Positions 1 to 64,000 of a stretch of 64,000 nt of DNA are shown here, in pieces. Origin of the DNA: Myxococcota bacterium (GTDB lineage Bacteria > Myxococcota_A > UBA9160 > SMWR01); NCBI GenBank assembly GCA_039030075.1, contig JBCCEW010000012.1, positions 1 through 64,000 on the forward strand, read 5' to 3'. Within the stretch, counting starts at the first letter, position 1, and the number at the start of each line of letters is the position of its first letter. The position numbers and the translations under genes were made by a program. The notes beneath the pieces are model-generated. The model did no database searches. It had not been told where the DNA came from and was given only the letters and a program-made list of their open reading frames with translations.

Positions 1-24
1 CGTCAACCGCTAACTGCTGGGCTT

Positions 25-60
25 GGCACCCCCTACCTTGTGTTTTGTTTGTGGGGTGCC
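25..60. repeat. Inverted repeat / possible stem-loop at window edge
   Basis: Perfect 8-bp arms GGCACCCC (25-32) and GGGGTGCC (53-60) flank a 20-nt T/G-rich loop. It could be a stem-loop, but it lies in low-complexity G-rich sequence at the edge of the window, so its meaning is unclear. Confidence 0.3.
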
Positions 61-101
61 TATGTGCTTGGGTGCGGGGTTGGGGCTGGGGCGCCCTTTG
101 C

Positions 102-118
102 GGGGGGGGGGGGCCCCC
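102..118. other. G12-C5 homopolymer tract in an otherwise geneless edge region
   Basis: Twelve consecutive G followed by five C, surrounded by further G- and C-runs. Bases 1-568 hold no gene I can support. Such tracts often mark a contig end or a collapsed or misassembled repeat. I read nothing functional in it. Confidence 0.4.
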
Positions 119-189
119 TGCGGGGCCGCCCCCCGACGCCTTCGGCCGGCACAAGCGATACGCCGAAGCGGCGGTCGCTCCGTTGGCGC

Positions 190-480
190 TCAGGGCGCCG
201 CGGGTGACGGGGAGCCGAGCAGCGGCTCTCCCTCGCGGGCAGCGATCGAGTTGTGCCGGAGCACGTCGACGCGAAAGCCGCGCTCTTCACGTTCGATGTC
301 GCAGAAGTGATCGAGGTCGAACTCGCCCGCGGCGCACTTCTGAGAGCGAGATCTGCGCGGCCCGACGGCGTTGGCCTCCAGCATCTTCGGTAGGCGCCAG
401 AAGGGCCGCATCGGACCGGCGCCGTTCGGAGGCCCGAGATCGTTCAGGTCGCCATGACTTCGCGGGTGTACGACCGCATC
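190..480 (-). pseudogene. Possible C-terminal remnant of an unrecognised protein
   Basis: The minus-strand frame ending at 190 reads protein-like over its last ~90 codons, with acidic/aromatic segments such as GEFDLDHFCDIEREERGF. Upstream the same frame becomes a shadow of the FAH gene. No start codon or RBS belongs to it, and I do not recognise the family. It may be the tail of a truncated gene, or chance. Confidence 0.2.
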
Positions 481-568
481 TCTCGATCCAGATCCGACCA
501 CGTGCGCGGCATTCGAGGTAGTAGGCCTGGGGCGCTCCTCCGCGTTGGCATGCCTCGGGCAGTGAGTG

Positions 569-1528
569 CTAGCCGGCCGCCGCGACGACCTTGTTGCGCT
601 GGACGCCGAGGTCGATGGCTCCGTCGTCGGTGCGGACCCTCGCCTCGACCACGTCCCCCGGCCGCAGGCGCTTCGGGTTGTTGGCGGCCACGCGCCGGAG
701 CAGCGCCTGTCGCCTGGCGGGAGAAACGATCTGGGCGACCAGGGCGAGCGGCTTCGCCGGCGCCTGGAGCGCGCAGCCGCCCGGGGTGCCGGTGGCCAGC
801 AGATCGCCGGCTTCCCAGTCCTGGAGACCCGAGAGCTCGGTGAGGCTGGGGGCGGGTTTGTGGACCATGTCGCTCGCGAGCGAGTTCTGTCGCTCCTCGC
901 CATTCACCGAGAGCTGGAGCCGCAGCTCGTCGAAGCGCGCCAGTTCATCGGCGGAGACGAGGGTCAGGAACGGACCCGCGGGCCCGAAGGTGCGGTAGCT
1001 CTTGCCCTTGTAGAACTGCATCTCCGGCAGCTGGACGTCGCGCGCGCTGACGTCGTTCAGAAGCACGAGGCCGCCCACGTAGTCGCCGAGGTTGGCGACA
1101 CGCACGTCGATCGGTGCGCTCACGTCCTGGGAGAACACGAGGCCGATCTCGACTTCGTAGTCGAGGAACTCGACGTGGGCCGGCGAGACGATATCCGTCG
1201 TCGCTGGCGCCAGACAGGACGAGGCTTTGCGGAAGAAGATGTTGAAGGGGCTCGAAGCCGGGTCGATGCCCGACTCGCGCATGTGACTGTGGTAGTTGAT
1301 CGCCTGGCACAGGAACTGGCGATCCGAGGTGATCGGGCACAGGACTTCGACGTCGGCCAACGCCAGCGTCTCGCCGCTCGTAGCGCCGGCGCGGGCACGC
1401 TCGGCGCCCTCGCGCATGAAGGCGCGGGTGGTGGGGTAGTCCCCCTCGAGGGGCGCTACTGCATCGCCGTCCACAATGCCCCAACGGGTCGCGCTGCCCT
1501 GCCGATACCGAACGACCTGGGTTGTCAT
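569..1528 (-). CDS. Fumarylacetoacetate hydrolase (FAH) family protein
   Basis: 319 aa. The FAH fold acts on ring-cleavage products (hydrolysis of acylpyruvates, or hydration/decarboxylation of 2-hydroxymuconate-type acids) using a divalent metal. Visible here: the NYHSH segment (78-82), acidic metal ligands E125 and E127 in the YEVEIG motif, D159 in LLNDVSARD, and the family's ATGTPGG loop near 250. An AGGAGG site sits just upstream of the ATG. It is the last gene of a minus-strand run (SDR, monooxygenase, extradiol dioxygenase, FAH), which fits a final step in meta-cleavage. The exact substrate cannot be read from sequence. Confidence 0.88.
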   Translation of the reverse strand: MTTQVVRYRQGSATRWGIVDGDAVAPLEGDYPTTRAFMREGAERARAGATSGETLALADVEVLCPITSDRQFLCQAINYHSHMRESGIDPASSPFNIFFRKASSCLAPATTDIVSPAHVEFLDYEVEIGLVFSQDVSAPIDVRVANLGDYVGGLVLLNDVSARDVQLPEMQFYKGKSYRTFGPAGPFLTLVSADELARFDELRLQLSVNGEERQNSLASDMVHKPAPSLTELSGLQDWEAGDLLATGTPGGCALQAPAKPLALVAQIVSPARRQALLRRVAANNPKRLRPGDVVEARVRTDDGAIDLGVQRNKVVAAAG

Positions 1529-1543
1529 GGGTCCTCCTGAACT

Positions 1544-2554
1544 TCAGCTGCGCGCGCCGCGCAGGCGCGCGCCGAGCAGGCTCGCCACGTTCTGGATCGC
1601 TTTCCAGTTCCAGCGCGCCACCAGGAACGCGGGCGTCGGCGGCGGCCCCCAGTAGTCCTGCAGACCCGCGACGTCGGCGTCGGTGGGAACGTTGTCCTCG
1701 TTGACGAGATCCGTATCCGTCCAGTGCTCGTGGATGACGCCCCACGGGCTCGACCAGTAGTCGAAGATCTGTCCACCGAAGCGGTGCCGGCCGATTCCCC
1801 AGACGTTCTTGTACTTCTTCTTCTTCAAGTACTCGTGGCCGGCCATCAGATCGTCGAAGTTTCCGACCTCGAACGCGACGTGCTGGACCCGCGCGCCTTC
1901 GTCGAGAGCGTACTGGAAGCCGACGACGTGGTGGTCGACGAAGTCCGGACCCCGGTCGAGGTGGGCGAAGCGCATCTGGGTCGTACCGTCGGGCAGGCGC
2001 ACTTCATCGGCTTTGCGGAGCCCGAGGTGTGCGTGGTACCAGTCGTACACCGAAGCCGGGTCGGCGCTCTCGAGCACCAGATGCCCCAGCCGTCGCACGT
2101 GAGACGGCCCCGGACGGACGCTCGGGAGCGGTCCTGCGCGGAGGCGCTTGCCATCCATGTTGAAGGCGTGCGAGGGCGCCGGGTCGATTGCGTCGAGCGC
2201 ACTCTGGCCGTGGACGACTTCGACGGTCGTTCCCTGTGGGTCGCGCAAGCGGACGACTTGGCCCCCGGCGGGTTCGTCCAGCTTCTCGATCGCGGAAGCG
2301 CCGGGGAGCTGGGCGAGCTTCGCGAGGTCGGCCTCTTCGTCGGCTTCGAAGGCGATCGCGTGCACACCGGGCGCCCCCTGGGTGAGGACGTAGCAGTGGG
2401 GGTTCGCGTCGGTGCCGCGCAGGTAGACGGCGCCGCCGGCCCGCGCGGCGACCTCGAGCCCGAACTCGAGCAGGAAGGCTTCCGCCTTCCCGAGGTCGGG
2501 GGCACCCACGCGCACATAGCTCAGCCGCTTCGCCTTGATGGTCGGTTCAGTCAT
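1544..2554 (-). CDS. Type I extradiol (VOC) ring-cleavage dioxygenase
   Basis: 336 aa, two tandem vicinal-oxygen-chelate modules, the size of 2,3-dihydroxybiphenyl-type dioxygenases. The C-terminal module keeps the Fe(II) triad H158 (RRLGHLV), H225 (VQHVAFEV) and E276 (GVIHEHW), so a catalytically competent extradiol enzyme is likely. The start ATG overlaps the monooxygenase stop by 4 bp (ATGA), implying translational coupling. The likely role is oxygenative cleavage of the catechol made by the neighbouring hydroxylase. The substrate is inferred from context only. Confidence 0.88.
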   Translation of the reverse strand: MTEPTIKAKRLSYVRVGAPDLGKAEAFLLEFGLEVAARAGGAVYLRGTDANPHCYVLTQGAPGVHAIAFEADEEADLAKLAQLPGASAIEKLDEPAGGQVVRLRDPQGTTVEVVHGQSALDAIDPAPSHAFNMDGKRLRAGPLPSVRPGPSHVRRLGHLVLESADPASVYDWYHAHLGLRKADEVRLPDGTTQMRFAHLDRGPDFVDHHVVGFQYALDEGARVQHVAFEVGNFDDLMAGHEYLKKKKYKNVWGIGRHRFGGQIFDYWSSPWGVIHEHWTDTDLVNEDNVPTDADVAGLQDYWGPPPTPAFLVARWNWKAIQNVASLLGARLRGARS

Positions 2555-4245
2555 GTCGGTTCTCCCAGGATGTGGGTGAGCGCGCTTTCGAGCGCCGTTC
2601 GCGGCGCGTCGGGAAGGGTGGGGGCTCGCCACGCGACGTGCTGATCGGGACGGATCAGCAGCGCTCCGTTGGAGTCGAGGCCGCACGTCGTGCGCCAGCC
2701 GTCGTCGGACCGTTCGTCGTCGGAAAACTGGAAGTCGTTCCCCATCCGAACCAGCCGAATCGGAACGTCGCCGGCCTCGACGATGGCGTCGGCCCAGGCT
2801 TCGTGCGCTCCCACGCTCAGCAGGGTCAAGCCGTCGCCCTCGATCAAGTCGAGGGTCGAGCGGCGCTCGCCGGCGACGTCGATCCAGGCGTGGGGCAAGC
2901 GCGCCCCCGGGTGTGCCGTCGGCACGTAGTCGCGGGCGGACTCGAGCTTTGGCGGGGTGCCCTCGGGCACGAGCGCTCCCGCACCGTAGATGTAGCCGAG
3001 CTGCAGCCCGAGCATGTCGAAGTGCTCGGCCTGTTCCTGCACCGCCACCTCGGCTGCGGCGCGCGTTTGCGGGTCGGCGAGGGCGGCCTCGATGCGCGCA
3101 CGCGTCGGCTCGGTGTCGGTGCCCAACGCCTGGGGCAGCAGCACCATCTTCAGCGCGTTCTTTAGACTCTGTTGGGTGTTCTCGTGGGCCACGGGCAGGC
3201 GCTCGGCGGCGTAGGTGTCGAGGAGCGCGGGCGGGGCCCAACCGTCCTCGACCGCGCAGAGCTTCCAGGCGAGATTGTGCGCGTCCTGGAACCCACTGTT
3301 CAAACCCAGGCCTCCCGTCGGGGGGAAGCGGTGGGCCGCATCGCCGGCGAGGAAGATCCGCTCCTTGCGCATGCCGTCGGCGACCTGCGAGCTCATGTGC
3401 CAGCTGCCCTTGTGCAGGATCTCGAGCGGGACCTCGCATCCGATGGCGTTCGACACGAGTTCTCGGCAGCGGGCGTCGTCGAAGTCGTCCTCGCTCTCCG
3501 CGTCCGGGTCGAAGCCGTGCATGAACACCCACTCGCGGTCGATGTCGTGGGCGATGAAGGCACCGCGGACCTCGGGATCCATCACGAAGTGGAGAACGCC
3601 CGGACGATCCCGGACGATCTCGCGCAGATTCGCCCCGAAGTGGATCATCAGGAAGCTCTCGAGGCGCGGCGGGCCCTGCATCTCGATGCCGAGCGACCGA
3701 CGCACACGGCTGCCGGCACCGTCGGCCGCGATCACGTAGCGGCTGCGGACCTCGTGGCGTTCACCGCTGTCGAGGTCGCGCAGGGTCGAGCTGACCCCGC
3801 TCGCATCCTGCCGGCTCTCCTCCCACTGCCAGCCGTAGCGCAGGTCGATGTTCGGCTCCTTGCGGAGCGCCTCGACGAGGATCGGCTCGAAGCGGTGTTG
3901 GGAGAGGTTGCGCAGCGGGGTGGGCGTGAACCGCAAGCATTCTTCGCCCTGCCGCTCGAAGGGCAGGTGGCCGATGGACTCTCCGGCGAGACGCGTGACG
4001 AAGCGGACGTGGCCCGCGTCCTCTGGTCGTTTGCAAGCCGCCTCGACGGCGGCCATGTCGAGTCCGGCCTGACGACAGATCTCGAAGGTTCGCGCGTTCA
4101 CCACGTGTGCGGCGGGTGCGGTCTGGGGGCCGGCGCGTCGCTCGGCCACGAAGCACCGGCGCCCTCGATGCGCCAGCAGCAGAGCCTCGATCATGCCGAC
4201 GGGGCCGGCACCCACGACGAGGAAGGGAACCTCGAATTGTGCCAT
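2551..4245 (-). CDS. FAD-dependent aromatic monooxygenase (MhpA/PheA-like)
   Basis: 564 aa, class A flavoprotein hydroxylase. FAD-binding GAGPVG is at 12-17, the DG motif DGAGSRVRR at 176-184, and the second FAD/ribityl motif GDAAHRFPP at 301-309. Members use NAD(P)H and O2 to hydroxylate phenolic rings. The start at 4245 is preferred because AGGAG lies just upstream, overlapping the stop codon of the SDR gene, and because the dinucleotide fold begins immediately; an upstream in-frame ATG at 4341 would fall inside the SDR. It probably supplies the catechol for the dioxygenase encoded next. Confidence 0.88.
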   Translation of the reverse strand: MAQFEVPFLVVGAGPVGMIEALLLAHRGRRCFVAERRAGPQTAPAAHVVNARTFEICRQAGLDMAAVEAACKRPEDAGHVRFVTRLAGESIGHLPFERQGEECLRFTPTPLRNLSQHRFEPILVEALRKEPNIDLRYGWQWEESRQDASGVSSTLRDLDSGERHEVRSRYVIAADGAGSRVRRSLGIEMQGPPRLESFLMIHFGANLREIVRDRPGVLHFVMDPEVRGAFIAHDIDREWVFMHGFDPDAESEDDFDDARCRELVSNAIGCEVPLEILHKGSWHMSSQVADGMRKERIFLAGDAAHRFPPTGGLGLNSGFQDAHNLAWKLCAVEDGWAPPALLDTYAAERLPVAHENTQQSLKNALKMVLLPQALGTDTEPTRARIEAALADPQTRAAAEVAVQEQAEHFDMLGLQLGYIYGAGALVPEGTPPKLESARDYVPTAHPGARLPHAWIDVAGERRSTLDLIEGDGLTLLSVGAHEAWADAIVEAGDVPIRLVRMGNDFQFSDDERSDDGWRTTCGLDSNGALLIRPDQHVAWRAPTLPDAPRTALESALTHILGEPT

Positions 4246-4253
4246 GACGTCTC

Positions 4254-5033
4254 CTAGATCAGCCCGGCGTAGCTTCCGCCGTCGAGCTGCAGATTCTGTC
4301 CTGAGATGAAGCCGGCCTGAGCGCTGCACAGGAACGCGCATGCGTCGCCGAACTCTTCGGGGCGGCCGAGGCGACCGGCCGCGATCGTGGCCTTCATTGC
4401 GTCGTAGGCCTCTTCGAGCGTGATCCCACCGAGCTTCGCGTGCAGCTCGGCCATCCCGCGTTGTCGCGCCGTGTCGATGCGTTCAGGCAGCAGGTTGTTG
4501 ATCGTGACGTTCGAAGCGGCGACGTCGTGAGCGAGGGCCTTGGACATCGACGTGAGACCGGTGCGTGCGCCGGTGGAGAGCCCCATCGGTGCGCGCGGCG
4601 TCTTCACCATCGCCGACGTGATGTTCACGATGCGTCCGAAGCTGCGTTCGCACATGCCTTCGAGCACGGCCCGGATCATCGCGAGCGGTGCGAGCATGTT
4701 GGCGTCGAGGGCCGCGAGCCAGGCCTCGCGATCCCAATCGGCGAAGCGGCCGGGCGGTGGGCCGCCGTTGTTGTTCACGAGGATGTCCGGCGCCGGGCAG
4801 GCGTCGAGGAGCGCCCGCTGGGTGGTCTCCGCTGCGATGTCGCCGACCACCGTCTCGACCCGGACGCCGTGAGCCGCGCGAATCGCTTCGGCGGTTTCTT
4901 TGAGGGTGCCCGCGTCGCGACCGTTCAGCGTGACGTGGACCCCCTCGCGTGCCAGGGCCTCCGCGCAGGCGCGACCCAAGCCGCGGCTCGATGCGCAGAC
5001 GATGGCCTGGCGGTCTCGAATCCCAAGGTCCAT
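4254..5033 (-). CDS. SDR-family oxidoreductase lacking the classical Tyr-x-x-x-Lys
   Basis: 259 aa, first gene of the aromatic operon, with GAGGAG before the ATG. It has a Rossmann start (ASSRGLG, 14-20), NNNG at 87-90 and Ser140 in NITSA. At the usual YxxxK site it reads S153-T-G-A-R157, so both catalytic Tyr and Lys are replaced. A known subfamily of 3-oxoacyl-ACP-reductase-like SDRs has similar ser/arg motifs (recalled, not searched). Redox activity may be retained by a different mechanism. In context it may act on a diol or alcohol intermediate. Confidence 0.85.
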   Translation of the reverse strand: MDLGIRDRQAIVCASSRGLGRACAEALAREGVHVTLNGRDAGTLKETAEAIRAAHGVRVETVVGDIAAETTQRALLDACPAPDILVNNNGGPPPGRFADWDREAWLAALDANMLAPLAMIRAVLEGMCERSFGRIVNITSAMVKTPRAPMGLSTGARTGLTSMSKALAHDVAASNVTINNLLPERIDTARQRGMAELHAKLGGITLEEAYDAMKATIAAGRLGRPEEFGDACAFLCSAQAGFISGQNLQLDGGSYAGLI

Positions 5034-5092
5034 GGGGGGAACTCCTCGTGTGCGCACGTGCTTCGAAGCCCCTTCCGCGGGCTCGGGCAGCC

Positions 5093-5121
5093 AGTATCCC
5101 CATAATTGGGACTATTGTCAA
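5093..5121 (-). promoter_or_regulatory. Sigma70-type promoter of the aromatic operon
   Basis: On the minus strand a perfect -35 TTGACA (5116-5121) is followed by 17 bp and a -10 GATACT (5093-5098), which matches TATAAT at 4 of 6 positions. The site is AT-rich against its high-GC surroundings and lies 60 bp upstream of the SDR start codon at 5033. Confidence 0.6.
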
Positions 5122-5129
5122 TATTGGGA
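5105..5129. promoter_or_regulatory. Candidate TetR operator: paired ATTGGGA repeats
   Basis: Two copies of ATTGGGA (5105-5111 and 5123-5129) are spaced 18 bp apart and bracket the -35 box of the minus-strand promoter. A bound regulator would block RNA polymerase. The adjacent divergent TetR gene at 5159 is the natural candidate. The link is inference. Confidence 0.4.
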
Positions 5130-5158
5130 ATGGCGTCGTTTTGGCCTAGGCTCTCCCC

Positions 5159-5830
5159 ATGCCCGACACCTCTGGAGCCCGACGCACCCGGGGCCACAAG
5201 AAGAAGGAGCGGACGCGCCGCCAGCTGGTGGAGGCGGGACTCCGCGTGCTCGCGTCGAAAGGGCAGGGGCTGACCGTGAGCGACGTCGTGGCCGAGGCCG
5301 ACGTCTCCAACGGCACCTTCTACAACTACTTCGCCGATCGAGAGGTGCTGCTCGAAGCACTCGCCGAGCACACGGCCCTCTCGTTGGCGGCTGCCGCCGC
5401 TCGTGAGCCGATCGAAGACCCGGCCCGTCGTTTCGCCATGGCCACGACGCGCGTGCTGCTCCACGCGCGCGAGGACGAAACCTGGGCCCGGGTGATGCTG
5501 CGCCTGCTGGGCCGGCCGGGCTCGGGTATCGAGCTGGCGCGCTATCTGCGCGAAGACCTCGCCGACGGCGCGGCGAGCGGGCGCTTCGATTTCGCGCCGG
5601 AGCCGGGTCGCTCGGGAGCCGACGGCGTCTTGCCCGACGACGCGACGCTCGACCAGGTCACCGGGCTGGTGGCGATGACGATCCGCCGCATGGTCGAGGG
5701 CCACGCCGCTCCCGACGCCCCGGAGCAGGCCGTGCAACGCGGACTTCGCGCCCTGGGAGTCGATGCCCGCGAGGCCGCCGCGCTGGCGGCGGATGCCGCC
5801 GCCGCCGCGCGTCGCACCCACGCCGACTGA
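5159..5830 (+). CDS. TetR/AcrR-family transcriptional regulator
   Basis: 223 aa. The N-terminal HTH (about 39-58, VSDVVAEADVSNGTFYNYF) is the TetR signature; the rest is a helical ligand-binding domain. The gene is transcribed divergently from the aromatic operon, with the promoter and repeats in the shared 125-bp gap, so it probably represses that operon and perhaps itself. No convincing ribosome-binding site precedes the ATG. Confidence 0.88.
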   Translation: MPDTSGARRTRGHKKKERTRRQLVEAGLRVLASKGQGLTVSDVVAEADVSNGTFYNYFADREVLLEALAEHTALSLAAAAAREPIEDPARRFAMATTRVLLHAREDETWARVMLRLLGRPGSGIELARYLREDLADGAASGRFDFAPEPGRSGADGVLPDDATLDQVTGLVAMTIRRMVEGHAAPDAPEQAVQRGLRALGVDAREAAALAADAAAAARRTHAD

Positions 5831-5927
5831 CAGCCGGGCGCGTCCGTCGGCCAGACGCCGGGTGCTACACCTCTCGGACCCGCTCCCCGCTCGCGAGAGC
5901 CGGAGGAACACGAAGAGGTCCGTCCGC

Positions 5928-6797
5928 GTGCAGTTCAGTCTCTCCACCCAGTTCACGAACACCGCCGACTTCCTCGAGCTGGCGCCCGTCGTCGAGTCCC
6001 ATGGCTACGGCGAGATGGTGATGGGTGACCACCTCGTCTACCACGAGCAGATCGCGTCGAAGTATCCGTACGGAAAGTCCGACGAGCGCATGTGGCACCG
6101 CGAAACCGAGTGGCCCGACGTGTGGGTGGCCTCGGGCATGATGGCGGCGGTCACCAAGACCCTGCTCTTCAGTCAGGCCGTCTACGTCCTTCCCCAGCGC
6201 GACCCGGTGCTCGTGGCGAAGGCGGCGGGCACGGCCGCGTTCCTGTCCGGCGGTCGCATGCGCATCGGCGTGGGCCTCGGTTGGACGCGTGAAGAGTTCG
6301 AGCTCGTGGGCGTTCCCTTCGAACGGCGCGGTGCCCGCACCGACGAGATGATCGAAGTCATGCGCAAGCTGTGGACCGGAGACACCGTCGAGCACCACGG
6401 CGAGTTCTTCGATCTGCCGCCGATGACCATGCGTCCTCCGGTCGAGGGCGGAGTCCCGATCGTCATTGGCGGCATCTCGAAGCCTGCGATGCGTCGCGCG
6501 GCGCGCCTGGGCGACGGTTGGGCCCCGGCCTACCTGACGGTCGAGCAGACCCGGGCAGGCCTGGAGGAGATCGCCGCGATGCGCGTCGAGGCCGGGCGCA
6601 GCGGTCCCTTCGAGGTCTGCACGGCTTGCGTGGATGCCTTCGACCTCGATGGCTACCGGCGCATGCGCGACGCCGGCGTGACCTTCGCCACCACCGCACC
6701 GTGGGTGCTCTACGGAAAACCGCTGATCGACCCGCCGCGCGACGTCGTGTTCGACAGCGTGCGGCGGTTCGCCGACGAGATCATCGCCAAGCTCTGA
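5928..6797 (+). CDS. LLM-class (F420/FMN) flavin-dependent oxidoreductase
   Basis: 289 aa, luciferase-like TIM barrel. The typical GVGLGWTREEFELVG block lies at about 114-128, followed by the 'MRKLWTG' helix and a PIVIGG strand. Start: GTG at 5928 with an AAGAGG-like site 9 nt upstream; the family's first beta strand starts directly after it, so longer in-frame starts are rejected. TIGR03619-like members use F420, but cofactor choice cannot be proven here. It follows the TetR gene on the same strand, about 100 bp downstream. Confidence 0.85.
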   Translation: MQFSLSTQFTNTADFLELAPVVESHGYGEMVMGDHLVYHEQIASKYPYGKSDERMWHRETEWPDVWVASGMMAAVTKTLLFSQAVYVLPQRDPVLVAKAAGTAAFLSGGRMRIGVGLGWTREEFELVGVPFERRGARTDEMIEVMRKLWTGDTVEHHGEFFDLPPMTMRPPVEGGVPIVIGGISKPAMRRAARLGDGWAPAYLTVEQTRAGLEEIAAMRVEAGRSGPFEVCTACVDAFDLDGYRRMRDAGVTFATTAPWVLYGKPLIDPPRDVVFDSVRRFADEIIAKL

Positions 6798-6816
6798 AGG
6801 CGACTCGCCGACCCTC

Positions 6817-7599
6817 TTAGAGGGTGTTGAAGCCGGGCACGAAGCAACCCGCGGTGGCGCCGCCATCCACGGGAAGGTCGACTCCCGTGCAGTGTCGGCT
6901 GGCGTCGCCGGCGAGGAAGGCGATGGCGTCCACGATGCTCTCGATCGGGGCCGAGCCCGGAATGCCCCGGTTCTCGTTGTAGGCCAGCGTCTCGTCGAGG
7001 AATCCCATCACCTGGTCCATCCACGGCGCGTACATCTCCGGGTTGCCGCCGGCCGGGCAAACCGTGTTGACGCGAATCCCGTCGCGGCCGAGCTCGAGGG
7101 CCGCTGCCTTCGCGAGGCCGCGCAGCCCGAATTTCGAGGCGCAGTACGCGGTCAGGCCGTTCATGGCGGCGAGCGAGTCGATCGAGCCGACGTTGACGAT
7201 CGAACCCGCGCCCTGCTCCCGCATGGGGGGCGCGACGGCCTGAATGCCGAGGAAGGGTCCGAGAGTGTTGACCTCGAGGAGCCGGCGGAAGTCGTGCTCG
7301 GAGGTGCGCTCGATGGCCCCTTGGTGAAGCACGCCCGCGTTGTTCACGAGGATGTCGATGCGCCCGAACTGATCGAGTGTCCGGCGGACGAGCGCGGACC
7401 ACTGGGTGGCATCCGTCACGTCGTGGCGGACGAAGGACGCATGGCCTCCGAGGCGCGCCGCCGTCGCGGCGCCGGCGTCGTCGCGGACGTCCCCCAACAC
7501 CACGCGCGCGCCCTCGGCGCAGAAGCGCTCGGCGACGGCCGCGCCGGTGCCGCGGGCCGCACCCGTCACGATCGCCACTTTTCCTTCGAAACCCGTCAT
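6817..7599 (-). CDS. Classical SDR (hydroxysteroid-dehydrogenase-like)
   Basis: 260 aa with all classical elements: TGAARGTG (12-19), NNAG (86-89), Ser139, Tyr152-CAS-Lys156, and a PVDGG C-terminal motif. AGGAGG lies upstream of the ATG. The overall look is that of 3-alpha/20-beta-hydroxysteroid dehydrogenase or 3-oxoacyl reductase-like SDRs. It is convergent with the LLM gene, with a 19-bp gap. The substrate is unknown. Confidence 0.87.
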   Translation of the reverse strand: MTGFEGKVAIVTGAARGTGAAVAERFCAEGARVVLGDVRDDAGAATAARLGGHASFVRHDVTDATQWSALVRRTLDQFGRIDILVNNAGVLHQGAIERTSEHDFRRLLEVNTLGPFLGIQAVAPPMREQGAGSIVNVGSIDSLAAMNGLTAYCASKFGLRGLAKAAALELGRDGIRVNTVCPAGGNPEMYAPWMDQVMGFLDETLAYNENRGIPGSAPIESIVDAIAFLAGDASRHCTGVDLPVDGGATAGCFVPGFNTL

Positions 7600-7801
7600 G
7601 CCCACCTCCTCACTCAGCGCGATCCCCTTCGTATTTGCCGAAGCCTGATCTGGGCGTCGCGAAGCCCGAGACCAACGCGCCATCGTCGCATGCTTCGGCC
7701 CAGGGAGCTGCGTCGAGTCGCAAGTTCGCAGCGGTGCGGGGAGTCGCTGTATCGTGAGGCCCGCAAGCGATCGCGAGGAGCCAGGTCGAAGGCATGACGG
7801 C

Positions 7802-8776
7802 ATGAGGACGGGGCCGAGCTATCTCGTCGCCGATATCGGCGGCACGAACGCGCGCTTCGCGATCGCTCGGGGGGGACCCGAGGGTGGGTTTTCGCTCGAT
7901 CACGTACGCCGCTTCAAGAACGAGGAGTTCGCGGAGCTTCGCGACGCGGCACGCGACTACCTCGACAGCTACGACGGCGAACGTCCGCTGCGAGGCTGCA
8001 TGGCGGCGGCCGCCGTGGTCGGGTCGGGCGTCGTGCAGCTGACGAATGCGAGCTGGAGCTTCCACCCGGACACTCTGGCCCGCGATCTCGGACTCGAATC
8101 GCTGCTGGCGGTGAACGACTTTGCGGCTCAGGCGCGCGGTGCCCCGCTGACCGCTCGGGCTGACTTGGTGCCCATCCACGACGCCACGCCCAAGGCCGAC
8201 GCGCCCTGCGCCGTACTCGGCCCCGGTACGGGGCTCGGGCTCGGACTCCTCGTGCCGAGCGAGACCGGCTGGGTGGTGGTTCCCACCGAAGGTGGCCATG
8301 CCGGGTTCGCTCCGCGGACGGAAGAAGAGGCGGGCATCCGCCGGGTGCTCGCCGATGACTTCGACTTCGTCTCCTGGGAGCGACTGCTCTCGGGTGTCGG
8401 TCTGGTCCACATCGACCGCGCTCTCGGTCAGCTCGAGGGACGCGTTCCGCGGGAGACGCGACCCGAGGAGATCACCGAGGAGGCGTTGGCCGAGCCGGGC
8501 TCGGTGTCCCGGCGCGTGGTGGACGTCTTCTGCGCCGTGCTCGGTTCCTTCGCTGGCGACGTGGCGGTCGTCTCGGGGGCGCTCGGCGGGGTCTACCTCG
8601 GGGGCGGGATCCTGCCGCGAATCCGCCCCATTCTCGAAGCCAGCGAGTTCGTCACGCGCTTCGTGCGACACGATCCGATGACGGACTACGCGGCGTCGAT
8701 CCCGGTGTGGATGATCACCGCGGACACCACGCCCCTGCTCGGCGCCGCGGCCCTCGCTTCCGCGTCGCGGGGCTAG
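7802..8776 (+). CDS. glk: Glucokinase
   Basis: 324 aa, close to the usual ~320 aa of the E. coli Glk-type family. It shows the ATP-binding ADIGGTNARF start (10-19), catalytic base D106 in VNDFAAQ, the GPGTGLG phosphate loop, the PTEGGHAGFAP sugar-binding segment, and the terminal LLGAAAL. It phosphorylates glucose to glucose-6-phosphate in the cytoplasm. Start: ATG 7802 places the family N-terminus correctly; an in-frame GTG at 7754 would add 16 residues and is less likely. It is a single gene, divergent from the SDR. Confidence 0.9.
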   Translation: MRTGPSYLVADIGGTNARFAIARGGPEGGFSLDHVRRFKNEEFAELRDAARDYLDSYDGERPLRGCMAAAAVVGSGVVQLTNASWSFHPDTLARDLGLESLLAVNDFAAQARGAPLTARADLVPIHDATPKADAPCAVLGPGTGLGLGLLVPSETGWVVVPTEGGHAGFAPRTEEEAGIRRVLADDFDFVSWERLLSGVGLVHIDRALGQLEGRVPRETRPEEITEEALAEPGSVSRRVVDVFCAVLGSFAGDVAVVSGALGGVYLGGGILPRIRPILEASEFVTRFVRHDPMTDYAASIPVWMITADTTPLLGAAALASASRG

Positions 8777-8795
8777 CCGCCGACGGCAGCTGGGC

Positions 8796-9878
8796 CTAGT
8801 CCGAGGGCTCGGTGGAATCGGAAGGCGCGGAGACCTCCGCCTCCAGATCCTCGTCCGCGAGCGCACGGGCCTCCTCGAAGAGGCCGGGAAGCGACTCTCC
8901 GAGGGAGGACGCGGGTTCCGGAGTGGCGAACAAGAGCGCGGGCTGGCGTACCGGTGTGTAGTAGTCGGGCCCGAACGAGAAGAAGCCGTCCTCGGTGGCC
9001 AGCGTCCAGATCAGATTGAGGCCGAGGAGCACGGCGGCCGTCCCGCCGGCCGCGTACAGGCGGGCTCGGGGACGCAGCCCGGTGGCAAGGCTGATGCTCG
9101 CCCAGATCGCCGCGGACAGGGAGAGCGTGCCCAGGATCATCTCGATCCCGTCCTGGAGTGCGGCGCTGCTCGCGTTGTAGCCGAGCCAGCCAGCGACGAA
9201 GGTCGTCACCGATTCGACGAGATCGACCCCGATCCAGATCGACAGGTGGGCGAGGAAGTGGGCGCGGTGCCGAATGACACGCCCGACGAGCGCCCAGACC
9301 GCGGCGACGATCGCCCAGACGAAGGGCAGCGAGAGTGCCGGCGCCAGCAGGGTTTCGGTTTCGAGCGCTTCGACGCTGCTCCAGTAGGTCTCGACGGCGG
9401 TTTCCCCGACGAGCAGCGCGACGAGCGTCGTCACGATGGGAAGGCGTCCGAGCCCCGCGAGCCAGATCTCGGTCCACTCGAGAGGCTGGGCCGGTTCGAC
9501 CTCGTGGTGCTCATCGAAGACGTGGAGTGTGGTGCGACCGAGGGTGAGGGTGTCCCCCGAAGCGATGTGGCCGTCTCGTGCGGCGGAGCCGGGGTGGCCG
9601 AGGCCGTTCGTGGAATCCAGGTCGACGAAGCGCCAGCCCGCGTCGATGCGCTCGAGCCGCAGGTGCCGTGGCGACACGTAGACGTCGTCGACGATCAGAT
9701 CGTTCTCGAAGGAACGGCCGATGGCGATCGTGCGCGCCGTCGTGCGGAATCGCTCGAGGAGCTGGCCCCCGGCACCCCGCACCTCGACGATCGTCGTGGC
9801 GGCTTCCTCTTCGCCGCTCGAGAGCGCGTCGTCGGAGGGCTCTGCTCGGACGCCCAACGGTTCTTCTCCGAGGTTCAA
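8796..9878 (-). CDS. FHA-domain membrane protein
   Basis: 360 aa. An N-terminal forkhead-associated domain (about 30-120) keeps the phosphothreonine-binding set: G54-R55, S69-x-x-H72 and DLDSTNG (86-92). About five transmembrane helices follow (roughly 140-310), then an acidic Ser/Glu-rich tail. FHA domains read Thr-phosphorylated partners, so this looks like a cytoplasmic sensor domain anchored in the membrane. Its start overlaps the stop of the upstream protease by 4 bp (ATGA), so the two are co-translated. No kinase is encoded nearby. Confidence 0.82.
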   Translation of the reverse strand: MNLGEEPLGVRAEPSDDALSSGEEEAATTIVEVRGAGGQLLERFRTTARTIAIGRSFENDLIVDDVYVSPRHLRLERIDAGWRFVDLDSTNGLGHPGSAARDGHIASGDTLTLGRTTLHVFDEHHEVEPAQPLEWTEIWLAGLGRLPIVTTLVALLVGETAVETYWSSVEALETETLLAPALSLPFVWAIVAAVWALVGRVIRHRAHFLAHLSIWIGVDLVESVTTFVAGWLGYNASSAALQDGIEMILGTLSLSAAIWASISLATGLRPRARLYAAGGTAAVLLGLNLIWTLATEDGFFSFGPDYYTPVRQPALLFATPEPASSLGESLPGLFEEARALADEDLEAEVSAPSDSTEPSD

Positions 9879-11206
9879 CGTCCCGCCGCCTCCAGGAAGC
9901 GCTCGAGGAAGCGTTCGATCGACGCGCGGCTCATGCCTGCCAGCGTGAAGTGGCTCATGTACGCGCTGCGCGGGGTATCGACGGATCCGCGAATGAACAG
10001 CGCATCGAAGAGCTCCTCGTACTCGCGATAGGCGCGGATGCAGAGGACGGTCTTGTCCGTGTGCCCGCGCTCGTCGGTGATGAAGGATTCGTCACAGACG
10101 AAGTCTCCCGCGTCGTCCTCGCCGGCGACGTTGTCGGGACGGAAGCTCTCGAAGACCGACTGGTACTGGGTCTGGAAGCGCGGCGCCTCGAGCTCGTGGG
10201 CCTCGAGCCAGATGAACTGGTAGGCGAGCACACCCGTGTTGAAGCCCGAACGGAGAAAGATGCCCTGGTCGCTCGCGCACAAGTTCGAGATCGACTTGTA
10301 GAGAGCGTCGGGTTCGCTCGAGCTGCCCCAGCACTTCACGAAGGGCTTGAGCTCGCCGATCGCCCGGGCGCTCGCCATCTCCTCCTCGGGCCACTCTTCG
10401 GCGAGCAGGCGCGCCATGAAGCGCTCCTGGTTGGCGAAGAGCTGGTCGCGAATCCGCTCCCGGAAGCTCTCGATCGCGCCCTCGCGGTCTCGCCACTCCC
10501 CGATCAATCGTCCCAGAGCCTTGCTGGGCACGAGGAAACTGACCTGATTTCCGGCGGTGGAGACGTTGACTCCGACGACGCGGCCCTGACGGTCGAGTAC
10601 GGGACCGCCGCTCATCCCCGAGTTGATGGAGCCCGAGAAGTGGATGTGTTCGTAGTAGCTGCCCCGATCGATGCCGTTGTAGGTGCCGGGGACGACGGTG
10701 AAGCCGATGTCGAAGGGGTTGCCGAGGGAGTAGATCGTGACGCCCTGCTCGGGAGGCGTCTCGGCCAGTTCGAGCGGCGCCGGCATCGGGTCGTCGGTGC
10801 GCAACAGCGCCAGATCGTGCACGACGTCGACGTCGAGCAGGGTGAGCGCGCCCGCCTTTCCGGCCTGGTCCAGGTACTCCAGGCGGTAGCGCTCGGGATA
10901 GTCCACGAACTGGGAGATCACGTGGTAGTTCGTGGCGACGAGTCGGTCTTCGGCGACGAGGAAGCCGGTTCCCAGGGACGACTTGTTCTCGGCCTCGCGA
11001 TCGACGACCCGAACCTGGAAGACCCGGTCCTTGTGGCGGCTGAACAGATCGGCTGCGCCCGGTTCCTCGGCGTGGGTCGCGGCCGCGAACAGGGCCACGA
11101 GAGCGGCGCTCCACCACCGAAGGCAGGCTCGACGTCGCTCCCGGCCCCGGTTTCGATGCGGTCGGTCTGCAAAGGGCGGGGAGACCGGCGAAGTGCTTCG
11201 GCTCAC
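9875..11206 (-). CDS. Exported trypsin-like (S1C, DegP-like) serine protease
   Basis: 443 aa. A basic N-terminus and hydrophobic stretch (about 30-46, ending ATHA) act as signal or anchor. The trypsin-fold domain has the full triad H95 (ATNYHVIS), D131 (VHDLALL) and S199 (NSGMSGGPV). There is no PDZ domain; residues ~230-443 form an extra region of unknown function with several Cys. The GTG start lacks a clear RBS, so the N-terminus is uncertain. Translationally coupled to the FHA protein, it may be the extracytoplasmic partner of a signalling or stress pair (inference). Confidence 0.82.
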   Translation of the reverse strand: MSRSTSPVSPPFADRPHRNRGRERRRACLRWWSAALVALFAAATHAEEPGAADLFSRHKDRVFQVRVVDREAENKSSLGTGFLVAEDRLVATNYHVISQFVDYPERYRLEYLDQAGKAGALTLLDVDVVHDLALLRTDDPMPAPLELAETPPEQGVTIYSLGNPFDIGFTVVPGTYNGIDRGSYYEHIHFSGSINSGMSGGPVLDRQGRVVGVNVSTAGNQVSFLVPSKALGRLIGEWRDREGAIESFRERIRDQLFANQERFMARLLAEEWPEEEMASARAIGELKPFVKCWGSSSEPDALYKSISNLCASDQGIFLRSGFNTGVLAYQFIWLEAHELEAPRFQTQYQSVFESFRPDNVAGEDDAGDFVCDESFITDERGHTDKTVLCIRAYREYEELFDALFIRGSVDTPRSAYMSHFTLAGMSRASIERFLERFLEAAGR

Positions 11207-11338
11207 CCGGGGAGGATAGCTCCAAGCGTGGCCGGGGGATGCCTATCTTCCGCGCGGCAAGCGCTGGACAGCCCCGCGAACGCTGGTCACCCTGGCCCGG
11301 CCGCTCGGAACGAGCCGGCCAGACCGCGAGGAGTTCCC

Positions 11339-12991
11339 ATGCCCGTTGCCTCCCGTCCCGGTTGGACCGCCCTGGTGATCGCGTTGGCGGCAGGTGTGCT
11401 CGCGGCCCCGATTTGGGCGGACACCCCGGAGCGGGCGCTCCACACCCTGGCGCCGCGGAACCCCTTCGCGGCCGATGGCCCCTACCCGATGTCCCACCAC
11501 GATCCGGGGCAGACCGACACGACGGTCGTGGCCGGACCGACGAAGGGCAAGCCGCTCACCCGCGCCGACGCGAAGACCGTTCCCGTGTCCTGGTGTTCTG
11601 CACCGATCGTCAAGAAGGTGGGCGATCACACGACCGTGATCGCCGGTACGCCGCACGGCCTCGCGAAGATCGACGCGACCGGGGAGAACTTCGCGCTGGT
11701 CTCCTTCATGTCCTATCCGGGCTCGGAAGACGCCGTGGTCTCGCACGAGGATCTCGATTGGCATCGACGCAAGATCGACGAGCGCCGGCGCGGGAAGCAG
11801 GACTGGCGGCTGCTCTTCCAGTCCGCCTACCTGCTCTATGACCTCGGGCTGCGCGAGCACAACGGCGGATCGGGTGCCTACGGGATCATCGATCGCGACG
11901 GCTACCACTACACCTTCTACGACGCGATCCGCCTGCTGAAGTCCACGGATGGCAACGAGCGGGACGCGCCGCTACGTCCGATCGCGTCGACGTCGATCAC
12001 CGAGGGCCTTCCCGAGGAGGCGAAGCGCGAGGTGACGCGGATCCTCGGGATCTCGATGACCTACGACGGCCACCTCGCCGTCGCGTCCAAGGGCGGGCTC
12101 TTCATCTTCGACCGGGAACTCGTGCGCAAGGATGTTCTCCTCTTCCCGCCCGGTGAGCACGTGGAGAACTCGATCGCGGTCGACGAGAAGCGCATCTACG
12201 TCGTCACTTCGAAGGCGATGCGCGGCGTGGCTTGGGACGGGAAGCGCCTCTCGGTCGAAGAGGAAGATGGAGGCTGGGTCTCGCCCTACGAAGCGCTGCC
12301 CGAAGGCGAGGCCATCTCGCGGGGGGCGGCGTCGCACGGCTCGGGGACGACGCCGACGCTGATGGGCTTCGGCGACGATGAAGACAAGCTCGTCCTGATT
12401 TCCGACGGCAGTCGCGATGGGGCCCAGCTGGTGGCCTTCTGGCGCGACGCGATTCCCGAAGGCTTCGAGCAGAAGCCCGGCACGCCCTCGCGGCGGGTGG
12501 CCGACGCGATCCGGATCCAGGTGAGTCCTCTCACCGTCGAGGCCTCGCCGGCGGCCTACGGAACCGGGGTGATCGTCCTCAACTCGACCTATCCCGAGTC
12601 GGCACCCGCTCCGCTGAACATCATCGGCAATGCGTTCCTGGCGGGCGAGACGCGTCCGGCCCCGCGCGGTGCCCAGAAGTTCGATTGGAACGTCGCGGAG
12701 AACCGCTTCGAGGAGGGCTGGTTCCTCGAAGACATCGACAACACGGACTGGATGCCGCCGGCGATCTCTCCGCAGAACGGCCTCGCCTACGTCGCCACGC
12801 GCGTCGACAGCGTGTACGAGTACCGGGCGATCGATTTCGCCACCGGTGAGACCGTCGCCCGTTGGACGTTTCCCGACGACTCGGTGCTCTGGAACAACTG
12901 GGGCGGGATCACGACGCTGCTCGAGGACGGCGATCTGCTCCTGGGCGGCTGGTTCGCCGTCAAGCGCTACGACGTGGGACACCTGCGCTAG
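11339..12991 (+). CDS. Secreted protein of unknown function, beta-propeller-like
   Basis: 550 aa, preceded by GAGGAG. Signal peptide residues 1-27, likely cleaved WA|DT. The mature part has repeated short beta-strand patterns (for example 'LAVASKGGLFIFD', 'KLVLISDGS', 'DGDLLLGGWFAVK') typical of PQQ- or WD-like propeller blades. I cannot identify a family or active site. It is divergent from the protease gene across a 132-bp gap, so it may act in the periplasm or outside the cell. Confidence 0.75.
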   Translation: MPVASRPGWTALVIALAAGVLAAPIWADTPERALHTLAPRNPFAADGPYPMSHHDPGQTDTTVVAGPTKGKPLTRADAKTVPVSWCSAPIVKKVGDHTTVIAGTPHGLAKIDATGENFALVSFMSYPGSEDAVVSHEDLDWHRRKIDERRRGKQDWRLLFQSAYLLYDLGLREHNGGSGAYGIIDRDGYHYTFYDAIRLLKSTDGNERDAPLRPIASTSITEGLPEEAKREVTRILGISMTYDGHLAVASKGGLFIFDRELVRKDVLLFPPGEHVENSIAVDEKRIYVVTSKAMRGVAWDGKRLSVEEEDGGWVSPYEALPEGEAISRGAASHGSGTTPTLMGFGDDEDKLVLISDGSRDGAQLVAFWRDAIPEGFEQKPGTPSRRVADAIRIQVSPLTVEASPAAYGTGVIVLNSTYPESAPAPLNIIGNAFLAGETRPAPRGAQKFDWNVAENRFEEGWFLEDIDNTDWMPPAISPQNGLAYVATRVDSVYEYRAIDFATGETVARWTFPDDSVLWNNWGGITTLLEDGDLLLGGWFAVKRYDVGHLR

Positions 12992-12992
12992 C

Positions 12993-13007
12993 GCGCCGCA
13001 CCGGCGC
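12993..13007. terminator. Short GC hairpin between convergent genes
   Basis: GCGCCG (12993-12998), loop CAC, CGGCGC (13002-13007), directly after the stop of the secreted-protein gene and before the convergent LLM stop. There is no T-run, so it is at most a weak intrinsic terminator. Confidence 0.3.
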
Positions 13008-13012
13008 CTTGC

Positions 13013-13933
13013 TCAGGTTTCGCCGCGCCCGCGCCGCGCGCGCTCGGCGAGGAAAGCCCGGGTGCGAGATGCGCACTCCGGGTCCGCCTCCCCCGACACG
13101 AGGATCGGGTTCAGGTCGGTCGCGCCGCTCGCATCGAGCCTCGCCAGGCCGGCCTCGAGGGTCTGTTCGTTCCCCACGATCGCGAGCTCGCTCACGCGCT
13201 CGAAGCCCTGGGTCTGCATCGTGCGCTGGTATGGCGCGAGGGCCATGGAGGGGGCCGTATAGGCGTTCACCAGTTCCTCGATGGCTGCGCCTCGGTCGGT
13301 CAATGCGACGGGGACGCTCGCGACGATGCGCTTTCCGGCGGGCAGTCGCGACGCGACGTGCCCTGCGATGAAATCGGGTCCCGCAAAGACGAGGGTCACG
13401 CCGTCGGCGAGTTCGCCGGCCAGCTCGATCATCCTGGGCCCGAGCGCAGCGAGGATCACCGGCGGCGCCTCGGTACCGGGCACCGGCGTATCGACGCGCA
13501 CCCGTTCGAACTCCCCCGCGTACTTCACGTATTCCCCGCGCAGGAGCGGGCGCAACACCTCGAGCGTTTCCCGTGTCCGGCTGAGCATCCGGTCGCCGTC
13601 GAGCCCGAGCTTCTTCTGGAGGATCACCGCATGGCCGCTGCCGACGCCCAGGCACAGGCGGTTGCGGGAGGCCAGCTGGGTGGTGAGGGCCTGCTGGGCG
13701 AGGGTCGCGACGTGGCGGGTGGGGAGCGGCACGACCGAGGTGCCCAGCTCGATGCGCTTCGTGCGGAGCCCGGCCATCGCGAACAGGGTCAGCACGTCGT
13801 GGGCGAAGATCTGGCCGATCCAAAGGCTGTCGAAGCCTTCCGCTTCGGCTACCTCGAAGTCCGCGAGCAGGCTCTCTGCGTCGGGCGCGGCGCGCGTGTC
13901 GAACTGAACTCCGATCCGAAGCATCGGCTCCAT
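13013..13933 (-). CDS. LLM-class flavin-dependent oxidoreductase
   Basis: 306 aa (303 if the second ATG at 13924 is used; no RBS decides). TIM-barrel luciferase-like protein: 'LWIGQIFAHD' near 37-46, 'VVPLPTRHVATLAQQALT' near 67-84, and the 'CLGVGSGHAVI' loop near 94-104. Family members are typically F420- or FMN-dependent and act on aldehydes, alkanes or xenobiotics. It shares a short divergent gap with the double-SnoaL gene, so joint regulation is plausible. Confidence 0.85.
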   Translation of the reverse strand: MEPMLRIGVQFDTRAAPDAESLLADFEVAEAEGFDSLWIGQIFAHDVLTLFAMAGLRTKRIELGTSVVPLPTRHVATLAQQALTTQLASRNRLCLGVGSGHAVILQKKLGLDGDRMLSRTRETLEVLRPLLRGEYVKYAGEFERVRVDTPVPGTEAPPVILAALGPRMIELAGELADGVTLVFAGPDFIAGHVASRLPAGKRIVASVPVALTDRGAAIEELVNAYTAPSMALAPYQRTMQTQGFERVSELAIVGNEQTLEAGLARLDASGATDLNPILVSGEADPECASRTRAFLAERARRGRGET

Positions 13934-13982
13934 AGTCTACACTGCGTTGTCATCTCCAGACGACATGGTAAAGGGGCCCTGC

Positions 13983-15113
13983 ATGGGACGGTGGAGCAAG
14001 GAAGAGATCGAGCGCGCCTTCAAGACCTATCAGGTGCAGGGCCGCGCCGCAGCGCGCTCGGGTGACTGGCACCGCTGGGGCGAGATGTTCACCGAGGACG
14101 CCACCTACCTGGAACATCAGGTGGGCGAATGGGGTGGGCGAGCCGCCATCGCGCGCGAGATGGCGGCGCTCATGCACAAGAGCGAAGACACGCCTTGGGT
14201 CTGGGTCAACCAATACCCGGTGAAGGCCTACCTCGTCGACGAGGACCGCGGTTGGGTCTGGTCGCAGATCTGGAACCGGATGGAGGATCCGGGCAACGGC
14301 CGCGTTTTCCAAGAGAACTGCTTGACCATGCTGCGCTACGACGGACACGGACTCTTCAGCTACGAGGAAGACCTCTACAACCCACACGCCTACGTGCGGA
14401 TGGTCGAGGAGTGGGTCGAGGTCCGCGCGGAGTGTGAACGAGACGGCGCCGACGCGACGACCCGCGCCGCGCGCGCAGATGCGGCGCGCGCCTTCGCCGA
14501 CATCCCGACGTTCGCAGCAGCGACTCCGCCCGACACGATCGGTGCGGCGCACGCCGACGCGCGGGCGGCCCGCGGCACCCGCGGACGCTTTCCGCGGGAA
14601 GAGATCGAGGAGGCCTTCGATCACTTCCGCAAACAGCTCGCACTCGCCGGGAAGACGCGGGATTGGAACCACCTGGGAGCCGCGCTCACCAAGGACGTCA
14701 CCTGGATCGACTGCGCGTTGGGTCATCTCGGGAAGCGCGAAGGCATCGTGCGGGTGCTGGAGGAGCGGTTGCATCGGGTCGACCCCGATGCGCCCTGGGT
14801 CCAGCTCTGTCGCTTCCCGGTCGGTGAGTTCATCATCGACGAAGCGCGCGAGAGCGTGTGGGCCTTCTTCTGGGCGCGCTTCGACGACGTGGGTGATGGC
14901 AGTCGGCACGAAGCGAAGGTCTTCGCCGAGCTGCAGTACCACGGCGACGGCCTGTTCAAGGTGGTCGAGACGCTCTACAACCCGAATCACTTCGATCGGG
15001 CGATGGAGTCCTACAAGGCGGCGCGCGATGCCTACGAGGAGCGTCGCGAACGCCGGGCGAAACGTCTGGCGGAACGCGAGGCGAAGGCCCGCGCCGTGAC
15101 GCCGGACGATTGA
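13983..15113 (+). CDS. Protein with two tandem SnoaL-like (NTF2-fold) domains
   Basis: 376 aa. Two homologous halves (about 1-140 and 200-350) share the patterns 'F..Y...GR/KTRDWNHLG...TEDATYLE/DVTWID' and 'D.LYNP.AY/HFD', showing internal duplication with a ~50-residue linker. SnoaL/NTF2 folds include cyclases, hydratases and non-enzymatic ligand-binding domains; no catalytic role can be assigned. Start: ATG 13983 is chosen because AAGGGG lies 7 nt upstream; in-frame ATG 13965 and TTG 13947 have none. The C-terminus is strongly charged. Confidence 0.78.
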   Translation: MGRWSKEEIERAFKTYQVQGRAAARSGDWHRWGEMFTEDATYLEHQVGEWGGRAAIAREMAALMHKSEDTPWVWVNQYPVKAYLVDEDRGWVWSQIWNRMEDPGNGRVFQENCLTMLRYDGHGLFSYEEDLYNPHAYVRMVEEWVEVRAECERDGADATTRAARADAARAFADIPTFAAATPPDTIGAAHADARAARGTRGRFPREEIEEAFDHFRKQLALAGKTRDWNHLGAALTKDVTWIDCALGHLGKREGIVRVLEERLHRVDPDAPWVQLCRFPVGEFIIDEARESVWAFFWARFDDVGDGSRHEAKVFAELQYHGDGLFKVVETLYNPNHFDRAMESYKAARDAYEERRERRAKRLAEREAKARAVTPDD

Positions 15114-15818
15114 TCAGGCCAAGGGACTTCGCCAGGGCGCCGCTCGGAGGATCGTCTCGCTCATCGTCACCGAGCCCATGGTCTTGAAGTTCACGAAGCG
15201 GAGCAGATCGGCCACCGCTTCACGCTGGCCTTCTTCGCTTCCGTAGAAGGCGTCGCGATCCGTGAGGATCTCGAGGGAGGCGACCGATTCGAAGACGATC
15301 CCACGATAGGGCGGGGCGTCCTCGGTGACGGGCCGGGCGATGGTGTTGCGCACGTAACGCGTGAGCGGGTGGATGCGCAACGAAAGGGGCGTGTGCGATC
15401 CATGCCAACACGCGAAGAACTCGTCGTCCGAGAGGCCAGGCTTCGGACCGAGGGCGGTGCCGATCGAAACCGTCGGACTCGTGACCCCGTCGGGCCAGTC
15501 GCGCTTCGCGTACTCTCGGGGAGTCGACTCAGCGACCGAGTAGCCCGCGAGTCGCGTGCTCACGCCCCGAAGCGCCTCCTCGATGGGGGTTCGGCCGTCG
15601 ACGCTGTCGAGCCAGACCGAGATGCTCGCCGACATCAGGCCGAGCGGATCCATCTGGCTCTCGACGGGCGGCGCGTCGGGGCCACGCTGGTCGCTCACGT
15701 AGACCTCCAACTCGAGGAGATCCGTCGCGAGGAGCCGTTCGGCGACGGGTCCGACCAGCGCCTCTCGAAGCGCGTTCGGCTCCATCTCCGAGCCGAGCAG
15801 GTAGATGAGCTTCTCCAT
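15114..15818 (-). CDS. EthD-like dimeric alpha/beta-barrel protein
   Basis: 234 aa, probably two ferredoxin-like modules. The C-terminal part has the EthD-type 'FFACWHGSHTPLSLRIHPLTRYVRN' pattern, here cited by its key residues W138, H139, H142 and R152. Such proteins bind or transform hydrophobic or quinone-like ligands. The gene lies 8 bp after an SDR on the same strand, so the two are co-transcribed. Its stop abuts the stop of the convergent SnoaL gene (TGATCA at 15111-15116). Function is unknown. Confidence 0.72.
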   Translation of the reverse strand: MEKLIYLLGSEMEPNALREALVGPVAERLLATDLLELEVYVSDQRGPDAPPVESQMDPLGLMSASISVWLDSVDGRTPIEEALRGVSTRLAGYSVAESTPREYAKRDWPDGVTSPTVSIGTALGPKPGLSDDEFFACWHGSHTPLSLRIHPLTRYVRNTIARPVTEDAPPYRGIVFESVASLEILTDRDAFYGSEEGQREAVADLLRFVNFKTMGSVTMSETILRAAPWRSPLA

Positions 15819-15826
15819 CGGGTGTC

Positions 15827-16639
15827 CTATTGGGCGAAGTACTCGCCGCCGTTGGCATCGAGGGTCTGCCCCGTCACCGCGAGCGAGCGGGGCGAGGCCA
15901 TCAAGAGGACCGAGCCCGCGATGTCGTCCGACGTGGGGATGCGTTGCCCGAGCGGGATCCGCGCCTCGATCTCGCCGCGCACTTCGGCTTCGCTGACCCC
16001 CCGCTGCGACGCGTCCCAGGTGATCCACTGCTGGACGCTCGGGCCATCGATCCAGCCTGGCGCCACTGCGTTCACGCGCACCTGCTCGGGGCCGAGTTCC
16101 AGGGCCAGCATCTTCACGGTGGTGTGCAGACTCCCCTTCGAGATGGCGTAGGCCCCGTCGCCCACGCGCACCTTCCGCATCGCCATGGAAGTAACGAACA
16201 CGACCGAAGCGTCGCCGCGTTCCGCGGCCGCGCGCACGAGGTGCGGTCGGCACGCCTTCGTCAGCTCGAGCGGGCCGTAGAGATTGACCTCGAAGATGCG
16301 CCGCCAGTCCTCATAGTCGGCGTCGACCACGCCGGCGGGGGCTCCTGCCGTGAACGCGTTGTGCACCAGCACGTCGACGGCGCCGAAGGCATCGAAGGCG
16401 GCGGCGGCGAGACCTGCCGCCTGTCGCGGGTCGGCGAGGTCGGTGGGCACCGCGATGGCTTCCGCACCCGTGGCGGCGAGTTCCTGTTGTAGTGCTTCGA
16501 GGCGGTCGCTCGAGCGTGCTGCCAAGACGAGCTTCGCTCCCGCTTCCGCGAGAAGCCGGGCCGTCGACACGCCCAGCCCGGGTCCGACGCCCGAGACGAT
16601 TGCGACCTTGCCTTCGAGCCCCAGCAGATCCGTGCCCAC
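15827..16639 (-). CDS. Classical SDR oxidoreductase
   Basis: 270 aa, GTG start with AAAGGA upstream. It has a GVGPGLG nucleotide loop (17-23), a VHNA variant (92-95) of the NNAG motif, Ser151, Tyr164-AIS-Lys168 and a C-terminal DANGG. A complete active site predicts NAD(P)-dependent alcohol/ketone redox chemistry. It is first in a two-gene unit with the EthD-like gene. The substrate is unknown. Confidence 0.85.
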   Translation of the reverse strand: MGTDLLGLEGKVAIVSGVGPGLGVSTARLLAEAGAKLVLAARSSDRLEALQQELAATGAEAIAVPTDLADPRQAAGLAAAAFDAFGAVDVLVHNAFTAGAPAGVVDADYEDWRRIFEVNLYGPLELTKACRPHLVRAAAERGDASVVFVTSMAMRKVRVGDGAYAISKGSLHTTVKMLALELGPEQVRVNAVAPGWIDGPSVQQWITWDASQRGVSEAEVRGEIEARIPLGQRIPTSDDIAGSVLLMASPRSLAVTGQTLDANGGEYFAQ

Positions 16640-16879
16640 GCGCGGTCCTTTCGATGGGACGCCGCGCAGATTCCGTCAGGGGGCTGCGTGATCGTCCAGA
16701 TCGGAACACGGTAGCGGTTCATGACCGGCCCGTGTCCGGCTCGCTTCGATCGAGTGCGCGCGATTCGGGGGTGCCCGGGCGAGCCGGGAGCGTGAGCGCC
16801 GGACGGAGGCGTGCTATCCCGCTGGCGGTTTCCTCCGGCTTCCGACGAGCCGGGGCCGTACGCAGCGCAGGAGCCTCTG

Positions 16880-18052
16880 ATGACCACGCCCGACGTCAGC
16901 CTCGAACCCGACGATCTCCTCGCCGAGGCGTCCCAACGCGCCGATGGGCTCACGGACCTCGGCGAAGAGCCGTTTCGCGAGGGGTTGGAGCGGTTCAGCG
17001 CTTCCCTGGAGTCGGAAGGGAAACTGAATCCCCTTGGACGCGTGATCGCGAAGGAACGGGCACTCGGTCATGCGGTGAACCGGCTGCGCTACGTCGACGA
17101 CCGCAAGACGCATCCCGAGATCGCGAAGCAAGAGATCGAGAAGCCCGTGTTCATCGTTGGGCTTCCGCGCACAGGCACGACGATCCTCCACGATATCCTG
17201 GCGAAGGACCCGTCGAATCGCGCCCCGATGACGTGGGAGACGATGTTCCCGTCGCCGCCCCCGGAGGCCGCGACCTTCGACACCGACCCCCGCATCGCCC
17301 AATGCGCCGCCACGTTCCCCGACGTCTTCGACCAGATCCCGGGCTTCAAGGCGATGCACCCGATGGGGGCCGAACTCACCCAGGAGTGCGTCACGATGAT
17401 GGGGGAGGCGATGATCACGCCGCTCTTCCACAACCAGTTCCGCGTTCCGAGCTACCAGGACTGGGTCGATGACGAAGCCGATTTCGGTCCGGTCTACGCG
17501 TTCCACCGGAAACAGCTCCAACACCTCCAATCACGGCACGCGCGCGATCGTTGGATCCTGAAGACGGGCGCCCATATGTGGGGGCTCGCCCATCTGCTGG
17601 AGACCTACCCCGACGCGCGGATCGTCTTCACCCACCGCGATCCGGTCGACTCGATGACCTCCTACGCGAGCTTGACGTCCTTGGTTCGGACGATGGGGAG
17701 CGATTCCGTCGACCGCGAGGAGATTGCGGCCGACTGGACGGCGCGCCTGCAGAAAGTGGTGGCGCGCACCCTCGCGGTCCGAAACGCCCGGGACTACCCC
17801 GACGCTCAGTTCACCGATGTCCTGTTCTCGGATTTCGTCGCGGACCCCTTCGCGACGGTACGCCGGATCTATGAGGCCTTCGGGATCCCGATGAGCGCCG
17901 AGGCCGAGGCCCGGGTGCGCGCATTCATCGACGACAACCCGAAGGGGAAGCACGGGGTTCACGAGTACGCGGCCGAGGACTACGGGGTCGATCCGCGCGC
18001 CGTGCGGGACGCTTTCGCCGGGTACGTCGAGCGCTTCGGGCTGGCGCCGTAG
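16880..18052 (+). CDS. Sulfotransferase-family protein (PF13469 type)
   Basis: 390 aa. The PAPS 5'-phosphosulfate loop VGLPRTGTTILHDIL lies near 95-110, and the 3'-phosphate strand/loop VFTHRDPVDSMTSYASL near 253-269. AGGAG lies 6 nt before the ATG at 16880. Proteins of this group transfer sulfate from PAPS to small hydroxyl-containing acceptors. The gene stands alone between an SDR and an HsaA-like flavoprotein. No PAPS biosynthesis gene is in the window. Confidence 0.85.
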   Translation: MTTPDVSLEPDDLLAEASQRADGLTDLGEEPFREGLERFSASLESEGKLNPLGRVIAKERALGHAVNRLRYVDDRKTHPEIAKQEIEKPVFIVGLPRTGTTILHDILAKDPSNRAPMTWETMFPSPPPEAATFDTDPRIAQCAATFPDVFDQIPGFKAMHPMGAELTQECVTMMGEAMITPLFHNQFRVPSYQDWVDDEADFGPVYAFHRKQLQHLQSRHARDRWILKTGAHMWGLAHLLETYPDARIVFTHRDPVDSMTSYASLTSLVRTMGSDSVDREEIAADWTARLQKVVARTLAVRNARDYPDAQFTDVLFSDFVADPFATVRRIYEAFGIPMSAEAEARVRAFIDDNPKGKHGVHEYAAEDYGVDPRAVRDAFAGYVERFGLAP

Positions 18053-18070
18053 CCGCGGTTGCGCGCGCTG

Positions 18071-18087
18071 TGAGGGCGTAGCCCTCA
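18071..18087. terminator. Perfect 7-bp hairpin between convergent genes
   Basis: TGAGGGC (18071-18077), loop GTA, GCCCTCA (18081-18087). The right arm contains the minus-strand stop codon of the flavoprotein gene. It lacks a U-tract, so terminator function is inferred only from its position between two convergent stops. Confidence 0.4.
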
Positions 18088-19254
18088 GACCAGGAAGCTG
18101 TCCGGCGAGAGCCCCACCCGGAGGCGACCGTAGAGTTCGTGGCGCGCGTCGGCATCGAAGGCGATGTGGCCGACGACCACGTTGGCGTCGCGCAGGGCGC
18201 GCTGCAGCGGATCGGTGGAGAACTGGGCGCTACCGCCGCTGGCGTTGGATACGAGCTGGATGGTGTCGCGGGCCTGGTGCACCGAGCGCGTCATCGCGAG
18301 CGCCCAGCGCGCGCGGTCGAGCATGCTGGCGTCGCCGCGTCGCGCCATGACGTCGGCGATCGTGTCTCGCATCCGACGTTCCGCGTCCTGCAAGCCGGCC
18401 TCGGCTTCGGCGATGCGCCGTTGGATCGAGCTCTTCGCGCTCTCGGGTTTGCTGCCGAGCATGCGCACGCGCGCCGCGGTCTTCTCGGCGAAGCGCCGCA
18501 CGACGCTGCGGGCCTGGCCGATGATCGGGGTCGACGCCGCGGTCATCAGCACTGGAACCATCGGCGTGCGAAAGATCGGATCCGACCAGAGCCGGGCGCC
18601 ACGGCCGTTCCCGGACACCGCGTCGAGGAGCGACATGCTCTGTTCTTCGGGAACGAAGACCTCGTGCAAGACGACGTCGTTGCTTGCCGTGGCGCGCATG
18701 CCGGCCACGTGCCAGACGTCGTCGATCTCCACCTGGTCGCGCGGCACCGCGAAGAAGCGGGGGGCGGGTCCGCCGTCTCCACCCGGGTCGCCGCCGACCA
18801 TCACCCAGGAGCAGTGGGACGACCCGCTGCCCCAGCGCCAGCGCCCGTCGAGCACGAAGCCTCCGTCGACGGTGCGGCAACTGGACTCGCCGTGGATCGC
18901 GGCGGGCGCCAGCACCGGTTCGGCGTCGGCGTAGAGGCTCTTCGAGAACGACTCGGGGAAATGGCAGAAGAGCCAGTTGTGTTCCACCAGGAAGGTGGTC
19001 CACCAGGCGAGCGAGGTATCCGCCTCGCCCAGGGTCATGCCCACGTCGCAGAAGGTGTCGAGATCGAGCGCGTCGCCGCCGTACTCGCGGGGGAGCAGGG
19101 CGCGGAAGACGCCGCTGTCGCGTACCAGTTCCACGGCGCGGTCGGTGGGCCGTCGCAGCTCCTCGGAAGCCGCGGCCTCCTCGGCCAGCTGCGGCACGAC
19201 CGCGCGGACACGCTCGAGGAGTTGGGCGGCTCGTTCGTTCGCTGCGGCGCTCAT
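18085..19254 (-). CDS. Acyl-CoA-dehydrogenase-fold flavin monooxygenase (HsaA/HpaB-like)
   Basis: 389 aa, acyl-CoA dehydrogenase fold, but with the N- and C-terminal features of the group D flavin monooxygenases ('LLPREYGGDALDLDTF' near 54-69, 'WRWGSGSSHCSWVM' near 140-153, and no catalytic Glu at the usual ACAD site). In steroid catabolism HsaA-type enzymes hydroxylate a phenol ring with reduced flavin from a partner. Here no flavin reductase is adjacent. It is likely co-transcribed with the crotonase gene 59 bp upstream. Confidence 0.78.
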   Translation of the reverse strand: MSAAANERAAQLLERVRAVVPQLAEEAAASEELRRPTDRAVELVRDSGVFRALLPREYGGDALDLDTFCDVGMTLGEADTSLAWWTTFLVEHNWLFCHFPESFSKSLYADAEPVLAPAAIHGESSCRTVDGGFVLDGRWRWGSGSSHCSWVMVGGDPGGDGGPAPRFFAVPRDQVEIDDVWHVAGMRATASNDVVLHEVFVPEEQSMSLLDAVSGNGRGARLWSDPIFRTPMVPVLMTAASTPIIGQARSVVRRFAEKTAARVRMLGSKPESAKSSIQRRIAEAEAGLQDAERRMRDTIADVMARRGDASMLDRARWALAMTRSVHQARDTIQLVSNASGGSAQFSTDPLQRALRDANVVVGHIAFDADARHELYGRLRVGLSPDSFLV

Positions 19255-19313
19255 GTCGACACCCTACTCGATCGCGCCGGCTTCGGGTCCACCGCGCACG
19301 CTCGTCTTGGCGC

Positions 19314-20081
19314 TCAGTCGCGCGGCCACTCGGGCGGCCGCTTCTCGATGAACGCCTTCATGCCCTCGGTCATCTCGGGGCTTCGCATGGCCCGTTTGAA
19401 CAGGTTGTGGTCGTGGCGGGGGAGCCGGGCGTTGAAGTCTTCCTTGATCATCGAGCGCGCCTGGGGCCCGGTGCGTCGGATCTGGTCCAGGGTCCACGCA
19501 ATCTCCGACTCGAAATCGGCGTCGGGTACCACCTTGCCCACCAGCCCGAGGCTCTCGGCCTCGCGCGCTTCGAGCTTTGCGCCGGTGAACATCAGATACT
19601 TCGCCTTCCCCAGTCCGACGTAGTCGGCCAGGCGCGCGCTCATGTAGGGGTCGGGGATGCCGCGGAGCAGCTCCGGGCTGCGAAACACGGCGCTCTCGAC
19701 CGCGATCGAGACGTCGCTGTGCATCAGCAAGTTCAGCCCACCCGCGTGACACGCACCGTTCACGGCCGCGACGACGAGCTTGCGGCAGCTCTCGAAGTGG
19801 CGGAACGGGAAGTTGGCCGTCGGATCGGCCTCCTTCATGGCTGCCGAATCTTCCTGCTGGCCCGACATGTCGCCGCCCACGCAGAACCAGTCGCCGGTGC
19901 CGCGGAAGCAGAGGGCGTCGATCTCCGGGTCGTCATCGGCGAGGATCGCCGCGTCGCGGAGGCCCCGATACATGTCGAGGGTCATCGCGTTGCGGCGATC
20001 GACCCGATCGATCCGCACGTGCACCACGCGGTTCTCCAGCGTGCCGTGGAGGTAGGGCGTTCCGAGGTCGAGTTCCTTCAT
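19314..20081 (-). CDS. Enoyl-CoA hydratase/isomerase (crotonase) family protein
   Basis: 255 aa. The crotonase fold is shown by GTGDWFCVGGD (61-71, first oxyanion-hole loop) and HAGGLNLLMHSD (112-123, second). At the position of rat ECH Glu144 this protein has N117, while the Glu164 equivalent is kept (E137, FRSPELL). One-Glu crotonases are often isomerases or act on unusual acyl-CoAs rather than being hydratases. GGAAGGA lies upstream of the ATG. Same strand as, and likely co-transcribed with, the HsaA-like gene. Confidence 0.85.
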   Translation of the reverse strand: MKELDLGTPYLHGTLENRVVHVRIDRVDRRNAMTLDMYRGLRDAAILADDDPEIDALCFRGTGDWFCVGGDMSGQQEDSAAMKEADPTANFPFRHFESCRKLVVAAVNGACHAGGLNLLMHSDVSIAVESAVFRSPELLRGIPDPYMSARLADYVGLGKAKYLMFTGAKLEAREAESLGLVGKVVPDADFESEIAWTLDQIRRTGPQARSMIKEDFNARLPRHDHNLFKRAMRSPEMTEGMKAFIEKRPPEWPRD

Positions 20082-20416
20082 TCGGGTCCTTCCGAGCTAC
20101 CGCGGGCCGTGCAGCGACGGCGCCAGGGGCGGCGCAGTCTATCAGCAGACCGCGGCGGGCTGGCGCTGGTGGCAGCCAGGATGCTTCGCCTGACCTGACG
20201 AACCGACCCTCGTAGCTCTTTCGGACGGATGGCGAATTTCGCCTCGAAGCACCATTCTCAAGGAGCCGTCGAGCAACGCCCCGTTCCCGGGCCTCGACTC
20301 CCCCCAGCCGCGCATGCGCCCGGCTCTCACGCCGGAATCCGTGCGTCGCGCGAGGAGGTCGTTCGAGTCCCGAAGACGCGGGAGAACCGCGACTTCCGCG
20401 TGGAAAGGAAAGCCCC
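20082..20416. other. 335-bp intergenic region, no gene seen
   Basis: The gap between the divergent crotonase and amidohydrolase genes. I see no protein-like reading frame, RNA gene or convincing promoter. It must contain both start regions. Confidence 0.5.
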
Positions 20417-21586
20417 ATGAGCCAGAAGCTCTTCGAGAAGTACAAGGTGATCGACATCGACACCCACATCACCGAGCCCGCCGACGTGTGGACGGCGCGG
20501 GTCCCGAGCAAGTGGGGCGACAGGGTTCCTCACATCAAGCAGATCGAAGGCCGCGACATGTGGTTCATCGGGGATCAGCCGGCGGGAGGGCCTGGCTTCG
20601 TCACGATGGCGGGCCACACGGGCACCTTCCCCGACGTCCCGCATGGCTACCACGACATCCCGGCCGCTTCCTACGACGCCAAGGCCCGCCTGCAGCTGAT
20701 GGACGAAGAGGACATCTACGCCATGGTCCTCTACCCGAACCTCGGCGGCTTCGGGTCGGGGGGGTTCCTCAAGCTCGGCGAGCCGGACCTGATGCTCGCG
20801 TGTGTGCAGGCCTACAACGACTTCCTGGTCGATTGGTGCAGTGAAGACCTGAACCGGCTGCTGCCCGTGATGGCGCTGCCCTTCTGGGACGTCGATGCCT
20901 CGGTGAAGGAGATCGAGCGCTGCGCGGCGAAGCGACACCGCGCCGTGCTCTTCGGGAGCCGGCCGGAGACCTTCGGCGAGCCGCCGCTCGCCCACAAACA
21001 CTGGGATCCGATCTGGGCGGCGACCCAGGATGCGGGGCTGCCGATCAGCTTCCACATCGGTTCCGGCGATCTCAGCGAGATCGTGAACGACTCGGCCGAC
21101 ATGGGGGCGAAGGCGAACTTCTCCCGCGGTGGCTCGCTGGCGCTGCTCGACAACCAGAACTGCCTCGCCAACCTGCTCTTCGGCGGGGTCTGCGCGCGCT
21201 TCCCGAAGCTCGACTTCGTGTCGGTCGAGAGCGGTGTGGGCTGGCTGCAGTGCGTGCTCGAGATGTTCGACTGGCAGTGGGTGAACGGCGACGTCGTGAA
21301 GGAGCACCCCGAGTACGATCTGTTGCCGTCGGAGTACTTCAAGCGCCAGGTCTACGGTTCGTTCTGGTTCGAGCGCCGGGGCATCGACGCCGCCATCGAG
21401 GCCTTCCCCGACAACCTGATGTGGGAGACCGATTACCCCCACCCGACGTGTCAGTACCCGAGCCCCAACAGCTCGGCCGAGCGGCCGTCGGACTACGCCG
21501 AGGCCGCACTGGCCAACGTGCCCGAGGCGACCACCCGAAAGATCCTGCAGGACACTCCGGCGCGCCTCTACGGCGTCGAGCTCTAG
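20417..21586 (+). CDS. Metal-dependent amidohydrolase (ACMSD-like, amidohydrolase_2)
   Basis: 389 aa, TIM-barrel. Metal ligands of the ACMSD-type decarboxylase/hydrolase family are visible: D15-T-H17-I-T-E20 after the first strand, H213 in SFHIGSGD and D339 in ETDYPHPT. Relatives decarboxylate or hydrolyse aromatic or keto acids such as 2-amino-3-carboxymuconate semialdehyde and gamma-resorcylate. AAGGAA precedes the ATG. A strong hairpin follows the stop. The substrate is unknown. Confidence 0.87.
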   Translation: MSQKLFEKYKVIDIDTHITEPADVWTARVPSKWGDRVPHIKQIEGRDMWFIGDQPAGGPGFVTMAGHTGTFPDVPHGYHDIPAASYDAKARLQLMDEEDIYAMVLYPNLGGFGSGGFLKLGEPDLMLACVQAYNDFLVDWCSEDLNRLLPVMALPFWDVDASVKEIERCAAKRHRAVLFGSRPETFGEPPLAHKHWDPIWAATQDAGLPISFHIGSGDLSEIVNDSADMGAKANFSRGGSLALLDNQNCLANLLFGGVCARFPKLDFVSVESGVGWLQCVLEMFDWQWVNGDVVKEHPEYDLLPSEYFKRQVYGSFWFERRGIDAAIEAFPDNLMWETDYPHPTCQYPSPNSSAERPSDYAEAALANVPEATTRKILQDTPARLYGVEL

Positions 21587-21616
21587 CCGGCCGTCGTCAC
21601 CGAACGACCCGACGGA

Positions 21617-21641
21617 CGGGCCCGGCAGCGCGCCGGGCCCG
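21617..21641. terminator. Strong 10-bp GC hairpin between convergent genes
   Basis: Perfect arms CGGGCCCGGC (21617-21626) and GCCGGGCCCG (21632-21641) with a 5-nt loop, in the 63-bp gap between convergent stops. It is symmetric and could serve both strands. There is no U-run, so the termination mechanism is uncertain. Confidence 0.6.
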
Positions 21642-21649
21642 CGTCGAGG

Positions 21650-22927
21650 TCAGTGACGCCGAGAGCGGCGGGGGCCCCGTCCGCTCCGTGCGCCGATCCC
21701 AGCGAGCACGGCGGCGAGCGCCGCGAGTGCGATCGGGCCGAGCGAGGGCAGGGCGGGCACCGGGTTCGCGACCAGTCGGAAATCGAAGGCCGAGGTGACG
21801 TAGGTGGTGCCATCGGCCTCGACCAGCAGGCGGTAGTCGCCCGGCAGCAGGACGTCGTCGAAGTCCAGCGTCTCGCTCTGCTCCGAGGTGTCCGTGCTGA
21901 CCGCGTAGAGGACCGTCGCGCCGCGGGTGAACGTCAGGTCGGTCGTGCCGAAGCCGATCCCGATTCCGCTGGTCTCGCTGTTGTCCAGGGTGCCAATGAT
22001 GCGGACGCGTGCCTTGCGGTCGAGGCGGAAGCTGACGTCGTAGACCGAGTCGGCAGTGCCTTGCGAGCTCGTCTCGCCGGAGATGTCTGCCGACCCCGCG
22101 GCGAGGCCGTCACCCGCCAGCTCGGCAGAAGTGGCGGTGCTGTCCTGGCTCGCGAAGCCGAGGCCGGCACCCGCCGACACGTCGAAGGTGGCGAAGGGCG
22201 CCGACGGCGTGATGTTGAACGACTCGGGCGGGTCGCACTGTTCGCCCCCGCCCATGGTCGCCGTGCAGTTGGTTCCCGACCCGTCGATGAAACGAGCGTC
22301 GGAGAGGAGTTCCATCGTGCCCCCGGTGCCGAAGACCGGGTCGGGCGGCTCGGTGACCGTGATGTCGTCGACCGCCAGCACGAAGACGCCCAGCGGGTAG
22401 CTGATCGTCACGGAGACGACCTCATCGAAGTCGCTCGAAAGGCTGCCCGTCACGAAGACGTTCCCGGTGGGCGAGAAGGAATCGGCGACACTCCCGCCGC
22501 CTGAAGTCGTCCCGTCGATCGCGATCAGACCGGCCATGAGGAACGTGGAGTAGGAGATCGACTCCAGGTCGAACGCGGCGCCGTCGGTGCGTGCGAGCGT
22601 GATGCTGCTGATGGTGTCGGTGACGACGTACTGGCCGTTCGAGAATGTCGGGCAGCCGGTCGCTCCGGGCGTCGGGCAGAGGGAGCCGCCGGGTTCGACG
22701 CTCGACACGGTGAGGGTGAAGTCGCCTTCGACGATCGGCCCCCCGGGAGCGCCCGAGGTCTGGGACTCGAAGTCGAGCACGACCGCCCCGGTCGGCGAAG
22801 CCAGGCCTAACAGGAACCACAAGGCGACCCAGAGACCTCGCTTCGAGGCCAGACCTCGACTCGAAGCGGTTCGGTTCCGAGACGGCAGCTTCGGGGTGCA
22901 CACGCAACGATCGGGTCCGTCGAACAT
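21650..22927 (-). CDS. Secreted beta-rich protein with C-terminal sorting-type tail
   Basis: 425 aa, GAGGAG before the ATG. A signal sequence lies at about 31-48 after an unusually long basic N-terminus. The body is Gly/Ser/Thr/Asp-rich with beta-sandwich patterns. The C-terminus is tripartite: VPALPSLG, a ~17-residue hydrophobic helix, then an Arg-rich tail (about 395-425). This is the architecture of PEP-CTERM/IPTL-CTERM-type surface anchoring signals. No exosortase or other processing enzyme is in the window. Convergent with the amidohydrolase gene. Confidence 0.75.
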   Translation of the reverse strand: MFDGPDRCVCTPKLPSRNRTASSRGLASKRGLWVALWFLLGLASPTGAVVLDFESQTSGAPGGPIVEGDFTLTVSSVEPGGSLCPTPGATGCPTFSNGQYVVTDTISSITLARTDGAAFDLESISYSTFLMAGLIAIDGTTSGGGSVADSFSPTGNVFVTGSLSSDFDEVVSVTISYPLGVFVLAVDDITVTEPPDPVFGTGGTMELLSDARFIDGSGTNCTATMGGGEQCDPPESFNITPSAPFATFDVSAGAGLGFASQDSTATSAELAGDGLAAGSADISGETSSQGTADSVYDVSFRLDRKARVRIIGTLDNSETSGIGIGFGTTDLTFTRGATVLYAVSTDTSEQSETLDFDDVLLPGDYRLLVEADGTTYVTSAFDFRLVANPVPALPSLGPIALAALAAVLAGIGARSGRGPRRSRRH

Positions 22928-23057
22928 GTCGACTCCTCGTTGGGGCGATCCGCATCCGGGTGGTCCGCGGGGGCCACCTCGAGCCCACTGCAATCTACAC
23001 CCGCTGGGGTCGGCGTGTGTGACGAATCCCAGCGGGGGCCCGGCGGCCCCAACCTTC

Positions 23058-23750
23058 CTATTCGTCGACCGCGACCGGCGGATCGGGCTGGCTGCTCCGC
23101 TCGAAGACGACGGCGTCGGGCAGCGCGACCACCTTGCGGTACGACTGCTCCTCGTAGCCGCGCATCCAGGGCTTCTCCGGGTCGAACTCGGGCTGAGGAA
23201 CCGCGCCGTTCTCGGATGCGAACGGGGCCGGTGCCCGATAACGCTCGAGCTCCTCGGCCGTAATGCCCGCCCGCGCGACCACGTCGGGGTCGATCCAGGC
23301 CCGGCCGTCGATGGCGCGCTCCGAGGTCGCGATCTCCAGGCTCAGGTCTTCGGGGCCCGCGAAGTACATCGACCAGCACATCCCGTGATCGATCGGGCCG
23401 AGTACCGTGACCCCGTGGGCGCGAATCCGATCCCGCAGCGCGAGCAACTCGTCCTTCGTGTCCACGTTGAGTGCCACGTGCTGCATCGTGCCTCCCGCAC
23501 AGGGGTTGCCGCCGTTGCCCGCGTGGGTGACGCCCAGCGTCCGCTCGATCTTCGCGATCTCCGGGGTTTCTACGAAGGCCAGGTACGAGGCGTCGTTCAG
23601 CTTGAGGAAGCCGTGCCACGCGCCGTCCACGCCGTGCATCCAGTAGAGCGCGACCAGCTCCATGCCGAGCACTTCGCTGAAGAACGCGATCTGTGTCTTG
23701 ATGTCGGCGGTGGCGACCGCCAGATGATGAACGCCGCTGGGTAGGCCCAT
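23058..23750 (-). CDS. VOC-family (glyoxalase/extradiol-like) metalloprotein
   Basis: 230 aa. The start is preceded by AAGGAG. A VOC pair of beta-alpha-beta-beta-beta units occupies about 5-145, with likely metal ligands H9 (VHHLAVA), H91 (MQHVALN) and a Glu in LSLEIA near 139. A ~90-residue C-terminal extension resembles extended ring-cleavage-type proteins. Enzymes of this fold include dioxygenases, isomerases and lyases; which applies here cannot be said. It stands alone on the minus strand. Confidence 0.8.
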   Translation of the reverse strand: MGLPSGVHHLAVATADIKTQIAFFSEVLGMELVALYWMHGVDGAWHGFLKLNDASYLAFVETPEIAKIERTLGVTHAGNGGNPCAGGTMQHVALNVDTKDELLALRDRIRAHGVTVLGPIDHGMCWSMYFAGPEDLSLEIATSERAIDGRAWIDPDVVARAGITAEELERYRAPAPFASENGAVPQPEFDPEKPWMRGYEEQSYRKVVALPDAVVFERSSQPDPPVAVDE

Positions 23751-23955
23751 GGGAAGCTCCTTCGCGATGCCACGAGTGTCGCACGTCCGGGATCCCCTGG
23801 GGCGAGTCCTCCGGCGGGTCCCAGCCCGCTCACCGCTTTCTCGTCGCCGGCATGCGAAGACTGGATCGACGCAGCCCGTGCCGGCAACCCGGTGTTGTTT
23901 CCGGGACGCGTCTCGTGGGAGGGCGCACTCGACGCGAGCGCGCCCTGGCCCGCGC

Positions 23956-24888
23956 TCAGCCGAAGGACACGCCCGTCAGCTTCTCCGACTCGGCCCAGAG
24001 CCGGGCTTCCGAGGCCGGTTCGTAGGCCCACGGCGCGTAGCCACCCGTCGCCTTCGGGTCGGGGATCGGTTCCGCGATCTGGCAGTCGAGGAGATACTTG
24101 CCGCCGTGGGCGGCGAGCTCCTCGGCGGTCGCAGCCCACACCGAGGTGGCTGCGCCCTGGGGCACGCTCTTCAGGCTGACGCCGCGCGACGCGAAGTTCT
24201 CGGCCATGCCCTCGACGATCGCCGCAGGCAGGTGCCGGGTGAGATCGGTTTGAATCACGCCCGGGTGCACCGAGAGGGAGAGCAGACGATCGCCGAAGCG
24301 GCGCTGCAGCTCGGATGCGAACCAGAGATTCGCGGTCTTCGACTGGGCGTAGGCGAGGCGCGGGTCGTAGTCGCGCGCCTGCCACTGGAGGTCGTCGAGG
24401 TCGCAGGTGCCATAGAGGTGAGCGCCCGAGCTCAGCGTGACGACGCGCGCGTTGGGTGCGAGGGCGGGCAGCACCCCGGCCGTGAAGGCGAAGTGCCCGA
24501 GGTGGTTCGTGCCGAACTGGGTCTCGAAGCCGTCGGTCGTCTTCCCTTCCGGGCACATCATGACGCCCGCGTTGAGGATCAGGCGGTCGATCGCGCGTCC
24601 GCTCGCCACGATCCGCTTCGACGCTTCGGCCACGTTCGAGAGCGACCCGAGCTCGAGCTCTTCGCCGTCGAACTGGGCGCCCGGGACCTGTTCGCGCAGC
24701 GTGCGCAGCGCCGCGGCGATCTTGTCGCCGCCGCGCCCGGTGATCGTGACCGATGCGCCCACCGAGGCGAGGGCGCGCGCTGTCTCGATGCCGAGGCCGC
24801 CCGTCGCGCCGGTGACGAGTGCGTGCTTGCCGTCGAGGCGCACGCCTTCGAGGACTTCGTCGGTGGTGGATTCCGCGTGGAAAGGCAT
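23956..24888 (-). CDS. SDR oxidoreductase, retinol-dehydrogenase-like
   Basis: 310 aa, the longer 'retinol dehydrogenase/WWOX-like' type of SDR. TGATGGLG at 26-33, NAG at 106-108, Ser154, Tyr180-AQS-Lys184, and VHPGVIQTDL near 210. GAGGAG lies 8 nt before the ATG. The active site is complete and the substrate unknown. The 205-bp gap downstream holds nothing I recognise. Confidence 0.85.
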   Translation of the reverse strand: MPFHAESTTDEVLEGVRLDGKHALVTGATGGLGIETARALASVGASVTITGRGGDKIAAALRTLREQVPGAQFDGEELELGSLSNVAEASKRIVASGRAIDRLILNAGVMMCPEGKTTDGFETQFGTNHLGHFAFTAGVLPALAPNARVVTLSSGAHLYGTCDLDDLQWQARDYDPRLAYAQSKTANLWFASELQRRFGDRLLSLSVHPGVIQTDLTRHLPAAIVEGMAENFASRGVSLKSVPQGAATSVWAATAEELAAHGGKYLLDCQIAEPIPDPKATGGYAPWAYEPASEARLWAESEKLTGVSFG

Positions 24889-25073
24889 GGTCGGGCTCCT
24901 CGTGGCTGGGGTTCGCGAAAGGGGAGGGCGCGGTCGCAGGCTTCCGCTCCCTGACGATACCGGAGTCGGCTTGGTTCGACTCTGGCGGGCCCGCGCGAGC
25001 TGTCGGGGGAGACCTGGGGCGTCGGGGACCGTACCCGCCCCGATGCGGTAGCTTGTCCGACGGGAGACGCGCC

Positions 25074-26033
25074 ATGGATTTCGCCCCGCCCATCGCGATC
25101 GACGGCCTGCTCGAGGATCCGAGCGCGGTTCGGGAGCTGCTCGAACGGCACGCCCCCTACGCGCCGGTGCAGCGCTACCTGCGCAGCGATGCCGAGTACC
25201 GCAACGCCAGCGGTTCGGGGGCGGCTCAGCAGATCATCGCTCCGAACTTCCGCGGCGACTGGGCCTTCGAAGGGCGTGTCGAACCCGGTGCCGAACTCTT
25301 CCTCGAGCACCCCACGCTGGTCGACGCGGCCGCCCGACTCTTCGAGAGCGACCTGGTCCGTCCCTTCGCCGTCTTCAGCAACATCACCTGGCAGCTGCCC
25401 TTCTCACAGGGCGGCGGGCACACGGACGTGCCGGCCTTCCGCGGGATCGACCGCCGCGAGTACCCCACCTGGTTGCTCGGCACGATGGGCCATTCGCGCC
25501 TCTTCGAGTCCGAGCGCATCCGCATCGCGACGGCCGTGGCCTGGTTCTACGCCGGGCCGGACGGCGGCTTCGAGTACTGGCCCGACGGACCGGAAGCGGC
25601 GTCGGTGCTGCACGAAGGCGCGATCGCGAACACGGCGATCATGGGCGACAACGACTTCATGTATCACCGCGTGCGGCCGGTGGGCCGCCGCGAGGACGGC
25701 TTCCCGGGCGGGCTCTCCCTCGACTCGCGGCTCGAGCACACGGGAGGCGACGACTGGCGGATCGTCGACGGCGACCGCGTCATCGCGACGCCGGGTTTCG
25801 ACGCGCTGCGCGTGAGCGTCTCGTGGAAGGCCTACGTCTTCCGTGACGAAGACGAGCGCGATCGTGTCGACGCTGGAACCGACGCCCTGACGATCGACGC
25901 AGTCTGGCAGCGCTTCTACACCGATCTCGATGCGCGCAGCGTGGCGTTCGAGCGCCCGGACGCGCCGCTCGACGATGCCGCCTTCATCGATCTCCTGTCG
26001 CGCACCTACATGCGCGCACCCCAGAACGTCTAG
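25074..26033 (+). CDS. Putative 2-oxoglutarate/Fe(II)-type oxygenase
   Basis: 319 aa. The sequence carries a plausible double-stranded beta-helix iron site: H116-T-D118 (GGGHTDVP), a distal H198 (FMYHRVRP) and an Arg/Ser motif R246-x-S (LRVSVSW) at the 2-oxoglutarate position. The order and spacing (~80 and ~48 residues) fit 2OG-Fe(II) dioxygenases, but overall family similarity is not obvious to me. GGGAG precedes the ATG at 25074. Its stop overlaps the GTG of the next gene by one base, so the two proteins are made together. Confidence 0.6.
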   Translation: MDFAPPIAIDGLLEDPSAVRELLERHAPYAPVQRYLRSDAEYRNASGSGAAQQIIAPNFRGDWAFEGRVEPGAELFLEHPTLVDAAARLFESDLVRPFAVFSNITWQLPFSQGGGHTDVPAFRGIDRREYPTWLLGTMGHSRLFESERIRIATAVAWFYAGPDGGFEYWPDGPEAASVLHEGAIANTAIMGDNDFMYHRVRPVGRREDGFPGGLSLDSRLEHTGGDDWRIVDGDRVIATPGFDALRVSVSWKAYVFRDEDERDRVDAGTDALTIDAVWQRFYTDLDARSVAFERPDAPLDDAAFIDLLSRTYMRAPQNV

Positions 26034-26863
26034 TGCGCGCCCGACTTCCCGACATCGACTTTCGCGACGCCGACGGGTTCTGGCTGCCGAGCTGGCCCGA
26101 GTTCACCCACCGTATGAACGGGGCCTCGCTGCTGCTCCCGTACCTCGAGCCCTACCTGATCCGCGTGATGAAGCTCGCGCGGTCGCGGCTCGAGAGCGTG
26201 GCCCCCGCGCTCCTCGCGGACGTCGACCTCTTCAACCGCCAGGAAGCGAACCACTACAAGGTGCACGCGCGCTACAACGCGGAGCTGCGCGCGCAGTACC
26301 CCGGGCTCGAGCCCTTCGAGGCCGAGATCAAGGCCGACTTCCAGCGCTTCCTCGCCGAAGAGCCGCTCGAGTGGAACCTCGCCTACTCCGAGGGATTCGA
26401 GTCGGTCGGGCTCATCATGTCCGAGTTCTTCCTGCAGGAGATCCCGGACGCCCTCGAAGACGCCGATCCGGCGGTGCGGGAGCTCTGGGCCTGGCATCTG
26501 GCCGAGGAGTTCGAACATCGCTCGGTGGTGCACGACGTACTCGCCGCCGTCGCGCCGGGGTGGGTCCGCCGCCTCCAGGGCTTCCGCTTCTTCGGTCAGC
26601 ACCTCTACGCCTTCACGGCCCGCGTCTGCGAACACATGACCCAGATCGACCGCGAGCGCGGTCGACTGCGAGACGACGATCCCCGCGTCCAGGCCAGCGC
26701 GAAGCGCTACGCCCGCCGGGAGTCGCGCTTCTATGCCGTGCGCACCGCGCAGCTGCTCACCCCCTGGTACCGCCCCCACGGCCGGCCTCTGCAGGCGCCG
26801 ACCCGGCGGGTGCTGGAGTCGTACCCGCAGGCGCAGAGTCCGCGTGTCGCCGGCGGCGGGTGA
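26033..26863 (+). CDS. PF10118-type ferritin-like 'metal-dependent hydrolase'
   Basis: 276 aa, helical. The diiron-like set is visible: E39 (PYLEPY), E71-x-x-H74 (RQEANHY), E120/E123 (YSEGFES) and EEFEH (158-162). The family is annotated as a predicted metal-dependent hydrolase, but the motifs look like a ferritin-like diiron carboxylate protein; the reaction is unknown. The start is GTG, overlapping the preceding stop (TAGTG). A paralogue lies at 46822-47706. Confidence 0.8.
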   Translation: MRARLPDIDFRDADGFWLPSWPEFTHRMNGASLLLPYLEPYLIRVMKLARSRLESVAPALLADVDLFNRQEANHYKVHARYNAELRAQYPGLEPFEAEIKADFQRFLAEEPLEWNLAYSEGFESVGLIMSEFFLQEIPDALEDADPAVRELWAWHLAEEFEHRSVVHDVLAAVAPGWVRRLQGFRFFGQHLYAFTARVCEHMTQIDRERGRLRDDDPRVQASAKRYARRESRFYAVRTAQLLTPWYRPHGRPLQAPTRRVLESYPQAQSPRVAGGG

Positions 26864-26888
26864 CCATATACCCCGCGAGGAAGGTCTC

Positions 26889-27251
26889 ATGAAGTTCGAT
26901 CTCGGAGTGCACCACGTTTCACTGAACGTCGACGATCTCGACGCGTGTCTCTCCTTCTACGTCGACACGCTCGGCTTGACCCCGATCGAACGCCCGGATC
27001 TCGGGTTCCCCGGAGCCTGGCTCGCGTTCGGCCCCCAGGAGCTGCACTTGCTCCAGGTCGAAGATCACCAGGCGCCGGACGGGCAGCATTTCGCATTCCG
27101 GGTGACCGACCTGGACGCCACCCTCGCCGCGCTCGACGCCGCGGGGGTGAAGGCCACACCGCCCTTCGAGATCCCGGGGGTGTGTCGGCAAGCCTTCCTG
27201 AAGGACCCGGCTGGCAACCTGCTCGAGCTGAACGAGCCGAAGTCCCGATAG
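26889..27251 (+). CDS. Small VOC-family (glyoxalase-like) protein
   Basis: 120 aa, a single VOC module that would dimerise to form its site. Metal ligands are likely H9 (GVHHVSLN), H68 (GQHFAFRV) and E115 (NLLELNE). GAGGAAGG lies upstream of the ATG. The gene follows the PF10118 gene by 25 bp on the same strand, so it is likely third in that operon. Function could be isomerisation, lactoylglutathione-lyase-like chemistry or ligand sequestration. Confidence 0.82.
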   Translation: MKFDLGVHHVSLNVDDLDACLSFYVDTLGLTPIERPDLGFPGAWLAFGPQELHLLQVEDHQAPDGQHFAFRVTDLDATLAALDAAGVKATPPFEIPGVCRQAFLKDPAGNLLELNEPKSR

Positions 27252-27320
27252 ACCCTTGGCGGATCGTTCGTTGGAAGTGCCGAGCGTCGACGGCGGGATT
27301 CGCGCGCGCGGGGCGATCGT

Positions 27321-28085
27321 TTGACGCCCGAGATCGCGCTCCTGCTCGTGGCCGGGGGGGCCTTCGCGGGCTTCGTCAACACCCTCGCCGGCGGCGGTTC
27401 CTTCCTGACCGTGCCGCTGCTCGTGCTGGCGGGGCTTCCGGCCACCGATGCAAACGCCACCAATCGGGTGGGCGTGCTGGCGGCGAGCGCGTCGGCGCTG
27501 TGGGGCTTCAAGCGAGAACAGGTTGGCGGCCTGCAGCACACGCTGCCGATGATCTTGTCGGTGCTCGCCGGTTCCTGGCTGGGGGCCTACGCCGCGAGCG
27601 TCGTCTCCGATGCGCTCTTCGAGCGGGCCTTCGGGTTCGTCATGCTGCTCGCGCTCCCGCTGCTGCTGCGCAACCCGAAGCCCGAGGGCGAGGGGCATCG
27701 CGTCGGTTGGGCCGCGCAGCTCCTCTACTTCGCCGTCGGCTTCTACGGCGGCGCGATCCAGGCGGGGATCGGGATACCGCTGCTGCTCGTGCTGGTCGGC
27801 GTGGCGGGCTTCGACCTCGTGCGTGCGAATCACATCAAGATGGCGCTCGTCGGCGCGCTCACGATCGTTGCGCTCGCCCAGTTCATCTGGGCGGGGAAGG
27901 TGTGGTGGGCCTACGGGCTCGCTCTCGCGGTCGGCAACAGCGTCGGTGCGCAGCTCGCCGCGCGCTGGGGCTCTCGCGTCGGGCCTCGCTTGATCCGCCC
28001 CGTGCTCGTCGCCTGTGTCGTCCTCCTGGCCGCGCGCATGATCCTCGGTGGCGGAGCGCTCGCCTTCGGAGGATCGGGCGCCTGA
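27321..28085 (+). CDS. TauE/SafE-family sulfite/anion exporter
   Basis: 254 aa, TTG start. Eight or so hydrophobic helices form two repeats; each half has the family's Gly/Pro-rich turn (GGGSFLTVPLLVLAGLP near 24-40 and GGAIQAGIGIPLLLVL near 146-161). Members export sulfite, sulfoacetate or related anions across the inner membrane. No RBS is evident, so the start is uncertain. The neighbouring genes do not indicate the substrate. Confidence 0.85.
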   Translation: MTPEIALLLVAGGAFAGFVNTLAGGGSFLTVPLLVLAGLPATDANATNRVGVLAASASALWGFKREQVGGLQHTLPMILSVLAGSWLGAYAASVVSDALFERAFGFVMLLALPLLLRNPKPEGEGHRVGWAAQLLYFAVGFYGGAIQAGIGIPLLLVLVGVAGFDLVRANHIKMALVGALTIVALAQFIWAGKVWWAYGLALAVGNSVGAQLAARWGSRVGPRLIRPVLVACVVLLAARMILGGGALAFGGSGA

Positions 28086-28157
28086 GCGTGCCGGCGGCCT
28101 CGCGCGGCGCAGCGTGCGCGGCAGGCTAGGGTCCCCCTTCACGCGAGGGAGCGCCCG

Positions 28158-28991
28158 ATGCCCGAAGGCCCCGAAATCCGCCGCGCCGCAGATCGCGTGC
28201 AGCGCGCGGTCGCCGGAAAGGTCGCCGAGCGCGTCGAGTTCCTGTTCCCCGATCTCCAGTGCTACGGACCCCAGCTCGAGGGTCGGGTCGTCACCCACGT
28301 CGAAACCCGGGGCAAGGCAATGCTGACCCACTTCGACTGCGGGCTCAGCGTCTACTCCCACAACCAGCTCTATGGGCGCTGGTACGTACAGCGCGCGGGC
28401 ACCTTCCCGCGAACCGGCCGCAGCCTCCGCTTCGCCGTTCACAACGAGACCCACTCGGCGCTCCTCTACAGCGCGTCCGAGATCCAGGTGCTGGAGACGG
28501 GTCGCGTCGACGAGCACCCCTTCCTCGCGAAGCTCGGCCCGGATCTGCTCGCGCCGACCCTCGACGAGAAACGGCTGCGCGCCCAGATCGCCGACCCTCG
28601 CTTCGCGCGCCGTCCGTTGCACGCGTTGCTGTTGGACCAGGCGTTCGTCGCGGGCGTCGGCAACTACCTGCGTTCGGAGATCCTGTTCCAGGCGAAGCTC
28701 CATCCTCTGCGGCGTCCGAAGGAGCTGTCGGCGACCGAACGGCGTCGCCTCGCGCGGGCCGTGCTGACGATCGGTCGCCGAGCCTACGAGACCGGCGGCA
28801 TCACCAACGATCCGCGTCGGGCGAAGCGTCTGATGAAGGAAGGGCTCCGCCGCGGACAGGCGCGTCACCACGTCTTCACGCGAACGAACCGTCCGTGCTG
28901 GACCTGCGGGACGCGGGTGCAGCGCAAGGACTGGGGACAGCGGAAGCTGTTCTTCTGCCCGCGCTGTCAGCCCGAAGTCGCCGACACGTAG
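28158..28991 (+). CDS. nei: Formamidopyrimidine-DNA glycosylase / endonuclease VIII (Nei)
   Basis: 277 aa. The N-terminus MPEGPEIRRAAD supplies the catalytic Pro2 and Glu3 nucleophile/acid of the Fpg/Nei fold; Lys53 (TRGKAML) is the conserved beta-hairpin lysine. The helix-two-turn-helix region lies near 150-215. A C-terminal zinc finger has Cys247/250/267/270. The 'EIRRAADRV' start favours Nei (oxidised pyrimidines) over Fpg. It removes oxidised bases and nicks the strand. Convergent with the BKACE-like gene, 19 bp away. Confidence 0.9.
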   Translation: MPEGPEIRRAADRVQRAVAGKVAERVEFLFPDLQCYGPQLEGRVVTHVETRGKAMLTHFDCGLSVYSHNQLYGRWYVQRAGTFPRTGRSLRFAVHNETHSALLYSASEIQVLETGRVDEHPFLAKLGPDLLAPTLDEKRLRAQIADPRFARRPLHALLLDQAFVAGVGNYLRSEILFQAKLHPLRRPKELSATERRRLARAVLTIGRRAYETGGITNDPRRAKRLMKEGLRRGQARHHVFTRTNRPCWTCGTRVQRKDWGQRKLFFCPRCQPEVADT

Positions 28992-29010
28992 GGCGCGCGC
29001 GTCGCCGGTG

Positions 29011-29922
29011 TCAGGCGGCCTGCGGCCGCACCGGGAACTGGGGGAGCTGCAGGAGTCCGGCGGCCTCGGCGGGCGTCGCGAGGGGACGCCCGTGCTTGTG
29101 GGCGATCTGCGCGACGCGGTCGACGAGGGCTTCGTTCGTCACGCTTCCGTTGCCGCCCCCGAGCGGTTCGAGGCCCACCTGCACGTGTCCGCCGCGCAGA
29201 ATCGCCTGTTCGGCCAGGCCGCAGTCGACGCAGTCGTCCCCGAAGACCGAGACGAGCCAGGGGAGGCCCGAACCCTCGATCATCTCGAGATAGGCCGCGA
29301 GAGCGGTCTCGGTGGGAGGGAGGCCGAAGGGCACGACGTTCGTTCCGAAGTAGAACTTGAGCAGTCCGCCCGGCGGCATCCGCCCCGCCTCGACGTAGGC
29401 CAGGATGAACTTCACGAAGCCCGGCTCGAAGATCGAGATGCTGAGCCCGAGCGAGAGTCGACGACAGGCTTCCACGTAGTAGTGGGAGTCGCTCATGTCG
29501 TTGCGATAGAGGTACGTGCTCGGGGCGAAGAGCCCGTCTTCCCCCCGGATCGAGTAGTTGAAGGTGCCCGGGTCGCAGAGTCCCATGGCCACCAGACCGC
29601 GCTTCGCGAGCACCTCGATGTGGGCGTAGCGCGTCTCCACCGGGACGCCTTCCTGCCCGACGGGCATGGTCGGGGTGAGGATGGCGTCGGGACGCGCTTC
29701 GAGGATGCGCCGCCAGGGCGTGGCGTAGAGCTCGGGATCGAGCCGTCCTGGCCCACCGATGATGGGCTCGGGGGTGTGGGTGTGGATGAGGGCGGCGCCG
29801 GCTTCCATGCAGGCGACTGCCTGCTCGACGACTTCGTCGTCGGAGATCGGAACATGGGGGTTCGCCGCCTTCGGCGTCTGCCCGTTCAAGGCGGCCTCGA
29901 TGATCAGCGGTGCGGCGTCCAT
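29011..29922 (-). CDS. BKACE-type beta-keto acid cleavage enzyme (DUF849)
   Basis: 303 aa, TIM barrel. Zn ligands HTH at 47-49 (ALIHTHTPEP) and a C-terminal 'GGHVQVGLEP' strand with a conserved Glu are typical of 3-keto-5-aminohexanoate cleavage enzymes, which condense a beta-keto acid with acetyl-CoA to yield acetoacetate and a new CoA ester. Substrate specificity is variable across the family and not deducible here. No RBS stands out. It stands alone on the minus strand. Confidence 0.85.
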   Translation of the reverse strand: MDAAPLIIEAALNGQTPKAANPHVPISDDEVVEQAVACMEAGAALIHTHTPEPIIGGPGRLDPELYATPWRRILEARPDAILTPTMPVGQEGVPVETRYAHIEVLAKRGLVAMGLCDPGTFNYSIRGEDGLFAPSTYLYRNDMSDSHYYVEACRRLSLGLSISIFEPGFVKFILAYVEAGRMPPGGLLKFYFGTNVVPFGLPPTETALAAYLEMIEGSGLPWLVSVFGDDCVDCGLAEQAILRGGHVQVGLEPLGGGNGSVTNEALVDRVAQIAHKHGRPLATPAEAAGLLQLPQFPVRPQAA

Positions 29923-29982
29923 CGCGGAACGATAGCCGCCAAGGAGTTCTCCCGACGCGGGTCGGGTCGCCCCGGCGTCGGC

Positions 29983-30567
29983 CTACTGGACGGGGTCGGT
30001 GCGCCAATCGCGGGCGAGGTTCTCGATCGAGTCGACTCCCGACGACGGGGTCGCGAGCGGTTCCAACCAGAACCAGTCGTCGACCTGATCGTCCCGGGTG
30101 CGAATCGCGAAGCGCCGCGGCTGTAGGCCGAAGCGGGCGAAGTGGGCGAGCACGTGAGCTACGAGGCCGATCGAATCCTTGCCCTCGACGCGGGCGTAGA
30201 CGTCACCGGGCGCGTCGTGGGAGAGCTGGGCCGAGATCGAGACCACGGGGTCGGGCACTGCCGAGGGCAGGTGGGGCGCACTCCGGGCCATGGCCAGGAA
30301 GTCGTGTCGCAGTGGCGCCCGCGCGTCAGCGGTCTGGAGCAGGAAGGACGCCGCCCAGGGGCCGGGCGGCGTGCGGATCGCATCGCCGACGACCACCTGG
30401 ACGCGTGCGGCGAAGAGCTGGAGCCCGAGGTTCCCCGCCCATTCCGGGCGCAGGCGTCCCCAGAGCTCGAGTCGATGTCCGGTGCCTTCCCGCTCACACC
30501 GAAACCCGTCGGGCTCGGTGACGGCTCGGTGCATGATGGGTTCGAGCGCGCGAAGGTCGTCTCCCAT
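29983..30567 (-). CDS. ACT-domain-like regulatory protein
   Basis: 194 aa. The last ~70 residues (starting 'VYARVEGKDSIGLVAHVLAHF') have the beta-alpha-beta-beta-alpha-beta signature of ACT domains like those ending GlnD, with the Gly of the ligand turn. The N-terminal ~100 residues may be a second, diverged ACT unit. No catalytic domain is attached. Start: ATG 30567 places GGGAG at 8 nt; ATG 30573 is an alternative. The partner enzyme is unknown. Confidence 0.65.
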   Translation of the reverse strand: MGDDLRALEPIMHRAVTEPDGFRCEREGTGHRLELWGRLRPEWAGNLGLQLFAARVQVVVGDAIRTPPGPWAASFLLQTADARAPLRHDFLAMARSAPHLPSAVPDPVVSISAQLSHDAPGDVYARVEGKDSIGLVAHVLAHFARFGLQPRRFAIRTRDDQVDDWFWLEPLATPSSGVDSIENLARDWRTDPVQ

Positions 30568-30739
30568 GGCCATCTCTCCCGTGTTCCCCGTACCCACGGA
30601 CAAAGCAAACCCCGTGCCGCCCCAAGCGGGTCGGAGCGTGCGGAATTGGGCCATTATCGGCGCGCGCATCGGTTCGTCGAACGCAGTTTCGAGGCGTCGA
30701 CTGCCGTGAAAGGCGGCACACGGGGCGCAGGTGGTGGAA

Positions 30740-32149
30740 TCATGCGGTGGCGACGGAGCTGGGTTCTGGCCGGAGCCGGACCCGAATCGCGTCGATGCAC
30801 CGACTCACCTTCGTGCAGTTGCGAACCAGCTCGATCTTCGGCCAGGTCGCCCGTTCGCCTTCGGACACCAGCGCGGAGGCGTCCTCTCGGGAAAGGGGCG
30901 AGAGGAAACGTCCCGGCGAGAACAGCCGTTGGCGCGGCACGATGTTGACGTCACTGGTGTAGTCCTGGGTCGCCACGCTGAACCACAGCCGTGTGTAGGT
31001 GTCGACCGGGTGCACGCCTCGCACCATCCGCATGGCGAACGGGTACCACGCCCGCAGCCACTCGCGCGTCGCGGTGAGCGACACGTCGACCAGGCGTCCC
31101 GGCAACCCCTGGCTGGCATGAGGATCTTGTAGCGCCCAGAGAACGATCGGATTCGCCTGGCTGCTGATGAAGTGGTTGACACCGTAGAGACGAGCCAGGC
31201 GCTTCGCGGGCAGGTCGTCGGTGATCGAACCGTCGACCCATTGTCGCGAAGGAACGTAGGGTCTGCGCTTCCCCGAGATGTCCTTCGCCGCGAGCGTGAC
31301 GGGCGGGAACATTCCAGGGATGGCACACGAGGCCAGCACGGCCTCCCGCAGGAACGCGTTCGGTGAGGTCGAGGCGTTGAGCAGGCGGGAGCGCTGGTGG
31401 AGCGATGCGGGTGCCACCGACACGTTGATCTGGCAGCCGGTTTCCTCGAGGGCCTCCTGAAACGTCATGTCCGGGACCACCCACTCGATCATGGCCCGCA
31501 GGTCGTCGATCTGGATGCGTGCGCCGCTTCGCTCGCTGGAGCCGCGAAGCAGGTCGAAGGTCTTCGCCACCTCGGTATCGGAGAAGATCCGCTCGAGACC
31601 CACCCCCGAGTGGGTGCCCAGCATCGCGGCGACGATGGAGCCAGCGCTCGCACCCGAGATCACCTGCGGGAGGAGGTCCTGCTCGACCAGTGCGCGCGCC
31701 ACACCGATGTGGAAGGCACCGAGAGAACCCGCGCCGCTGAGCATGAGCGCCGAACGTCCGAAGCAGTCGCTCGCCCGGCGAAAGTACGCCTGCTTCTCTT
31801 CGAAGCCGATCTCTGCGGCGGTGATCGATTCCAGGTCGTGGAGTGCCGCCACGATCTCATCGATGTAGTCGCAGACCAGGTGCTTCGTGCCGAAGCGTGC
31901 GCGCGCGTAGAGCGCGGGCGAGCCCATGCCTCCCATGTTGCCGTGAAGGCCCTCGTTCAAGTAGTACAGGAGTCGCTGGGCGTCGCCGGAGCCGCGAATC
32001 TCGACCAGCTCATCGAAGCGCCGACGGATCACGTCGTGGTCGTAGAGCCGCGTTCGCTGCTCGCTCTTCCAGGCCTCCGCGCCGGACGAGGCATCCTCCG
32101 CGAGGGCCTGTCGTTTCCAGTCTTCGTATGTCGCCGGCTCCTGCACCAC
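30740..32149 (-). CDS. Patatin-like phospholipase with DUF3336-type N-terminus
   Basis: 469 aa. The patatin core has oxyanion loop SGAGSLG (138-144), nucleophile elbow GASAG with S168, and catalytic D306 in a DGS variant of the DGG/A motif, so a Ser-Asp dyad lipid acyl hydrolase is likely. The ~130 N-terminal residues are the helical extension seen in TGL-type lipases. AGGGAG lies 7 nt before the GTG start. It is divergent from the amidotransferase-transglutaminase gene across a 93-bp gap. Confidence 0.88.
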   Translation of the reverse strand: MVQEPATYEDWKRQALAEDASSGAEAWKSEQRTRLYDHDVIRRRFDELVEIRGSGDAQRLLYYLNEGLHGNMGGMGSPALYARARFGTKHLVCDYIDEIVAALHDLESITAAEIGFEEKQAYFRRASDCFGRSALMLSGAGSLGAFHIGVARALVEQDLLPQVISGASAGSIVAAMLGTHSGVGLERIFSDTEVAKTFDLLRGSSERSGARIQIDDLRAMIEWVVPDMTFQEALEETGCQINVSVAPASLHQRSRLLNASTSPNAFLREAVLASCAIPGMFPPVTLAAKDISGKRRPYVPSRQWVDGSITDDLPAKRLARLYGVNHFISSQANPIVLWALQDPHASQGLPGRLVDVSLTATREWLRAWYPFAMRMVRGVHPVDTYTRLWFSVATQDYTSDVNIVPRQRLFSPGRFLSPLSREDASALVSEGERATWPKIELVRNCTKVSRCIDAIRVRLRPEPSSVATA

Positions 32150-32242
32150 GCTTGGCTCCCTGACCCCAGAAGAACGCTAGCCGCTCTGTCCTCGCGCGAA
32201 GGCATCACGGGCCCATGAAGTCGCGACGAAGCGAAAACACCA

Positions 32243-34189
32243 GTGCGGATTTCGGCACACTCTCGCCGGTCCCAGCGAAGTGAGGGCGTCGTTCACGCGA
32301 AGCAGTGTTTCGATTACGCTGACGCCGTGGATGCCGCACCGGGGCCGCTCAGCGAGCAGATGGCACTGTCGTTCGACGGGCAGGCGTCCCCTGCGATCGC
32401 GCTCCGCGGAGAGGTCGAGCACCAGGCGAACCTGCTGCCTTCGAGCTGGGGACTCGGGTGGTACCCGGAGAACCAACGCGCCGCATCCGTGCTTCGGGAT
32501 TCCGACCTTCCCCAGGCCACGCCGCTCTCGGCGTTCCTTCACCGACGGGGCGATGCGCGCTCCAGCCTCTTCCTCGGGCACACCCGGGGTCTCCAGCCTC
32601 GTGGGGAACGCGGCAGCGCGCAGCCCTTCGCCAAGTCCTACGCCGGTCGCCAATGGCTCTTCTCGTGCGCGGGCGACCTTGCGCCCCACCTGAAGACGGC
32701 CCTTTCGCTGGACGACTCCTTCGACATCGCGCCGGTCGGCTCGACGCCGGTAGAGCACGCGTTCAGTTGGGTCGTGGCCCAACTCCGTCGGAAGACCGCA
32801 CGGACCATCGACGAGTTCGGTTGGATCGAGATGCACGGGCTGCTGCGGCGGCTCAACGAGTTCGGGGCGGCGAGCTTTCTGCTCACCGATGGTGTCGACC
32901 TGCTTGCGTATCGGGACGCGGAGGATGCGGTCCCGCTCTACTGGACCCGTCGGATTCCGCCTCACGACGTGACCTCCCTCGAGGGTCGCTCCTTCTCGAT
33001 CACCTACGATGATCCGACGGACGTCTCGCGCACGCTCCTGGCGTTCTCGACCTTGCCGATGCGGGGCGCCGCCTGGAATCCGCTCGAGACGAGTGAGCTG
33101 CGCGTGGTACGCCGGGGCGTTTCGGTATGGAGCAGTCATCCCGCCGGCATGGAAGAGCAGGTGTTTGCGCTCGCTCCGCATCGCCACACGAGCCCGGCCG
33201 AGCCCGAGGTCATGCACGCGACGGCATCCCAGCAGCAGGGCGCGGCGGCGCCGGTGCTGGCCGCGGGGATCACGCCCGACTTCGCGAACCTCACGGTCCG
33301 GCACGAGACGATCTACCGCTACGACCAGCCCATCGAGCGCAGCTCCCACCGCTTCTGCCTGCGACCGGTCGAAGACGAGCGACAGAAGGTGCTCGACCAT
33401 TCACTCGAGATCTCGATCGACGGGATGCAGCGAGACTTCGAAGACGTGTTCGGAAACCGCGCCACGATCTTCGAGGTGACGACACCCTTCCAGGAGATGC
33501 GAATCGTCTCGCGGTCGGCCGTGCGCGTCGAGGGGGTGCTCGCGTCGCGGCTGAAGTCGCCGCTGCGCCGTGACCAGATCCCTCTGGTCTGGATGCCGTG
33601 GCAGCGTCAGATGATGCAGGCGTATTTGATGCCGCCCGAGCTGCCGGAGCTCGAGCTGCGTGAACTCTCGGAGTTCGCGATGAGCTTCGTGGAGCGTTGC
33701 GACCACGACCTCGTAGAGACGCTCCTCGACCTGAATCGAACCATCTATCGCGACTTCGGCTACCTGCCGGGCTCGACCACGGTAGAGACCACGCCCTTCC
33801 AGGCCTATGTCCAGCGCCGCGGCGTGTGTCAGGATTTCGCGAACGTACTGATCTGCGTCGCGCGCCTCCTCGGCGTTCCCGCCCGCTACCGCGTCGGCTA
33901 CATCTACACGGGCGGCAGCTACGAGAACAAGATCCAGTCCGACGCCTCCCACGCCTGGGTCGAGGTCTATCTGCCGTGGACGGGATGGTTCGGCTTCGAC
34001 CCGACGAACGGGTGCCTCGTCGGTGCCGATCACGTGCGCGTCGCCTGCGGGCGACAGTTTCGCGACGCGGCGCCGACCTCGGGCACGATCTACCGCGGAG
34101 GGGGTTTCGAGACCCTGGAGGTGGGGGTGCAGGTCGAGCGACTCACCGACGACGAGCTCGGAGAGCGCGGAATCATCCTTCCCAGCTAG
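32243..34189 (+). CDS. Degenerate class-II amidotransferase domain fused to transglutaminase
   Basis: 648 aa from a GTG; in-frame GTG 32327 and ATG 32360 are alternative starts. Residues ~36-310 match the class-II glutamine amidotransferase (YafJ-like Ntn) fold: SWGLGWYPE (68-76), HTRG (113-116), then AQPF and FSCAGDL where active enzymes have THPF and 'HNG'. The N-terminal Cys nucleophile is absent: the aligned position is Ser36, preceded by a non-start codon. Residues ~345-648 are a bacterial transglutaminase with the intact triad C529, H570, D586. Tail-to-tail overlap with the Anbu gene. Likely a cysteine peptidase or amide-transfer enzyme carrying a non-catalytic or differently processed Ntn domain. 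Confidence 0.82.
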   Translation: MRISAHSRRSQRSEGVVHAKQCFDYADAVDAAPGPLSEQMALSFDGQASPAIALRGEVEHQANLLPSSWGLGWYPENQRAASVLRDSDLPQATPLSAFLHRRGDARSSLFLGHTRGLQPRGERGSAQPFAKSYAGRQWLFSCAGDLAPHLKTALSLDDSFDIAPVGSTPVEHAFSWVVAQLRRKTARTIDEFGWIEMHGLLRRLNEFGAASFLLTDGVDLLAYRDAEDAVPLYWTRRIPPHDVTSLEGRSFSITYDDPTDVSRTLLAFSTLPMRGAAWNPLETSELRVVRRGVSVWSSHPAGMEEQVFALAPHRHTSPAEPEVMHATASQQQGAAAPVLAAGITPDFANLTVRHETIYRYDQPIERSSHRFCLRPVEDERQKVLDHSLEISIDGMQRDFEDVFGNRATIFEVTTPFQEMRIVSRSAVRVEGVLASRLKSPLRRDQIPLVWMPWQRQMMQAYLMPPELPELELRELSEFAMSFVERCDHDLVETLLDLNRTIYRDFGYLPGSTTVETTPFQAYVQRRGVCQDFANVLICVARLLGVPARYRVGYIYTGGSYENKIQSDASHAWVEVYLPWTGWFGFDPTNGCLVGADHVRVACGRQFRDAAPTSGTIYRGGGFETLEVGVQVERLTDDELGERGIILPS

Positions 34190-34983
34190 CTGGGCTGCTC
34201 CGGGTTCGGCACGAAGTTCGCGCTGGGATCCATCGGTGGGGCTGTGCTGGGGAGCGGCGCGGGAAAGGCGGGGAGCTTCGCGAAGCTCTCGGCGAAGCCC
34301 CGTTGCCAGGCCTCGCGGACCTCGTGGTAGTAGGGCGAATCGGACTCGATCCGAAACGGCGTCGGCGGTGCGAAGTGGTCCGTCGGGTAGAGCGCGAAGT
34401 CGAATGGCGCCGCTACCGTGATGTTCGAGCGCACGGTGGCATCCATCGAAACCAACGCGAGCTTCGCTGCCTCCGATAGGGGCAGCGACTTGCGGACCAG
34501 CCGATCGAGCACGGGCTTCCCGTACTTCGTCTCGCCGATCTGGAGATAGGGAGTCTCGTCCGAGACTCCGATGTAGTTGCCCTGCGGGTAGATGAGGCGC
34601 AGCTCCGGTGGACCTCCTCGGATCTGGCCTCCGAGAATCAGGGTGACCTCGCCGGTCACGCCACTGCGAGCGAGCGCGGCACCGTGTTTCTCCTGGATCT
34701 CGCGGGACAGGCGACCCACGTACTCGGCGGCCTCGAAGACGCGACCGGCTGTCGAGAGGGAGGCGCCGTTCGGGGGGAACGCGAGGTCTCGCTCGATTCG
34801 ATCGATGAGCTCGCGCGTGGTCGCGAGACTGCCCGCGGCGAGCAACACGAACGAGCGATCCTGGGCCGGCGCGAAGACATGGAGCTTGCGATAGCTCGTG
34901 ACGTAGTCGACGCCGGCGTTCGTCCGTGTGTCCGCTCCGAATACGATGCCCTCGTCCACCTGGATCGCGACGCAGTAGGTCAT
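34186..34983 (-). CDS. Anbu proteasome-like Ntn hydrolase
   Basis: 265 aa, slightly longer than typical Anbu (~240-260). MTYC start: after Met removal Thr1 is the predicted nucleophile, with D17 (FGADTRTNAG) and a Lys at 32-33 (SYRKLHVF), the proteasome/HslV catalytic set. Anbu forms open helical or ring assemblies and is linked by comparative genomics to transglutaminases and amidoligases. The start ATG overlaps the stop of the transglutaminase/DUF2126 gene (ATGA). A Pro-rich C-terminal tail (about 240-265) is an extra feature. Its cellular substrate is unknown. Confidence 0.88.
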   Translation of the reverse strand: MTYCVAIQVDEGIVFGADTRTNAGVDYVTSYRKLHVFAPAQDRSFVLLAAGSLATTRELIDRIERDLAFPPNGASLSTAGRVFEAAEYVGRLSREIQEKHGAALARSGVTGEVTLILGGQIRGGPPELRLIYPQGNYIGVSDETPYLQIGETKYGKPVLDRLVRKSLPLSEAAKLALVSMDATVRSNITVAAPFDFALYPTDHFAPPTPFRIESDSPYYHEVREAWQRGFAESFAKLPAFPAPLPSTAPPMDPSANFVPNPEQPS

Positions 34984-37900
34984 CGGGGCCCGCCGCCCGT
35001 GGTGCTGGCCCAGCGGAGGTCCAGGATGTGGGGGAAGTGCGGGTGGGGGCGCAAGGGAATCGGGTCGAACGCGCCCTGTTGGTGGCCCCGGGCTTCGAAG
35101 CGCGCCAACCGGCGGCTCTCTGCCGCGGGGGCATTCACCGGACGTACTTCGGAAGCGCGCCCGCCCGGGTGCACGACGTGGTAGGTGCAACCGGCGACGT
35201 TTCGTCGATTCCACGTGTCGTAGAGATCCACGTGCAGGGGCGAGTGCACCCCGATGCGCGGGTGAAGACAGTGGGGTGGTTGCCAAGCGCGATAGCGCAC
35301 ACCGGCGATGAACTCACCGTTCGTCGCCGTCGGTTGCATCGGCACCTCGAAGCCGTTGCACAGGACCTTGTAGCGCTCCTCGACGAACCCGTACGCCTTC
35401 ACCTGAATGCGCTCGACCGACGAGTCGACGTAGCGCGCTTGTCCGCCGGCTGCCGATTCCTCCCCGAGGACGTGCCAGGGTTCGAGGGCTCCGCGCACTT
35501 CGAGGCGCGTGGAATCGAGGGCCACCTCGCCGAAGCGAGGAAATCGGAATTCGAAGTGCGGGGCGAACCAATCAGGGTCCAGGTCGAAACCCGCGGCTCG
35601 GAGCTCTTCGAAGACCTCTCGGAGATCGCTTTCGACCCAGTGGGGCATCATGAACTGGTCGTGCAGGGCGGTTCGCCATTTGATCAGCGGACGCTCGTCT
35701 GGGCTGCGCCAGAACTTCGCGAGCAGCGAGCGTACGAGCAGCTGTTGGACGGCGCTCATGCGCTCGTGGGGCGGCATCTCGAACGCGCGGAGCTCGACGA
35801 GGCCGAGCCTTCCCGTCGGACCCTCCGGCGAGTAGAGCTTGTCGATGCAGAACTCGGCTCGGTGGGTGTTTCCCGTGACGTCGATGAGCACGTTCCGCAG
35901 GACGCGATCGACGAGCCAAGGCGCGACCGGCAGCTCGTCCTTGCGCGGAAGCTGGGCCAGCGCGAGCTCGAGTTCGTAGGCCGAATCGTCGCGTGCCTCG
36001 TCGACACGGGGTGCCTGGGAGGTAGGACCGATGAACCTGCCGCTGAAGAGGAAGGAGAGGGAGGGGTGGTTGTGCCAGAAGCGGAGGAAGCTCCCGAGGA
36101 CGTCCGGGCGTCGGAGGAAGGGACTGTCGGCGGGCGTCAGACCGCCGAGCACGACGTGGTTGCCCCCGCCCGATCCAATGTGGGTGCCATCGACCTCGAA
36201 CTTCTCCGCGATGAGCTTCTCGTGACGCGCCGCTTCGTAGAGCTCCTCGCTCTGACGCACGGCACCTCGCCAAGAGGTCGTCGGTGGGACGTTCACCTCG
36301 ATCACCCCTGGGTCGGGCGTGATCCTGAACTCTCCGAGCCGGGGGTCGCGCGGAGGCGGGTAGCCTTCGAGCTGAACCGGAAGATCGAATTCGGCGGAAG
36401 TGTCCTCGATGGCCGCGATCAGCTCGATGAAGGGCTCGACGCGAGTGAGCGGCGGCAAGAAGACCTTGAGCTGGCCGCCCCGCGGCTCGACACAGAGCGC
36501 GCTGCGCACGATTCCGGGGGCCGACTCGAACGGGAGTGGCGGTGAAGCGCGCAAGCCTTCCGTCGCCGCATCCGTGCCGGTGAGACCCGAGCGGCGCTCC
36601 TGGAGTCGGGGCGACGTCTCGGCGAAGCGCCCAGGCTCGCCGAAGGGACGCGGCAGGGCAGGTCGCGGGGCGTACGGATCGAGGTCGCTGGAAAGCGGGA
36701 GGTCGCCTGGCGCCGCCCAGGGCTGGGACTCGAGCGGCAACCGGAATCCCATCGGCGAGTCCCCCGGGATCAGGTAACAGCGCTCCGAGCGCAGGAACCA
36801 CTCACCGGTTTGCCACGCGCCGACATGCTCGAGGGGGAGCACCCAGCCCACGATCGAGGCGAGTCCCTGCTCGAAGATGCGCGCGAGTCGCGCGCGCTCG
36901 ATCGGATCCTCGAGCTTCGAGTCGTGGGGGTCGACGTTGGTTGGGAGGCGACGCTCGCGCCAGAGGTGATACCAGGCGTCCTCGTATGCATCGATCCAGC
37001 GGTACTCCCGCAAACCGAGGCGTTGCGCGAGCCGATCGCCGAAGCGGGCCGCGTCGTCGACATCGTGCCCGTAGCTCCGGCCCGACTCGGCGAGGCGCGA
37101 CGGATCGCGCCACAGCGGGTACCCGTCGTTGCGGTAGTAGCATCCGTAGGCCCAGCGCGGCAGCTGCTCCCCCGGGTACCACTTTCCCTGCCCGTGTTGG
37201 ACAACGCCGCCCGGTGCCCAGAGCTGCATCAGGCGTCGCGTGAGGCGATCCGCGATCTCCGCCTTTCGACCGCCGAGTGCCTCCGTGTTCCATTCAGGCG
37301 CATCCGGTTCCTCGGAACTCACGAAGGTCGGCTCACCGCCGACACTCAACCGGACGTCATCGTGGGCAAGCTCCGCGTCGATCCGATCCCCGAGTTCGAG
37401 GATCCGCTGCCATCCTTCGTCGGTATAGGGCTTCGTGATCCGCGCATGGTCCACTACGCGCTGGACGTGCATGTCGAACTCGAACTCGGTCTCGACTTCC
37501 TCGACCACCCCCGACACGGGAGCCGCCGAAGACGGGTTCGGCGTCGCCGCGAGCGGAATGTGTCCTTCCGCGGCCAACAGCCCGGAGGTGGGGTCGAGTC
37601 CGACCCAGCCCGCGCCGGGAATGAAGCACTCGCACCAGGCGTGCAGGTCGGTGAAGTCGCGCTCGGGGCCAGGCGGTCCTTCGAGGGGCTTCTGGTCCGG
37701 CTTGAGTTGGATCAGGTAGCCCGAGACGAAGCGGGCGGCGATGCCCATGCGCCGAAGCACCTGGACCAGGAGCCAGGCCGAGTCGCGGCAGGAGCCGCGT
37801 CCGAGCTGCAGCGTCTCGTCGGGCGTCTGCACGCCGGGCTCCATCCGGATGACGTAGTCGACGGCAGCGGAGACCGCGCGGTTCGTTTCGACGAGCAGAT

Positions 37901-38327
37901 CGTTGGTTTCGCGCGCGGTCCAGTCGAGCCCCTCGACGAACGCGGCAAGAGCGGGGGACGCGGGGAGCGTCACGAGGTAGGGCTCGAGGTCGGATCGCCA
38001 TTCCTTGTCGTAGACGAAGGGCCACTCGCGAACCGACTCTTCGAGGAAGTAGTCGAAGGGGCTGTAGGCCTCGAGGTCGACGACCAGATCCACCGAGACC
38101 TCGAAGCGCTCGATCTTCTCGGGGTAGACCACCCGCGCGAGATAGTTGCCGTGCACGTCCTGTTGCCAGTTCAGGTAGTGCCCGTCGGGTCGGACGTCGA
38201 GGCTGTAGCGATGGACCGGCGTTCGGTTGTGCGGGGCGGGGCGGAGCCGAATCGTCTGCGGCCCGAGTTGCACCGGGCGCGCGTAGCCGTAGCTCGTGCG
38301 GTGATGGAGGGCGACGCGAATGGCCAA
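34980..38327 (-). CDS. Transglutaminase fused to DUF2126 putative amidoligase (COG4196)
   Basis: 1115 aa, the usual size for this family. Residues 1-~110 are the bacterial transglutaminase N-domain, followed by the transglutaminase core with C180 (GRGSCRDSA), H229 (LHAWCE) and D245 (GLDPTSG). Residues ~320-1115 correspond to DUF2126, described in Pfam as a putative amidoligase (recalled). Start: TTG 38327, giving the family N-terminus MAIRVALHHRTSYGY, with AGAGGA upstream. Translationally coupled to Anbu. Plausibly the enzyme forms and/or breaks peptide or isopeptide bonds on a small peptide-like product. Confidence 0.85.
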   Translation of the reverse strand: MAIRVALHHRTSYGYARPVQLGPQTIRLRPAPHNRTPVHRYSLDVRPDGHYLNWQQDVHGNYLARVVYPEKIERFEVSVDLVVDLEAYSPFDYFLEESVREWPFVYDKEWRSDLEPYLVTLPASPALAAFVEGLDWTARETNDLLVETNRAVSAAVDYVIRMEPGVQTPDETLQLGRGSCRDSAWLLVQVLRRMGIAARFVSGYLIQLKPDQKPLEGPPGPERDFTDLHAWCECFIPGAGWVGLDPTSGLLAAEGHIPLAATPNPSSAAPVSGVVEEVETEFEFDMHVQRVVDHARITKPYTDEGWQRILELGDRIDAELAHDDVRLSVGGEPTFVSSEEPDAPEWNTEALGGRKAEIADRLTRRLMQLWAPGGVVQHGQGKWYPGEQLPRWAYGCYYRNDGYPLWRDPSRLAESGRSYGHDVDDAARFGDRLAQRLGLREYRWIDAYEDAWYHLWRERRLPTNVDPHDSKLEDPIERARLARIFEQGLASIVGWVLPLEHVGAWQTGEWFLRSERCYLIPGDSPMGFRLPLESQPWAAPGDLPLSSDLDPYAPRPALPRPFGEPGRFAETSPRLQERRSGLTGTDAATEGLRASPPLPFESAPGIVRSALCVEPRGGQLKVFLPPLTRVEPFIELIAAIEDTSAEFDLPVQLEGYPPPRDPRLGEFRITPDPGVIEVNVPPTTSWRGAVRQSEELYEAARHEKLIAEKFEVDGTHIGSGGGNHVVLGGLTPADSPFLRRPDVLGSFLRFWHNHPSLSFLFSGRFIGPTSQAPRVDEARDDSAYELELALAQLPRKDELPVAPWLVDRVLRNVLIDVTGNTHRAEFCIDKLYSPEGPTGRLGLVELRAFEMPPHERMSAVQQLLVRSLLAKFWRSPDERPLIKWRTALHDQFMMPHWVESDLREVFEELRAAGFDLDPDWFAPHFEFRFPRFGEVALDSTRLEVRGALEPWHVLGEESAAGGQARYVDSSVERIQVKAYGFVEERYKVLCNGFEVPMQPTATNGEFIAGVRYRAWQPPHCLHPRIGVHSPLHVDLYDTWNRRNVAGCTYHVVHPGGRASEVRPVNAPAAESRRLARFEARGHQQGAFDPIPLRPHPHFPHILDLRWASTTGGGPR

Positions 38328-38541
38328 GGGAGGAATCCTCTGCGGGGCCCTGCAAGGATCACGAACCGCGTTCGGACCGCCAGGCGTTTTCACGCCGCTT
38401 CCGCGCTTGCCTGGGCCGCTCTCGGTCCATGTGCGCGGAGAACGGCGCATCGCGTTGCACATCCCGAGAAAGTTCGCGCCCGGCGCGCAGGCGAACCGAC
38501 GCCTTCGGCTAGGTTTCCCGCTCACCGACGGGAGCAAGCGA

Positions 38542-39267
38542 ATGGGCCGAGTGCACTGGATCGGCGGCGAGAAGGGAGGCGTCGGCAAATCGGTCGTCGC
38601 CCGCTTGCTCGCCCAGTACTGCATCGATCGAATGATCCCCTGGTCGGGTTTCGACACCGATCGGTCGCACGGCGCACTGCTTCGCTACTACAGCGAGTAC
38701 ACGCAGCGACTCGACGTCACCGAGATGGAAGAACTCGACGCGGTCGTGGATCAGCTCGAGGCGGGAGTCGAGGAGGTGGTCGTCGATCTCGCGGCGCAAA
38801 CCGAAGCTCCGCTCTTCGAGTGGCTCGGGGCCGGAGACGTCATCGCGCTACTCGAGCAGCTCGGGCATCAGTCCTGGTTCTGGTATGTCGTGGACGACGG
38901 CAAGGATTCGGTGCAGCTGCTCTCGTCGCTCCTCGATCGGCTCGGCCGCTCGGGGAACGTCGTGTGCGTGCTCAACCGCGGGCGAGGCCGAGACTTCATG
39001 CTCTTCGAAGAAGCGAAGCTCGCGCAACGCGTCGAGGAGAGCGGGGGGGACGTCATCGAGCTTCCCGCACTGCACCCGGGTTCGATGCTCAGGATGGACG
39101 CCTACGACAAGAGCTTCTGGGCCGCGATCCACAACGACGACGCGACCCGCGGTCCCTGCCTCACGCTGATGCAGCGCCAGCGAGCGAACGTGTTCGTGCG
39201 CACGGCTCACGCGAACTTCTACGGACTCTTCCGCGAGCGCGCGAAGCGCAGGGGCGCCGCCGCATAA
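38542..39267 (+). CDS. ParA/SIMIBI-type P-loop ATPase
   Basis: 241 aa. Deviant Walker A KGGVGKS (11-17) with signature Lys11, as in ParA/MinD/ArsA proteins; 'VVVDLAAQ' near 80 is a Walker B-like strand. No ParB or plasmid genes accompany it; relatives are annotated as mobilisation or conjugal ATPases. GGGAG lies 8 nt before the ATG. It is divergent from the transglutaminase/DUF2126 gene across 214 bp. A role in positioning a complex is possible but unproven. Confidence 0.75.
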   Translation: MGRVHWIGGEKGGVGKSVVARLLAQYCIDRMIPWSGFDTDRSHGALLRYYSEYTQRLDVTEMEELDAVVDQLEAGVEEVVVDLAAQTEAPLFEWLGAGDVIALLEQLGHQSWFWYVVDDGKDSVQLLSSLLDRLGRSGNVVCVLNRGRGRDFMLFEEAKLAQRVEESGGDVIELPALHPGSMLRMDAYDKSFWAAIHNDDATRGPCLTLMQRQRANVFVRTAHANFYGLFRERAKRRGAAA

Positions 39268-39310
39268 CCCATCGCAGTTTCGCGGGGCGCGCTCGATCGT
39301 CGATGGCTGG

Positions 39311-41236
39311 CTAAGGGGTCGGGGCCCGCCTCGGAGTTACCCAGATCGCGGACGTGACGGCGCGCTCTTGCAGCGACTTCGGAGCCGGGGCGTTCACGCC
39401 GAGCAGGGCGGCGGCGTAGGTGGTGTGGCGCGGCGTCGGGATCTCGATGACCCGTGCGTAGTAGAGGGCTTCCTCGGCCGGATCGAAGTCCGGGTCCTGC
39501 CACATGGCGGTGAGCTGGGGGGCGCCGATCTCGTTCGTGTAGCTGGCCTCGTCGACGTTCACGGTGTTGCCGACGGGGGCGATGCCTCCGTCGGTGGGGG
39601 ACTCCAGGCGTCCATCGGAGGCGGCCACGTCGTAGATGCGTTCGTGGGTCTTGCCGTCGGCGTCGACCCAGGCCTTGATGATCTGCGCGCGGTCGAGGTG
39701 CGCGCCGACCGGGTCCTTCAGCGCGACGACGACGAAGGTCGGCGACGTGTCCTGCTTCGCGTCGAGGGTGCCTCCCATCGGCACGCCCTCGCGGTAGGCG
39801 GTTTCGAGCCAATCGCCGCGGAGCAGGTCGCCCGGGTAGTCCCAGCCCGCGAAGAAGCGCACCGACATGCGCGGACCCGACGTGGCGTAGGTCTCCTTAC
39901 GCTGCATGGCATCGAAGACCGACGGTCGGGTGTTGGCCTCGGCCCAGACCGCCACCAGCCCCGCCGCGCCGTAGACCCGCCAGGGAATGCGCTCGTAGGG
40001 CAGGATCGAAGCCTCGCCGACACGCTGGGCCGGGCTCCCGTCCATGAGCGGGAGCTTCCCGTGGTAGTTGTCCTCCTCGACCGAGAAGCTGGCGTTGTGG
40101 CTGTCGCTGCTTCCGATCACCCCGAAGCGGAACGGGTTCCAACCTTCGCGGTGGGCGAAGCCCAGGCCGGTGCGCAGGGCGTCGCGCGCGTAGCTGCCCT
40201 TCGGTTGGCTCGGCGGCGAATCGGCGGACATCACCGTCGTCATCAGCTCGAAGTCGGCGAAGGTGTCTTCGGGGGAGAGGTCGGGGTGGGTCTCGGAGGT
40301 GCCCTTGATCTGGAAGATCTCGACGATCGGTTCGTTGCGACCGCGCATCTCCGCGTAGGCGGCGTCGAAGGGCTCGCCCGCGAACTTCGTGGCCTCGAAC
40401 ATCCGGCCGTCGCTCACGTTCGAGTTGTGCGGAATCGCGAGTACCGGCATACCGTCGGCGCGCTGGGCGTCGAGGGCCTGCCAGAGGTCTTCCGGGTTCT
40501 CGGAATCGAGGGAGGAGTACGGGTAGTCCGGCACCTGGTTCGAGCGATAAACGACGTTGCGGTGGAGGTTCCGCGCCTCGGGCATCGAGGACCACTCGTA
40601 GGCGATGAAGCTGGTGAAGCGACCCGGGTCGTTGTGGCGCTCGGCGGCTTCGACCACGCTCTGCCAGGCGGAGCGGGAAACCTCCTCCATCCCCGCTCCC
40701 CCGAACGCTGCGTGGCGCTTCTCGCGACTCGACATCTGGCTGAAGACGATGCGGCCGAAGTGCCAGGTCATCCGCAGCGGGCTGCCCGACCGCACGACCT
40801 CTCGGAGTGCATCCGATTCGGCCTGTCCGCCGTCGGCCTGGTGTCGCGCGACGCCGAGGTACTCGGAGTGGTCGGTGACGGCCCCGAAGTCGAGCGGGCG
40901 CTGGGCGCGGATCGGGTAGCCGAGGGCGTGTTCGATCGTGCCGCCCTTCATGTAGTGATAGGCGTCATCGGGCAGCGCGCGTACCCCCATCGTGAAGGCG
41001 TCGTAGGAGAGCGCGGTGTGGATGTGGAGATCGCCCCAGAGCAGGTTGCGGTGGGGATCCGCCTCCACCACGGGGCGCTCGGGCGGCGGCGCCACCGTGG
41101 CCGGGTCGAAGGCCACGTCCAGGGTCGGGTCGTCGTAGCTGCCGCAGGCCAGCTGGGCCGACGCGAGGCCGCTGAGCATCGAAAGCCCCAGCGCAAGGGA
41201 TCGCGAGCACGAGAACGAACGACGCGCGGTCTTCAT
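39311..41236 (-). CDS. Exported DUF3604 (PHP-like metal site) protein
   Basis: 641 aa. Signal peptide ends near 27 (LASA|QLACGS). The DUF3604 pattern LLWGDLHIHTALSYDA contains H71 and H73; further metal-type residues are D/H in 'AVTDHSEYLG' and 'IGSSDSHN'. The fold is related to PHP phosphoesterases, suggesting a periplasmic metal-dependent hydrolase. Large proteins of this family are common and uncharacterised. Convergent with the ATPase; divergent from the SDR gene over a palindrome-containing gap. Confidence 0.85.
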   Translation of the reverse strand: MKTARRSFSCSRSLALGLSMLSGLASAQLACGSYDDPTLDVAFDPATVAPPPERPVVEADPHRNLLWGDLHIHTALSYDAFTMGVRALPDDAYHYMKGGTIEHALGYPIRAQRPLDFGAVTDHSEYLGVARHQADGGQAESDALREVVRSGSPLRMTWHFGRIVFSQMSSREKRHAAFGGAGMEEVSRSAWQSVVEAAERHNDPGRFTSFIAYEWSSMPEARNLHRNVVYRSNQVPDYPYSSLDSENPEDLWQALDAQRADGMPVLAIPHNSNVSDGRMFEATKFAGEPFDAAYAEMRGRNEPIVEIFQIKGTSETHPDLSPEDTFADFELMTTVMSADSPPSQPKGSYARDALRTGLGFAHREGWNPFRFGVIGSSDSHNASFSVEEDNYHGKLPLMDGSPAQRVGEASILPYERIPWRVYGAAGLVAVWAEANTRPSVFDAMQRKETYATSGPRMSVRFFAGWDYPGDLLRGDWLETAYREGVPMGGTLDAKQDTSPTFVVVALKDPVGAHLDRAQIIKAWVDADGKTHERIYDVAASDGRLESPTDGGIAPVGNTVNVDEASYTNEIGAPQLTAMWQDPDFDPAEEALYYARVIEIPTPRHTTYAAALLGVNAPAPKSLQERAVTSAIWVTPRRAPTP

Positions 41237-41292
41237 GAACCGAGGGCTCCTCTCCGCGCCCCACGCCGCACGATCACGGGAGTGGGCCGGTT

Positions 41293-41314
41293 TTACATTG
41301 CGCGCACAATGTAA
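41293..41314. promoter_or_regulatory. Palindromic operator TTACATTG-N6-CAATGTAA
   Basis: A perfect 8-bp inverted repeat with a 6-bp spacer in the gap between the divergent DUF3604 and SDR genes. It is AT-rich against its background. The half-site resembles the operator at 46172-46198. It is a good candidate for a TetR- or FadR-type repressor site controlling one or both genes. Confidence 0.55.
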
Positions 41315-41397
41315 CTTGACGTAGGATGCACGCGCAACGCAGGTTTTCCCGGGGCGGCGCGCAAGGGCCGGGCCCGGCATGCATCAGGAGGCACGCG

Positions 41398-42156
41398 ATG
41401 GGTTTCCCGGGAATCGAAGGCAAGGTGGCGATCGTCACCGGTTCGGGGGGTGGCATCGGTGAGGGCTACGCCCGAGCACTCGCGCGAGAGGGTGCGCGGG
41501 TGGTCATCGCGGAGATCGACAAAGAGAAGGGCACGCGGGTGGCCGACGCCCTGCGCGCCGAGGGTGCCGAGGCCACCTTCGTCGAAGTCGACGTCAGCTC
41601 TCCCGAGTCGACGACGGCCCTCGCCGCCGCCACGGTCGACGCCTTCGGGGGCATCGACTTTCTCGTGAACAACGCTGCGATCTTCGGCGACATGAAGCTC
41701 GACTCGCTGGTGAACGTCGACTGGGACTACTACCAGAAGTTCATGGACGTCAACGTGAACGGTGCCTTGCTGTGCACCCGCGCTTGCGCGAAGAGCATGA
41801 AGGAGCGCGGGGGCGGCGCCATCGTGAACCAGTCCTCGACCGCCGGGTGGATGGGCGTCGGCTTCTACGGGCTCTCGAAGGGCGCCACGAACAGCCTCAC
41901 CCACTGTCTCGCGCGCGAGCTCGGGCACGCGAACATCCGCGTGAACGCGATCGCGCCGGGGCCGACCGATACAGACGCGCTCGACAAGCAGGTGCCCGAC
42001 GCGTATCGCGACCAGCTCGTGGCCGGGTTGCCGCTGGCTCGACTCGGGACGCCCGAAGACATGGCCGACGCCTGCCTGTTCCTGCTCTCGGACGCGGCGA
42101 AGTGGGTAACCGGGCAGATCTTCGCGGTGGACGGGGGCCAGATCACCCGGGGTTAG
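41398..42156 (+). CDS. Classical SDR, 3-oxoacyl-ACP/CoA reductase-like
   Basis: 252 aa, AGGAGG 6 nt before the ATG. TGSGGGIG (14-21), NNAA (91-94), Ser147, Tyr157-GLS-Lys161 and VDGGQ at the C-terminus give a full classical SDR. The closest general type is FabG/3-hydroxyacyl-CoA dehydrogenase. It is followed 70 bp later by an AtoE-like short-chain fatty acid transporter and then an acyl-CoA dehydrogenase, so a role in fatty or organic acid catabolism is reasonable. Confidence 0.86.
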   Translation: MGFPGIEGKVAIVTGSGGGIGEGYARALAREGARVVIAEIDKEKGTRVADALRAEGAEATFVEVDVSSPESTTALAAATVDAFGGIDFLVNNAAIFGDMKLDSLVNVDWDYYQKFMDVNVNGALLCTRACAKSMKERGGGAIVNQSSTAGWMGVGFYGLSKGATNSLTHCLARELGHANIRVNAIAPGPTDTDALDKQVPDAYRDQLVAGLPLARLGTPEDMADACLFLLSDAAKWVTGQIFAVDGGQITRG

Positions 42157-42225
42157 CGTCGAGGACACCGTGGGGCGTCGTCCCGCGTCTGCCGAACCCC
42201 CGGATTCCAGGGCTAACCTGCCGCC

Positions 42226-43566
42226 ATGTCGCTCTCGCTCGATCGTCTGGCGCGGCCCTTCGTCACCTTCTCGGAGCGCTACTACCCCGACCCCTTCGTC
42301 TTCGCGATCGGGCTCACTGCGCTGACGTTCGGACTGGCGGTGACCGCGACGCCGACGACGGCCCAGGAAGCGCTCGAGATCTGGGGCGGCGGGCTCACGA
42401 ACTTCCTGGGTTTCGCGATGCAGATCTGCATCGTCCTCGCGACGGCGCATGCGCTGGCCCACACCGACGCCGTGCGCCGCGGAATCGATCGCGTCGCACG
42501 CTGGCCACGCTCACCCGGGCAGGCCTACGCGTGGATCGCGCTGCTCTCGGGCATGGCGAGCATGGTGGCCGGCGCCCTCGGGCTCGTCGTCGGTGCGCTC
42601 GGTTCGCGCGCGATCGCGCGCGAGGGACGCGCGCGCGGGCTCCGCCTGCACTTCCCACTGCTCGTGGCGAGCGCCTACGGCGGCTTCCTGATCTGGCACA
42701 TGGGTTACTCGGGCACCGCGCCCCTCGCGGTTGCGACCCCGGGCCACACCCTCGAAGGGGTGATGGGCATCCTGCCGATCACCGAAACCACCTTCGGCGC
42801 GTGGAATCTGGGCATCGCGGCCGTGACGCTCGTCGCGGTTGCCGCGGCGTGCAGCTTGTTGGCGCCACCCGAAGCCGAGGTCCTCGAACTCGAAGCGCCG
42901 CCCGACGCCGAGGCCGAGCCCGTCGTGGTCCCCGACACCCCTGCCGCACGACTCGATGGCGCGCGCTGGCTCTCGGTGCTGCTGGGTCTCCTATTCCTCG
43001 CGTTCGTCGTGTCCTGGTTCCGGAGCCGGGGCTTCCAACTCACCCTCGACCTCGTGAACTGGACGTTTCTCGCGGCCGGGCTCCTGCTCGCGCGTTCGCC
43101 CCGGCACTACCTCGCGCTGATCGCCGATGCGTGTCGAACCCTCGGCCCGGTCATTCTCCAGTACCCGCTCTACGCCGCGATCGTCGCCTTGATCACCCAG
43201 ACCGAACTCGTCGGCCTGTTCTCGGACGGCTTCGTCGCCGTGGCGACGCCCCGCACCCTGGGCTTCTGGGCGTTCGTCTCCGGCGGCGTCTTGAACGTCT
43301 TCGTGCCGTCCGGGGGAGGGCAGTGGGCCGTGCAAGGCCCCATCTTCTTGCAGGCGGCGCGCGAGCTCGGCGTCCAGGACACGGTGATCGTGATGGGCGT
43401 CGCCTACGGAGACCAATGGACGAACATGATCCAGCCCTTCTGGGCCCTGCCGTTGCTCGCCATCGCGGGCGTCAACGCGCGCGCGATCATGGGCTACTGC
43501 TTCGTGATCTTCCTCGTGGGATTCGTCTGCCTCGGCGGTGGTTTGCTGGTGTGGGGTGCGGGCTAG
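42226..43566 (+). CDS. atoE: AtoE-type short-chain fatty acid transporter
   Basis: 446 aa, the usual AtoE length, with 10-12 predicted membrane helices. Family signatures: FVPSGGGQW (359-367) and YGDQWTNMIQPFWALPLL (about 394-411). AtoE proteins import acetoacetate, butyrate and similar acids. An acidic Glu/Pro/Val-rich loop near 215-240 separates two halves. Lies between an SDR and an acyl-CoA dehydrogenase on the same strand, consistent with organic-acid uptake and oxidation. The gene symbol is by family resemblance. Confidence 0.85.
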   Translation: MSLSLDRLARPFVTFSERYYPDPFVFAIGLTALTFGLAVTATPTTAQEALEIWGGGLTNFLGFAMQICIVLATAHALAHTDAVRRGIDRVARWPRSPGQAYAWIALLSGMASMVAGALGLVVGALGSRAIAREGRARGLRLHFPLLVASAYGGFLIWHMGYSGTAPLAVATPGHTLEGVMGILPITETTFGAWNLGIAAVTLVAVAAACSLLAPPEAEVLELEAPPDAEAEPVVVPDTPAARLDGARWLSVLLGLLFLAFVVSWFRSRGFQLTLDLVNWTFLAAGLLLARSPRHYLALIADACRTLGPVILQYPLYAAIVALITQTELVGLFSDGFVAVATPRTLGFWAFVSGGVLNVFVPSGGGQWAVQGPIFLQAARELGVQDTVIVMGVAYGDQWTNMIQPFWALPLLAIAGVNARAIMGYCFVIFLVGFVCLGGGLLVWGAG

Positions 43567-43640
43567 CCGCGGGGGCTGCGTCGCGACTGCGCTAGTTTGG
43601 GCGGTCCATTCGACCCGAGACACGGACCGAGGACGCCCCC

Positions 43641-44816
43641 ATGCTCGAACGCGACTTCACCGAAGAACAGCAGATGTTTCGCGCCGCCTACCGCCAGTTC
43701 CTGGCGACCGAGGTGGTGCCCTACATGGAGAAGTGGCGCGACGCCGGCATCGTCGACCGCGAGGTGTTCCGCAAGGCCGGCGAACAGGGGTTCCTGATGG
43801 TCTGGCCCGACGAGAAATACGGCGGCATGGGCGATCCGGACTTCCGCTTCGAGCAGGTGATCATCGAAGAAACGGCCTATGCCCGCGCCAACGACTGGTA
43901 CAACTCGCTCCACAGCCGTCTGGTGGGTCCCTACCTGACGCGCTTCGGTTCCCAGGAGCAGTGTGATCGCTTTCTCCCGAAATGCGTGAGCGGCGAGACG
44001 GTCCTGGCGATCGCGATGACGGAGCCCGACGCGGGCTCGGATCTCGCCGGTATGCGCGCCACCGCGGTGGAGCACGACGACCACTGGGTCCTCAATGGGA
44101 CGAAGACCTATATCTCGAACGGGATCAACGGCGACCTGATCGTCGTCGCCGCGAAGACCGGCTCGAGTGAAGAGCGCCATGCGATGACCCTCTTCCTCGT
44201 CGAGCGCGGGATGGAGGGCTTCGAGCGCGGACGCAATCTCAAGAAGATGGGTCTGAAGGCCCAGGACACCGCCGAGATCTTCTTCAAGGACGTGAAGGTG
44301 CCGAAGGCGAACGTGCTCGGTGAGCCGGGCCGCGGCTTCTACTACCTGATGGAGGGCCTGGCCGAGGAGCGCTTGATCGGGGCCTGCGGCTATCTCGCCG
44401 CCGCCCAGTGCTCCTTCGACCTGACCCTCGAGTTCGTGAAGGACCGGCAGGTGTTTCAGAAGCCCCTGGCGGCCTTCCAGAACACCCAGTTCCAGCTGGC
44501 CCAGTTGCGCACCGAGCTCGACCTCGCGCAGACCTACGTCGACCAGTGCGTCGCGTCCTTCAATCGCGGAAAACTGTCGGCGGTCGACGCGGCGAAGGCG
44601 AAGCTCGTCACCTCCGAACTCCAGGTGAAGTCTGCGGACGTCGGGGTGCAGCTCCACGGCGGCGCCGGCTACATGGACGAGTATCCGATCTCGCGCCAGT
44701 ACACGGATGCCCGCATCGCACCGATCTACGCGGGGACCTCCGAGGTGATGAAGATCATCATCAGCCGCGACGTCCTCGGCGACGGCTACGAGCCCTTCAA
44801 CAAGCGCAACTTCTGA
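43641..44816 (+). CDS. Acyl-CoA dehydrogenase
   Basis: 391 aa, standard ACAD length. FAD/substrate signatures AMTEPDAGSDLAG (near 125-137) and a QLHGGAGYMDEYPI block (near 339-352); catalytic base E368 in YAGTSEVMK. It oxidises an acyl-CoA to enoyl-CoA, passing electrons to ETF. Third gene of a plus-strand run with SDR and AtoE. Only 2 bp separate its stop from the convergent acyl-CoA dehydrogenase. Confidence 0.9.
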   Translation: MLERDFTEEQQMFRAAYRQFLATEVVPYMEKWRDAGIVDREVFRKAGEQGFLMVWPDEKYGGMGDPDFRFEQVIIEETAYARANDWYNSLHSRLVGPYLTRFGSQEQCDRFLPKCVSGETVLAIAMTEPDAGSDLAGMRATAVEHDDHWVLNGTKTYISNGINGDLIVVAAKTGSSEERHAMTLFLVERGMEGFERGRNLKKMGLKAQDTAEIFFKDVKVPKANVLGEPGRGFYYLMEGLAEERLIGACGYLAAAQCSFDLTLEFVKDRQVFQKPLAAFQNTQFQLAQLRTELDLAQTYVDQCVASFNRGKLSAVDAAKAKLVTSELQVKSADVGVQLHGGAGYMDEYPISRQYTDARIAPIYAGTSEVMKIIISRDVLGDGYEPFNKRNF

Positions 44817-44818
44817 GG

Positions 44819-46048
44819 CTAGGCGCTCGCGCTGGCGTTGAGCGCGTCGCGAATCGTCAGCTTCCCCAGCTGCGACATGTGGACCTCGTCAGGGCCGTCG
44901 GCGATCCGACAGAAGCGCGCCTGCAGGAACACCTCGGGGAGCAGGGTGTCCTGAGACACGCCCATCCCGCCGAACACCTGGATGGCGCGGTCGGCGACGT
45001 TCTGGGCCATCTGGGGCGCCACGATCTTGACCATCGCGATGTGGTGGCGCGCTCCGGCCACGCCCTCGCGGTCCATCTTGTCCGCAGCGGCGAGCACCAG
45101 GAGCCGGCACTGCTCGATCTCGCAGCGGGATCGCGCGATCTCGTGCTGCACGCTCGTCTTGTCGCTGAGCGGCTCGCGGAAGGCGACGCGTGACGTGGCG
45201 CGCTCGCACATGAGTTCCAGGCAGCGCTGGGCAAGCCCGACGAAGGTCATGGCGTACTGGAAGCGCCCGGGCCCGAGGCGTCCCTGGGCGATCTCGAAGC
45301 CGCGTCCCTCGCCGAGGATCAGGTTCTCGACGGGCACCCGCACGTCTTCGAAGACGCAGTCGCCCTCGCCCCGAGGCGAGTGGTAGCCGCCGAACGCGCG
45401 CAGCGGCCGTTCGATGCGAAAGCCGGGGGTGTCCGTCGGCACCAGGATCGTCGAGTGCTGCTGGTGACGATCGTTCTCGGGGTTCGACTTCCCCATCACC
45501 AGCATCACCTTGCAGTCGGGGCTGATGACACCGGTGGTCCACCACTTCCGGCCGTTCAAGACGTAGTGATCGCCGTCGCGTTCGATCTCGAGCTCCATGT
45601 TCGTCGCGTCCGACGAGGCGACCTGGGGCTCGGTCATCGCGTAGGCCGAGCGGATCTCGCCGTCGAGCAGCGGCTGCAACCAGCGCTCCTGCTGCGCGGG
45701 CGTCCCGTACTTGCACAGCACTTCCATGTTGCCGCGGTCGGGCGCGCTGCAGTTGAAGATCCCCTGGGCCCAGGTGACCCGCGACATCGTCTCCATCAGC
45801 GGTGCGATCTCGAGATTGCTGAGACCGGGGCTCCAGGGCGCGTACTCCTTCGGCAAGAAGAAGTTCCAGAGGCCCTGTTCGCGCGCCTTGCCTTTGAGTT
45901 CGGACACGAAAGGCGGCGATTGCCAGAGGTTCGTGTGATCCGAGACGAAGGCCTCGTACTCGCGCTCGCGCGGGAAGATGTGCTCGTCCATGAACGCCTG
46001 CAGGCGCGCGCGGATCTCGGTGACTCGTTCGCTGGGTTCGAAGCTCAT
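44819..46048 (-). CDS. Acyl-CoA dehydrogenase, ACAD10/11-like
   Basis: 409 aa; GGAGG lies 6 nt before the ATG at 46048. Signatures 'AYAMTEPQVASSDATN' near 133-148 and 'GPDEVHMSQLGKL' with likely base E388 follow the ACAD10/11 pattern ('TEP.VASSDATN') rather than the short-chain type. These enzymes act on long or 4-hydroxy/branched acyl-CoAs. Divergent from the TetR gene, whose operator lies in the shared gap, so it is probably under that repressor. Confidence 0.87.
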   Translation of the reverse strand: MSFEPSERVTEIRARLQAFMDEHIFPREREYEAFVSDHTNLWQSPPFVSELKGKAREQGLWNFFLPKEYAPWSPGLSNLEIAPLMETMSRVTWAQGIFNCSAPDRGNMEVLCKYGTPAQQERWLQPLLDGEIRSAYAMTEPQVASSDATNMELEIERDGDHYVLNGRKWWTTGVISPDCKVMLVMGKSNPENDRHQQHSTILVPTDTPGFRIERPLRAFGGYHSPRGEGDCVFEDVRVPVENLILGEGRGFEIAQGRLGPGRFQYAMTFVGLAQRCLELMCERATSRVAFREPLSDKTSVQHEIARSRCEIEQCRLLVLAAADKMDREGVAGARHHIAMVKIVAPQMAQNVADRAIQVFGGMGVSQDTLLPEVFLQARFCRIADGPDEVHMSQLGKLTIRDALNASASA

Positions 46049-46171
46049 CCAGGCCTCCGGGGGTGAGTGGCGAATCGGGGCCCCGGGCTTCCCCGGGAGA
46101 CCGCCCAAGGTTCCACGTTTCCTCGGCTTTTTCACTTCCCGCCGACCAGAGGCAGGCCTCGGGTCTTTTGA

Positions 46172-46200
46172 TTTACATCATTAAAAAAATGGTGTAAAAC
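46172..46200. promoter_or_regulatory. Operator and overlapping divergent promoters upstream of TetR
   Basis: Inverted repeat TTTACATCATT (46172-46182), 5-nt A spacer, AATGGTGTAAA (46188-46198), 10 of 11 paired positions. On the plus strand TTTACA (46172-46177), 17 bp and TAAAAC (46195-46200) make a promoter whose start would fall at about 46207, at the TetR ATG, implying a leaderless mRNA. A weaker mirror promoter points toward the acyl-CoA dehydrogenase gene. Confidence 0.6.
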
Positions 46201-46207
46201 TTACCCG

Positions 46208-46825
46208 ATGCCGCGTCCCGCCATGCCCGCCGAAGCCGTCGCCGCCACCCGCGCGGCGCTCCTCGACGTCGCCGAGTCGCTCTACGAGGCGGGCGGGCAC
46301 GAGGCCATGTCGTTTCGCGCGATCGCCTCGGCCTACGGCTGCAGCAACACGATGCCCTACTCGTACTTCGATTCGAAGGCGGCCATCGTCGACGCGCTGC
46401 GGATTCGCGCGTACCGCTGGATGCAAGGCGTCCTCGAGAAAGCGGTGGTGTCGACTCCCGACGCCTTGGAAGCGCTTGGCGCGCTCGCGCGGGCCTACGT
46501 CGCGGCCGCAGCCGAGCGCCCGCGCATGTACGAGCTCCTGTACTCGTCGCACGGCGCGATTCGCGAGACCGACCCGGCGTTGGTCGAGGCGAAGCTCGGA
46601 GCGTTGTCGGTGTGTCGCCGGGTCATCGAGGCCGTTGCCGAGGAGTCCGAGTGGGCACTGCGCGCGAACCCGGAAACCACCGCCCACCTGTTCTGGGTGG
46701 CGGCCCATGGACTCGTGTCTCTCGAGGAGGGCGGCTTCCTCGTGTTGGGACCCCGCATCGACGAACTCTTGCCCGTGCTGTTCACGGCGCTGTCCGTCGG
46801 CATGGTGGAGCAGAAGGACGCATGA
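46208..46825 (+). CDS. TetR/AcrR-family regulator
   Basis: 205 aa. HTH at about 34-57 (MSFRAIASAYGCSNTMPYSYF region). A ligand-binding helical domain follows (TetR_C-like, 'RPRMYELLY...'). The promoter reads directly into the ATG, so the transcript may be leaderless. The stop overlaps the ATG of the PF10118 gene (ATGA). It probably represses the divergent acyl-CoA dehydrogenase and its own operon (PF10118 protein and alcohol dehydrogenase), in response to an acyl-CoA or alcohol-type ligand (inference). Confidence 0.88.
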   Translation: MPRPAMPAEAVAATRAALLDVAESLYEAGGHEAMSFRAIASAYGCSNTMPYSYFDSKAAIVDALRIRAYRWMQGVLEKAVVSTPDALEALGALARAYVAAAAERPRMYELLYSSHGAIRETDPALVEAKLGALSVCRRVIEAVAEESEWALRANPETTAHLFWVAAHGLVSLEEGGFLVLGPRIDELLPVLFTALSVGMVEQKDA

Positions 46826-47706
46826 GCGAGCTGCCTCGAGAGGGCGACATCGTCGTTCGCCAGATTCCCTTCGCCTTCCCGGACGATCTCGATCCGCTCT
46901 GGAGTTCGCACCACGAGTGGTCTCACATGGTGAACGGGACTTCGCTCACCATGCCCTACCTGGAGCCCTTCCTGATCGCGACCTTGAAGGAAGGGATCGA
47001 GCTCACCGACGACCCCGCTGTGAAGAGAGAAGCACGCGGTTTCATGGCCCAGGAGGCCCAGCACTACAAGACCCACCGGCGCTACAACGAGCTGCTGAAG
47101 GCCCATGGCTACCCCGAACTGGCCGAGATCGAGGTGGCGATGGAACGCAGCTACGACCGGTTGCGGAAGCGCTCGCTCACCTACCGCCTCGCCTACGCCT
47201 GCGGGTTCGAGACGATGACGCTGGGTGTCACCAACTGGCTGATCTCGGATCGAAAGGCGCTCTTCGGCGGCACCGACACCCGCGTCGCCTCCTTCATCCT
47301 GTGGCACTTCGTCGAGGAGGCCGAGCACAAGCGCGCAGCCTTCGACGTCTACCAGGCGGTGCGCGGGCAGTACTGGCCGCGGCTGCTGGGGGTGTTCACG
47401 GGTTCGTTCCACGTGCTCTGGTGGGCGCGGAAGGGCACCGTCGCGATGCTGAAGGCCGACGGGCGCTGGCACGACTGGCGATCGCGTCTGCGGCTGTGGC
47501 GGCGTACGGCCGACTTCTTCCGCGCGGCGCTCCCGGTCATCCTGCGCAGCGCGAGTCCCTGGCACGATCCGCGCAACGAACCCGATCCGCCGTGGGTGCG
47601 CGACTGGATCGCCGGCTATGCGGCCGCAGATCCGGGCCGCGCTCCGCTGCTCGATACCGACGATCCCGAACTCCCCATCCCGTTCGCGATGAAAGGAGCC
47701 GCATGA
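46822..47706 (+). CDS. PF10118-type ferritin-like protein (second copy)
   Basis: 294 aa, paralogue of the protein at 26033-26863. Diiron-type residues: E48 (PYLEPF), E78-x-x-H81 (QEAQHY), E130 (CGFET) and EEAEH (165-169). Residues ~180-294 are an extra positively charged region. Both ends overlap neighbours by 4 bp (TetR before, alcohol dehydrogenase after), so a tightly coupled three-gene operon. The biochemical role of the family is unknown; context suggests a part in alcohol or acyl metabolism. Confidence 0.82.
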   Translation: MSELPREGDIVVRQIPFAFPDDLDPLWSSHHEWSHMVNGTSLTMPYLEPFLIATLKEGIELTDDPAVKREARGFMAQEAQHYKTHRRYNELLKAHGYPELAEIEVAMERSYDRLRKRSLTYRLAYACGFETMTLGVTNWLISDRKALFGGTDTRVASFILWHFVEEAEHKRAAFDVYQAVRGQYWPRLLGVFTGSFHVLWWARKGTVAMLKADGRWHDWRSRLRLWRRTADFFRAALPVILRSASPWHDPRNEPDPPWVRDWIAGYAAADPGRAPLLDTDDPELPIPFAMKGAA

Positions 47707-48716
47707 AGGCCCTCAAGCTCTCGGCGCCCCGGGGTGCCGTTTCCCTCGAAGACGTGGCCAAGCCCACGCCCGGCGCGGGCGAAGTGCTGATCCAGGTCGA
47801 GGCCTCCGGGCTGTGTTACACGGACGTCCACCTCTGCGACGGCGACTGGGCCCTCGTCGAGGACGTCATGAAGCGCGATCTCACCCTCGGCCACGAGGCG
47901 ATCGGGGTGATCGAGGCCATCGGCCCGGGCGTCACCGAGCGCACGGTCGGAGAGCGCGTCGCGGCGCCCTTTCTGCGGGCCGCCTGCGGGACCTGCAAAC
48001 AGTGTCGCCGCGGCGAGGAGAACCACTGCCCCGGCGCGACGACCCTCGGCATGACCCACGACGGTTCCCACGCGGAGTACGTCGTGGCGGTCGCAGACTT
48101 CGTGGTCCCGGTCCCCGACGGTGTGGCGCCCGAACAGGCGGCGCCGCTGGCGTGCGCCGGCATGAGCGTGCTCGGCGCGCTCCGCAACGCGGGCGTCGGC
48201 GTGGGCACCGGGCTCGGTGTGATCGGTGTGGGCGGCCAGGGCCACTTCGCGATCCAACTCGGCAAGGCGATGGGGGCGACGGTCGTGGCGATGGACCTCG
48301 ACCCGGAGAAGGTGGAGTTGGCGACGAAGCTCGGCGCCGATCGCGCCCTGTGCGTGTCCGACGCCGCCTTGCTGCCCGAACTCATGGGGTTGGGACTCGA
48401 CGTCGTGGTCGTCACGGCGCCCTCCCACGAAGCCCACGCCCTGGCGCTCGCCGTCGCCGGGCATGGCGGCACGATCTCGCTGTGCGCGGTGCCGGGGGGC
48501 GAGACCCCGATCTCGATGACCGCCTGTGCCTTCAAGGGGCTGAAGCTCCTGACCCAGGCGGTGGCCACGCGTCAGGAGCTGACCGACATCCTGGAGCTCG
48601 CGGCGCAGGGCAAGATCGAATCCCACGTCGAGACGCGCCCGCTGGAACGCGGCCCCGAAGCGATCGCCCAGCTGCGCGACCGCGGCGTCGTGGGCCGCAT
48701 CGTGTTGGTGCCCTGA
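47703..48716 (+). CDS. Zinc-dependent alcohol dehydrogenase (MDR family)
   Basis: 337 aa. Catalytic zinc ligands C38, H64/E65 and C151; structural zinc Cys95/98/101/109 (CGTCKQCRRGEENHC); NAD-binding GVGGQG at 175-180. It oxidises a primary or secondary alcohol with NAD(P)+. Start ATG overlaps the preceding stop by 4 bp. Last gene of the TetR operon; together with the ferritin-like protein it may form an oxidation step for a specific alcohol. Confidence 0.88.
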   Translation: MKALKLSAPRGAVSLEDVAKPTPGAGEVLIQVEASGLCYTDVHLCDGDWALVEDVMKRDLTLGHEAIGVIEAIGPGVTERTVGERVAAPFLRAACGTCKQCRRGEENHCPGATTLGMTHDGSHAEYVVAVADFVVPVPDGVAPEQAAPLACAGMSVLGALRNAGVGVGTGLGVIGVGGQGHFAIQLGKAMGATVVAMDLDPEKVELATKLGADRALCVSDAALLPELMGLGLDVVVVTAPSHEAHALALAVAGHGGTISLCAVPGGETPISMTACAFKGLKLLTQAVATRQELTDILELAAQGKIESHVETRPLERGPEAIAQLRDRGVVGRIVLVP

Positions 48717-48763
48717 GCGACCGGACATCGCGGGAGCCGCCGCCGGTCGCGTAGAATGCGCCC

Positions 48764-49396
48764 ATGGACGGGATCCACGACCTCGGCGGCATGGTGGGCT
48801 TCGGCGCCATCGATCCGGAGGGCGACGAGCCCACCTTTCATGCGCCCTGGGAGGCCACGGCGTTTCGCATCAACGTTGCCGCGATCGCGCTGTTGCGGGC
48901 CTACAACACCGACGAGTACCGCCACGCGATCGAACGCATGGAGCCGGTGCACTACCTCCAGGCGCGCTACTACGAGCGCGTGCTGACGGGGGCGACCAGC
49001 CTGCTGGTCGAGAAGGGCGTCCTCGACCACGCCGATCTCGAGCGGCGCGCCGGGGGACGTTTTCCCCTGGCGCTGCCGGTGCACGCCAACGCAGACGAGG
49101 GACGGTCCGAGCCCGCGGCTCCGCGGTTCGCCGTGGGGGACGGGGTGATCGTGCGCCGCGACCACAAGCCCGGGCACACGCGCGCGCCGCGCTACGTCCG
49201 AGGACAGCCGGGCGTCGTGGTCCACGTCGCGCCGGCGTTTTGGTATCCCGACGCCAGTGCGCACGGGCTCCCCGGTCGACGCGAGCCCACCTATCACGTC
49301 GAGTTCGAAGCCACGGCACTCTGGGGCGACGCGGCCGAGCCCGATGCCCCGGTCGTCGTGGATCTGTGGGAGAGCTATCTGGAGCCCCGGTCATGA
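48764..49396 (+). CDS. nthB: Nitrile hydratase beta subunit
   Basis: 210 aa. The N-terminus MDGIHDLGGMVGFG and RHAIERM (around 53-59) are typical of beta subunits; the C-terminal SH3-like domain starts around 'FAVGDGVIVRRDHKPGHTRA' and ends in the acidic 'DLWESYLEPRS'. Beta subunits pair with the alpha chain to form the metal site for hydration of nitriles to amides. Order beta-alpha is that of cobalt-type operons. The stop lies within the repeat array before the alpha gene. Confidence 0.88.
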   Translation: MDGIHDLGGMVGFGAIDPEGDEPTFHAPWEATAFRINVAAIALLRAYNTDEYRHAIERMEPVHYLQARYYERVLTGATSLLVEKGVLDHADLERRAGGRFPLALPVHANADEGRSEPAAPRFAVGDGVIVRRDHKPGHTRAPRYVRGQPGVVVHVAPAFWYPDASAHGLPGRREPTYHVEFEATALWGDAAEPDAPVVVDLWESYLEPRS

Positions 49397-49491
49397 AACG
49401 GGACCCCAATCGTGAGTTCGGAGTCCCCTTCGTGAGCTCCGAGTCCGGTACCTTGAATCGGGAGTCCGTGGCGTGAGTGAATCTCCGATCG
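49391..49491 (+). repeat. Imperfect ~20-bp tandem repeats between nthB and nthA
   Basis: Units of 20-21 bp begin near 49391, 49411, 49431, 49451 and 49472. The conserved core is (C)RTGAR-TCGGGAGTCC-like: TGAGTTCGGAGTCC, TGAGCTCCGAGTCC, TGAATCGGGAGTCC. The array spans the beta stop, the 76-bp gap and the alpha GTG start. The last clean unit supplies GGGAG, the alpha ribosome-binding site. Origin and function unknown. Confidence 0.6.
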
Positions 49492-50060
49492 CGAGCCCGA
49501 AAGCTCGGGCCGAAGCCGTCGTCCAGGCGCTGCGCGAGCAGGGGCAGCTCCCCGAAGGCGCCCTGGAAACCGTCGAGGCCATCGAGGAGCGCCTCGATTG
49601 GCACAACGGGGCGCGCGTCGTCGCGAAAGCGTGGACCGACCCGGGCTATCACGCCCGACTCCTCGCCGATGGAACCACCGCATGCGCGGAGCTCGGTTTC
49701 GAGGGGCCCCAGGGCGAGTACATCGTGGTGCTCGAAGACACGGACACCACGAAGAACGTGATCGTGTGCACCCAGTGCTCGTGCACCGCCTGGCCGGTGC
49801 TCGGCCTGCCCCCCGACTGGTACAAGCGCCCCGAGTACCGCGCGCGCGTGGTCCGCGAACCGCGCCGCGTGTTGCGCGAACTCGGGCTCGATCTCGCGCC
49901 CGAGATTCGGGTGCGCGTGTGGGACACCACCGCCGAGACACGTTTCCTCGTGTTGCCCCAGCGTCCGGCGGGTACGGAGAGCTGGAGCGAGGATGACCTC
50001 GCGGAGCTGGTGACGCGCGAATCGATGATCGGGATCGCGCGGGTGCCCGCGCCGGGCTGA
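49473..50060 (+). CDS. nthA: Nitrile hydratase alpha subunit, cobalt type
   Basis: 195 aa. The metal claw VCTQCSCT (98-105) has C99, C102 and C104; Thr at the second claw position marks the Co(III) class (Fe types have Ser). The usual Leu between Thr and Cys is Gln here. Other marks: AELGFEGPQ and 'PDWYKRPEYRARVVREPR' around 115-131. GTG start with GGGAG 8 nt upstream. No P14K/NhlE-type activator gene follows; the next gene is on the other strand. Confidence 0.9.
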   Translation: MSESPIASPKARAEAVVQALREQGQLPEGALETVEAIEERLDWHNGARVVAKAWTDPGYHARLLADGTTACAELGFEGPQGEYIVVLEDTDTTKNVIVCTQCSCTAWPVLGLPPDWYKRPEYRARVVREPRRVLRELGLDLAPEIRVRVWDTTAETRFLVLPQRPAGTESWSEDDLAELVTRESMIGIARVPAPG

Positions 50061-50073
50061 GCCCGGACGACCG

Positions 50074-51360
50074 CTAGGTCGTGGATGCCGGTGCGGGTCG
50101 CAGGGCGAGCACCTCGGTCTCGCACAAGAGATCCGGTCGGCACACGGTGGCGGCGACCAGGGCGTGGGGGAACCCGTCGAACCCCGCCGCTCGCAGCTGC
50201 GCACGCAGACGCTCGGCGTCGGCCGGGTGCTTCAGGTAGGTGATCGCCGAGGCGATGTCGCCGAAGCCCGCGTCCTGGCGTTCCAGCAGCGTCGCGACGT
50301 TCAGGAGCATGCGCTCGACCTGGGCCTCGAGATCGCCGGCGTGCACCGTTTGCCCGGCTTCGTCGATGCTCGCCGTGCCCGACACGTACAGGGCGACCTT
50401 GTTCGCCTCGGCGACACGGAGGCCCCGCACGAAGTCCGAGCCGTAGACGGGCGCTTCGTTCAACGTGGGCGTCGTCATCACCGTGCGTTCGGGCGCCCCG
50501 GGACCGCTCGTCGCGATCGCGGTCAGGCCCAGGCACAGGTCGTGATGCTCTGGAACCGGGGCGCCGCCGATGCCGGTACTCGCCGGCGGCGGATCGATGG
50601 ACCGCTCGGCGAAGAAGTCACGTCGCGCCCGGTTGAAGGCGTCGTAGTCGCGTTCCATCTCGCGCAGATGGATCCAGGTGCGCGCCACGTCTTCGAAGCC
50701 GAACCCCGCGTCCGCGAGCAGCCGATCCGACGCCCGGAACATGGCCCGTGTTTGCGCGTAGGCGTCCGCGCCGGAACCGACGATTCCGTGGGCCGTGAAG
50801 CGGCGCTCCTCACCCAGGGTGATGCGTTGTCCCGGCGCAGGCGGGCGCGCAGGGGCCTCGTCGCGCACCGCGAAGGACTCGAAGCGTGCCGGCTCCGTCG
50901 GAACCCAGGCCTGCAGCGAGAGCTCGAGCGGCGCGTCCGCCTGCAGCGGCGGCTGGCGAACCTCGAGGGTGGGCGGCGTGGGATCACCTTTGGCCGCCCC
51001 GACGACCTGCGCACGTGCCGCGCGCACGGCCTCGGCATCCGACGTGTGGCGCAAGAAGCAGAACTCGCTCGAGATCGCGTCGAACCCGGTGCCGGCGGTG
51101 GCGAGGGCCTCGCCGACGGCCCTGTAGAGAGCGCGCGCCTGACCGCCCACATCCGGGTTCGCTGAAACGGGGGCCGCGTGCAGGTAGAACTCCTGCGCAA
51201 CGGGACCCTTCCAGCGACGGAGCGTGACGCGGCAGCCTTGTGCCTCGAGCGTCTCGGCGGGCGAAAGCGGCGACACGCGGATCCTCAGCGCGGGAGCGAC
51301 GCCCAGAGCTGCGGCGCCGAGCTCGCGCACCACGCGCGGCCGATCGAATCGATAGCGCAC
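50074..51360 (-). CDS. Multi-RidA/YjgF-domain protein, chorismatase-like
   Basis: 428 aa. Three YjgF/RidA-like units: about 45-150 (diverged), 180-290 and 300-425. The last two resemble FkbO/Hyg5/XanB2 chorismatases ('VALYVSGTASID...HAGDLEAQV' and 'CRPDLLCETEVLAL', with a Glu at the catalytic position). Chorismatases hydrolyse chorismate to hydroxybenzoates or dihydrobenzoates. Alternatively it may be an enamine/imine deaminase. The GTG start has no clear RBS. Convergent with the nitrile hydratase genes. Confidence 0.65.
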   Translation of the reverse strand: MRYRFDRPRVVRELGAAALGVAPALRIRVSPLSPAETLEAQGCRVTLRRWKGPVAQEFYLHAAPVSANPDVGGQARALYRAVGEALATAGTGFDAISSEFCFLRHTSDAEAVRAARAQVVGAAKGDPTPPTLEVRQPPLQADAPLELSLQAWVPTEPARFESFAVRDEAPARPPAPGQRITLGEERRFTAHGIVGSGADAYAQTRAMFRASDRLLADAGFGFEDVARTWIHLREMERDYDAFNRARRDFFAERSIDPPPASTGIGGAPVPEHHDLCLGLTAIATSGPGAPERTVMTTPTLNEAPVYGSDFVRGLRVAEANKVALYVSGTASIDEAGQTVHAGDLEAQVERMLLNVATLLERQDAGFGDIASAITYLKHPADAERLRAQLRAAGFDGFPHALVAATVCRPDLLCETEVLALRPAPASTT

Positions 51361-51423
51361 CGCGGGCCCGCCCGTCCTGGGGACGAGCGGGCGCCGCGAA
51401 AGCGACTCAGGCCGAGTGCGTCC

Positions 51424-52623
51424 TCAGCAGCCGTCCGTCGGCAACAGGCCGTCGGGCTGCGACGAGAAGAAGGTGAGATCGCTCGGGCGGTTGCCCTGGA
51501 AGCAGTTGCCGATTCCGGGCTCCGGCCCTGCCGGCGGCGGGGTCTGGAAGTAGAGGATGTCCACCGGCGGCAGCGGGATCGGCGGCACGCCGCCCGCGTT
51601 GTCGATGAACCGGTTCGCGAAGATGCTGTTGTTGTTCGCGGAGGGATCGGCGACCGGTGGCCGGTTGATACAGTTGCGACTGGGATCCCCGAGCGCCACG
51701 GCGGTACACCACCCCAACACGCCGAGCCCGACGAAGTCGTTCCCCTTGATGCGGTTCCACGCCACCACGTGGTCGGAAACGCCGAGTAACAACACGCCCA
51801 CGCCCGGGTTCAAGCCGGCCTGGAAGGACTGCGGCGGGGCCGGGTTCGGCAGGTTGTTGTCGTAGATGTTGTTGAACGCGACGATCCAGTTTTCCATCAC
51901 GGCCTGCGGCGGGTTGCCGGCCGCATTCGGGTGGAAGAGGCCCACGCCCACCGTGTTGTCGTGGATCTTGTTGAAGGTGACCCACACGTTGTTGGCGACG
52001 GTGATCTCGAAGCCGATCGTGCTGTTGAACATCTCGTTGCCGACCACGCGGACGTTCTCGCCGCCGGCCACCCACATCGCGGTGTCGAGCGAGCCGTAGG
52101 AGACGTTGGCCGCGACCAGGCCGTTCGCGGACAGGGTCGGGTAGATGCCGTTGTTCAGGTTGTTGACCGACTCGTTCCGGATGAACTGGAAGTCGTCGAC
52201 CCAGCGCGTCTGGATCCCGTTCACCGGGAAGCCCTCGACGGTGAAGCCGCGCAGGTAGAAGCCCTGCAGGCGCGTCGGGCAGGTGCCTTCGTCGTCGTCG
52301 TACTCGCAGCCGGGAGGCGCCGCGTAGATGCCCGTCTCCTGACTGCCGTCGTGGAGGATGCGGACCTTGCCGGCTTCGCCGAGGTGCCGGCGCACCTTGC
52401 CGATCAGGCGGATGTCGTCCTTCTCGATGCGAAGGCCGTACAGGCCGTTCGGATCTTCCTGGTAGGTGCCGGGCCAGACGAGCACCGTGTCGCCCGGCGA
52501 GGCGGCATCGAGTGCCGCCTGAATCGACTCGCCCGGATGGACGCGGTGGATCGCCGCGGTCGCGGCGCTCGCCGTGACGAGCAGCGCGATTCCGAGCAGA
52601 AGGGATGTGCAGCGCAGTTTCAT
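51424..52623 (-). CDS. Secreted right-handed beta-helix protein (NosD/pectate-lyase-like)
   Basis: 399 aa. Signal peptide 1-23 (ATA|AIHR). The start 'HRVHPGESIQAALDAASPGDTVLVWPGTYQE' is the classic opening of parallel beta-helix proteins (key residues P30, G31, A36, G44, P51, G52), followed by Asn-rich rungs ('NNGIYPT', 'NVRVVGNEMFNST'). Several Cys and a Pro-rich C-terminus suggest extracellular location. Such folds include polysaccharide lyases and copper-handling NosD; no catalytic residues can be claimed. A promoter lies at 52697-52726. Confidence 0.8.
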   Translation of the reverse strand: MKLRCTSLLLGIALLVTASAATAAIHRVHPGESIQAALDAASPGDTVLVWPGTYQEDPNGLYGLRIEKDDIRLIGKVRRHLGEAGKVRILHDGSQETGIYAAPPGCEYDDDEGTCPTRLQGFYLRGFTVEGFPVNGIQTRWVDDFQFIRNESVNNLNNGIYPTLSANGLVAANVSYGSLDTAMWVAGGENVRVVGNEMFNSTIGFEITVANNVWVTFNKIHDNTVGVGLFHPNAAGNPPQAVMENWIVAFNNIYDNNLPNPAPPQSFQAGLNPGVGVLLLGVSDHVVAWNRIKGNDFVGLGVLGWCTAVALGDPSRNCINRPPVADPSANNNSIFANRFIDNAGGVPPIPLPPVDILYFQTPPPAGPEPGIGNCFQGNRPSDLTFFSSQPDGLLPTDGC

Positions 52624-52936
52624 CGGGTTCTCCGCAATCGGCCGTGGGCCGAATCCGACGTGGATGAGCAGGGGAGGGGCAACTTCCCGCGTTCCCTTTC
52701 TACGCGGAAAGGCTTTCCCCTGTCAATTTCAGAAGCGGGGAAGGCAGGTTCCAGCCGCGCCGCCCGGCTCGGTCGGCTCCGCCCGGTCGGGGTCGGCGGT
52801 GCGGCCGGCCCGGTTTGACTTCGCTCGGCTGGATCCACCACAATCCGGCCGAACCCGCGGGGCCACGGCCACATCGCCCCGACCCTGCCCGCGCTCCGGC
52901 ATTCTCGCCGCGCCCTCCCAACAGGTCCCCAACTCT
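52624..52936. other. 313-bp divergent intergenic region
   Basis: Between the beta-helix and the CxxCH/TPR genes. Besides the minus-strand promoter listed separately it holds a short palindrome GGAAAG-G-CTTTCC (52706-52718) inside that promoter's spacer. No gene or RNA seen. Confidence 0.5.
52697..52726 (-). promoter_or_regulatory. Promoter for the beta-helix gene
   Basis: Minus strand: perfect -35 TTGACA (52721-52726), 18-bp spacer, -10 TAGAAA (52697-52702; 4 of 6). It lies about 75 bp upstream of the start codon at 52623. The spacer contains a GGAAAG/CTTTCC palindrome that could bind a regulator. Confidence 0.5.
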
Positions 52937-55312
52937 ATGGCCCTCCGCTCCACCGCGCGCGCCGCGACCCGAAACGCCTTTGCGCGCGGTGCCTTTGCCG
53001 TGCTCGCCGGTCTCCATTGGCTGGCCTGCGAAGCCGCCCAGACGCCGATCGCGTTTCCGAGCGCCGCGTCCGGCGCGCTCGAGATCGCCTATCCGCTCGA
53101 TCAAACGCTGTTTCCCCCGGAGATCGCGGCTCCGACGGTGGTCTGGGAGGATGCGACCGACGGCGTGGCGCGGTGGGAGGTGTTCGTGCGCGCCGGTTCG
53201 CTCGAACTCCAGGCCTCGGCCGCCGAGCCGCGCTGGCAGCCCAGCGAAACCGACTGGAGCCGGATCAAGGAAGCGAGCGTCGCGGCCGACGCCGAGCTGG
53301 CCGTCGTCGGAGTCGCGGAGGGCGGGGCGCGGTCGTCCGCGACCGTCCGCGTCCGCACCTCCACCGACCCGGTCGGCGACGCGATCTTCTACCGCGAGGT
53401 GCCGCTGCCCTTCATCGACGCGGTGCAGGATCCCTCCCAGATCCGCTGGCGCTTCGGACAGGTCGACTCGGTGGAGCGACCGCCGATCGTGCTCACCGAC
53501 CTGCCGGTCTGCGGCAACTGCCACTCCTTCTCCGACGACGGCGCGACCCTCGGGCTCGACGTCGACTACGGCAACGACAAGGGCGGCTACGCGATCCTGC
53601 CCGTCTCGAAGGAGATGGTGCTCGACGACGAGAAGATCATCACCTGGAGCGACTACCGCCGCGACGACGGCGAGGGCACGTTCGGCCTGCTGTCCCAGGT
53701 GTCGCCCGACGGTCGCTACGTGATCAGCACGGTGAAGGACCGCGCCGTGTTCGTCGCGACGCCGGGCATCGAGTTCTCGCAGCTCTTCTTCCCCATCAAG
53801 GGGATCCTCGTCGTCTACGACACCCAGACGGGCACCTACACACCGCTGCCCGGCGCTGACGACCCGGAGTACGTCCAGAGCAACCCGACCTGGAGCCCGG
53901 ACGGCAAGACGATCGTGTTCGCGCGTTCGAAGGCCTATCGCAAGGAGGCGATCGAGAACGCGCCCGGCATCCTGCTGTCCGAACACGACGTGCCCGAGTT
54001 CATCGAGGACGACGAGCCGTTCCAGTTCGATCTGTACCGCATCCCCTTCAACGAGGGACGCGGCGGCCAGGCCGAGCCGATCGAAGGCGCGTCCCACGAC
54101 GGCAAGAGCAACTTCTTCGCGAAGTTCTCGCCCGACGGGAAGTGGATCGTCTTCTGCAAGGCCCAGAACTACATGCTGCTCATGCCGGACAGCGAGCTCT
54201 TCATCATCCCGGCCGAGGGCGGCGAGGCGCGGCGCCTGCGCGCGAACACGCCGCTCATGAACTCGTGGCACAGCTTCTCCTCGAACGGCCGCTGGCTCGT
54301 GTTCTCGTCGAAGGCCTACACGCCCTACACCCAGCTCTTCCTCACCCACATCGACGAAGCAGGGCGCTCCACGCCGCCGGTGGTGCTCGATCGCTTCACC
54401 GAGCCCGATCGCGCCGCGAACATCCCCGAGTTCGTGCCGATCCCGGCGGCTTCGATCGCGAAGATCCAGGAGCAGTTCCTCGACGCCTATTCCTTCCTGC
54501 GCGCGGGCATGGCGAACGAGCGCACGGGCAACTACCCGGGCGCCGTGCGCTCCTACGAGCGCGGCCTCGCCGTCGAGCCCGAGAACGTCGAACTCTTGAA
54601 CGCCCTCGGCTTCTCGCTCTTCCAACAAGGGAAGAGCGACGAAGCGGTGGTCGCCCTCGAACGCGCCGTCGACATCGACCCGGAGCACGCGAAGTCCCAC
54701 AACAACCTGGCCCTCGCGTCGATCGACCTCGGCGAGCTCGAGATCGCGGAGGTCCACTACCGAGAGTCCCTCGCGATCGAGCCCCAGGCCGCCGTCTACA
54801 ACGACCTGGGTTTCGTGCTGGAGCGTCAGGGGATCCTCGAAGAAGCGGTCGAGATGTACCGCAAGTCGCTCGCGCTGGATCCCGACTCGGCGGCCGCTCA
54901 CTACAACTTCGCGGCCTACCTGTCTCGCGTCGGAGAGTACGCCGAAGCCGAGACCCACTTCCGGGCGGCCCTCGAGCAGAGCCCGAACAGCCAGACCCAC
55001 AGCGGCCTGGGCTTCGTCCTCGGGCAGCAGGGGCGCGGCGAAGAAGCGGTCCGCAGCTTGAACGCCGCGATCGACGCCGACAAGAACAACGCCGTCGCCT
55101 ACGAACACCTCGCCGCCCTCTACGTCGAGCAGGGGAAGTTCGACGAAGCCGCCGGCGCCTACCGCCGCCTCACGCGCGCGCGTCCGAGCGCCAGCGCCCA
55201 CGCCGGGCTCGCCGACGTGTTGGATCGACTCGGGCGGCCCCAGGAAGCCGCACGCGAGCGCGAGCTGGCGCGGATGTTCGAGCGCGGAGGCGCCGGAGCG
55301 CCCGGCTCCTAG
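52937..55312 (+). CDS. CxxCH, TolB/PD40 propeller and TPR protein, exported
   Basis: 791 aa. Hydrophobic N-terminal segment (about 15-32) likely exports or anchors it. An Ig-like stretch follows, then C192-GN-C195-H196, a single c-type heme motif. Residues ~200-510 contain TolB/WD40-like blades ('SPDGRYVIST', 'SPDGKTIVFARS', 'SPDGKWIVFCK'). Residues ~515-785 hold about seven TPR units. Similar heme-propeller-TPR combinations exist in Bacteroidetes and Planctomycetes proteins of unknown function (recalled). The stop overlaps that of the convergent membrane protein (CTAG). Confidence 0.8.
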   Translation: MALRSTARAATRNAFARGAFAVLAGLHWLACEAAQTPIAFPSAASGALEIAYPLDQTLFPPEIAAPTVVWEDATDGVARWEVFVRAGSLELQASAAEPRWQPSETDWSRIKEASVAADAELAVVGVAEGGARSSATVRVRTSTDPVGDAIFYREVPLPFIDAVQDPSQIRWRFGQVDSVERPPIVLTDLPVCGNCHSFSDDGATLGLDVDYGNDKGGYAILPVSKEMVLDDEKIITWSDYRRDDGEGTFGLLSQVSPDGRYVISTVKDRAVFVATPGIEFSQLFFPIKGILVVYDTQTGTYTPLPGADDPEYVQSNPTWSPDGKTIVFARSKAYRKEAIENAPGILLSEHDVPEFIEDDEPFQFDLYRIPFNEGRGGQAEPIEGASHDGKSNFFAKFSPDGKWIVFCKAQNYMLLMPDSELFIIPAEGGEARRLRANTPLMNSWHSFSSNGRWLVFSSKAYTPYTQLFLTHIDEAGRSTPPVVLDRFTEPDRAANIPEFVPIPAASIAKIQEQFLDAYSFLRAGMANERTGNYPGAVRSYERGLAVEPENVELLNALGFSLFQQGKSDEAVVALERAVDIDPEHAKSHNNLALASIDLGELEIAEVHYRESLAIEPQAAVYNDLGFVLERQGILEEAVEMYRKSLALDPDSAAAHYNFAAYLSRVGEYAEAETHFRAALEQSPNSQTHSGLGFVLGQQGRGEEAVRSLNAAIDADKNNAVAYEHLAALYVEQGKFDEAAGAYRRLTRARPSASAHAGLADVLDRLGRPQEAARERELARMFERGGAGAPGS

Positions 55313-56052
55313 GGAAGGGGCAGCGTGATCTGGCCAGCGAGCGCCAGTGCGCCTTGCGCCACTGCGGCCAGCCATGCGGTCTCGCCCGCCAGGAGCGAGC
55401 CGCCCAACGCGAGTACCGCGACGGCGAGCGCGACGTCGAACACGACATAGGCGAGTGGCCCATCGATTCCTTGCCGGCGGTCTGCGGACGCGTCGGAGAG
55501 CGCGGGCCCCTGGGCCGCGATCGCCGCGGTGAGCGCTCTCCAGCCGCCGCGCGGCGGGGTCGTGAGGTCGAGCTTGCGGGTCATCGGGTTCCACAGGAAG
55601 TGCTCACCGACCGCCCAGCGATCGCGTCGGCCCACGAGCTTCTCGACGAAGCCGCGTCCACCATCCGGGCTCTCCACCGCCGGGTCGATGGCGAACGCGA
55701 GGACGGTCACCCACATCGGGTCTTCGCTGTTCGGCTTGCGCTCGATGCGGCGCTCCTCGAACGCGACGCCTCGAATCGCCGACCAGGCCAGGAGGTGGTC
55801 CGAGGCGCCGATTCCGCCCAACCCCACCGAACCGGCATACAGTCGCAGGCCCTCGGGAAGCAGATCGAGGAGCGGCTTCGCCGGACCCCGCAGCGCCGTC
55901 GCGCCGAGGCCCACGAGCAGGGCGCCCAGCCCGCCGAACAGCGGCCAGCTGCCGGCACCGGTCTCGCGCATCAGGCACGCCACGCCCAAGAGGCCCAGGG
56001 ACAGGGTCCAGGTCGCCCGCCAGACGCCGCGCCGATCCTCGTGAAACCGCAC
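55309..56052 (-). CDS. Membrane protein of unknown function
   Basis: 247 aa, GTG start. Two hydrophobic helices near 15-55, a soluble middle section with a PH-like pattern ('LLAWSAIRGVAFEERRI', near 88-104), and two helices near 200-245. I do not recognise the family. AGGGAAGAG precedes the start. Its stop shares a CTAG tetranucleotide with the convergent heme-TPR gene. Confidence 0.65.
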   Translation of the reverse strand: MRFHEDRRGVWRATWTLSLGLLGVACLMRETGAGSWPLFGGLGALLVGLGATALRGPAKPLLDLLPEGLRLYAGSVGLGGIGASDHLLAWSAIRGVAFEERRIERKPNSEDPMWVTVLAFAIDPAVESPDGGRGFVEKLVGRRDRWAVGEHFLWNPMTRKLDLTTPPRGGWRALTAAIAAQGPALSDASADRRQGIDGPLAYVVFDVALAVAVLALGGSLLAGETAWLAAVAQGALALAGQITLPLP

Positions 56053-56190
56053 CTCTTCCCTAGCGGCCGAACGCGGCGGGTACTGGACGGCCGGGCCCCG
56101 GGGCCGCTAGCGACCGCAGGCGGCGGCTCGATAGACTGCCCCTTCCGCTGCGGCGACCGCCGTGCGGCTCTTTGCGAAAGGACCCGTCCG

Positions 56191-57336
56191 ATGGCTGACG
56201 CCCTGCTCTCCAGCCCCGAACACGACCTCTTCCGGGAGACCGTCCGCAAGTTCGTCGAGGACGAGTTGCGTCCGCGGGCGCGCGAGTTCGACGCGGCGGG
56301 CCGCTTCGACAAGACCCTCTACAAGAAGATGGGTGACCTCGGGATGCTCGGGCTGCGCTACGAGCCCGAGTACGGCGGCGCCGGGCTCGACTGGTCCTTC
56401 ACCGCGGTGATGTTCGAAGAGATCGGCCGCTGCGACAACGCGGGCGTGTCGATGGGCATCAGCGTCCACACGGACATGGCGACGCCCTCCCTCGCCGAGT
56501 TCGGCAGCGACGAGTTGAAACGTCACTACCTCGCGCCGTCGATCGCGGGCGAGATGGTCTCGGCGATCGCGGTCACCGAGCCCGACGCGGGCTCGGACGT
56601 GGCCGGCGTGAAGACGCGCGCCGTCCGCGATGGCGACGAGTGGGTGATCAACGGCTCGAAGATCTACATCACCAACGCGGCCACGGCGGACTGGCTGTGT
56701 CTGCTGGCCGTCACCGACCCGGACGCGGGCTACGGCGGCTACTCCCAGATCATCGTCCCGACCGACAGCCCGGGCTTCCGCTACGACCTGCTCGACAAGA
56801 TCGGCAACCGCGGCTCGGACACGGGACAGCTCTTCTTCGAAGATGTCCGCGTGCCCGTCGCGAACACGATCGGCGACATCGGTCGCGGCTTCCAGCAGCA
56901 GATGATGCAGTTCCAGGACGAACGCCTGGTGGCCTGCGTGGCGGCGATGGCCCAGTCCCTCGATCTCTGGGACGAGACGAAGCGCTGGGCCCAGGAGCGC
57001 GTGCTCTTCGGCAAGCCGCTATCGAAGATGCAGAACACCCAGTTCAAGCTGGTGGAGCTGAAGACCCAGATCACCGCGGCGAAGGCCCTGATCCGGGATT
57101 GCGTGCAGCAGCGCGTCGACGGCGTGGACGCCACCGAGTTGATCACGATGGCGAAGCTCCTGTGCGGGCGCGTGTCGCGGCAGGTGGCCGACGAATGCAT
57201 CCAGCTCCACGGGGGCTACGGCTACATGCGCGAGAGCGCCGCGGGCCGCGCCTTCGTCGATTCGCGGCTGATCTCGATCGGCGGCGGCTCGGACGAGACG
57301 ATGCTCCACTACCTGGCGAAGCAGCTCGGACTCTGA
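56191..57336 (+). CDS. Acyl-CoA dehydrogenase
   Basis: 381 aa. AVTEPDAGSDVAG near 127-139 and QLHGGYGYMRE near 334-344 are the ACAD signatures; catalytic Glu369 in GGSDETMLH. The form (short/medium-chain or isovaleryl-like) is not resolved. AAAGGA lies 8 nt before the ATG at 56191. It stands alone; convergent with the ACP-like lipoprotein gene, 22 bp away. Confidence 0.9.
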   Translation: MADALLSSPEHDLFRETVRKFVEDELRPRAREFDAAGRFDKTLYKKMGDLGMLGLRYEPEYGGAGLDWSFTAVMFEEIGRCDNAGVSMGISVHTDMATPSLAEFGSDELKRHYLAPSIAGEMVSAIAVTEPDAGSDVAGVKTRAVRDGDEWVINGSKIYITNAATADWLCLLAVTDPDAGYGGYSQIIVPTDSPGFRYDLLDKIGNRGSDTGQLFFEDVRVPVANTIGDIGRGFQQQMMQFQDERLVACVAAMAQSLDLWDETKRWAQERVLFGKPLSKMQNTQFKLVELKTQITAAKALIRDCVQQRVDGVDATELITMAKLLCGRVSRQVADECIQLHGGYGYMRESAAGRAFVDSRLISIGGGSDETMLHYLAKQLGL

Positions 57337-57358
57337 GCCCGTTGGCGACGACCGGCGG

Positions 57359-57817
57359 CTAGGGCTCGACGAGCTCGGCCAGGAAGCGCGGCGTGACCTC
57401 CGACGCGAGCGCGTTCATCGAGGTCGTTTGCGCCACTTCAGGCAGGGCATCGTCGGGGATCGTGACCTCGAAGTGCTCCTCGACCGCCATCACCAGTTCG
57501 ACCACGTCCAGGTCGTCGGCTCCGTAGGACCGGAGTGGTGCATCCGGATCGATCGCGGTGGTGGGCGTATCGAGCTGGACGGAGATGATCTCGATCACCT
57601 GGGCGAGGGCGCGGTCGCCCGCGGGTTCGACCTCCTCGGCCACGGCGGGTGTCTCGCGCTGCACCGTCTGAGCGGGTTCCGGCTCCTGGGGAGTCTCGAC
57701 GGGCGCTTCCGTCTCGACGGTTTCCGAGGTCGCCGGCACCTCGGCCGGGGGAGGCGACGCTTCGCTGCACGCGACCGTGAGCGCTCCCATCAGCGCGACG
57801 CAAACCCCACGCACCAT
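57359..57817 (-). CDS. Predicted lipoprotein with an acyl-carrier-protein-like domain lacking the Ser
   Basis: 152 aa. N-terminal signal with a lipobox-like LTVAC17, then a ~45-residue Pro/Glu/Thr linker. Residues ~72-150 align with ACP: 'VIEIISVQLD', 'DPDAPLRSYGADDLDVVELVMA', 'EVTIPDDAL' (key pattern G99-A100-D101-D102-L103-D104). In ACP the phosphopantetheine Ser follows GAD; here it is Asp102, so the domain cannot carry an acyl chain in the usual way. Acidic helices suggest a protein-protein interaction module at the membrane surface. Function unknown. Confidence 0.7.
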   Translation of the reverse strand: MVRGVCVALMGALTVACSEASPPPAEVPATSETVETEAPVETPQEPEPAQTVQRETPAVAEEVEPAGDRALAQVIEIISVQLDTPTTAIDPDAPLRSYGADDLDVVELVMAVEEHFEVTIPDDALPEVAQTTSMNALASEVTPRFLAELVEP

Positions 57818-57898
57818 GACGTTCCCCCCCTGCCGACCCGGGTCGTCGACACACGGGAAGGTCGCTCAGCGACGACGCCGCGTCGAGCGCGCGGTGGG

Positions 57899-58495
57899 TC
57901 AGGCCGACGCCGTCTCCCCGTTGCTTTCGATCGTGGGGTGCAGCGTGGCGAGCAGGCTTCCGAGGGCAATGTAGGGAGGGCAGATCGCCTCTCGTCCGAG
58001 GGCCTCCGCGAAGCGTCCGAGCCACGGAGTCAGTGCCTCGTGTTCCAGGTGGCTCGCGACCTCGCGCACGCGGGCGTCGTCGTCGGTGGCGGCGCGGGCC
58101 ACCAGGTCGAGCAGCAGCGCTGCGTGGTCGAGGGGAAGCGTGCCCCAGGGTTCGGCCTGCTGCGGCGTGCGACCCAGGGCTTCGAGGGCGCGGTTGACCA
58201 GCGTGGCGAGCTGGGCGCCGAGCGCTTCCCGTTCCCCCTCGAGCCACGCGGACGCAAAGGGCGGGATGCCCCCCGGCAAGAGGAACAAGCGCGCGAACTC
58301 GCTGCGCACCTCACGCTCGCGGTCCGCGGAGAAGGGCGCGTCGAGCCAGGCTGCACAGCCGGGCGCGGCTTCGTCGAGGACGCTCGCGATGGCGGGCGTC
58401 GCCAACCAGCGCACCCGTTCGGTGTCGAGTTCGCGCAGCAAGAGGTCTGCTGCAAAAACGTACACCGGCGCGCGCTCGGCCAAGCTGAGCTTCAC
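57899..58495 (-). CDS. TorD/DmsD-family molybdoenzyme chaperone
   Basis: 198 aa, GTG start overlapping the stop of the molybdopterin oxidoreductase gene (GTGA). All-helical, with the family's 'LFLLPGGIPPFASAWLEGE' and 'WGTLPLDHAALLLDLVA' blocks (about 69-87 and 115-131). TorD-like proteins bind the Tat signal and cofactor site of their partner enzyme during assembly. Its partner is clearly the adjacent Tat-exported molybdoenzyme. Confidence 0.82.
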   Translation of the reverse strand: MKLSLAERAPVYVFAADLLLRELDTERVRWLATPAIASVLDEAAPGCAAWLDAPFSADREREVRSEFARLFLLPGGIPPFASAWLEGEREALGAQLATLVNRALEALGRTPQQAEPWGTLPLDHAALLLDLVARAATDDDARVREVASHLEHEALTPWLGRFAEALGREAICPPYIALGSLLATLHPTIESNGETASA

Positions 58496-61215
58496 CCGGC
58501 CGCTCCACCGCGCGCAGCCGGGCCTTCGACCCGCCGCACCCGACACACCGTGTCGAACCAGTTCTGACCGCCGACCAGCGGGTTGGCCTGGATCGGCAGG
58601 GCGTCGTTGAGCGCGATGCCGTTTCCGGGCCCGCCGTTCGCCTTCGACCACCACAGACGACCCGAGACGTCGGCATCGGCGAGGGCGGCCGGGTCCATGC
58701 CGGCTGTCGCGGCGGCGGCCTTTCCGGAGCGGGCCTGGGCGACGGGTCCGTGCTCCCAGTGTCCGCCGTGGTGCGAGCACGCGATCACGCGCGGGTGCAT
58801 GCCGGGCGTGACGCGAACCTGGTTGCGCAGGGTGCCGACCGGCTCCGACTCACCGGCGCGGTAGACGTGACCCTGCGGGCGCAGAGTCGTGATCTCGATC
58901 CAGTCGCCGGTGGCCACGCCGAGCCGCTTGGCCACTTCCGGCGCGAGCAGCGCGTGGTTGGTGTGGACGATCTCGGCGGCGTGCTTCCAGTGCGACGACC
59001 GGCCCTGGGTATGCACGTTCCACTTGAAGGTGGTGAACACGAACTCGTCGTCGCCGAGGGTGTCGTGGCCCGGGACCCGCGCGTAGGCCGGGAGCTCCCG
59101 GGCATTGATGTCGTCGGCGGGGAGCCCGGTGGCCGCGGCGGCCAGCGGGAAGATCGGATCGCGGATCTCGATGGTGCGCGACGGCGTGTCGAAGCCCCGC
59201 ACGGCCTTGCCGTCGCGCAGGATGCCGATGCTCTTGCGCTTCGCGCCGTCGACAAGCTCGATGCGGCCCGTCGCTTCGTCGATCTCGGCGCCGGCGAGCT
59301 CTTCCTCGGAGAGCGGTCGCTCGTAGAGTTCGTAGTCGAGGGGGCGTTCCGGGTCCGTCCAGATCCCCTCGCGCTTCAGGGTGTCCCACGATACGGGCAG
59401 GTTGGCGTGCCAGTCTCGGTAGACGTCCTCGAGGTCTTCGAAGTCGAAGTAGTCCTCCATGCCGCCACCGATGCGACGCGCGAGGTCGCGCCAGATGATC
59501 TGGGCCGGACGCGCTTCGCCGAGCGGCGCTACGAGCGGCTGACGAATGCCGGTGTAGGGCCGTAGCGCGTAGCTGTTCGTCGCGTGCGCATCCCAGCGCT
59601 CGAGGCCGGTCGCATCGGGCAGGATCAGGTCGGCGAGCGCGGTGTGTTCCCCGTAGCCGATGTCGATGGCGACGTGGAAGGGGATCAGCGATTCGTCGAG
59701 CAGCACGTCGCGCGCGAGCTTCGCTTCCGGATACCCGTAGGCTGCACCGAGCACGTACGACATGTAGACGTCGACTTTCTGGCGTCCCTCGCGGATGTAG
59801 GGGTAGACGAGCTGTCCGACGCGCATCTTGTACCAGTGCCAGGAGAGCGGGTATTCACTCGGCGTGGCGAGCTCACCCTGGTAACGGTCACGCCAGGTCG
59901 CCGGGAAGCCCTCGACCCGTGCGCGCACCTCGGCCGGCAGCGCATCGTAGGCCGGCATCCCGGGCTTCCAGGCCGGCGGGCCGGGCGGCTTGGGGCCGGG
60001 GTGGCCGAGGCGCGGCAGGCCGTCCTGGCCGTAGCGCCCGCTCCAGGGGCGCCCCGAGCTCAAACAGAAGCCACCGGGCTGGCCGACGTTCCCGACGAGC
60101 ACGTCGAGCATGCGGATCGCGCGGTCGGCCTGGACGCCGTTGTAGTGCTTCGCCGAGCCCCGGTTCGAGAGCGTGCAGCAGGCCGGCGCCGCGCGGGCGA
60201 ACGCGATCGCCAGGCGTCGGATGTCGCCGGCGCGCACGCCGCTCTCGCGTTCCGCGAACTCGGGCGTGTACGGCGCGAGCAGCGCCGGGAGCTCCTCGAA
60301 GGGAAGGTTCGCCCAGCGGCGCCAGAACGTTTCGTTCGCGAGTCCTTCCGCCACGATCACCTGGGCCATCGCGAGCGCGATGGCGCCGTCGCTGGCGGGG
60401 GCCACCGGGAAGTACTCGTCGGAGACCGACGCCGTCGCCGAGGGGCGCACCTCGAAGGTGACGAGGCGCGCGCTGCGATCGACGCGAGCGTCCATCAGCC
60501 GCTTGCGTCCGAACTGACCGCCCTGGTGGGCTTCCATCAGGTTCGACCCGAAGTTCAGCACGAACTGGGTGTGTTCGAAGTCCTGACTCTCCCACTCGAA
60601 GTCGCGTCCGTAGAAGCTCATCAGAGGAGCGCGCCGGTTCGAGCTGCAGATTGCCCGCCGGTTGAGCCGGTGCGGCGTGCCGAAGGCGTGGGTGAAGCGC
60701 TTGCTGAAGCCCTGGGTCTTGTCGCGCCCGTAGTGGAAGACGAAACGCTCGGGGGTGCCGGCTTCGCGCAGCGGCCGCATGCGTTCGGCGATCTCCGAGA
60801 GGGCGTCGTCCCAGGACACCCGCTCCCAACGTCCCGAGCCTCGCGGTCCGACGCGACGCAGCGGGTAGAGCAGACGCTCGGGGTAGTAGGTGGCCGAGAT
60901 CAGCCCGTTCGCCTTCGAGCAGATGGTGCCCTGGCTGTTCGGATCGTTGGGGTTGCCCTCGATGAGGCGCACGCGACCGTCCTGCACCCAGCCGATCACA
61001 CCGCAATGGGTGGTGCAGCCGAAGCAGATCGTGGGGACCGCGCGCGCCCGGCGGTAGTCGAGCTTGGCTTCGCGCAGACGGGGCAATGCCTCCGGGTTCG
61101 GCGGCTCCGAGCTGGGCGCCGTCGCACAGGCAAGCAGGGAACCCCCGGCCGCGGCGGCGGTGAGCCCGGCGGAGAAGGCGAGGAAGTCACGACGCGAGAG
61201 GTTGGAATCGCTCAT
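58492..61215 (-). CDS. Tat-exported molybdopterin oxidoreductase (DMSO-reductase family)
   Basis: 907 aa. Twin-arginine signal SRRDFLAFSAG (7-17). The [4Fe-4S] motif is Cys64, 67, 71, 99. Mo-bis-MGD domain: Cys190 (RRAICSSN) is the likely metal ligand, as in PsrA/PhsA/NapA-type enzymes. C-terminal beta-barrel domain near 770-890. Such enzymes reduce or oxidise S, Se, As or N compounds in the periplasm. The start overlaps the ferredoxin stop (ATGA), and the stop overlaps TorD. The substrate cannot be read. Confidence 0.88.
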   Translation of the reverse strand: MSDSNLSRRDFLAFSAGLTAAAAGGSLLACATAPSSEPPNPEALPRLREAKLDYRRARAVPTICFGCTTHCGVIGWVQDGRVRLIEGNPNDPNSQGTICSKANGLISATYYPERLLYPLRRVGPRGSGRWERVSWDDALSEIAERMRPLREAGTPERFVFHYGRDKTQGFSKRFTHAFGTPHRLNRRAICSSNRRAPLMSFYGRDFEWESQDFEHTQFVLNFGSNLMEAHQGGQFGRKRLMDARVDRSARLVTFEVRPSATASVSDEYFPVAPASDGAIALAMAQVIVAEGLANETFWRRWANLPFEELPALLAPYTPEFAERESGVRAGDIRRLAIAFARAAPACCTLSNRGSAKHYNGVQADRAIRMLDVLVGNVGQPGGFCLSSGRPWSGRYGQDGLPRLGHPGPKPPGPPAWKPGMPAYDALPAEVRARVEGFPATWRDRYQGELATPSEYPLSWHWYKMRVGQLVYPYIREGRQKVDVYMSYVLGAAYGYPEAKLARDVLLDESLIPFHVAIDIGYGEHTALADLILPDATGLERWDAHATNSYALRPYTGIRQPLVAPLGEARPAQIIWRDLARRIGGGMEDYFDFEDLEDVYRDWHANLPVSWDTLKREGIWTDPERPLDYELYERPLSEEELAGAEIDEATGRIELVDGAKRKSIGILRDGKAVRGFDTPSRTIEIRDPIFPLAAAATGLPADDINARELPAYARVPGHDTLGDDEFVFTTFKWNVHTQGRSSHWKHAAEIVHTNHALLAPEVAKRLGVATGDWIEITTLRPQGHVYRAGESEPVGTLRNQVRVTPGMHPRVIACSHHGGHWEHGPVAQARSGKAAAATAGMDPAALADADVSGRLWWSKANGGPGNGIALNDALPIQANPLVGGQNWFDTVCRVRRVEGPAARGGAAG

Positions 61216-61709
61216 CGCTGTTCGTAGATCGGGTCTTCGTCGCGCGGGTCGAGGGCGGCGCCGCGGTGGAGCGCGTTCTCCATCCAGGCTTCGAGGCCGC
61301 GGTACACCACGTTCTGCTTCAGGTCGTCGGCGTCCGGACCTTGCAGCGTCTCGAGGTCGGCGTTCGCGACGGGAGAGCCCGGATCCGCACGGTCGCCGAA
61401 GACGATTGCGTCGGTGGGACAGGCGCGGACACAGGCCGGGTCGAGACCGGCGCTGCGGCTCTCGGCGTCGTCCCCGCAGAGCCGCTCGGAGAACACGGGA
61501 AGGAAGGCGTAGGTGGTTCCTTCGGGTCGCGGCAGCCAGCGCACGCGCAGCGGGAACTCGCCGAGCGGGACGTCGTGGGCGGTCTTGCACGCCACGCTGC
61601 ACGCGTGACAGCCGATGCAGCGACGCAGGTCGACGGCGAAGCCGGGGTCGCGGGGTTCGTTCGGAGTGCGTTGGCGAAGGTCTTCGCCGGGGGCGGCGCG
61701 TTGGGACAA
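61212..61709 (-). CDS. Short 4Fe-4S ferredoxin subunit (PsrB/DmsB-like)
   Basis: 165 aa, TTG start with AGGAAGAAG upstream. First motif C31-IGC34-HAC37-SVAC41; second group C78 and AC93-VRAC97-P. Only seven Cys are present, versus 16 in a four-cluster DmsB/PsrB, so it holds fewer clusters. It transfers electrons to the catalytic subunit encoded next (4-bp overlap). No NrfD/DmsC membrane anchor is encoded in this operon. Confidence 0.82.
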   Translation of the reverse strand: MSQRAAPGEDLRQRTPNEPRDPGFAVDLRRCIGCHACSVACKTAHDVPLGEFPLRVRWLPRPEGTTYAFLPVFSERLCGDDAESRSAGLDPACVRACPTDAIVFGDRADPGSPVANADLETLQGPDADDLKQNVVYRGLEAWMENALHRGAALDPRDEDPIYEQR

Positions 61710-61928
61710 GGACTTCTTCCTGGCGCCAGGCGCACCAGGGAAGCCCGTGCGTCAGGCGCTCGTCTGCCCGTCGGCGCCGGAACCTCCGGCGCTCGTGCGG
61801 CGTCAGCGATGGACGAACATGCGGGCCATGGAGCGCGAAAGGTACACGAATCAGGGCGTTGCGGAAGCGCGCCGCACGGCCCGAGCGGTTCCGCTTTACA
61901 ACCGCTCCCGGGCTCCTAGGGTCGGTCG

Positions 61929-62447
61929 ATGTTGCCCGCTCCGCCCCAACCGCTTCCCCCCGGATTCGAGGCCCACGCCTTCGACGCTTCGTTCGAGATC
62001 CGCGTGCCGCGCGAGCAGGTGTGGGAATGGCTCGAGACTCCGGCGACCTTCACCGACGGCCAGGTGTGGCCCTTTCGCGTCGAGTTCCTGAGTCGCGAGC
62101 CGGGGGAGCCGGTGGGCTTTCACGAGGGAGGCCTCAACGCCCATCATGGGCCGGCGATGAGCTTCGTCGGCATCCTGACCGAGATTCGTGAAGGCGCGTA
62201 CCGAGACCTCCGGTACTTCTACGGCAGCTACGTGCTGAGCCTGCGCTGGATCCGTCCGACCCGGCTCGAGTTCTGGGTGGAGGACGCATCGGAAGGCGCG
62301 ACCCAGGTCCGCTTGCGGGTCGAGAGCCAGGTACGGCGCGGCGGCGCGGGCGCATGGAGCTGGCTGCAAAAGCGCTTCTGGGGTCGCTTTCCGCGCTGGA
62401 TGTCGAAGTCGCTCCGGGGCACCGCGTCGGAGCTGCGCACCGCATGA
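61929..62447 (+). CDS. SRPBCC/START-like ligand-binding protein
   Basis: 172 aa. Pattern 'FDASFEIRVPREQVWEWLETPATFT' near 19-43 and a C-terminal amphipathic helix mark the polyketide-cyclase/SRPBCC helix-grip fold, a hydrophobic-ligand pocket. No catalytic residues are assigned. Its stop overlaps the ATG of the FAD protein (ATGA), so they are made together, suggesting a shared pathway on a lipophilic compound. Confidence 0.75.
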   Translation: MLPAPPQPLPPGFEAHAFDASFEIRVPREQVWEWLETPATFTDGQVWPFRVEFLSREPGEPVGFHEGGLNAHHGPAMSFVGILTEIREGAYRDLRYFYGSYVLSLRWIRPTRLEFWVEDASEGATQVRLRVESQVRRGGAGAWSWLQKRFWGRFPRWMSKSLRGTASELRTA

Positions 62448-63424
62448 CGAGCCGCATCGGCATCGTCGGCGCGGGCATCGCGGGGCTCGCGGCGGCGCAG
62501 GCACTCACCGCGCAGGGCGTTTCCGTGCAGGTGTTCGACAAGGCGCGCGGTGCCGGCGGAAGACTCTCGACGCGCCGATCCGAGCACGGCGCCTTCGATC
62601 ACGGTGCCCAGTACTTCACCTGTCGCGATCCCCGCTTCGAACGTGTGCTCCGGTCCTGGCTCGAGCAGGGCGCAGTGCGGCGTTGGAACGCCTCGCTCGT
62701 CAGCGTGAAGGCAGGGGCGCGACAGCCCGAGCCGGCTCCGTCCGAGCGCTTCGTCGGGGTTCCGGGCATGAGCGCCGTCGGGCGCGCGTTGGCCGACGGG
62801 CTCGACGTGTCTTTGCGACGGCGCGCCGTACGCGTGGAACCGGAGGAGAGCACCTGGCGGGTCGCCTTCGAGGAGGGAGAGGACGCGGGACCCTTCGACG
62901 CCGTGCTGGTGGCGACGCCTGCGCCCCAGGCGGTTCCGCTCCTCGCCGCGTGTCCGGCCCTCGCCGCGGAAGTCGAGCGGGTCACGATGGAGCCATGTCA
63001 CGCGGCCATGGTCACGTTCGCCACGCCGCTCGACGTCGCCTTCGATGGAGCGTTCGTCGAGGGGTCGCCCCTCGCCTGGATCGCCCGCAACGGCAGCAAG
63101 CCCGAGCGGGCGGTGCCCGACACCTGGGTGTTGCACACGATGCCGGCCTGGAGCGAAGCGCATCTCGAAGCGGAGGCATCGCAGCTGGAGACGGACGTGC
63201 TCGAGGCCCTCGCGGAGGCACTGGGCGCGGCGCTCCCGCCAGTCGTGCACGTGCAGGTGCATCGCTGGCTCTATGCGCGCACGCGCCAGGCTTTGGGGAA
63301 GCCGTGGCTGTGGGAGCCCGACGCCGGCCTGGGCGCCTGCGGCGACTGGACCTACGGCGGCCGCGTCGAGAACGCCTACCTGAGTGGGCTCGAGCTGGCG
63401 ACCGAGATTCTCGGGGCTTCCTGA
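62444..63424 (+). CDS. FAD-dependent amine-oxidase/renalase-like protein
   Basis: 326 aa. GAGIAGLAAA (9-18) and DKARGAGGRLSTRR (31-44) with the following 'FDHGAQYFT' are typical of the renalase-type NAD(P)/FAD oxidoreductases; a C-terminal 'GDWTYGGRVENAYLSGL' closes the FAD site. These bind FAD and a second pyridine nucleotide. Translationally coupled to the SRPBCC gene. Confidence 0.85.
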   Translation: MTSRIGIVGAGIAGLAAAQALTAQGVSVQVFDKARGAGGRLSTRRSEHGAFDHGAQYFTCRDPRFERVLRSWLEQGAVRRWNASLVSVKAGARQPEPAPSERFVGVPGMSAVGRALADGLDVSLRRRAVRVEPEESTWRVAFEEGEDAGPFDAVLVATPAPQAVPLLAACPALAAEVERVTMEPCHAAMVTFATPLDVAFDGAFVEGSPLAWIARNGSKPERAVPDTWVLHTMPAWSEAHLEAEASQLETDVLEALAEALGAALPPVVHVQVHRWLYARTRQALGKPWLWEPDAGLGACGDWTYGGRVENAYLSGLELATEILGAS

Positions 63425-63457
63425 GGGACGCCGCGCAAGTCGCGTTACCCTCGCGCG

Positions 63458-64000
63458 ATGCCCGAACCGCGGCCTGCAGTTCCCGCACCCGCGGCCACCG
63501 TCATGATCGTTCGCGACGGCACGGACGGCGTCGAAGTCTTCATGCTCGAACGCAACCCGAGCGCCGACTTCGGCGGACTCTACGTGTTCCCGGGCGGGAA
63601 GCTCGATGAGGCCGACGCCGCCTCCGCCCTCGCGGCGCGCTGCCACGGGTTCGGTGCAGCCGAGGCGAACCGCACCCTCGGGTTCGAGCGCGACGCGCTC
63701 GCCTTCTGGGTGGCGGCGATCCGGGAGTGCTTCGAGGAGGCGGGCATCCTGTTGGCGCGGGGGCCCGAGGGCGACATCCTGCCGCTCACCCGTCCCGAGC
63801 GACGCGAGCGCTTCGCGGGCTATCGCAAGCGCTTGAACGCGCGCGATGCCGGGGTCTTCGAGGCGATGTGCGAGGACGAATCGCTGACGCTGGGGACGGA
63901 TTCCCTCGCCTATGTGGCCCACTGGGTCACGCCGAAGGTCGTTCCCCGGCGCTACGACACGCGTTTCTTCGTGGCGCGCGCACCGGCCGACCAGCACGCG
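63458..64000 (+). CDS. NUDIX hydrolase, NUDT19-like, truncated by window end
   Basis: At least 181 codons read open to the last base. The Nudix box is split: GGKLDE (46-51) and RECFEEAGI (89-97) are separated by a ~38-residue insertion, as in NUDT19/RP2-type acyl-CoA diphosphatases. 'FMLERNPSADFGGLYVFPGG' precedes it. It would hydrolyse CoA or another nucleoside-diphosphate derivative. The C-terminus lies outside the window. Confidence 0.85.
   Translation, partial: MPEPRPAVPAPAATVMIVRDGTDGVEVFMLERNPSADFGGLYVFPGGKLDEADAASALAARCHGFGAAEANRTLGFERDALAFWVAAIRECFEEAGILLARGPEGDILPLTRPERRERFAGYRKRLNARDAGVFEAMCEDESLTLGTDSLAYVAHWVTPKVVPRRYDTRFFVARAPADQHA

Follow-up and report, generated by a model that had tools for sequence, protein, structure and literature searches.

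P0001 and P0002, two genes sharing a single base in the stretch of 64,000 nucleotides analysed here (the window, part of contig C12 of the source genome, which belongs to an uncultured bacterium and amounts to 5.76 Mb in 55 contigs), probably encode two separate oxidative enzymes, which are probably catabolic and probably co-transcribed at this place without forming a conserved two-enzyme unit. Taken by itself, the gene pair is unremarkable. Notable by-products of its analysis are a testable reassignment of PF10118, whose invariant residues would indicate diiron O2 activation and not hydrolysis, and the delimitation of a 2OG-oxygenase family that has no name, which is also carried on sphingomonad plasmids under the label 'hypothetical protein'. 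Two families without an assigned reaction thus gain testable chemistry and, with four residues named in P0001 and seven in P0002, both are open to metal analysis and mutation.

As summarized in Table 1, the stop codon of P0001 and the start codon of P0002 overlap in the way that the original prediction had described, the G of TAG being also the G of GTG. The GTG start is backed by orthologues having Met at the equivalent residue (MRARLP.. in L052 and in L083, the latter being the same gene as L053). No Shine-Dalgarno-like stretch was seen by eye in the 25 bases 5' of this GTG, an absence that would fit a start by re-initiation. Because relatives of P0001 are found in 47, and relatives of P0002 in 54, of the 79 genomes of the order, both are conserved genes and not chance ORFs; a spurious overlap of frames was ruled out on the same ground, i.e. 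the many relatives of each. To judge from the overlap, co-transcription in the source genome is likely, and the two genes are probably coupled translationally. The start/stop overlap is nothing special in the window, since 9 of the 29 same-strand neighbour pairs delimited by a custom codon-based gene caller overlap there (eight by 4 bases and P0001-P0002 by 1).

Table 1. Features of the P0001-P0002 locus (columns: feature, positions in the window, strand, description)
P0001	25074..26033	+	319 aa, predicted 2OG-Fe(II) oxygenase fold, unnamed family; ATG 25074, TAG 26031-26033
H116-T-D118 codons	25419..25427	+	first two proposed iron ligands; invariant 56/56
H198 codon	25665..25667	+	third proposed iron ligand; invariant 56/56
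R246-V-S248 codons	25809..25817	+	proposed 2OG carboxylate anchor; R 56/56, S 44/56
TAGTG	26031..26035	+	P0001 stop / P0002 start, base 26033 common to both
P0002	26033..26863	+	276 aa, PF10118; GTG 26033, TGA 26861-26863
VOC/glyoxalase-fold protein	26889..27251	+	25 bases 3' of P0002; possibly on the P0001-P0002 transcript
TauE/SafE-type membrane protein	27321..28085	+	next gene after the VOC gene, same strand
Amidohydrolase_2 (PF04909) protein	20417..21586	+	homologues adjoin P0002 orthologues in L080, L081 and L083

The minus strand 5' of P0001 carries an SDR gene and another VOC gene, and further 5' come amidohydrolase, enoyl-CoA hydratase, acyl-CoA-dehydrogenase-like, sulfotransferase, SDR, EthD and SnoaL-like genes. 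By its predicted gene content, where SDR, acyl-CoA and VOC genes are abundant, the neighbourhood is of the catabolic type. Two other groups of overlapping genes were seen in the window. At 46208-50060, the genes for a TetR regulator, a second PF10118 protein (46822-47706) and a zinc-type alcohol dehydrogenase are linked by 4-base overlaps, and nitrile hydratase beta and alpha genes follow. At 34186-38327, on the minus strand, a 265-aa and a 1115-aa gene overlap by 4 bases; by eye, we take them to code for a protease of the proteasome type and a transglutaminase-like protein.

P0001 had been proposed to be a 2OG oxygenase with an H-x-D...H...R iron site, and this is borne out by its predicted fold and by the invariance of the residues concerned. 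Comparison of the AF2 model (mean pLDDT 90.4 and pTM 0.88, built from 15 sequences) with the PDB revealed the double-stranded beta-helix whose absence would have contradicted the proposal. At E <= 0.001, Foldseek matched 70 PDB chains to the model, with HIF prolyl hydroxylase, a prolyl hydroxylase from a bacterium and ALKBH2 at the top. The 50 matches listed have modest TM-scores (0.26-0.40 by query length); we take them to be 2OG-type oxygenases, plus one 'putative oxygenase'. With VIA, the best match was SnoN (Z 13.2, rmsd 3.3, 182 aligned), followed, among the matches listed, by OkaE (Z 12.5), PHD2 (12.0), AsqJ (11.9) and then AlkB. The H-x-D...H...R pattern corresponds to H116, D118, H198 and R246, which are invariant in 37 of 37 P0001 relatives and in all 56 proteins of a wider set; S248 and K252 are kept in 44 and 45 of these 56, respectively. 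The Arg or Lys that anchors 2OG often belongs to an R-x-S motif, and the distance from the distal His to the 2OG-binding Arg is usually of roughly ten residues in 2OG oxygenases. In P0001, R246 comes 48 residues past H198, and the model places three additional strands between them. A halogenase variant of the fold was ruled out because D118 is invariant; halogenases of this type are without the iron-binding Asp.

Sequence searches gave P0001 no family name: it matched none of the Pfam or NCBIfam families at E <= 1, none of the 15 members of its family alignment matched a Pfam 2OG family at E <= 5, and searches of the PDB sequences brought nothing usable (three local matches at E 0.07-0.8 for P0001, none for the family profile). 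From the predicted fold and the conserved residues, P0001 is probably a 2OG-Fe(II) oxygenase of an unnamed family. H116, D118 and H198 would bind its iron, and R246, together with S248, would bind 2OG. The reaction of O2 and 2OG would then give an Fe(IV)-oxo species, by which a small organic substrate would be oxidised, with release of succinate and CO2.

P0002 was described in the original prediction as a member of PF10118 having a diiron-type residue set. Membership is clear (146.6 bits, the cut-off being 33.2, residues 3-248 covering positions 2-239 of the 247 of the profile), and P0002 is one of four diverged PF10118 copies in the source genome. The expected set is present as seven candidate metal ligands, E39, E71xxH74, E123 and H155xxxE159xxH162, which are invariant in the 33 aligned PF10118 proteins, as are Q70, H78, W154, E158, E161 and R180; all these positions are also invariant in an alignment of 23 proteins. 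The model of P0002 is helical and weaker than that of P0001 (pLDDT 73.6, pTM 0.75); it was built from two sequences only, a scan of viral contigs with the PF10118 alignment having given no relative. All 50 matches listed for this model are R2, R2lox or sMMO diiron proteins, the best Z of 11.8 being below the 13 advised for helical bundles. Foldseek gave nothing significant (best E 0.43), AurF was absent among the matches listed by Foldseek and by the second structure comparison, and PDB sequence searches with P0002 and with the PF10118-family profile gave nothing usable.

Going by Pfam and by the annotation of records, P0002 should be a metal-dependent hydrolase: it is a near full-length member of PF10118 (Metal_hydrol), a family named 'predicted metal-dependent hydrolase', and plasmid annotations read 'metal-dependent hydrolase'. 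The name is however at odds with the invariant E/ExxH/E/HxxxExxH set, which is that of AurF-type oxygenases in the excerpts on these enzymes cited below, and with the match of the helical model to R2, R2lox and sMMO. Our search of the literature on PF10118/COG3687 found no tested hydrolase activity for the family and one passing mention, in an excerpt of PMC8960859, where PF10118 is placed in a group of proteases as a metal-dependent hydrolase. The terms sought were absent from the tomatine paper (PMC10653915), and PMC10724926 gave nothing useful on the motif. We consider a hydrolase very unlikely. The invariant residues and the model suggest that PF10118 proteins are probably, and more likely than hydrolases, diiron O2-activating oxygenases or oxidases, for which 'hydrolase' would be a misnomer.

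A helical bundle with ExxH motifs would also suit an iron-handling or peroxide-scavenging ferritin-like protein that oxidises no small molecule. Against it is the seven-residue AurF-type set of P0002 with its extra histidine, H155, from which the ligand set of rubrerythrin and ferritin differs; moreover, several diverged PF10118 copies per genome, four in the source genome, suit catabolic enzymes better. Such a role is unlikely. As a diiron oxygenase or oxidase, P0002 would be a ferritin-like protein activating O2 at two irons held by its seven AurF/CmlI-type ligands.

From the tandem arrangement, the original prediction had also drawn a joint oxidation step, and on this point the genomic comparisons went the other way. 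In a joint module, P0001 and P0002 would oxidise the same substrate successively, which would agree with the one-base overlap, with the translational coupling it makes possible and with the prediction that both are O2-activating iron proteins. However, in 132 records no place other than that of the window has the two families side by side. They are found together in seven of these records, of which four are the window place and three (L080, L081 and L082) have the two genes on one contig about 9-14 kb apart; the same seven had both families in an earlier set of 115 records. L080 and L081 seem to represent a single orthologous locus. In another genome, G061, the families share a contig at 16 kb. 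These looser associations speak in favour of a joint module. The other records comprise 80 P0001-family places, some of them one gene twice, with flanks on both sides of at least 1.4 kb for 68 and at least 5 kb for 20. Within the flanks examined (mostly 1.5 kb, some above 5 kb), no PF10118 gene lies less than 9 kb from any other P0001-family gene. Likewise, the window pair is the only P0001/PF10118 pair closer than 9 kb among the rows used of the order-wide lists (69 of 74 for P0001 and 95 of 107 for P0002, the weakest being left out). The closest P0001 relative, 81% identical, is without a PF10118 gene within 6 kb; the PF10118-type proteins of its genome (G039) are 28-38% identical to P0002, and the one encoded on the same contig is 58 kb away.

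The co-occurrence of orthologues was evaluated in the 79 genomes of the order. With a cut-off of 50% identity, P0001 orthologues are present in 11 genomes, P0002 orthologues in seven and both in one, as against 0.97 expected (about 1.06 if G019, set aside for a partial 50% match over residues 5-174 with a best match at 47%, is counted). A looser cut-off weakly favours a link, with both orthologues in four genomes versus 2.15 expected (p 0.13). A wider sample of the phylum adds a single genome with both, G196 (45% and 52%), in which they lie on separate contigs. PF10118 was absent from all five sphingomonad plasmids with P0001-family genes that were searched, a count that concerns plasmids only. 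Recurrence of the P0001-P0002 pair, as expected for a conserved two-gene oxidation module, was not observed in other genomes among the 132 records. Because the two families do not normally travel together in related genomes, a shared reaction is unlikely, and the likely co-transcription is no evidence of a joint step. Successive oxidation of one substrate by P0001 and P0002 thus appears quite unlikely. We also find very doubtful a fuller version in which PF10118 would be an uncharacterised AurF-like branch of diiron oxygenases/oxidases, P0001 would found a second oxygenase family, and both, on one transcript here, would oxidise the same compound sequentially. Two separate enzymes are the preferred reading, P0001 and P0002 most likely taking part in separate oxidation steps of the degradation of organic compounds.

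Their adjacency could have arisen by a rearrangement, compatible with two separate enzymes, in which P0001 landed between P0002 and the amidohydrolase gene that usually adjoins it, without any functional link. Among the five genomes with long flanks, the P0002 orthologue adjoins an amidohydrolase homologue and SDR-type genes in three (L080, L081 and L083), and neither type of gene is directly beside it in L084 and L085. In the window, P0001 and three minus-strand genes lie between the amidohydrolase gene and P0002. In addition, the nearest relative of P0001, with which it is joined at 100/100 in the tree, belongs to another family of the order, whereas the protein of a same-genus genome is only 58% identical; this phylogeny would suggest horizontal transfer or differential loss. 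We give the rearrangement, with the order of events that it supposes, a chance approaching, but short of, even.

P0001 relatives are present in 24 of the 377 genomes of the phylum (E <= 1e-60). The relatives that bear a name are MAGs, mostly titled Deltaproteobacteria or Myxococcota, and two are titled actinobacteria. The family is also found on 22 plasmid records (75 places) from Sphingobium, Novosphingobium, Embleya and Rhodococcus. The Sphingobium and Novosphingobium relatives (e.g. SARO_RS19430 on pNL2) share about 28-34% identity with most of the P0001 sequence and, save for one row of the source order, form a separate clade in the tree. Their gene is annotated 'hypothetical protein' in the five regions examined. 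In four of these it lies among SDR, NTF2-like, P450, acyl-CoA dehydrogenase, crotonase or flavin oxidoreductase genes, i.e. in a catabolic-type neighbourhood; in the fifth (RC1), it is surrounded mostly by transposases and hypothetical proteins. No literature on the N. aromaticivorans relative was found under the gene and protein names tried, most of which were guessed. The five plasmids have 2 to 5 P0001-family matches each, one of them a fragment, and two P0001-family genes stand in tandem on plasmid pMSHV of Sphingobium herbicidovorans (884900-887003).

In four genomes (L042, L043, L090 and L091, in the latter at L091:7874-9813), a second, different 2OG oxygenase is encoded directly 3' of the P0001 homologue; it was recognized by Pfam DIOX_N and 2OG-FeII_Oxy in L091 and by profile in the other three. 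A TauD-type oxygenase is near the homologue in L036 (from Pfam) and in L038 (from similarity). Since other oxygenases adjoin its homologues or lie near them, P0001 keeps company with oxidative enzymes generally. In two further loci, L088 and L089 (genomes G073 and G072), P0001 homologues have a cytochrome P450, a cyclase-like protein and an FAD protein in their vicinity; for the L089 copies searched, the latter is closest to 3-ketosteroid-delta-1-dehydrogenase models, below their cut-offs.

When set beside known systems, P0001 has in common with SnoN, OkaE, AsqJ and PHD2 the predicted double-stranded beta-helix (VIA Z 11.4-13.2 among the matches listed), in which it carries its H-x-D...H...R set. 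It differs from them by an identity of 8-14%, by the three extra strands that its model has between H198 and R246 and by the lack of a match to any Pfam 2OG family.

The comparison of P0002 with the AurF family (PF11583) rests on profiles and on ligand patterns. The PF11583 profile gives P0002 14.9 bits (E 0.015), below its cut-off of 29.6. Of the 79 genomes of the order, 71 have PF11583 matches at E <= 0.001, with a maximum of 12 in one genome; many of the matches exceed the cut-off only weakly. Ten PF11583 members of the source order have a ligand pattern like that of P0002, E164 and H192 being conserved at 90% or more and the other positions invariant. Alignment of PF10118 with the AurF family by hhalign scored 28.6 (P 0.0038, with a probability of only 8.8%), a value reached by none of 200 column shuffles (best 27.6) or 200 block shuffles (best 24.4); the controls, a reversed alignment and the P0001 alignment, scored 15.7 and 12.9. 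In the register obtained, E39, ExxH and HxxxExxH are paired, and E123 of P0002 is not paired with E164 of the AurF family.

The excerpt of PMC6783550 lists as AzoC ligands, from a model, Glu102, Glu137, His140, Glu198, His225, Glu229 and His232. The excerpt of PMC9478400 lists for DnfA Glu88, Glu123, His126, Glu182, His209, Glu213 and His216, said there to be identical to those of AurF and CmlI. Compared with AzoC as given in its excerpt, P0002 has a 71-123 stretch nine residues shorter and a 123-155 stretch five residues longer, and in place of the DEXXH motif it has Q70-E71 and E158-E159. The 3-His/4-carboxylate set E...ExxH...E...HxxxExxH of AurF, CmlI, AzoC and DnfA, as these excerpts present it, is matched in full by P0002 with a similar spacing (39-71-74-123-155-159-162).
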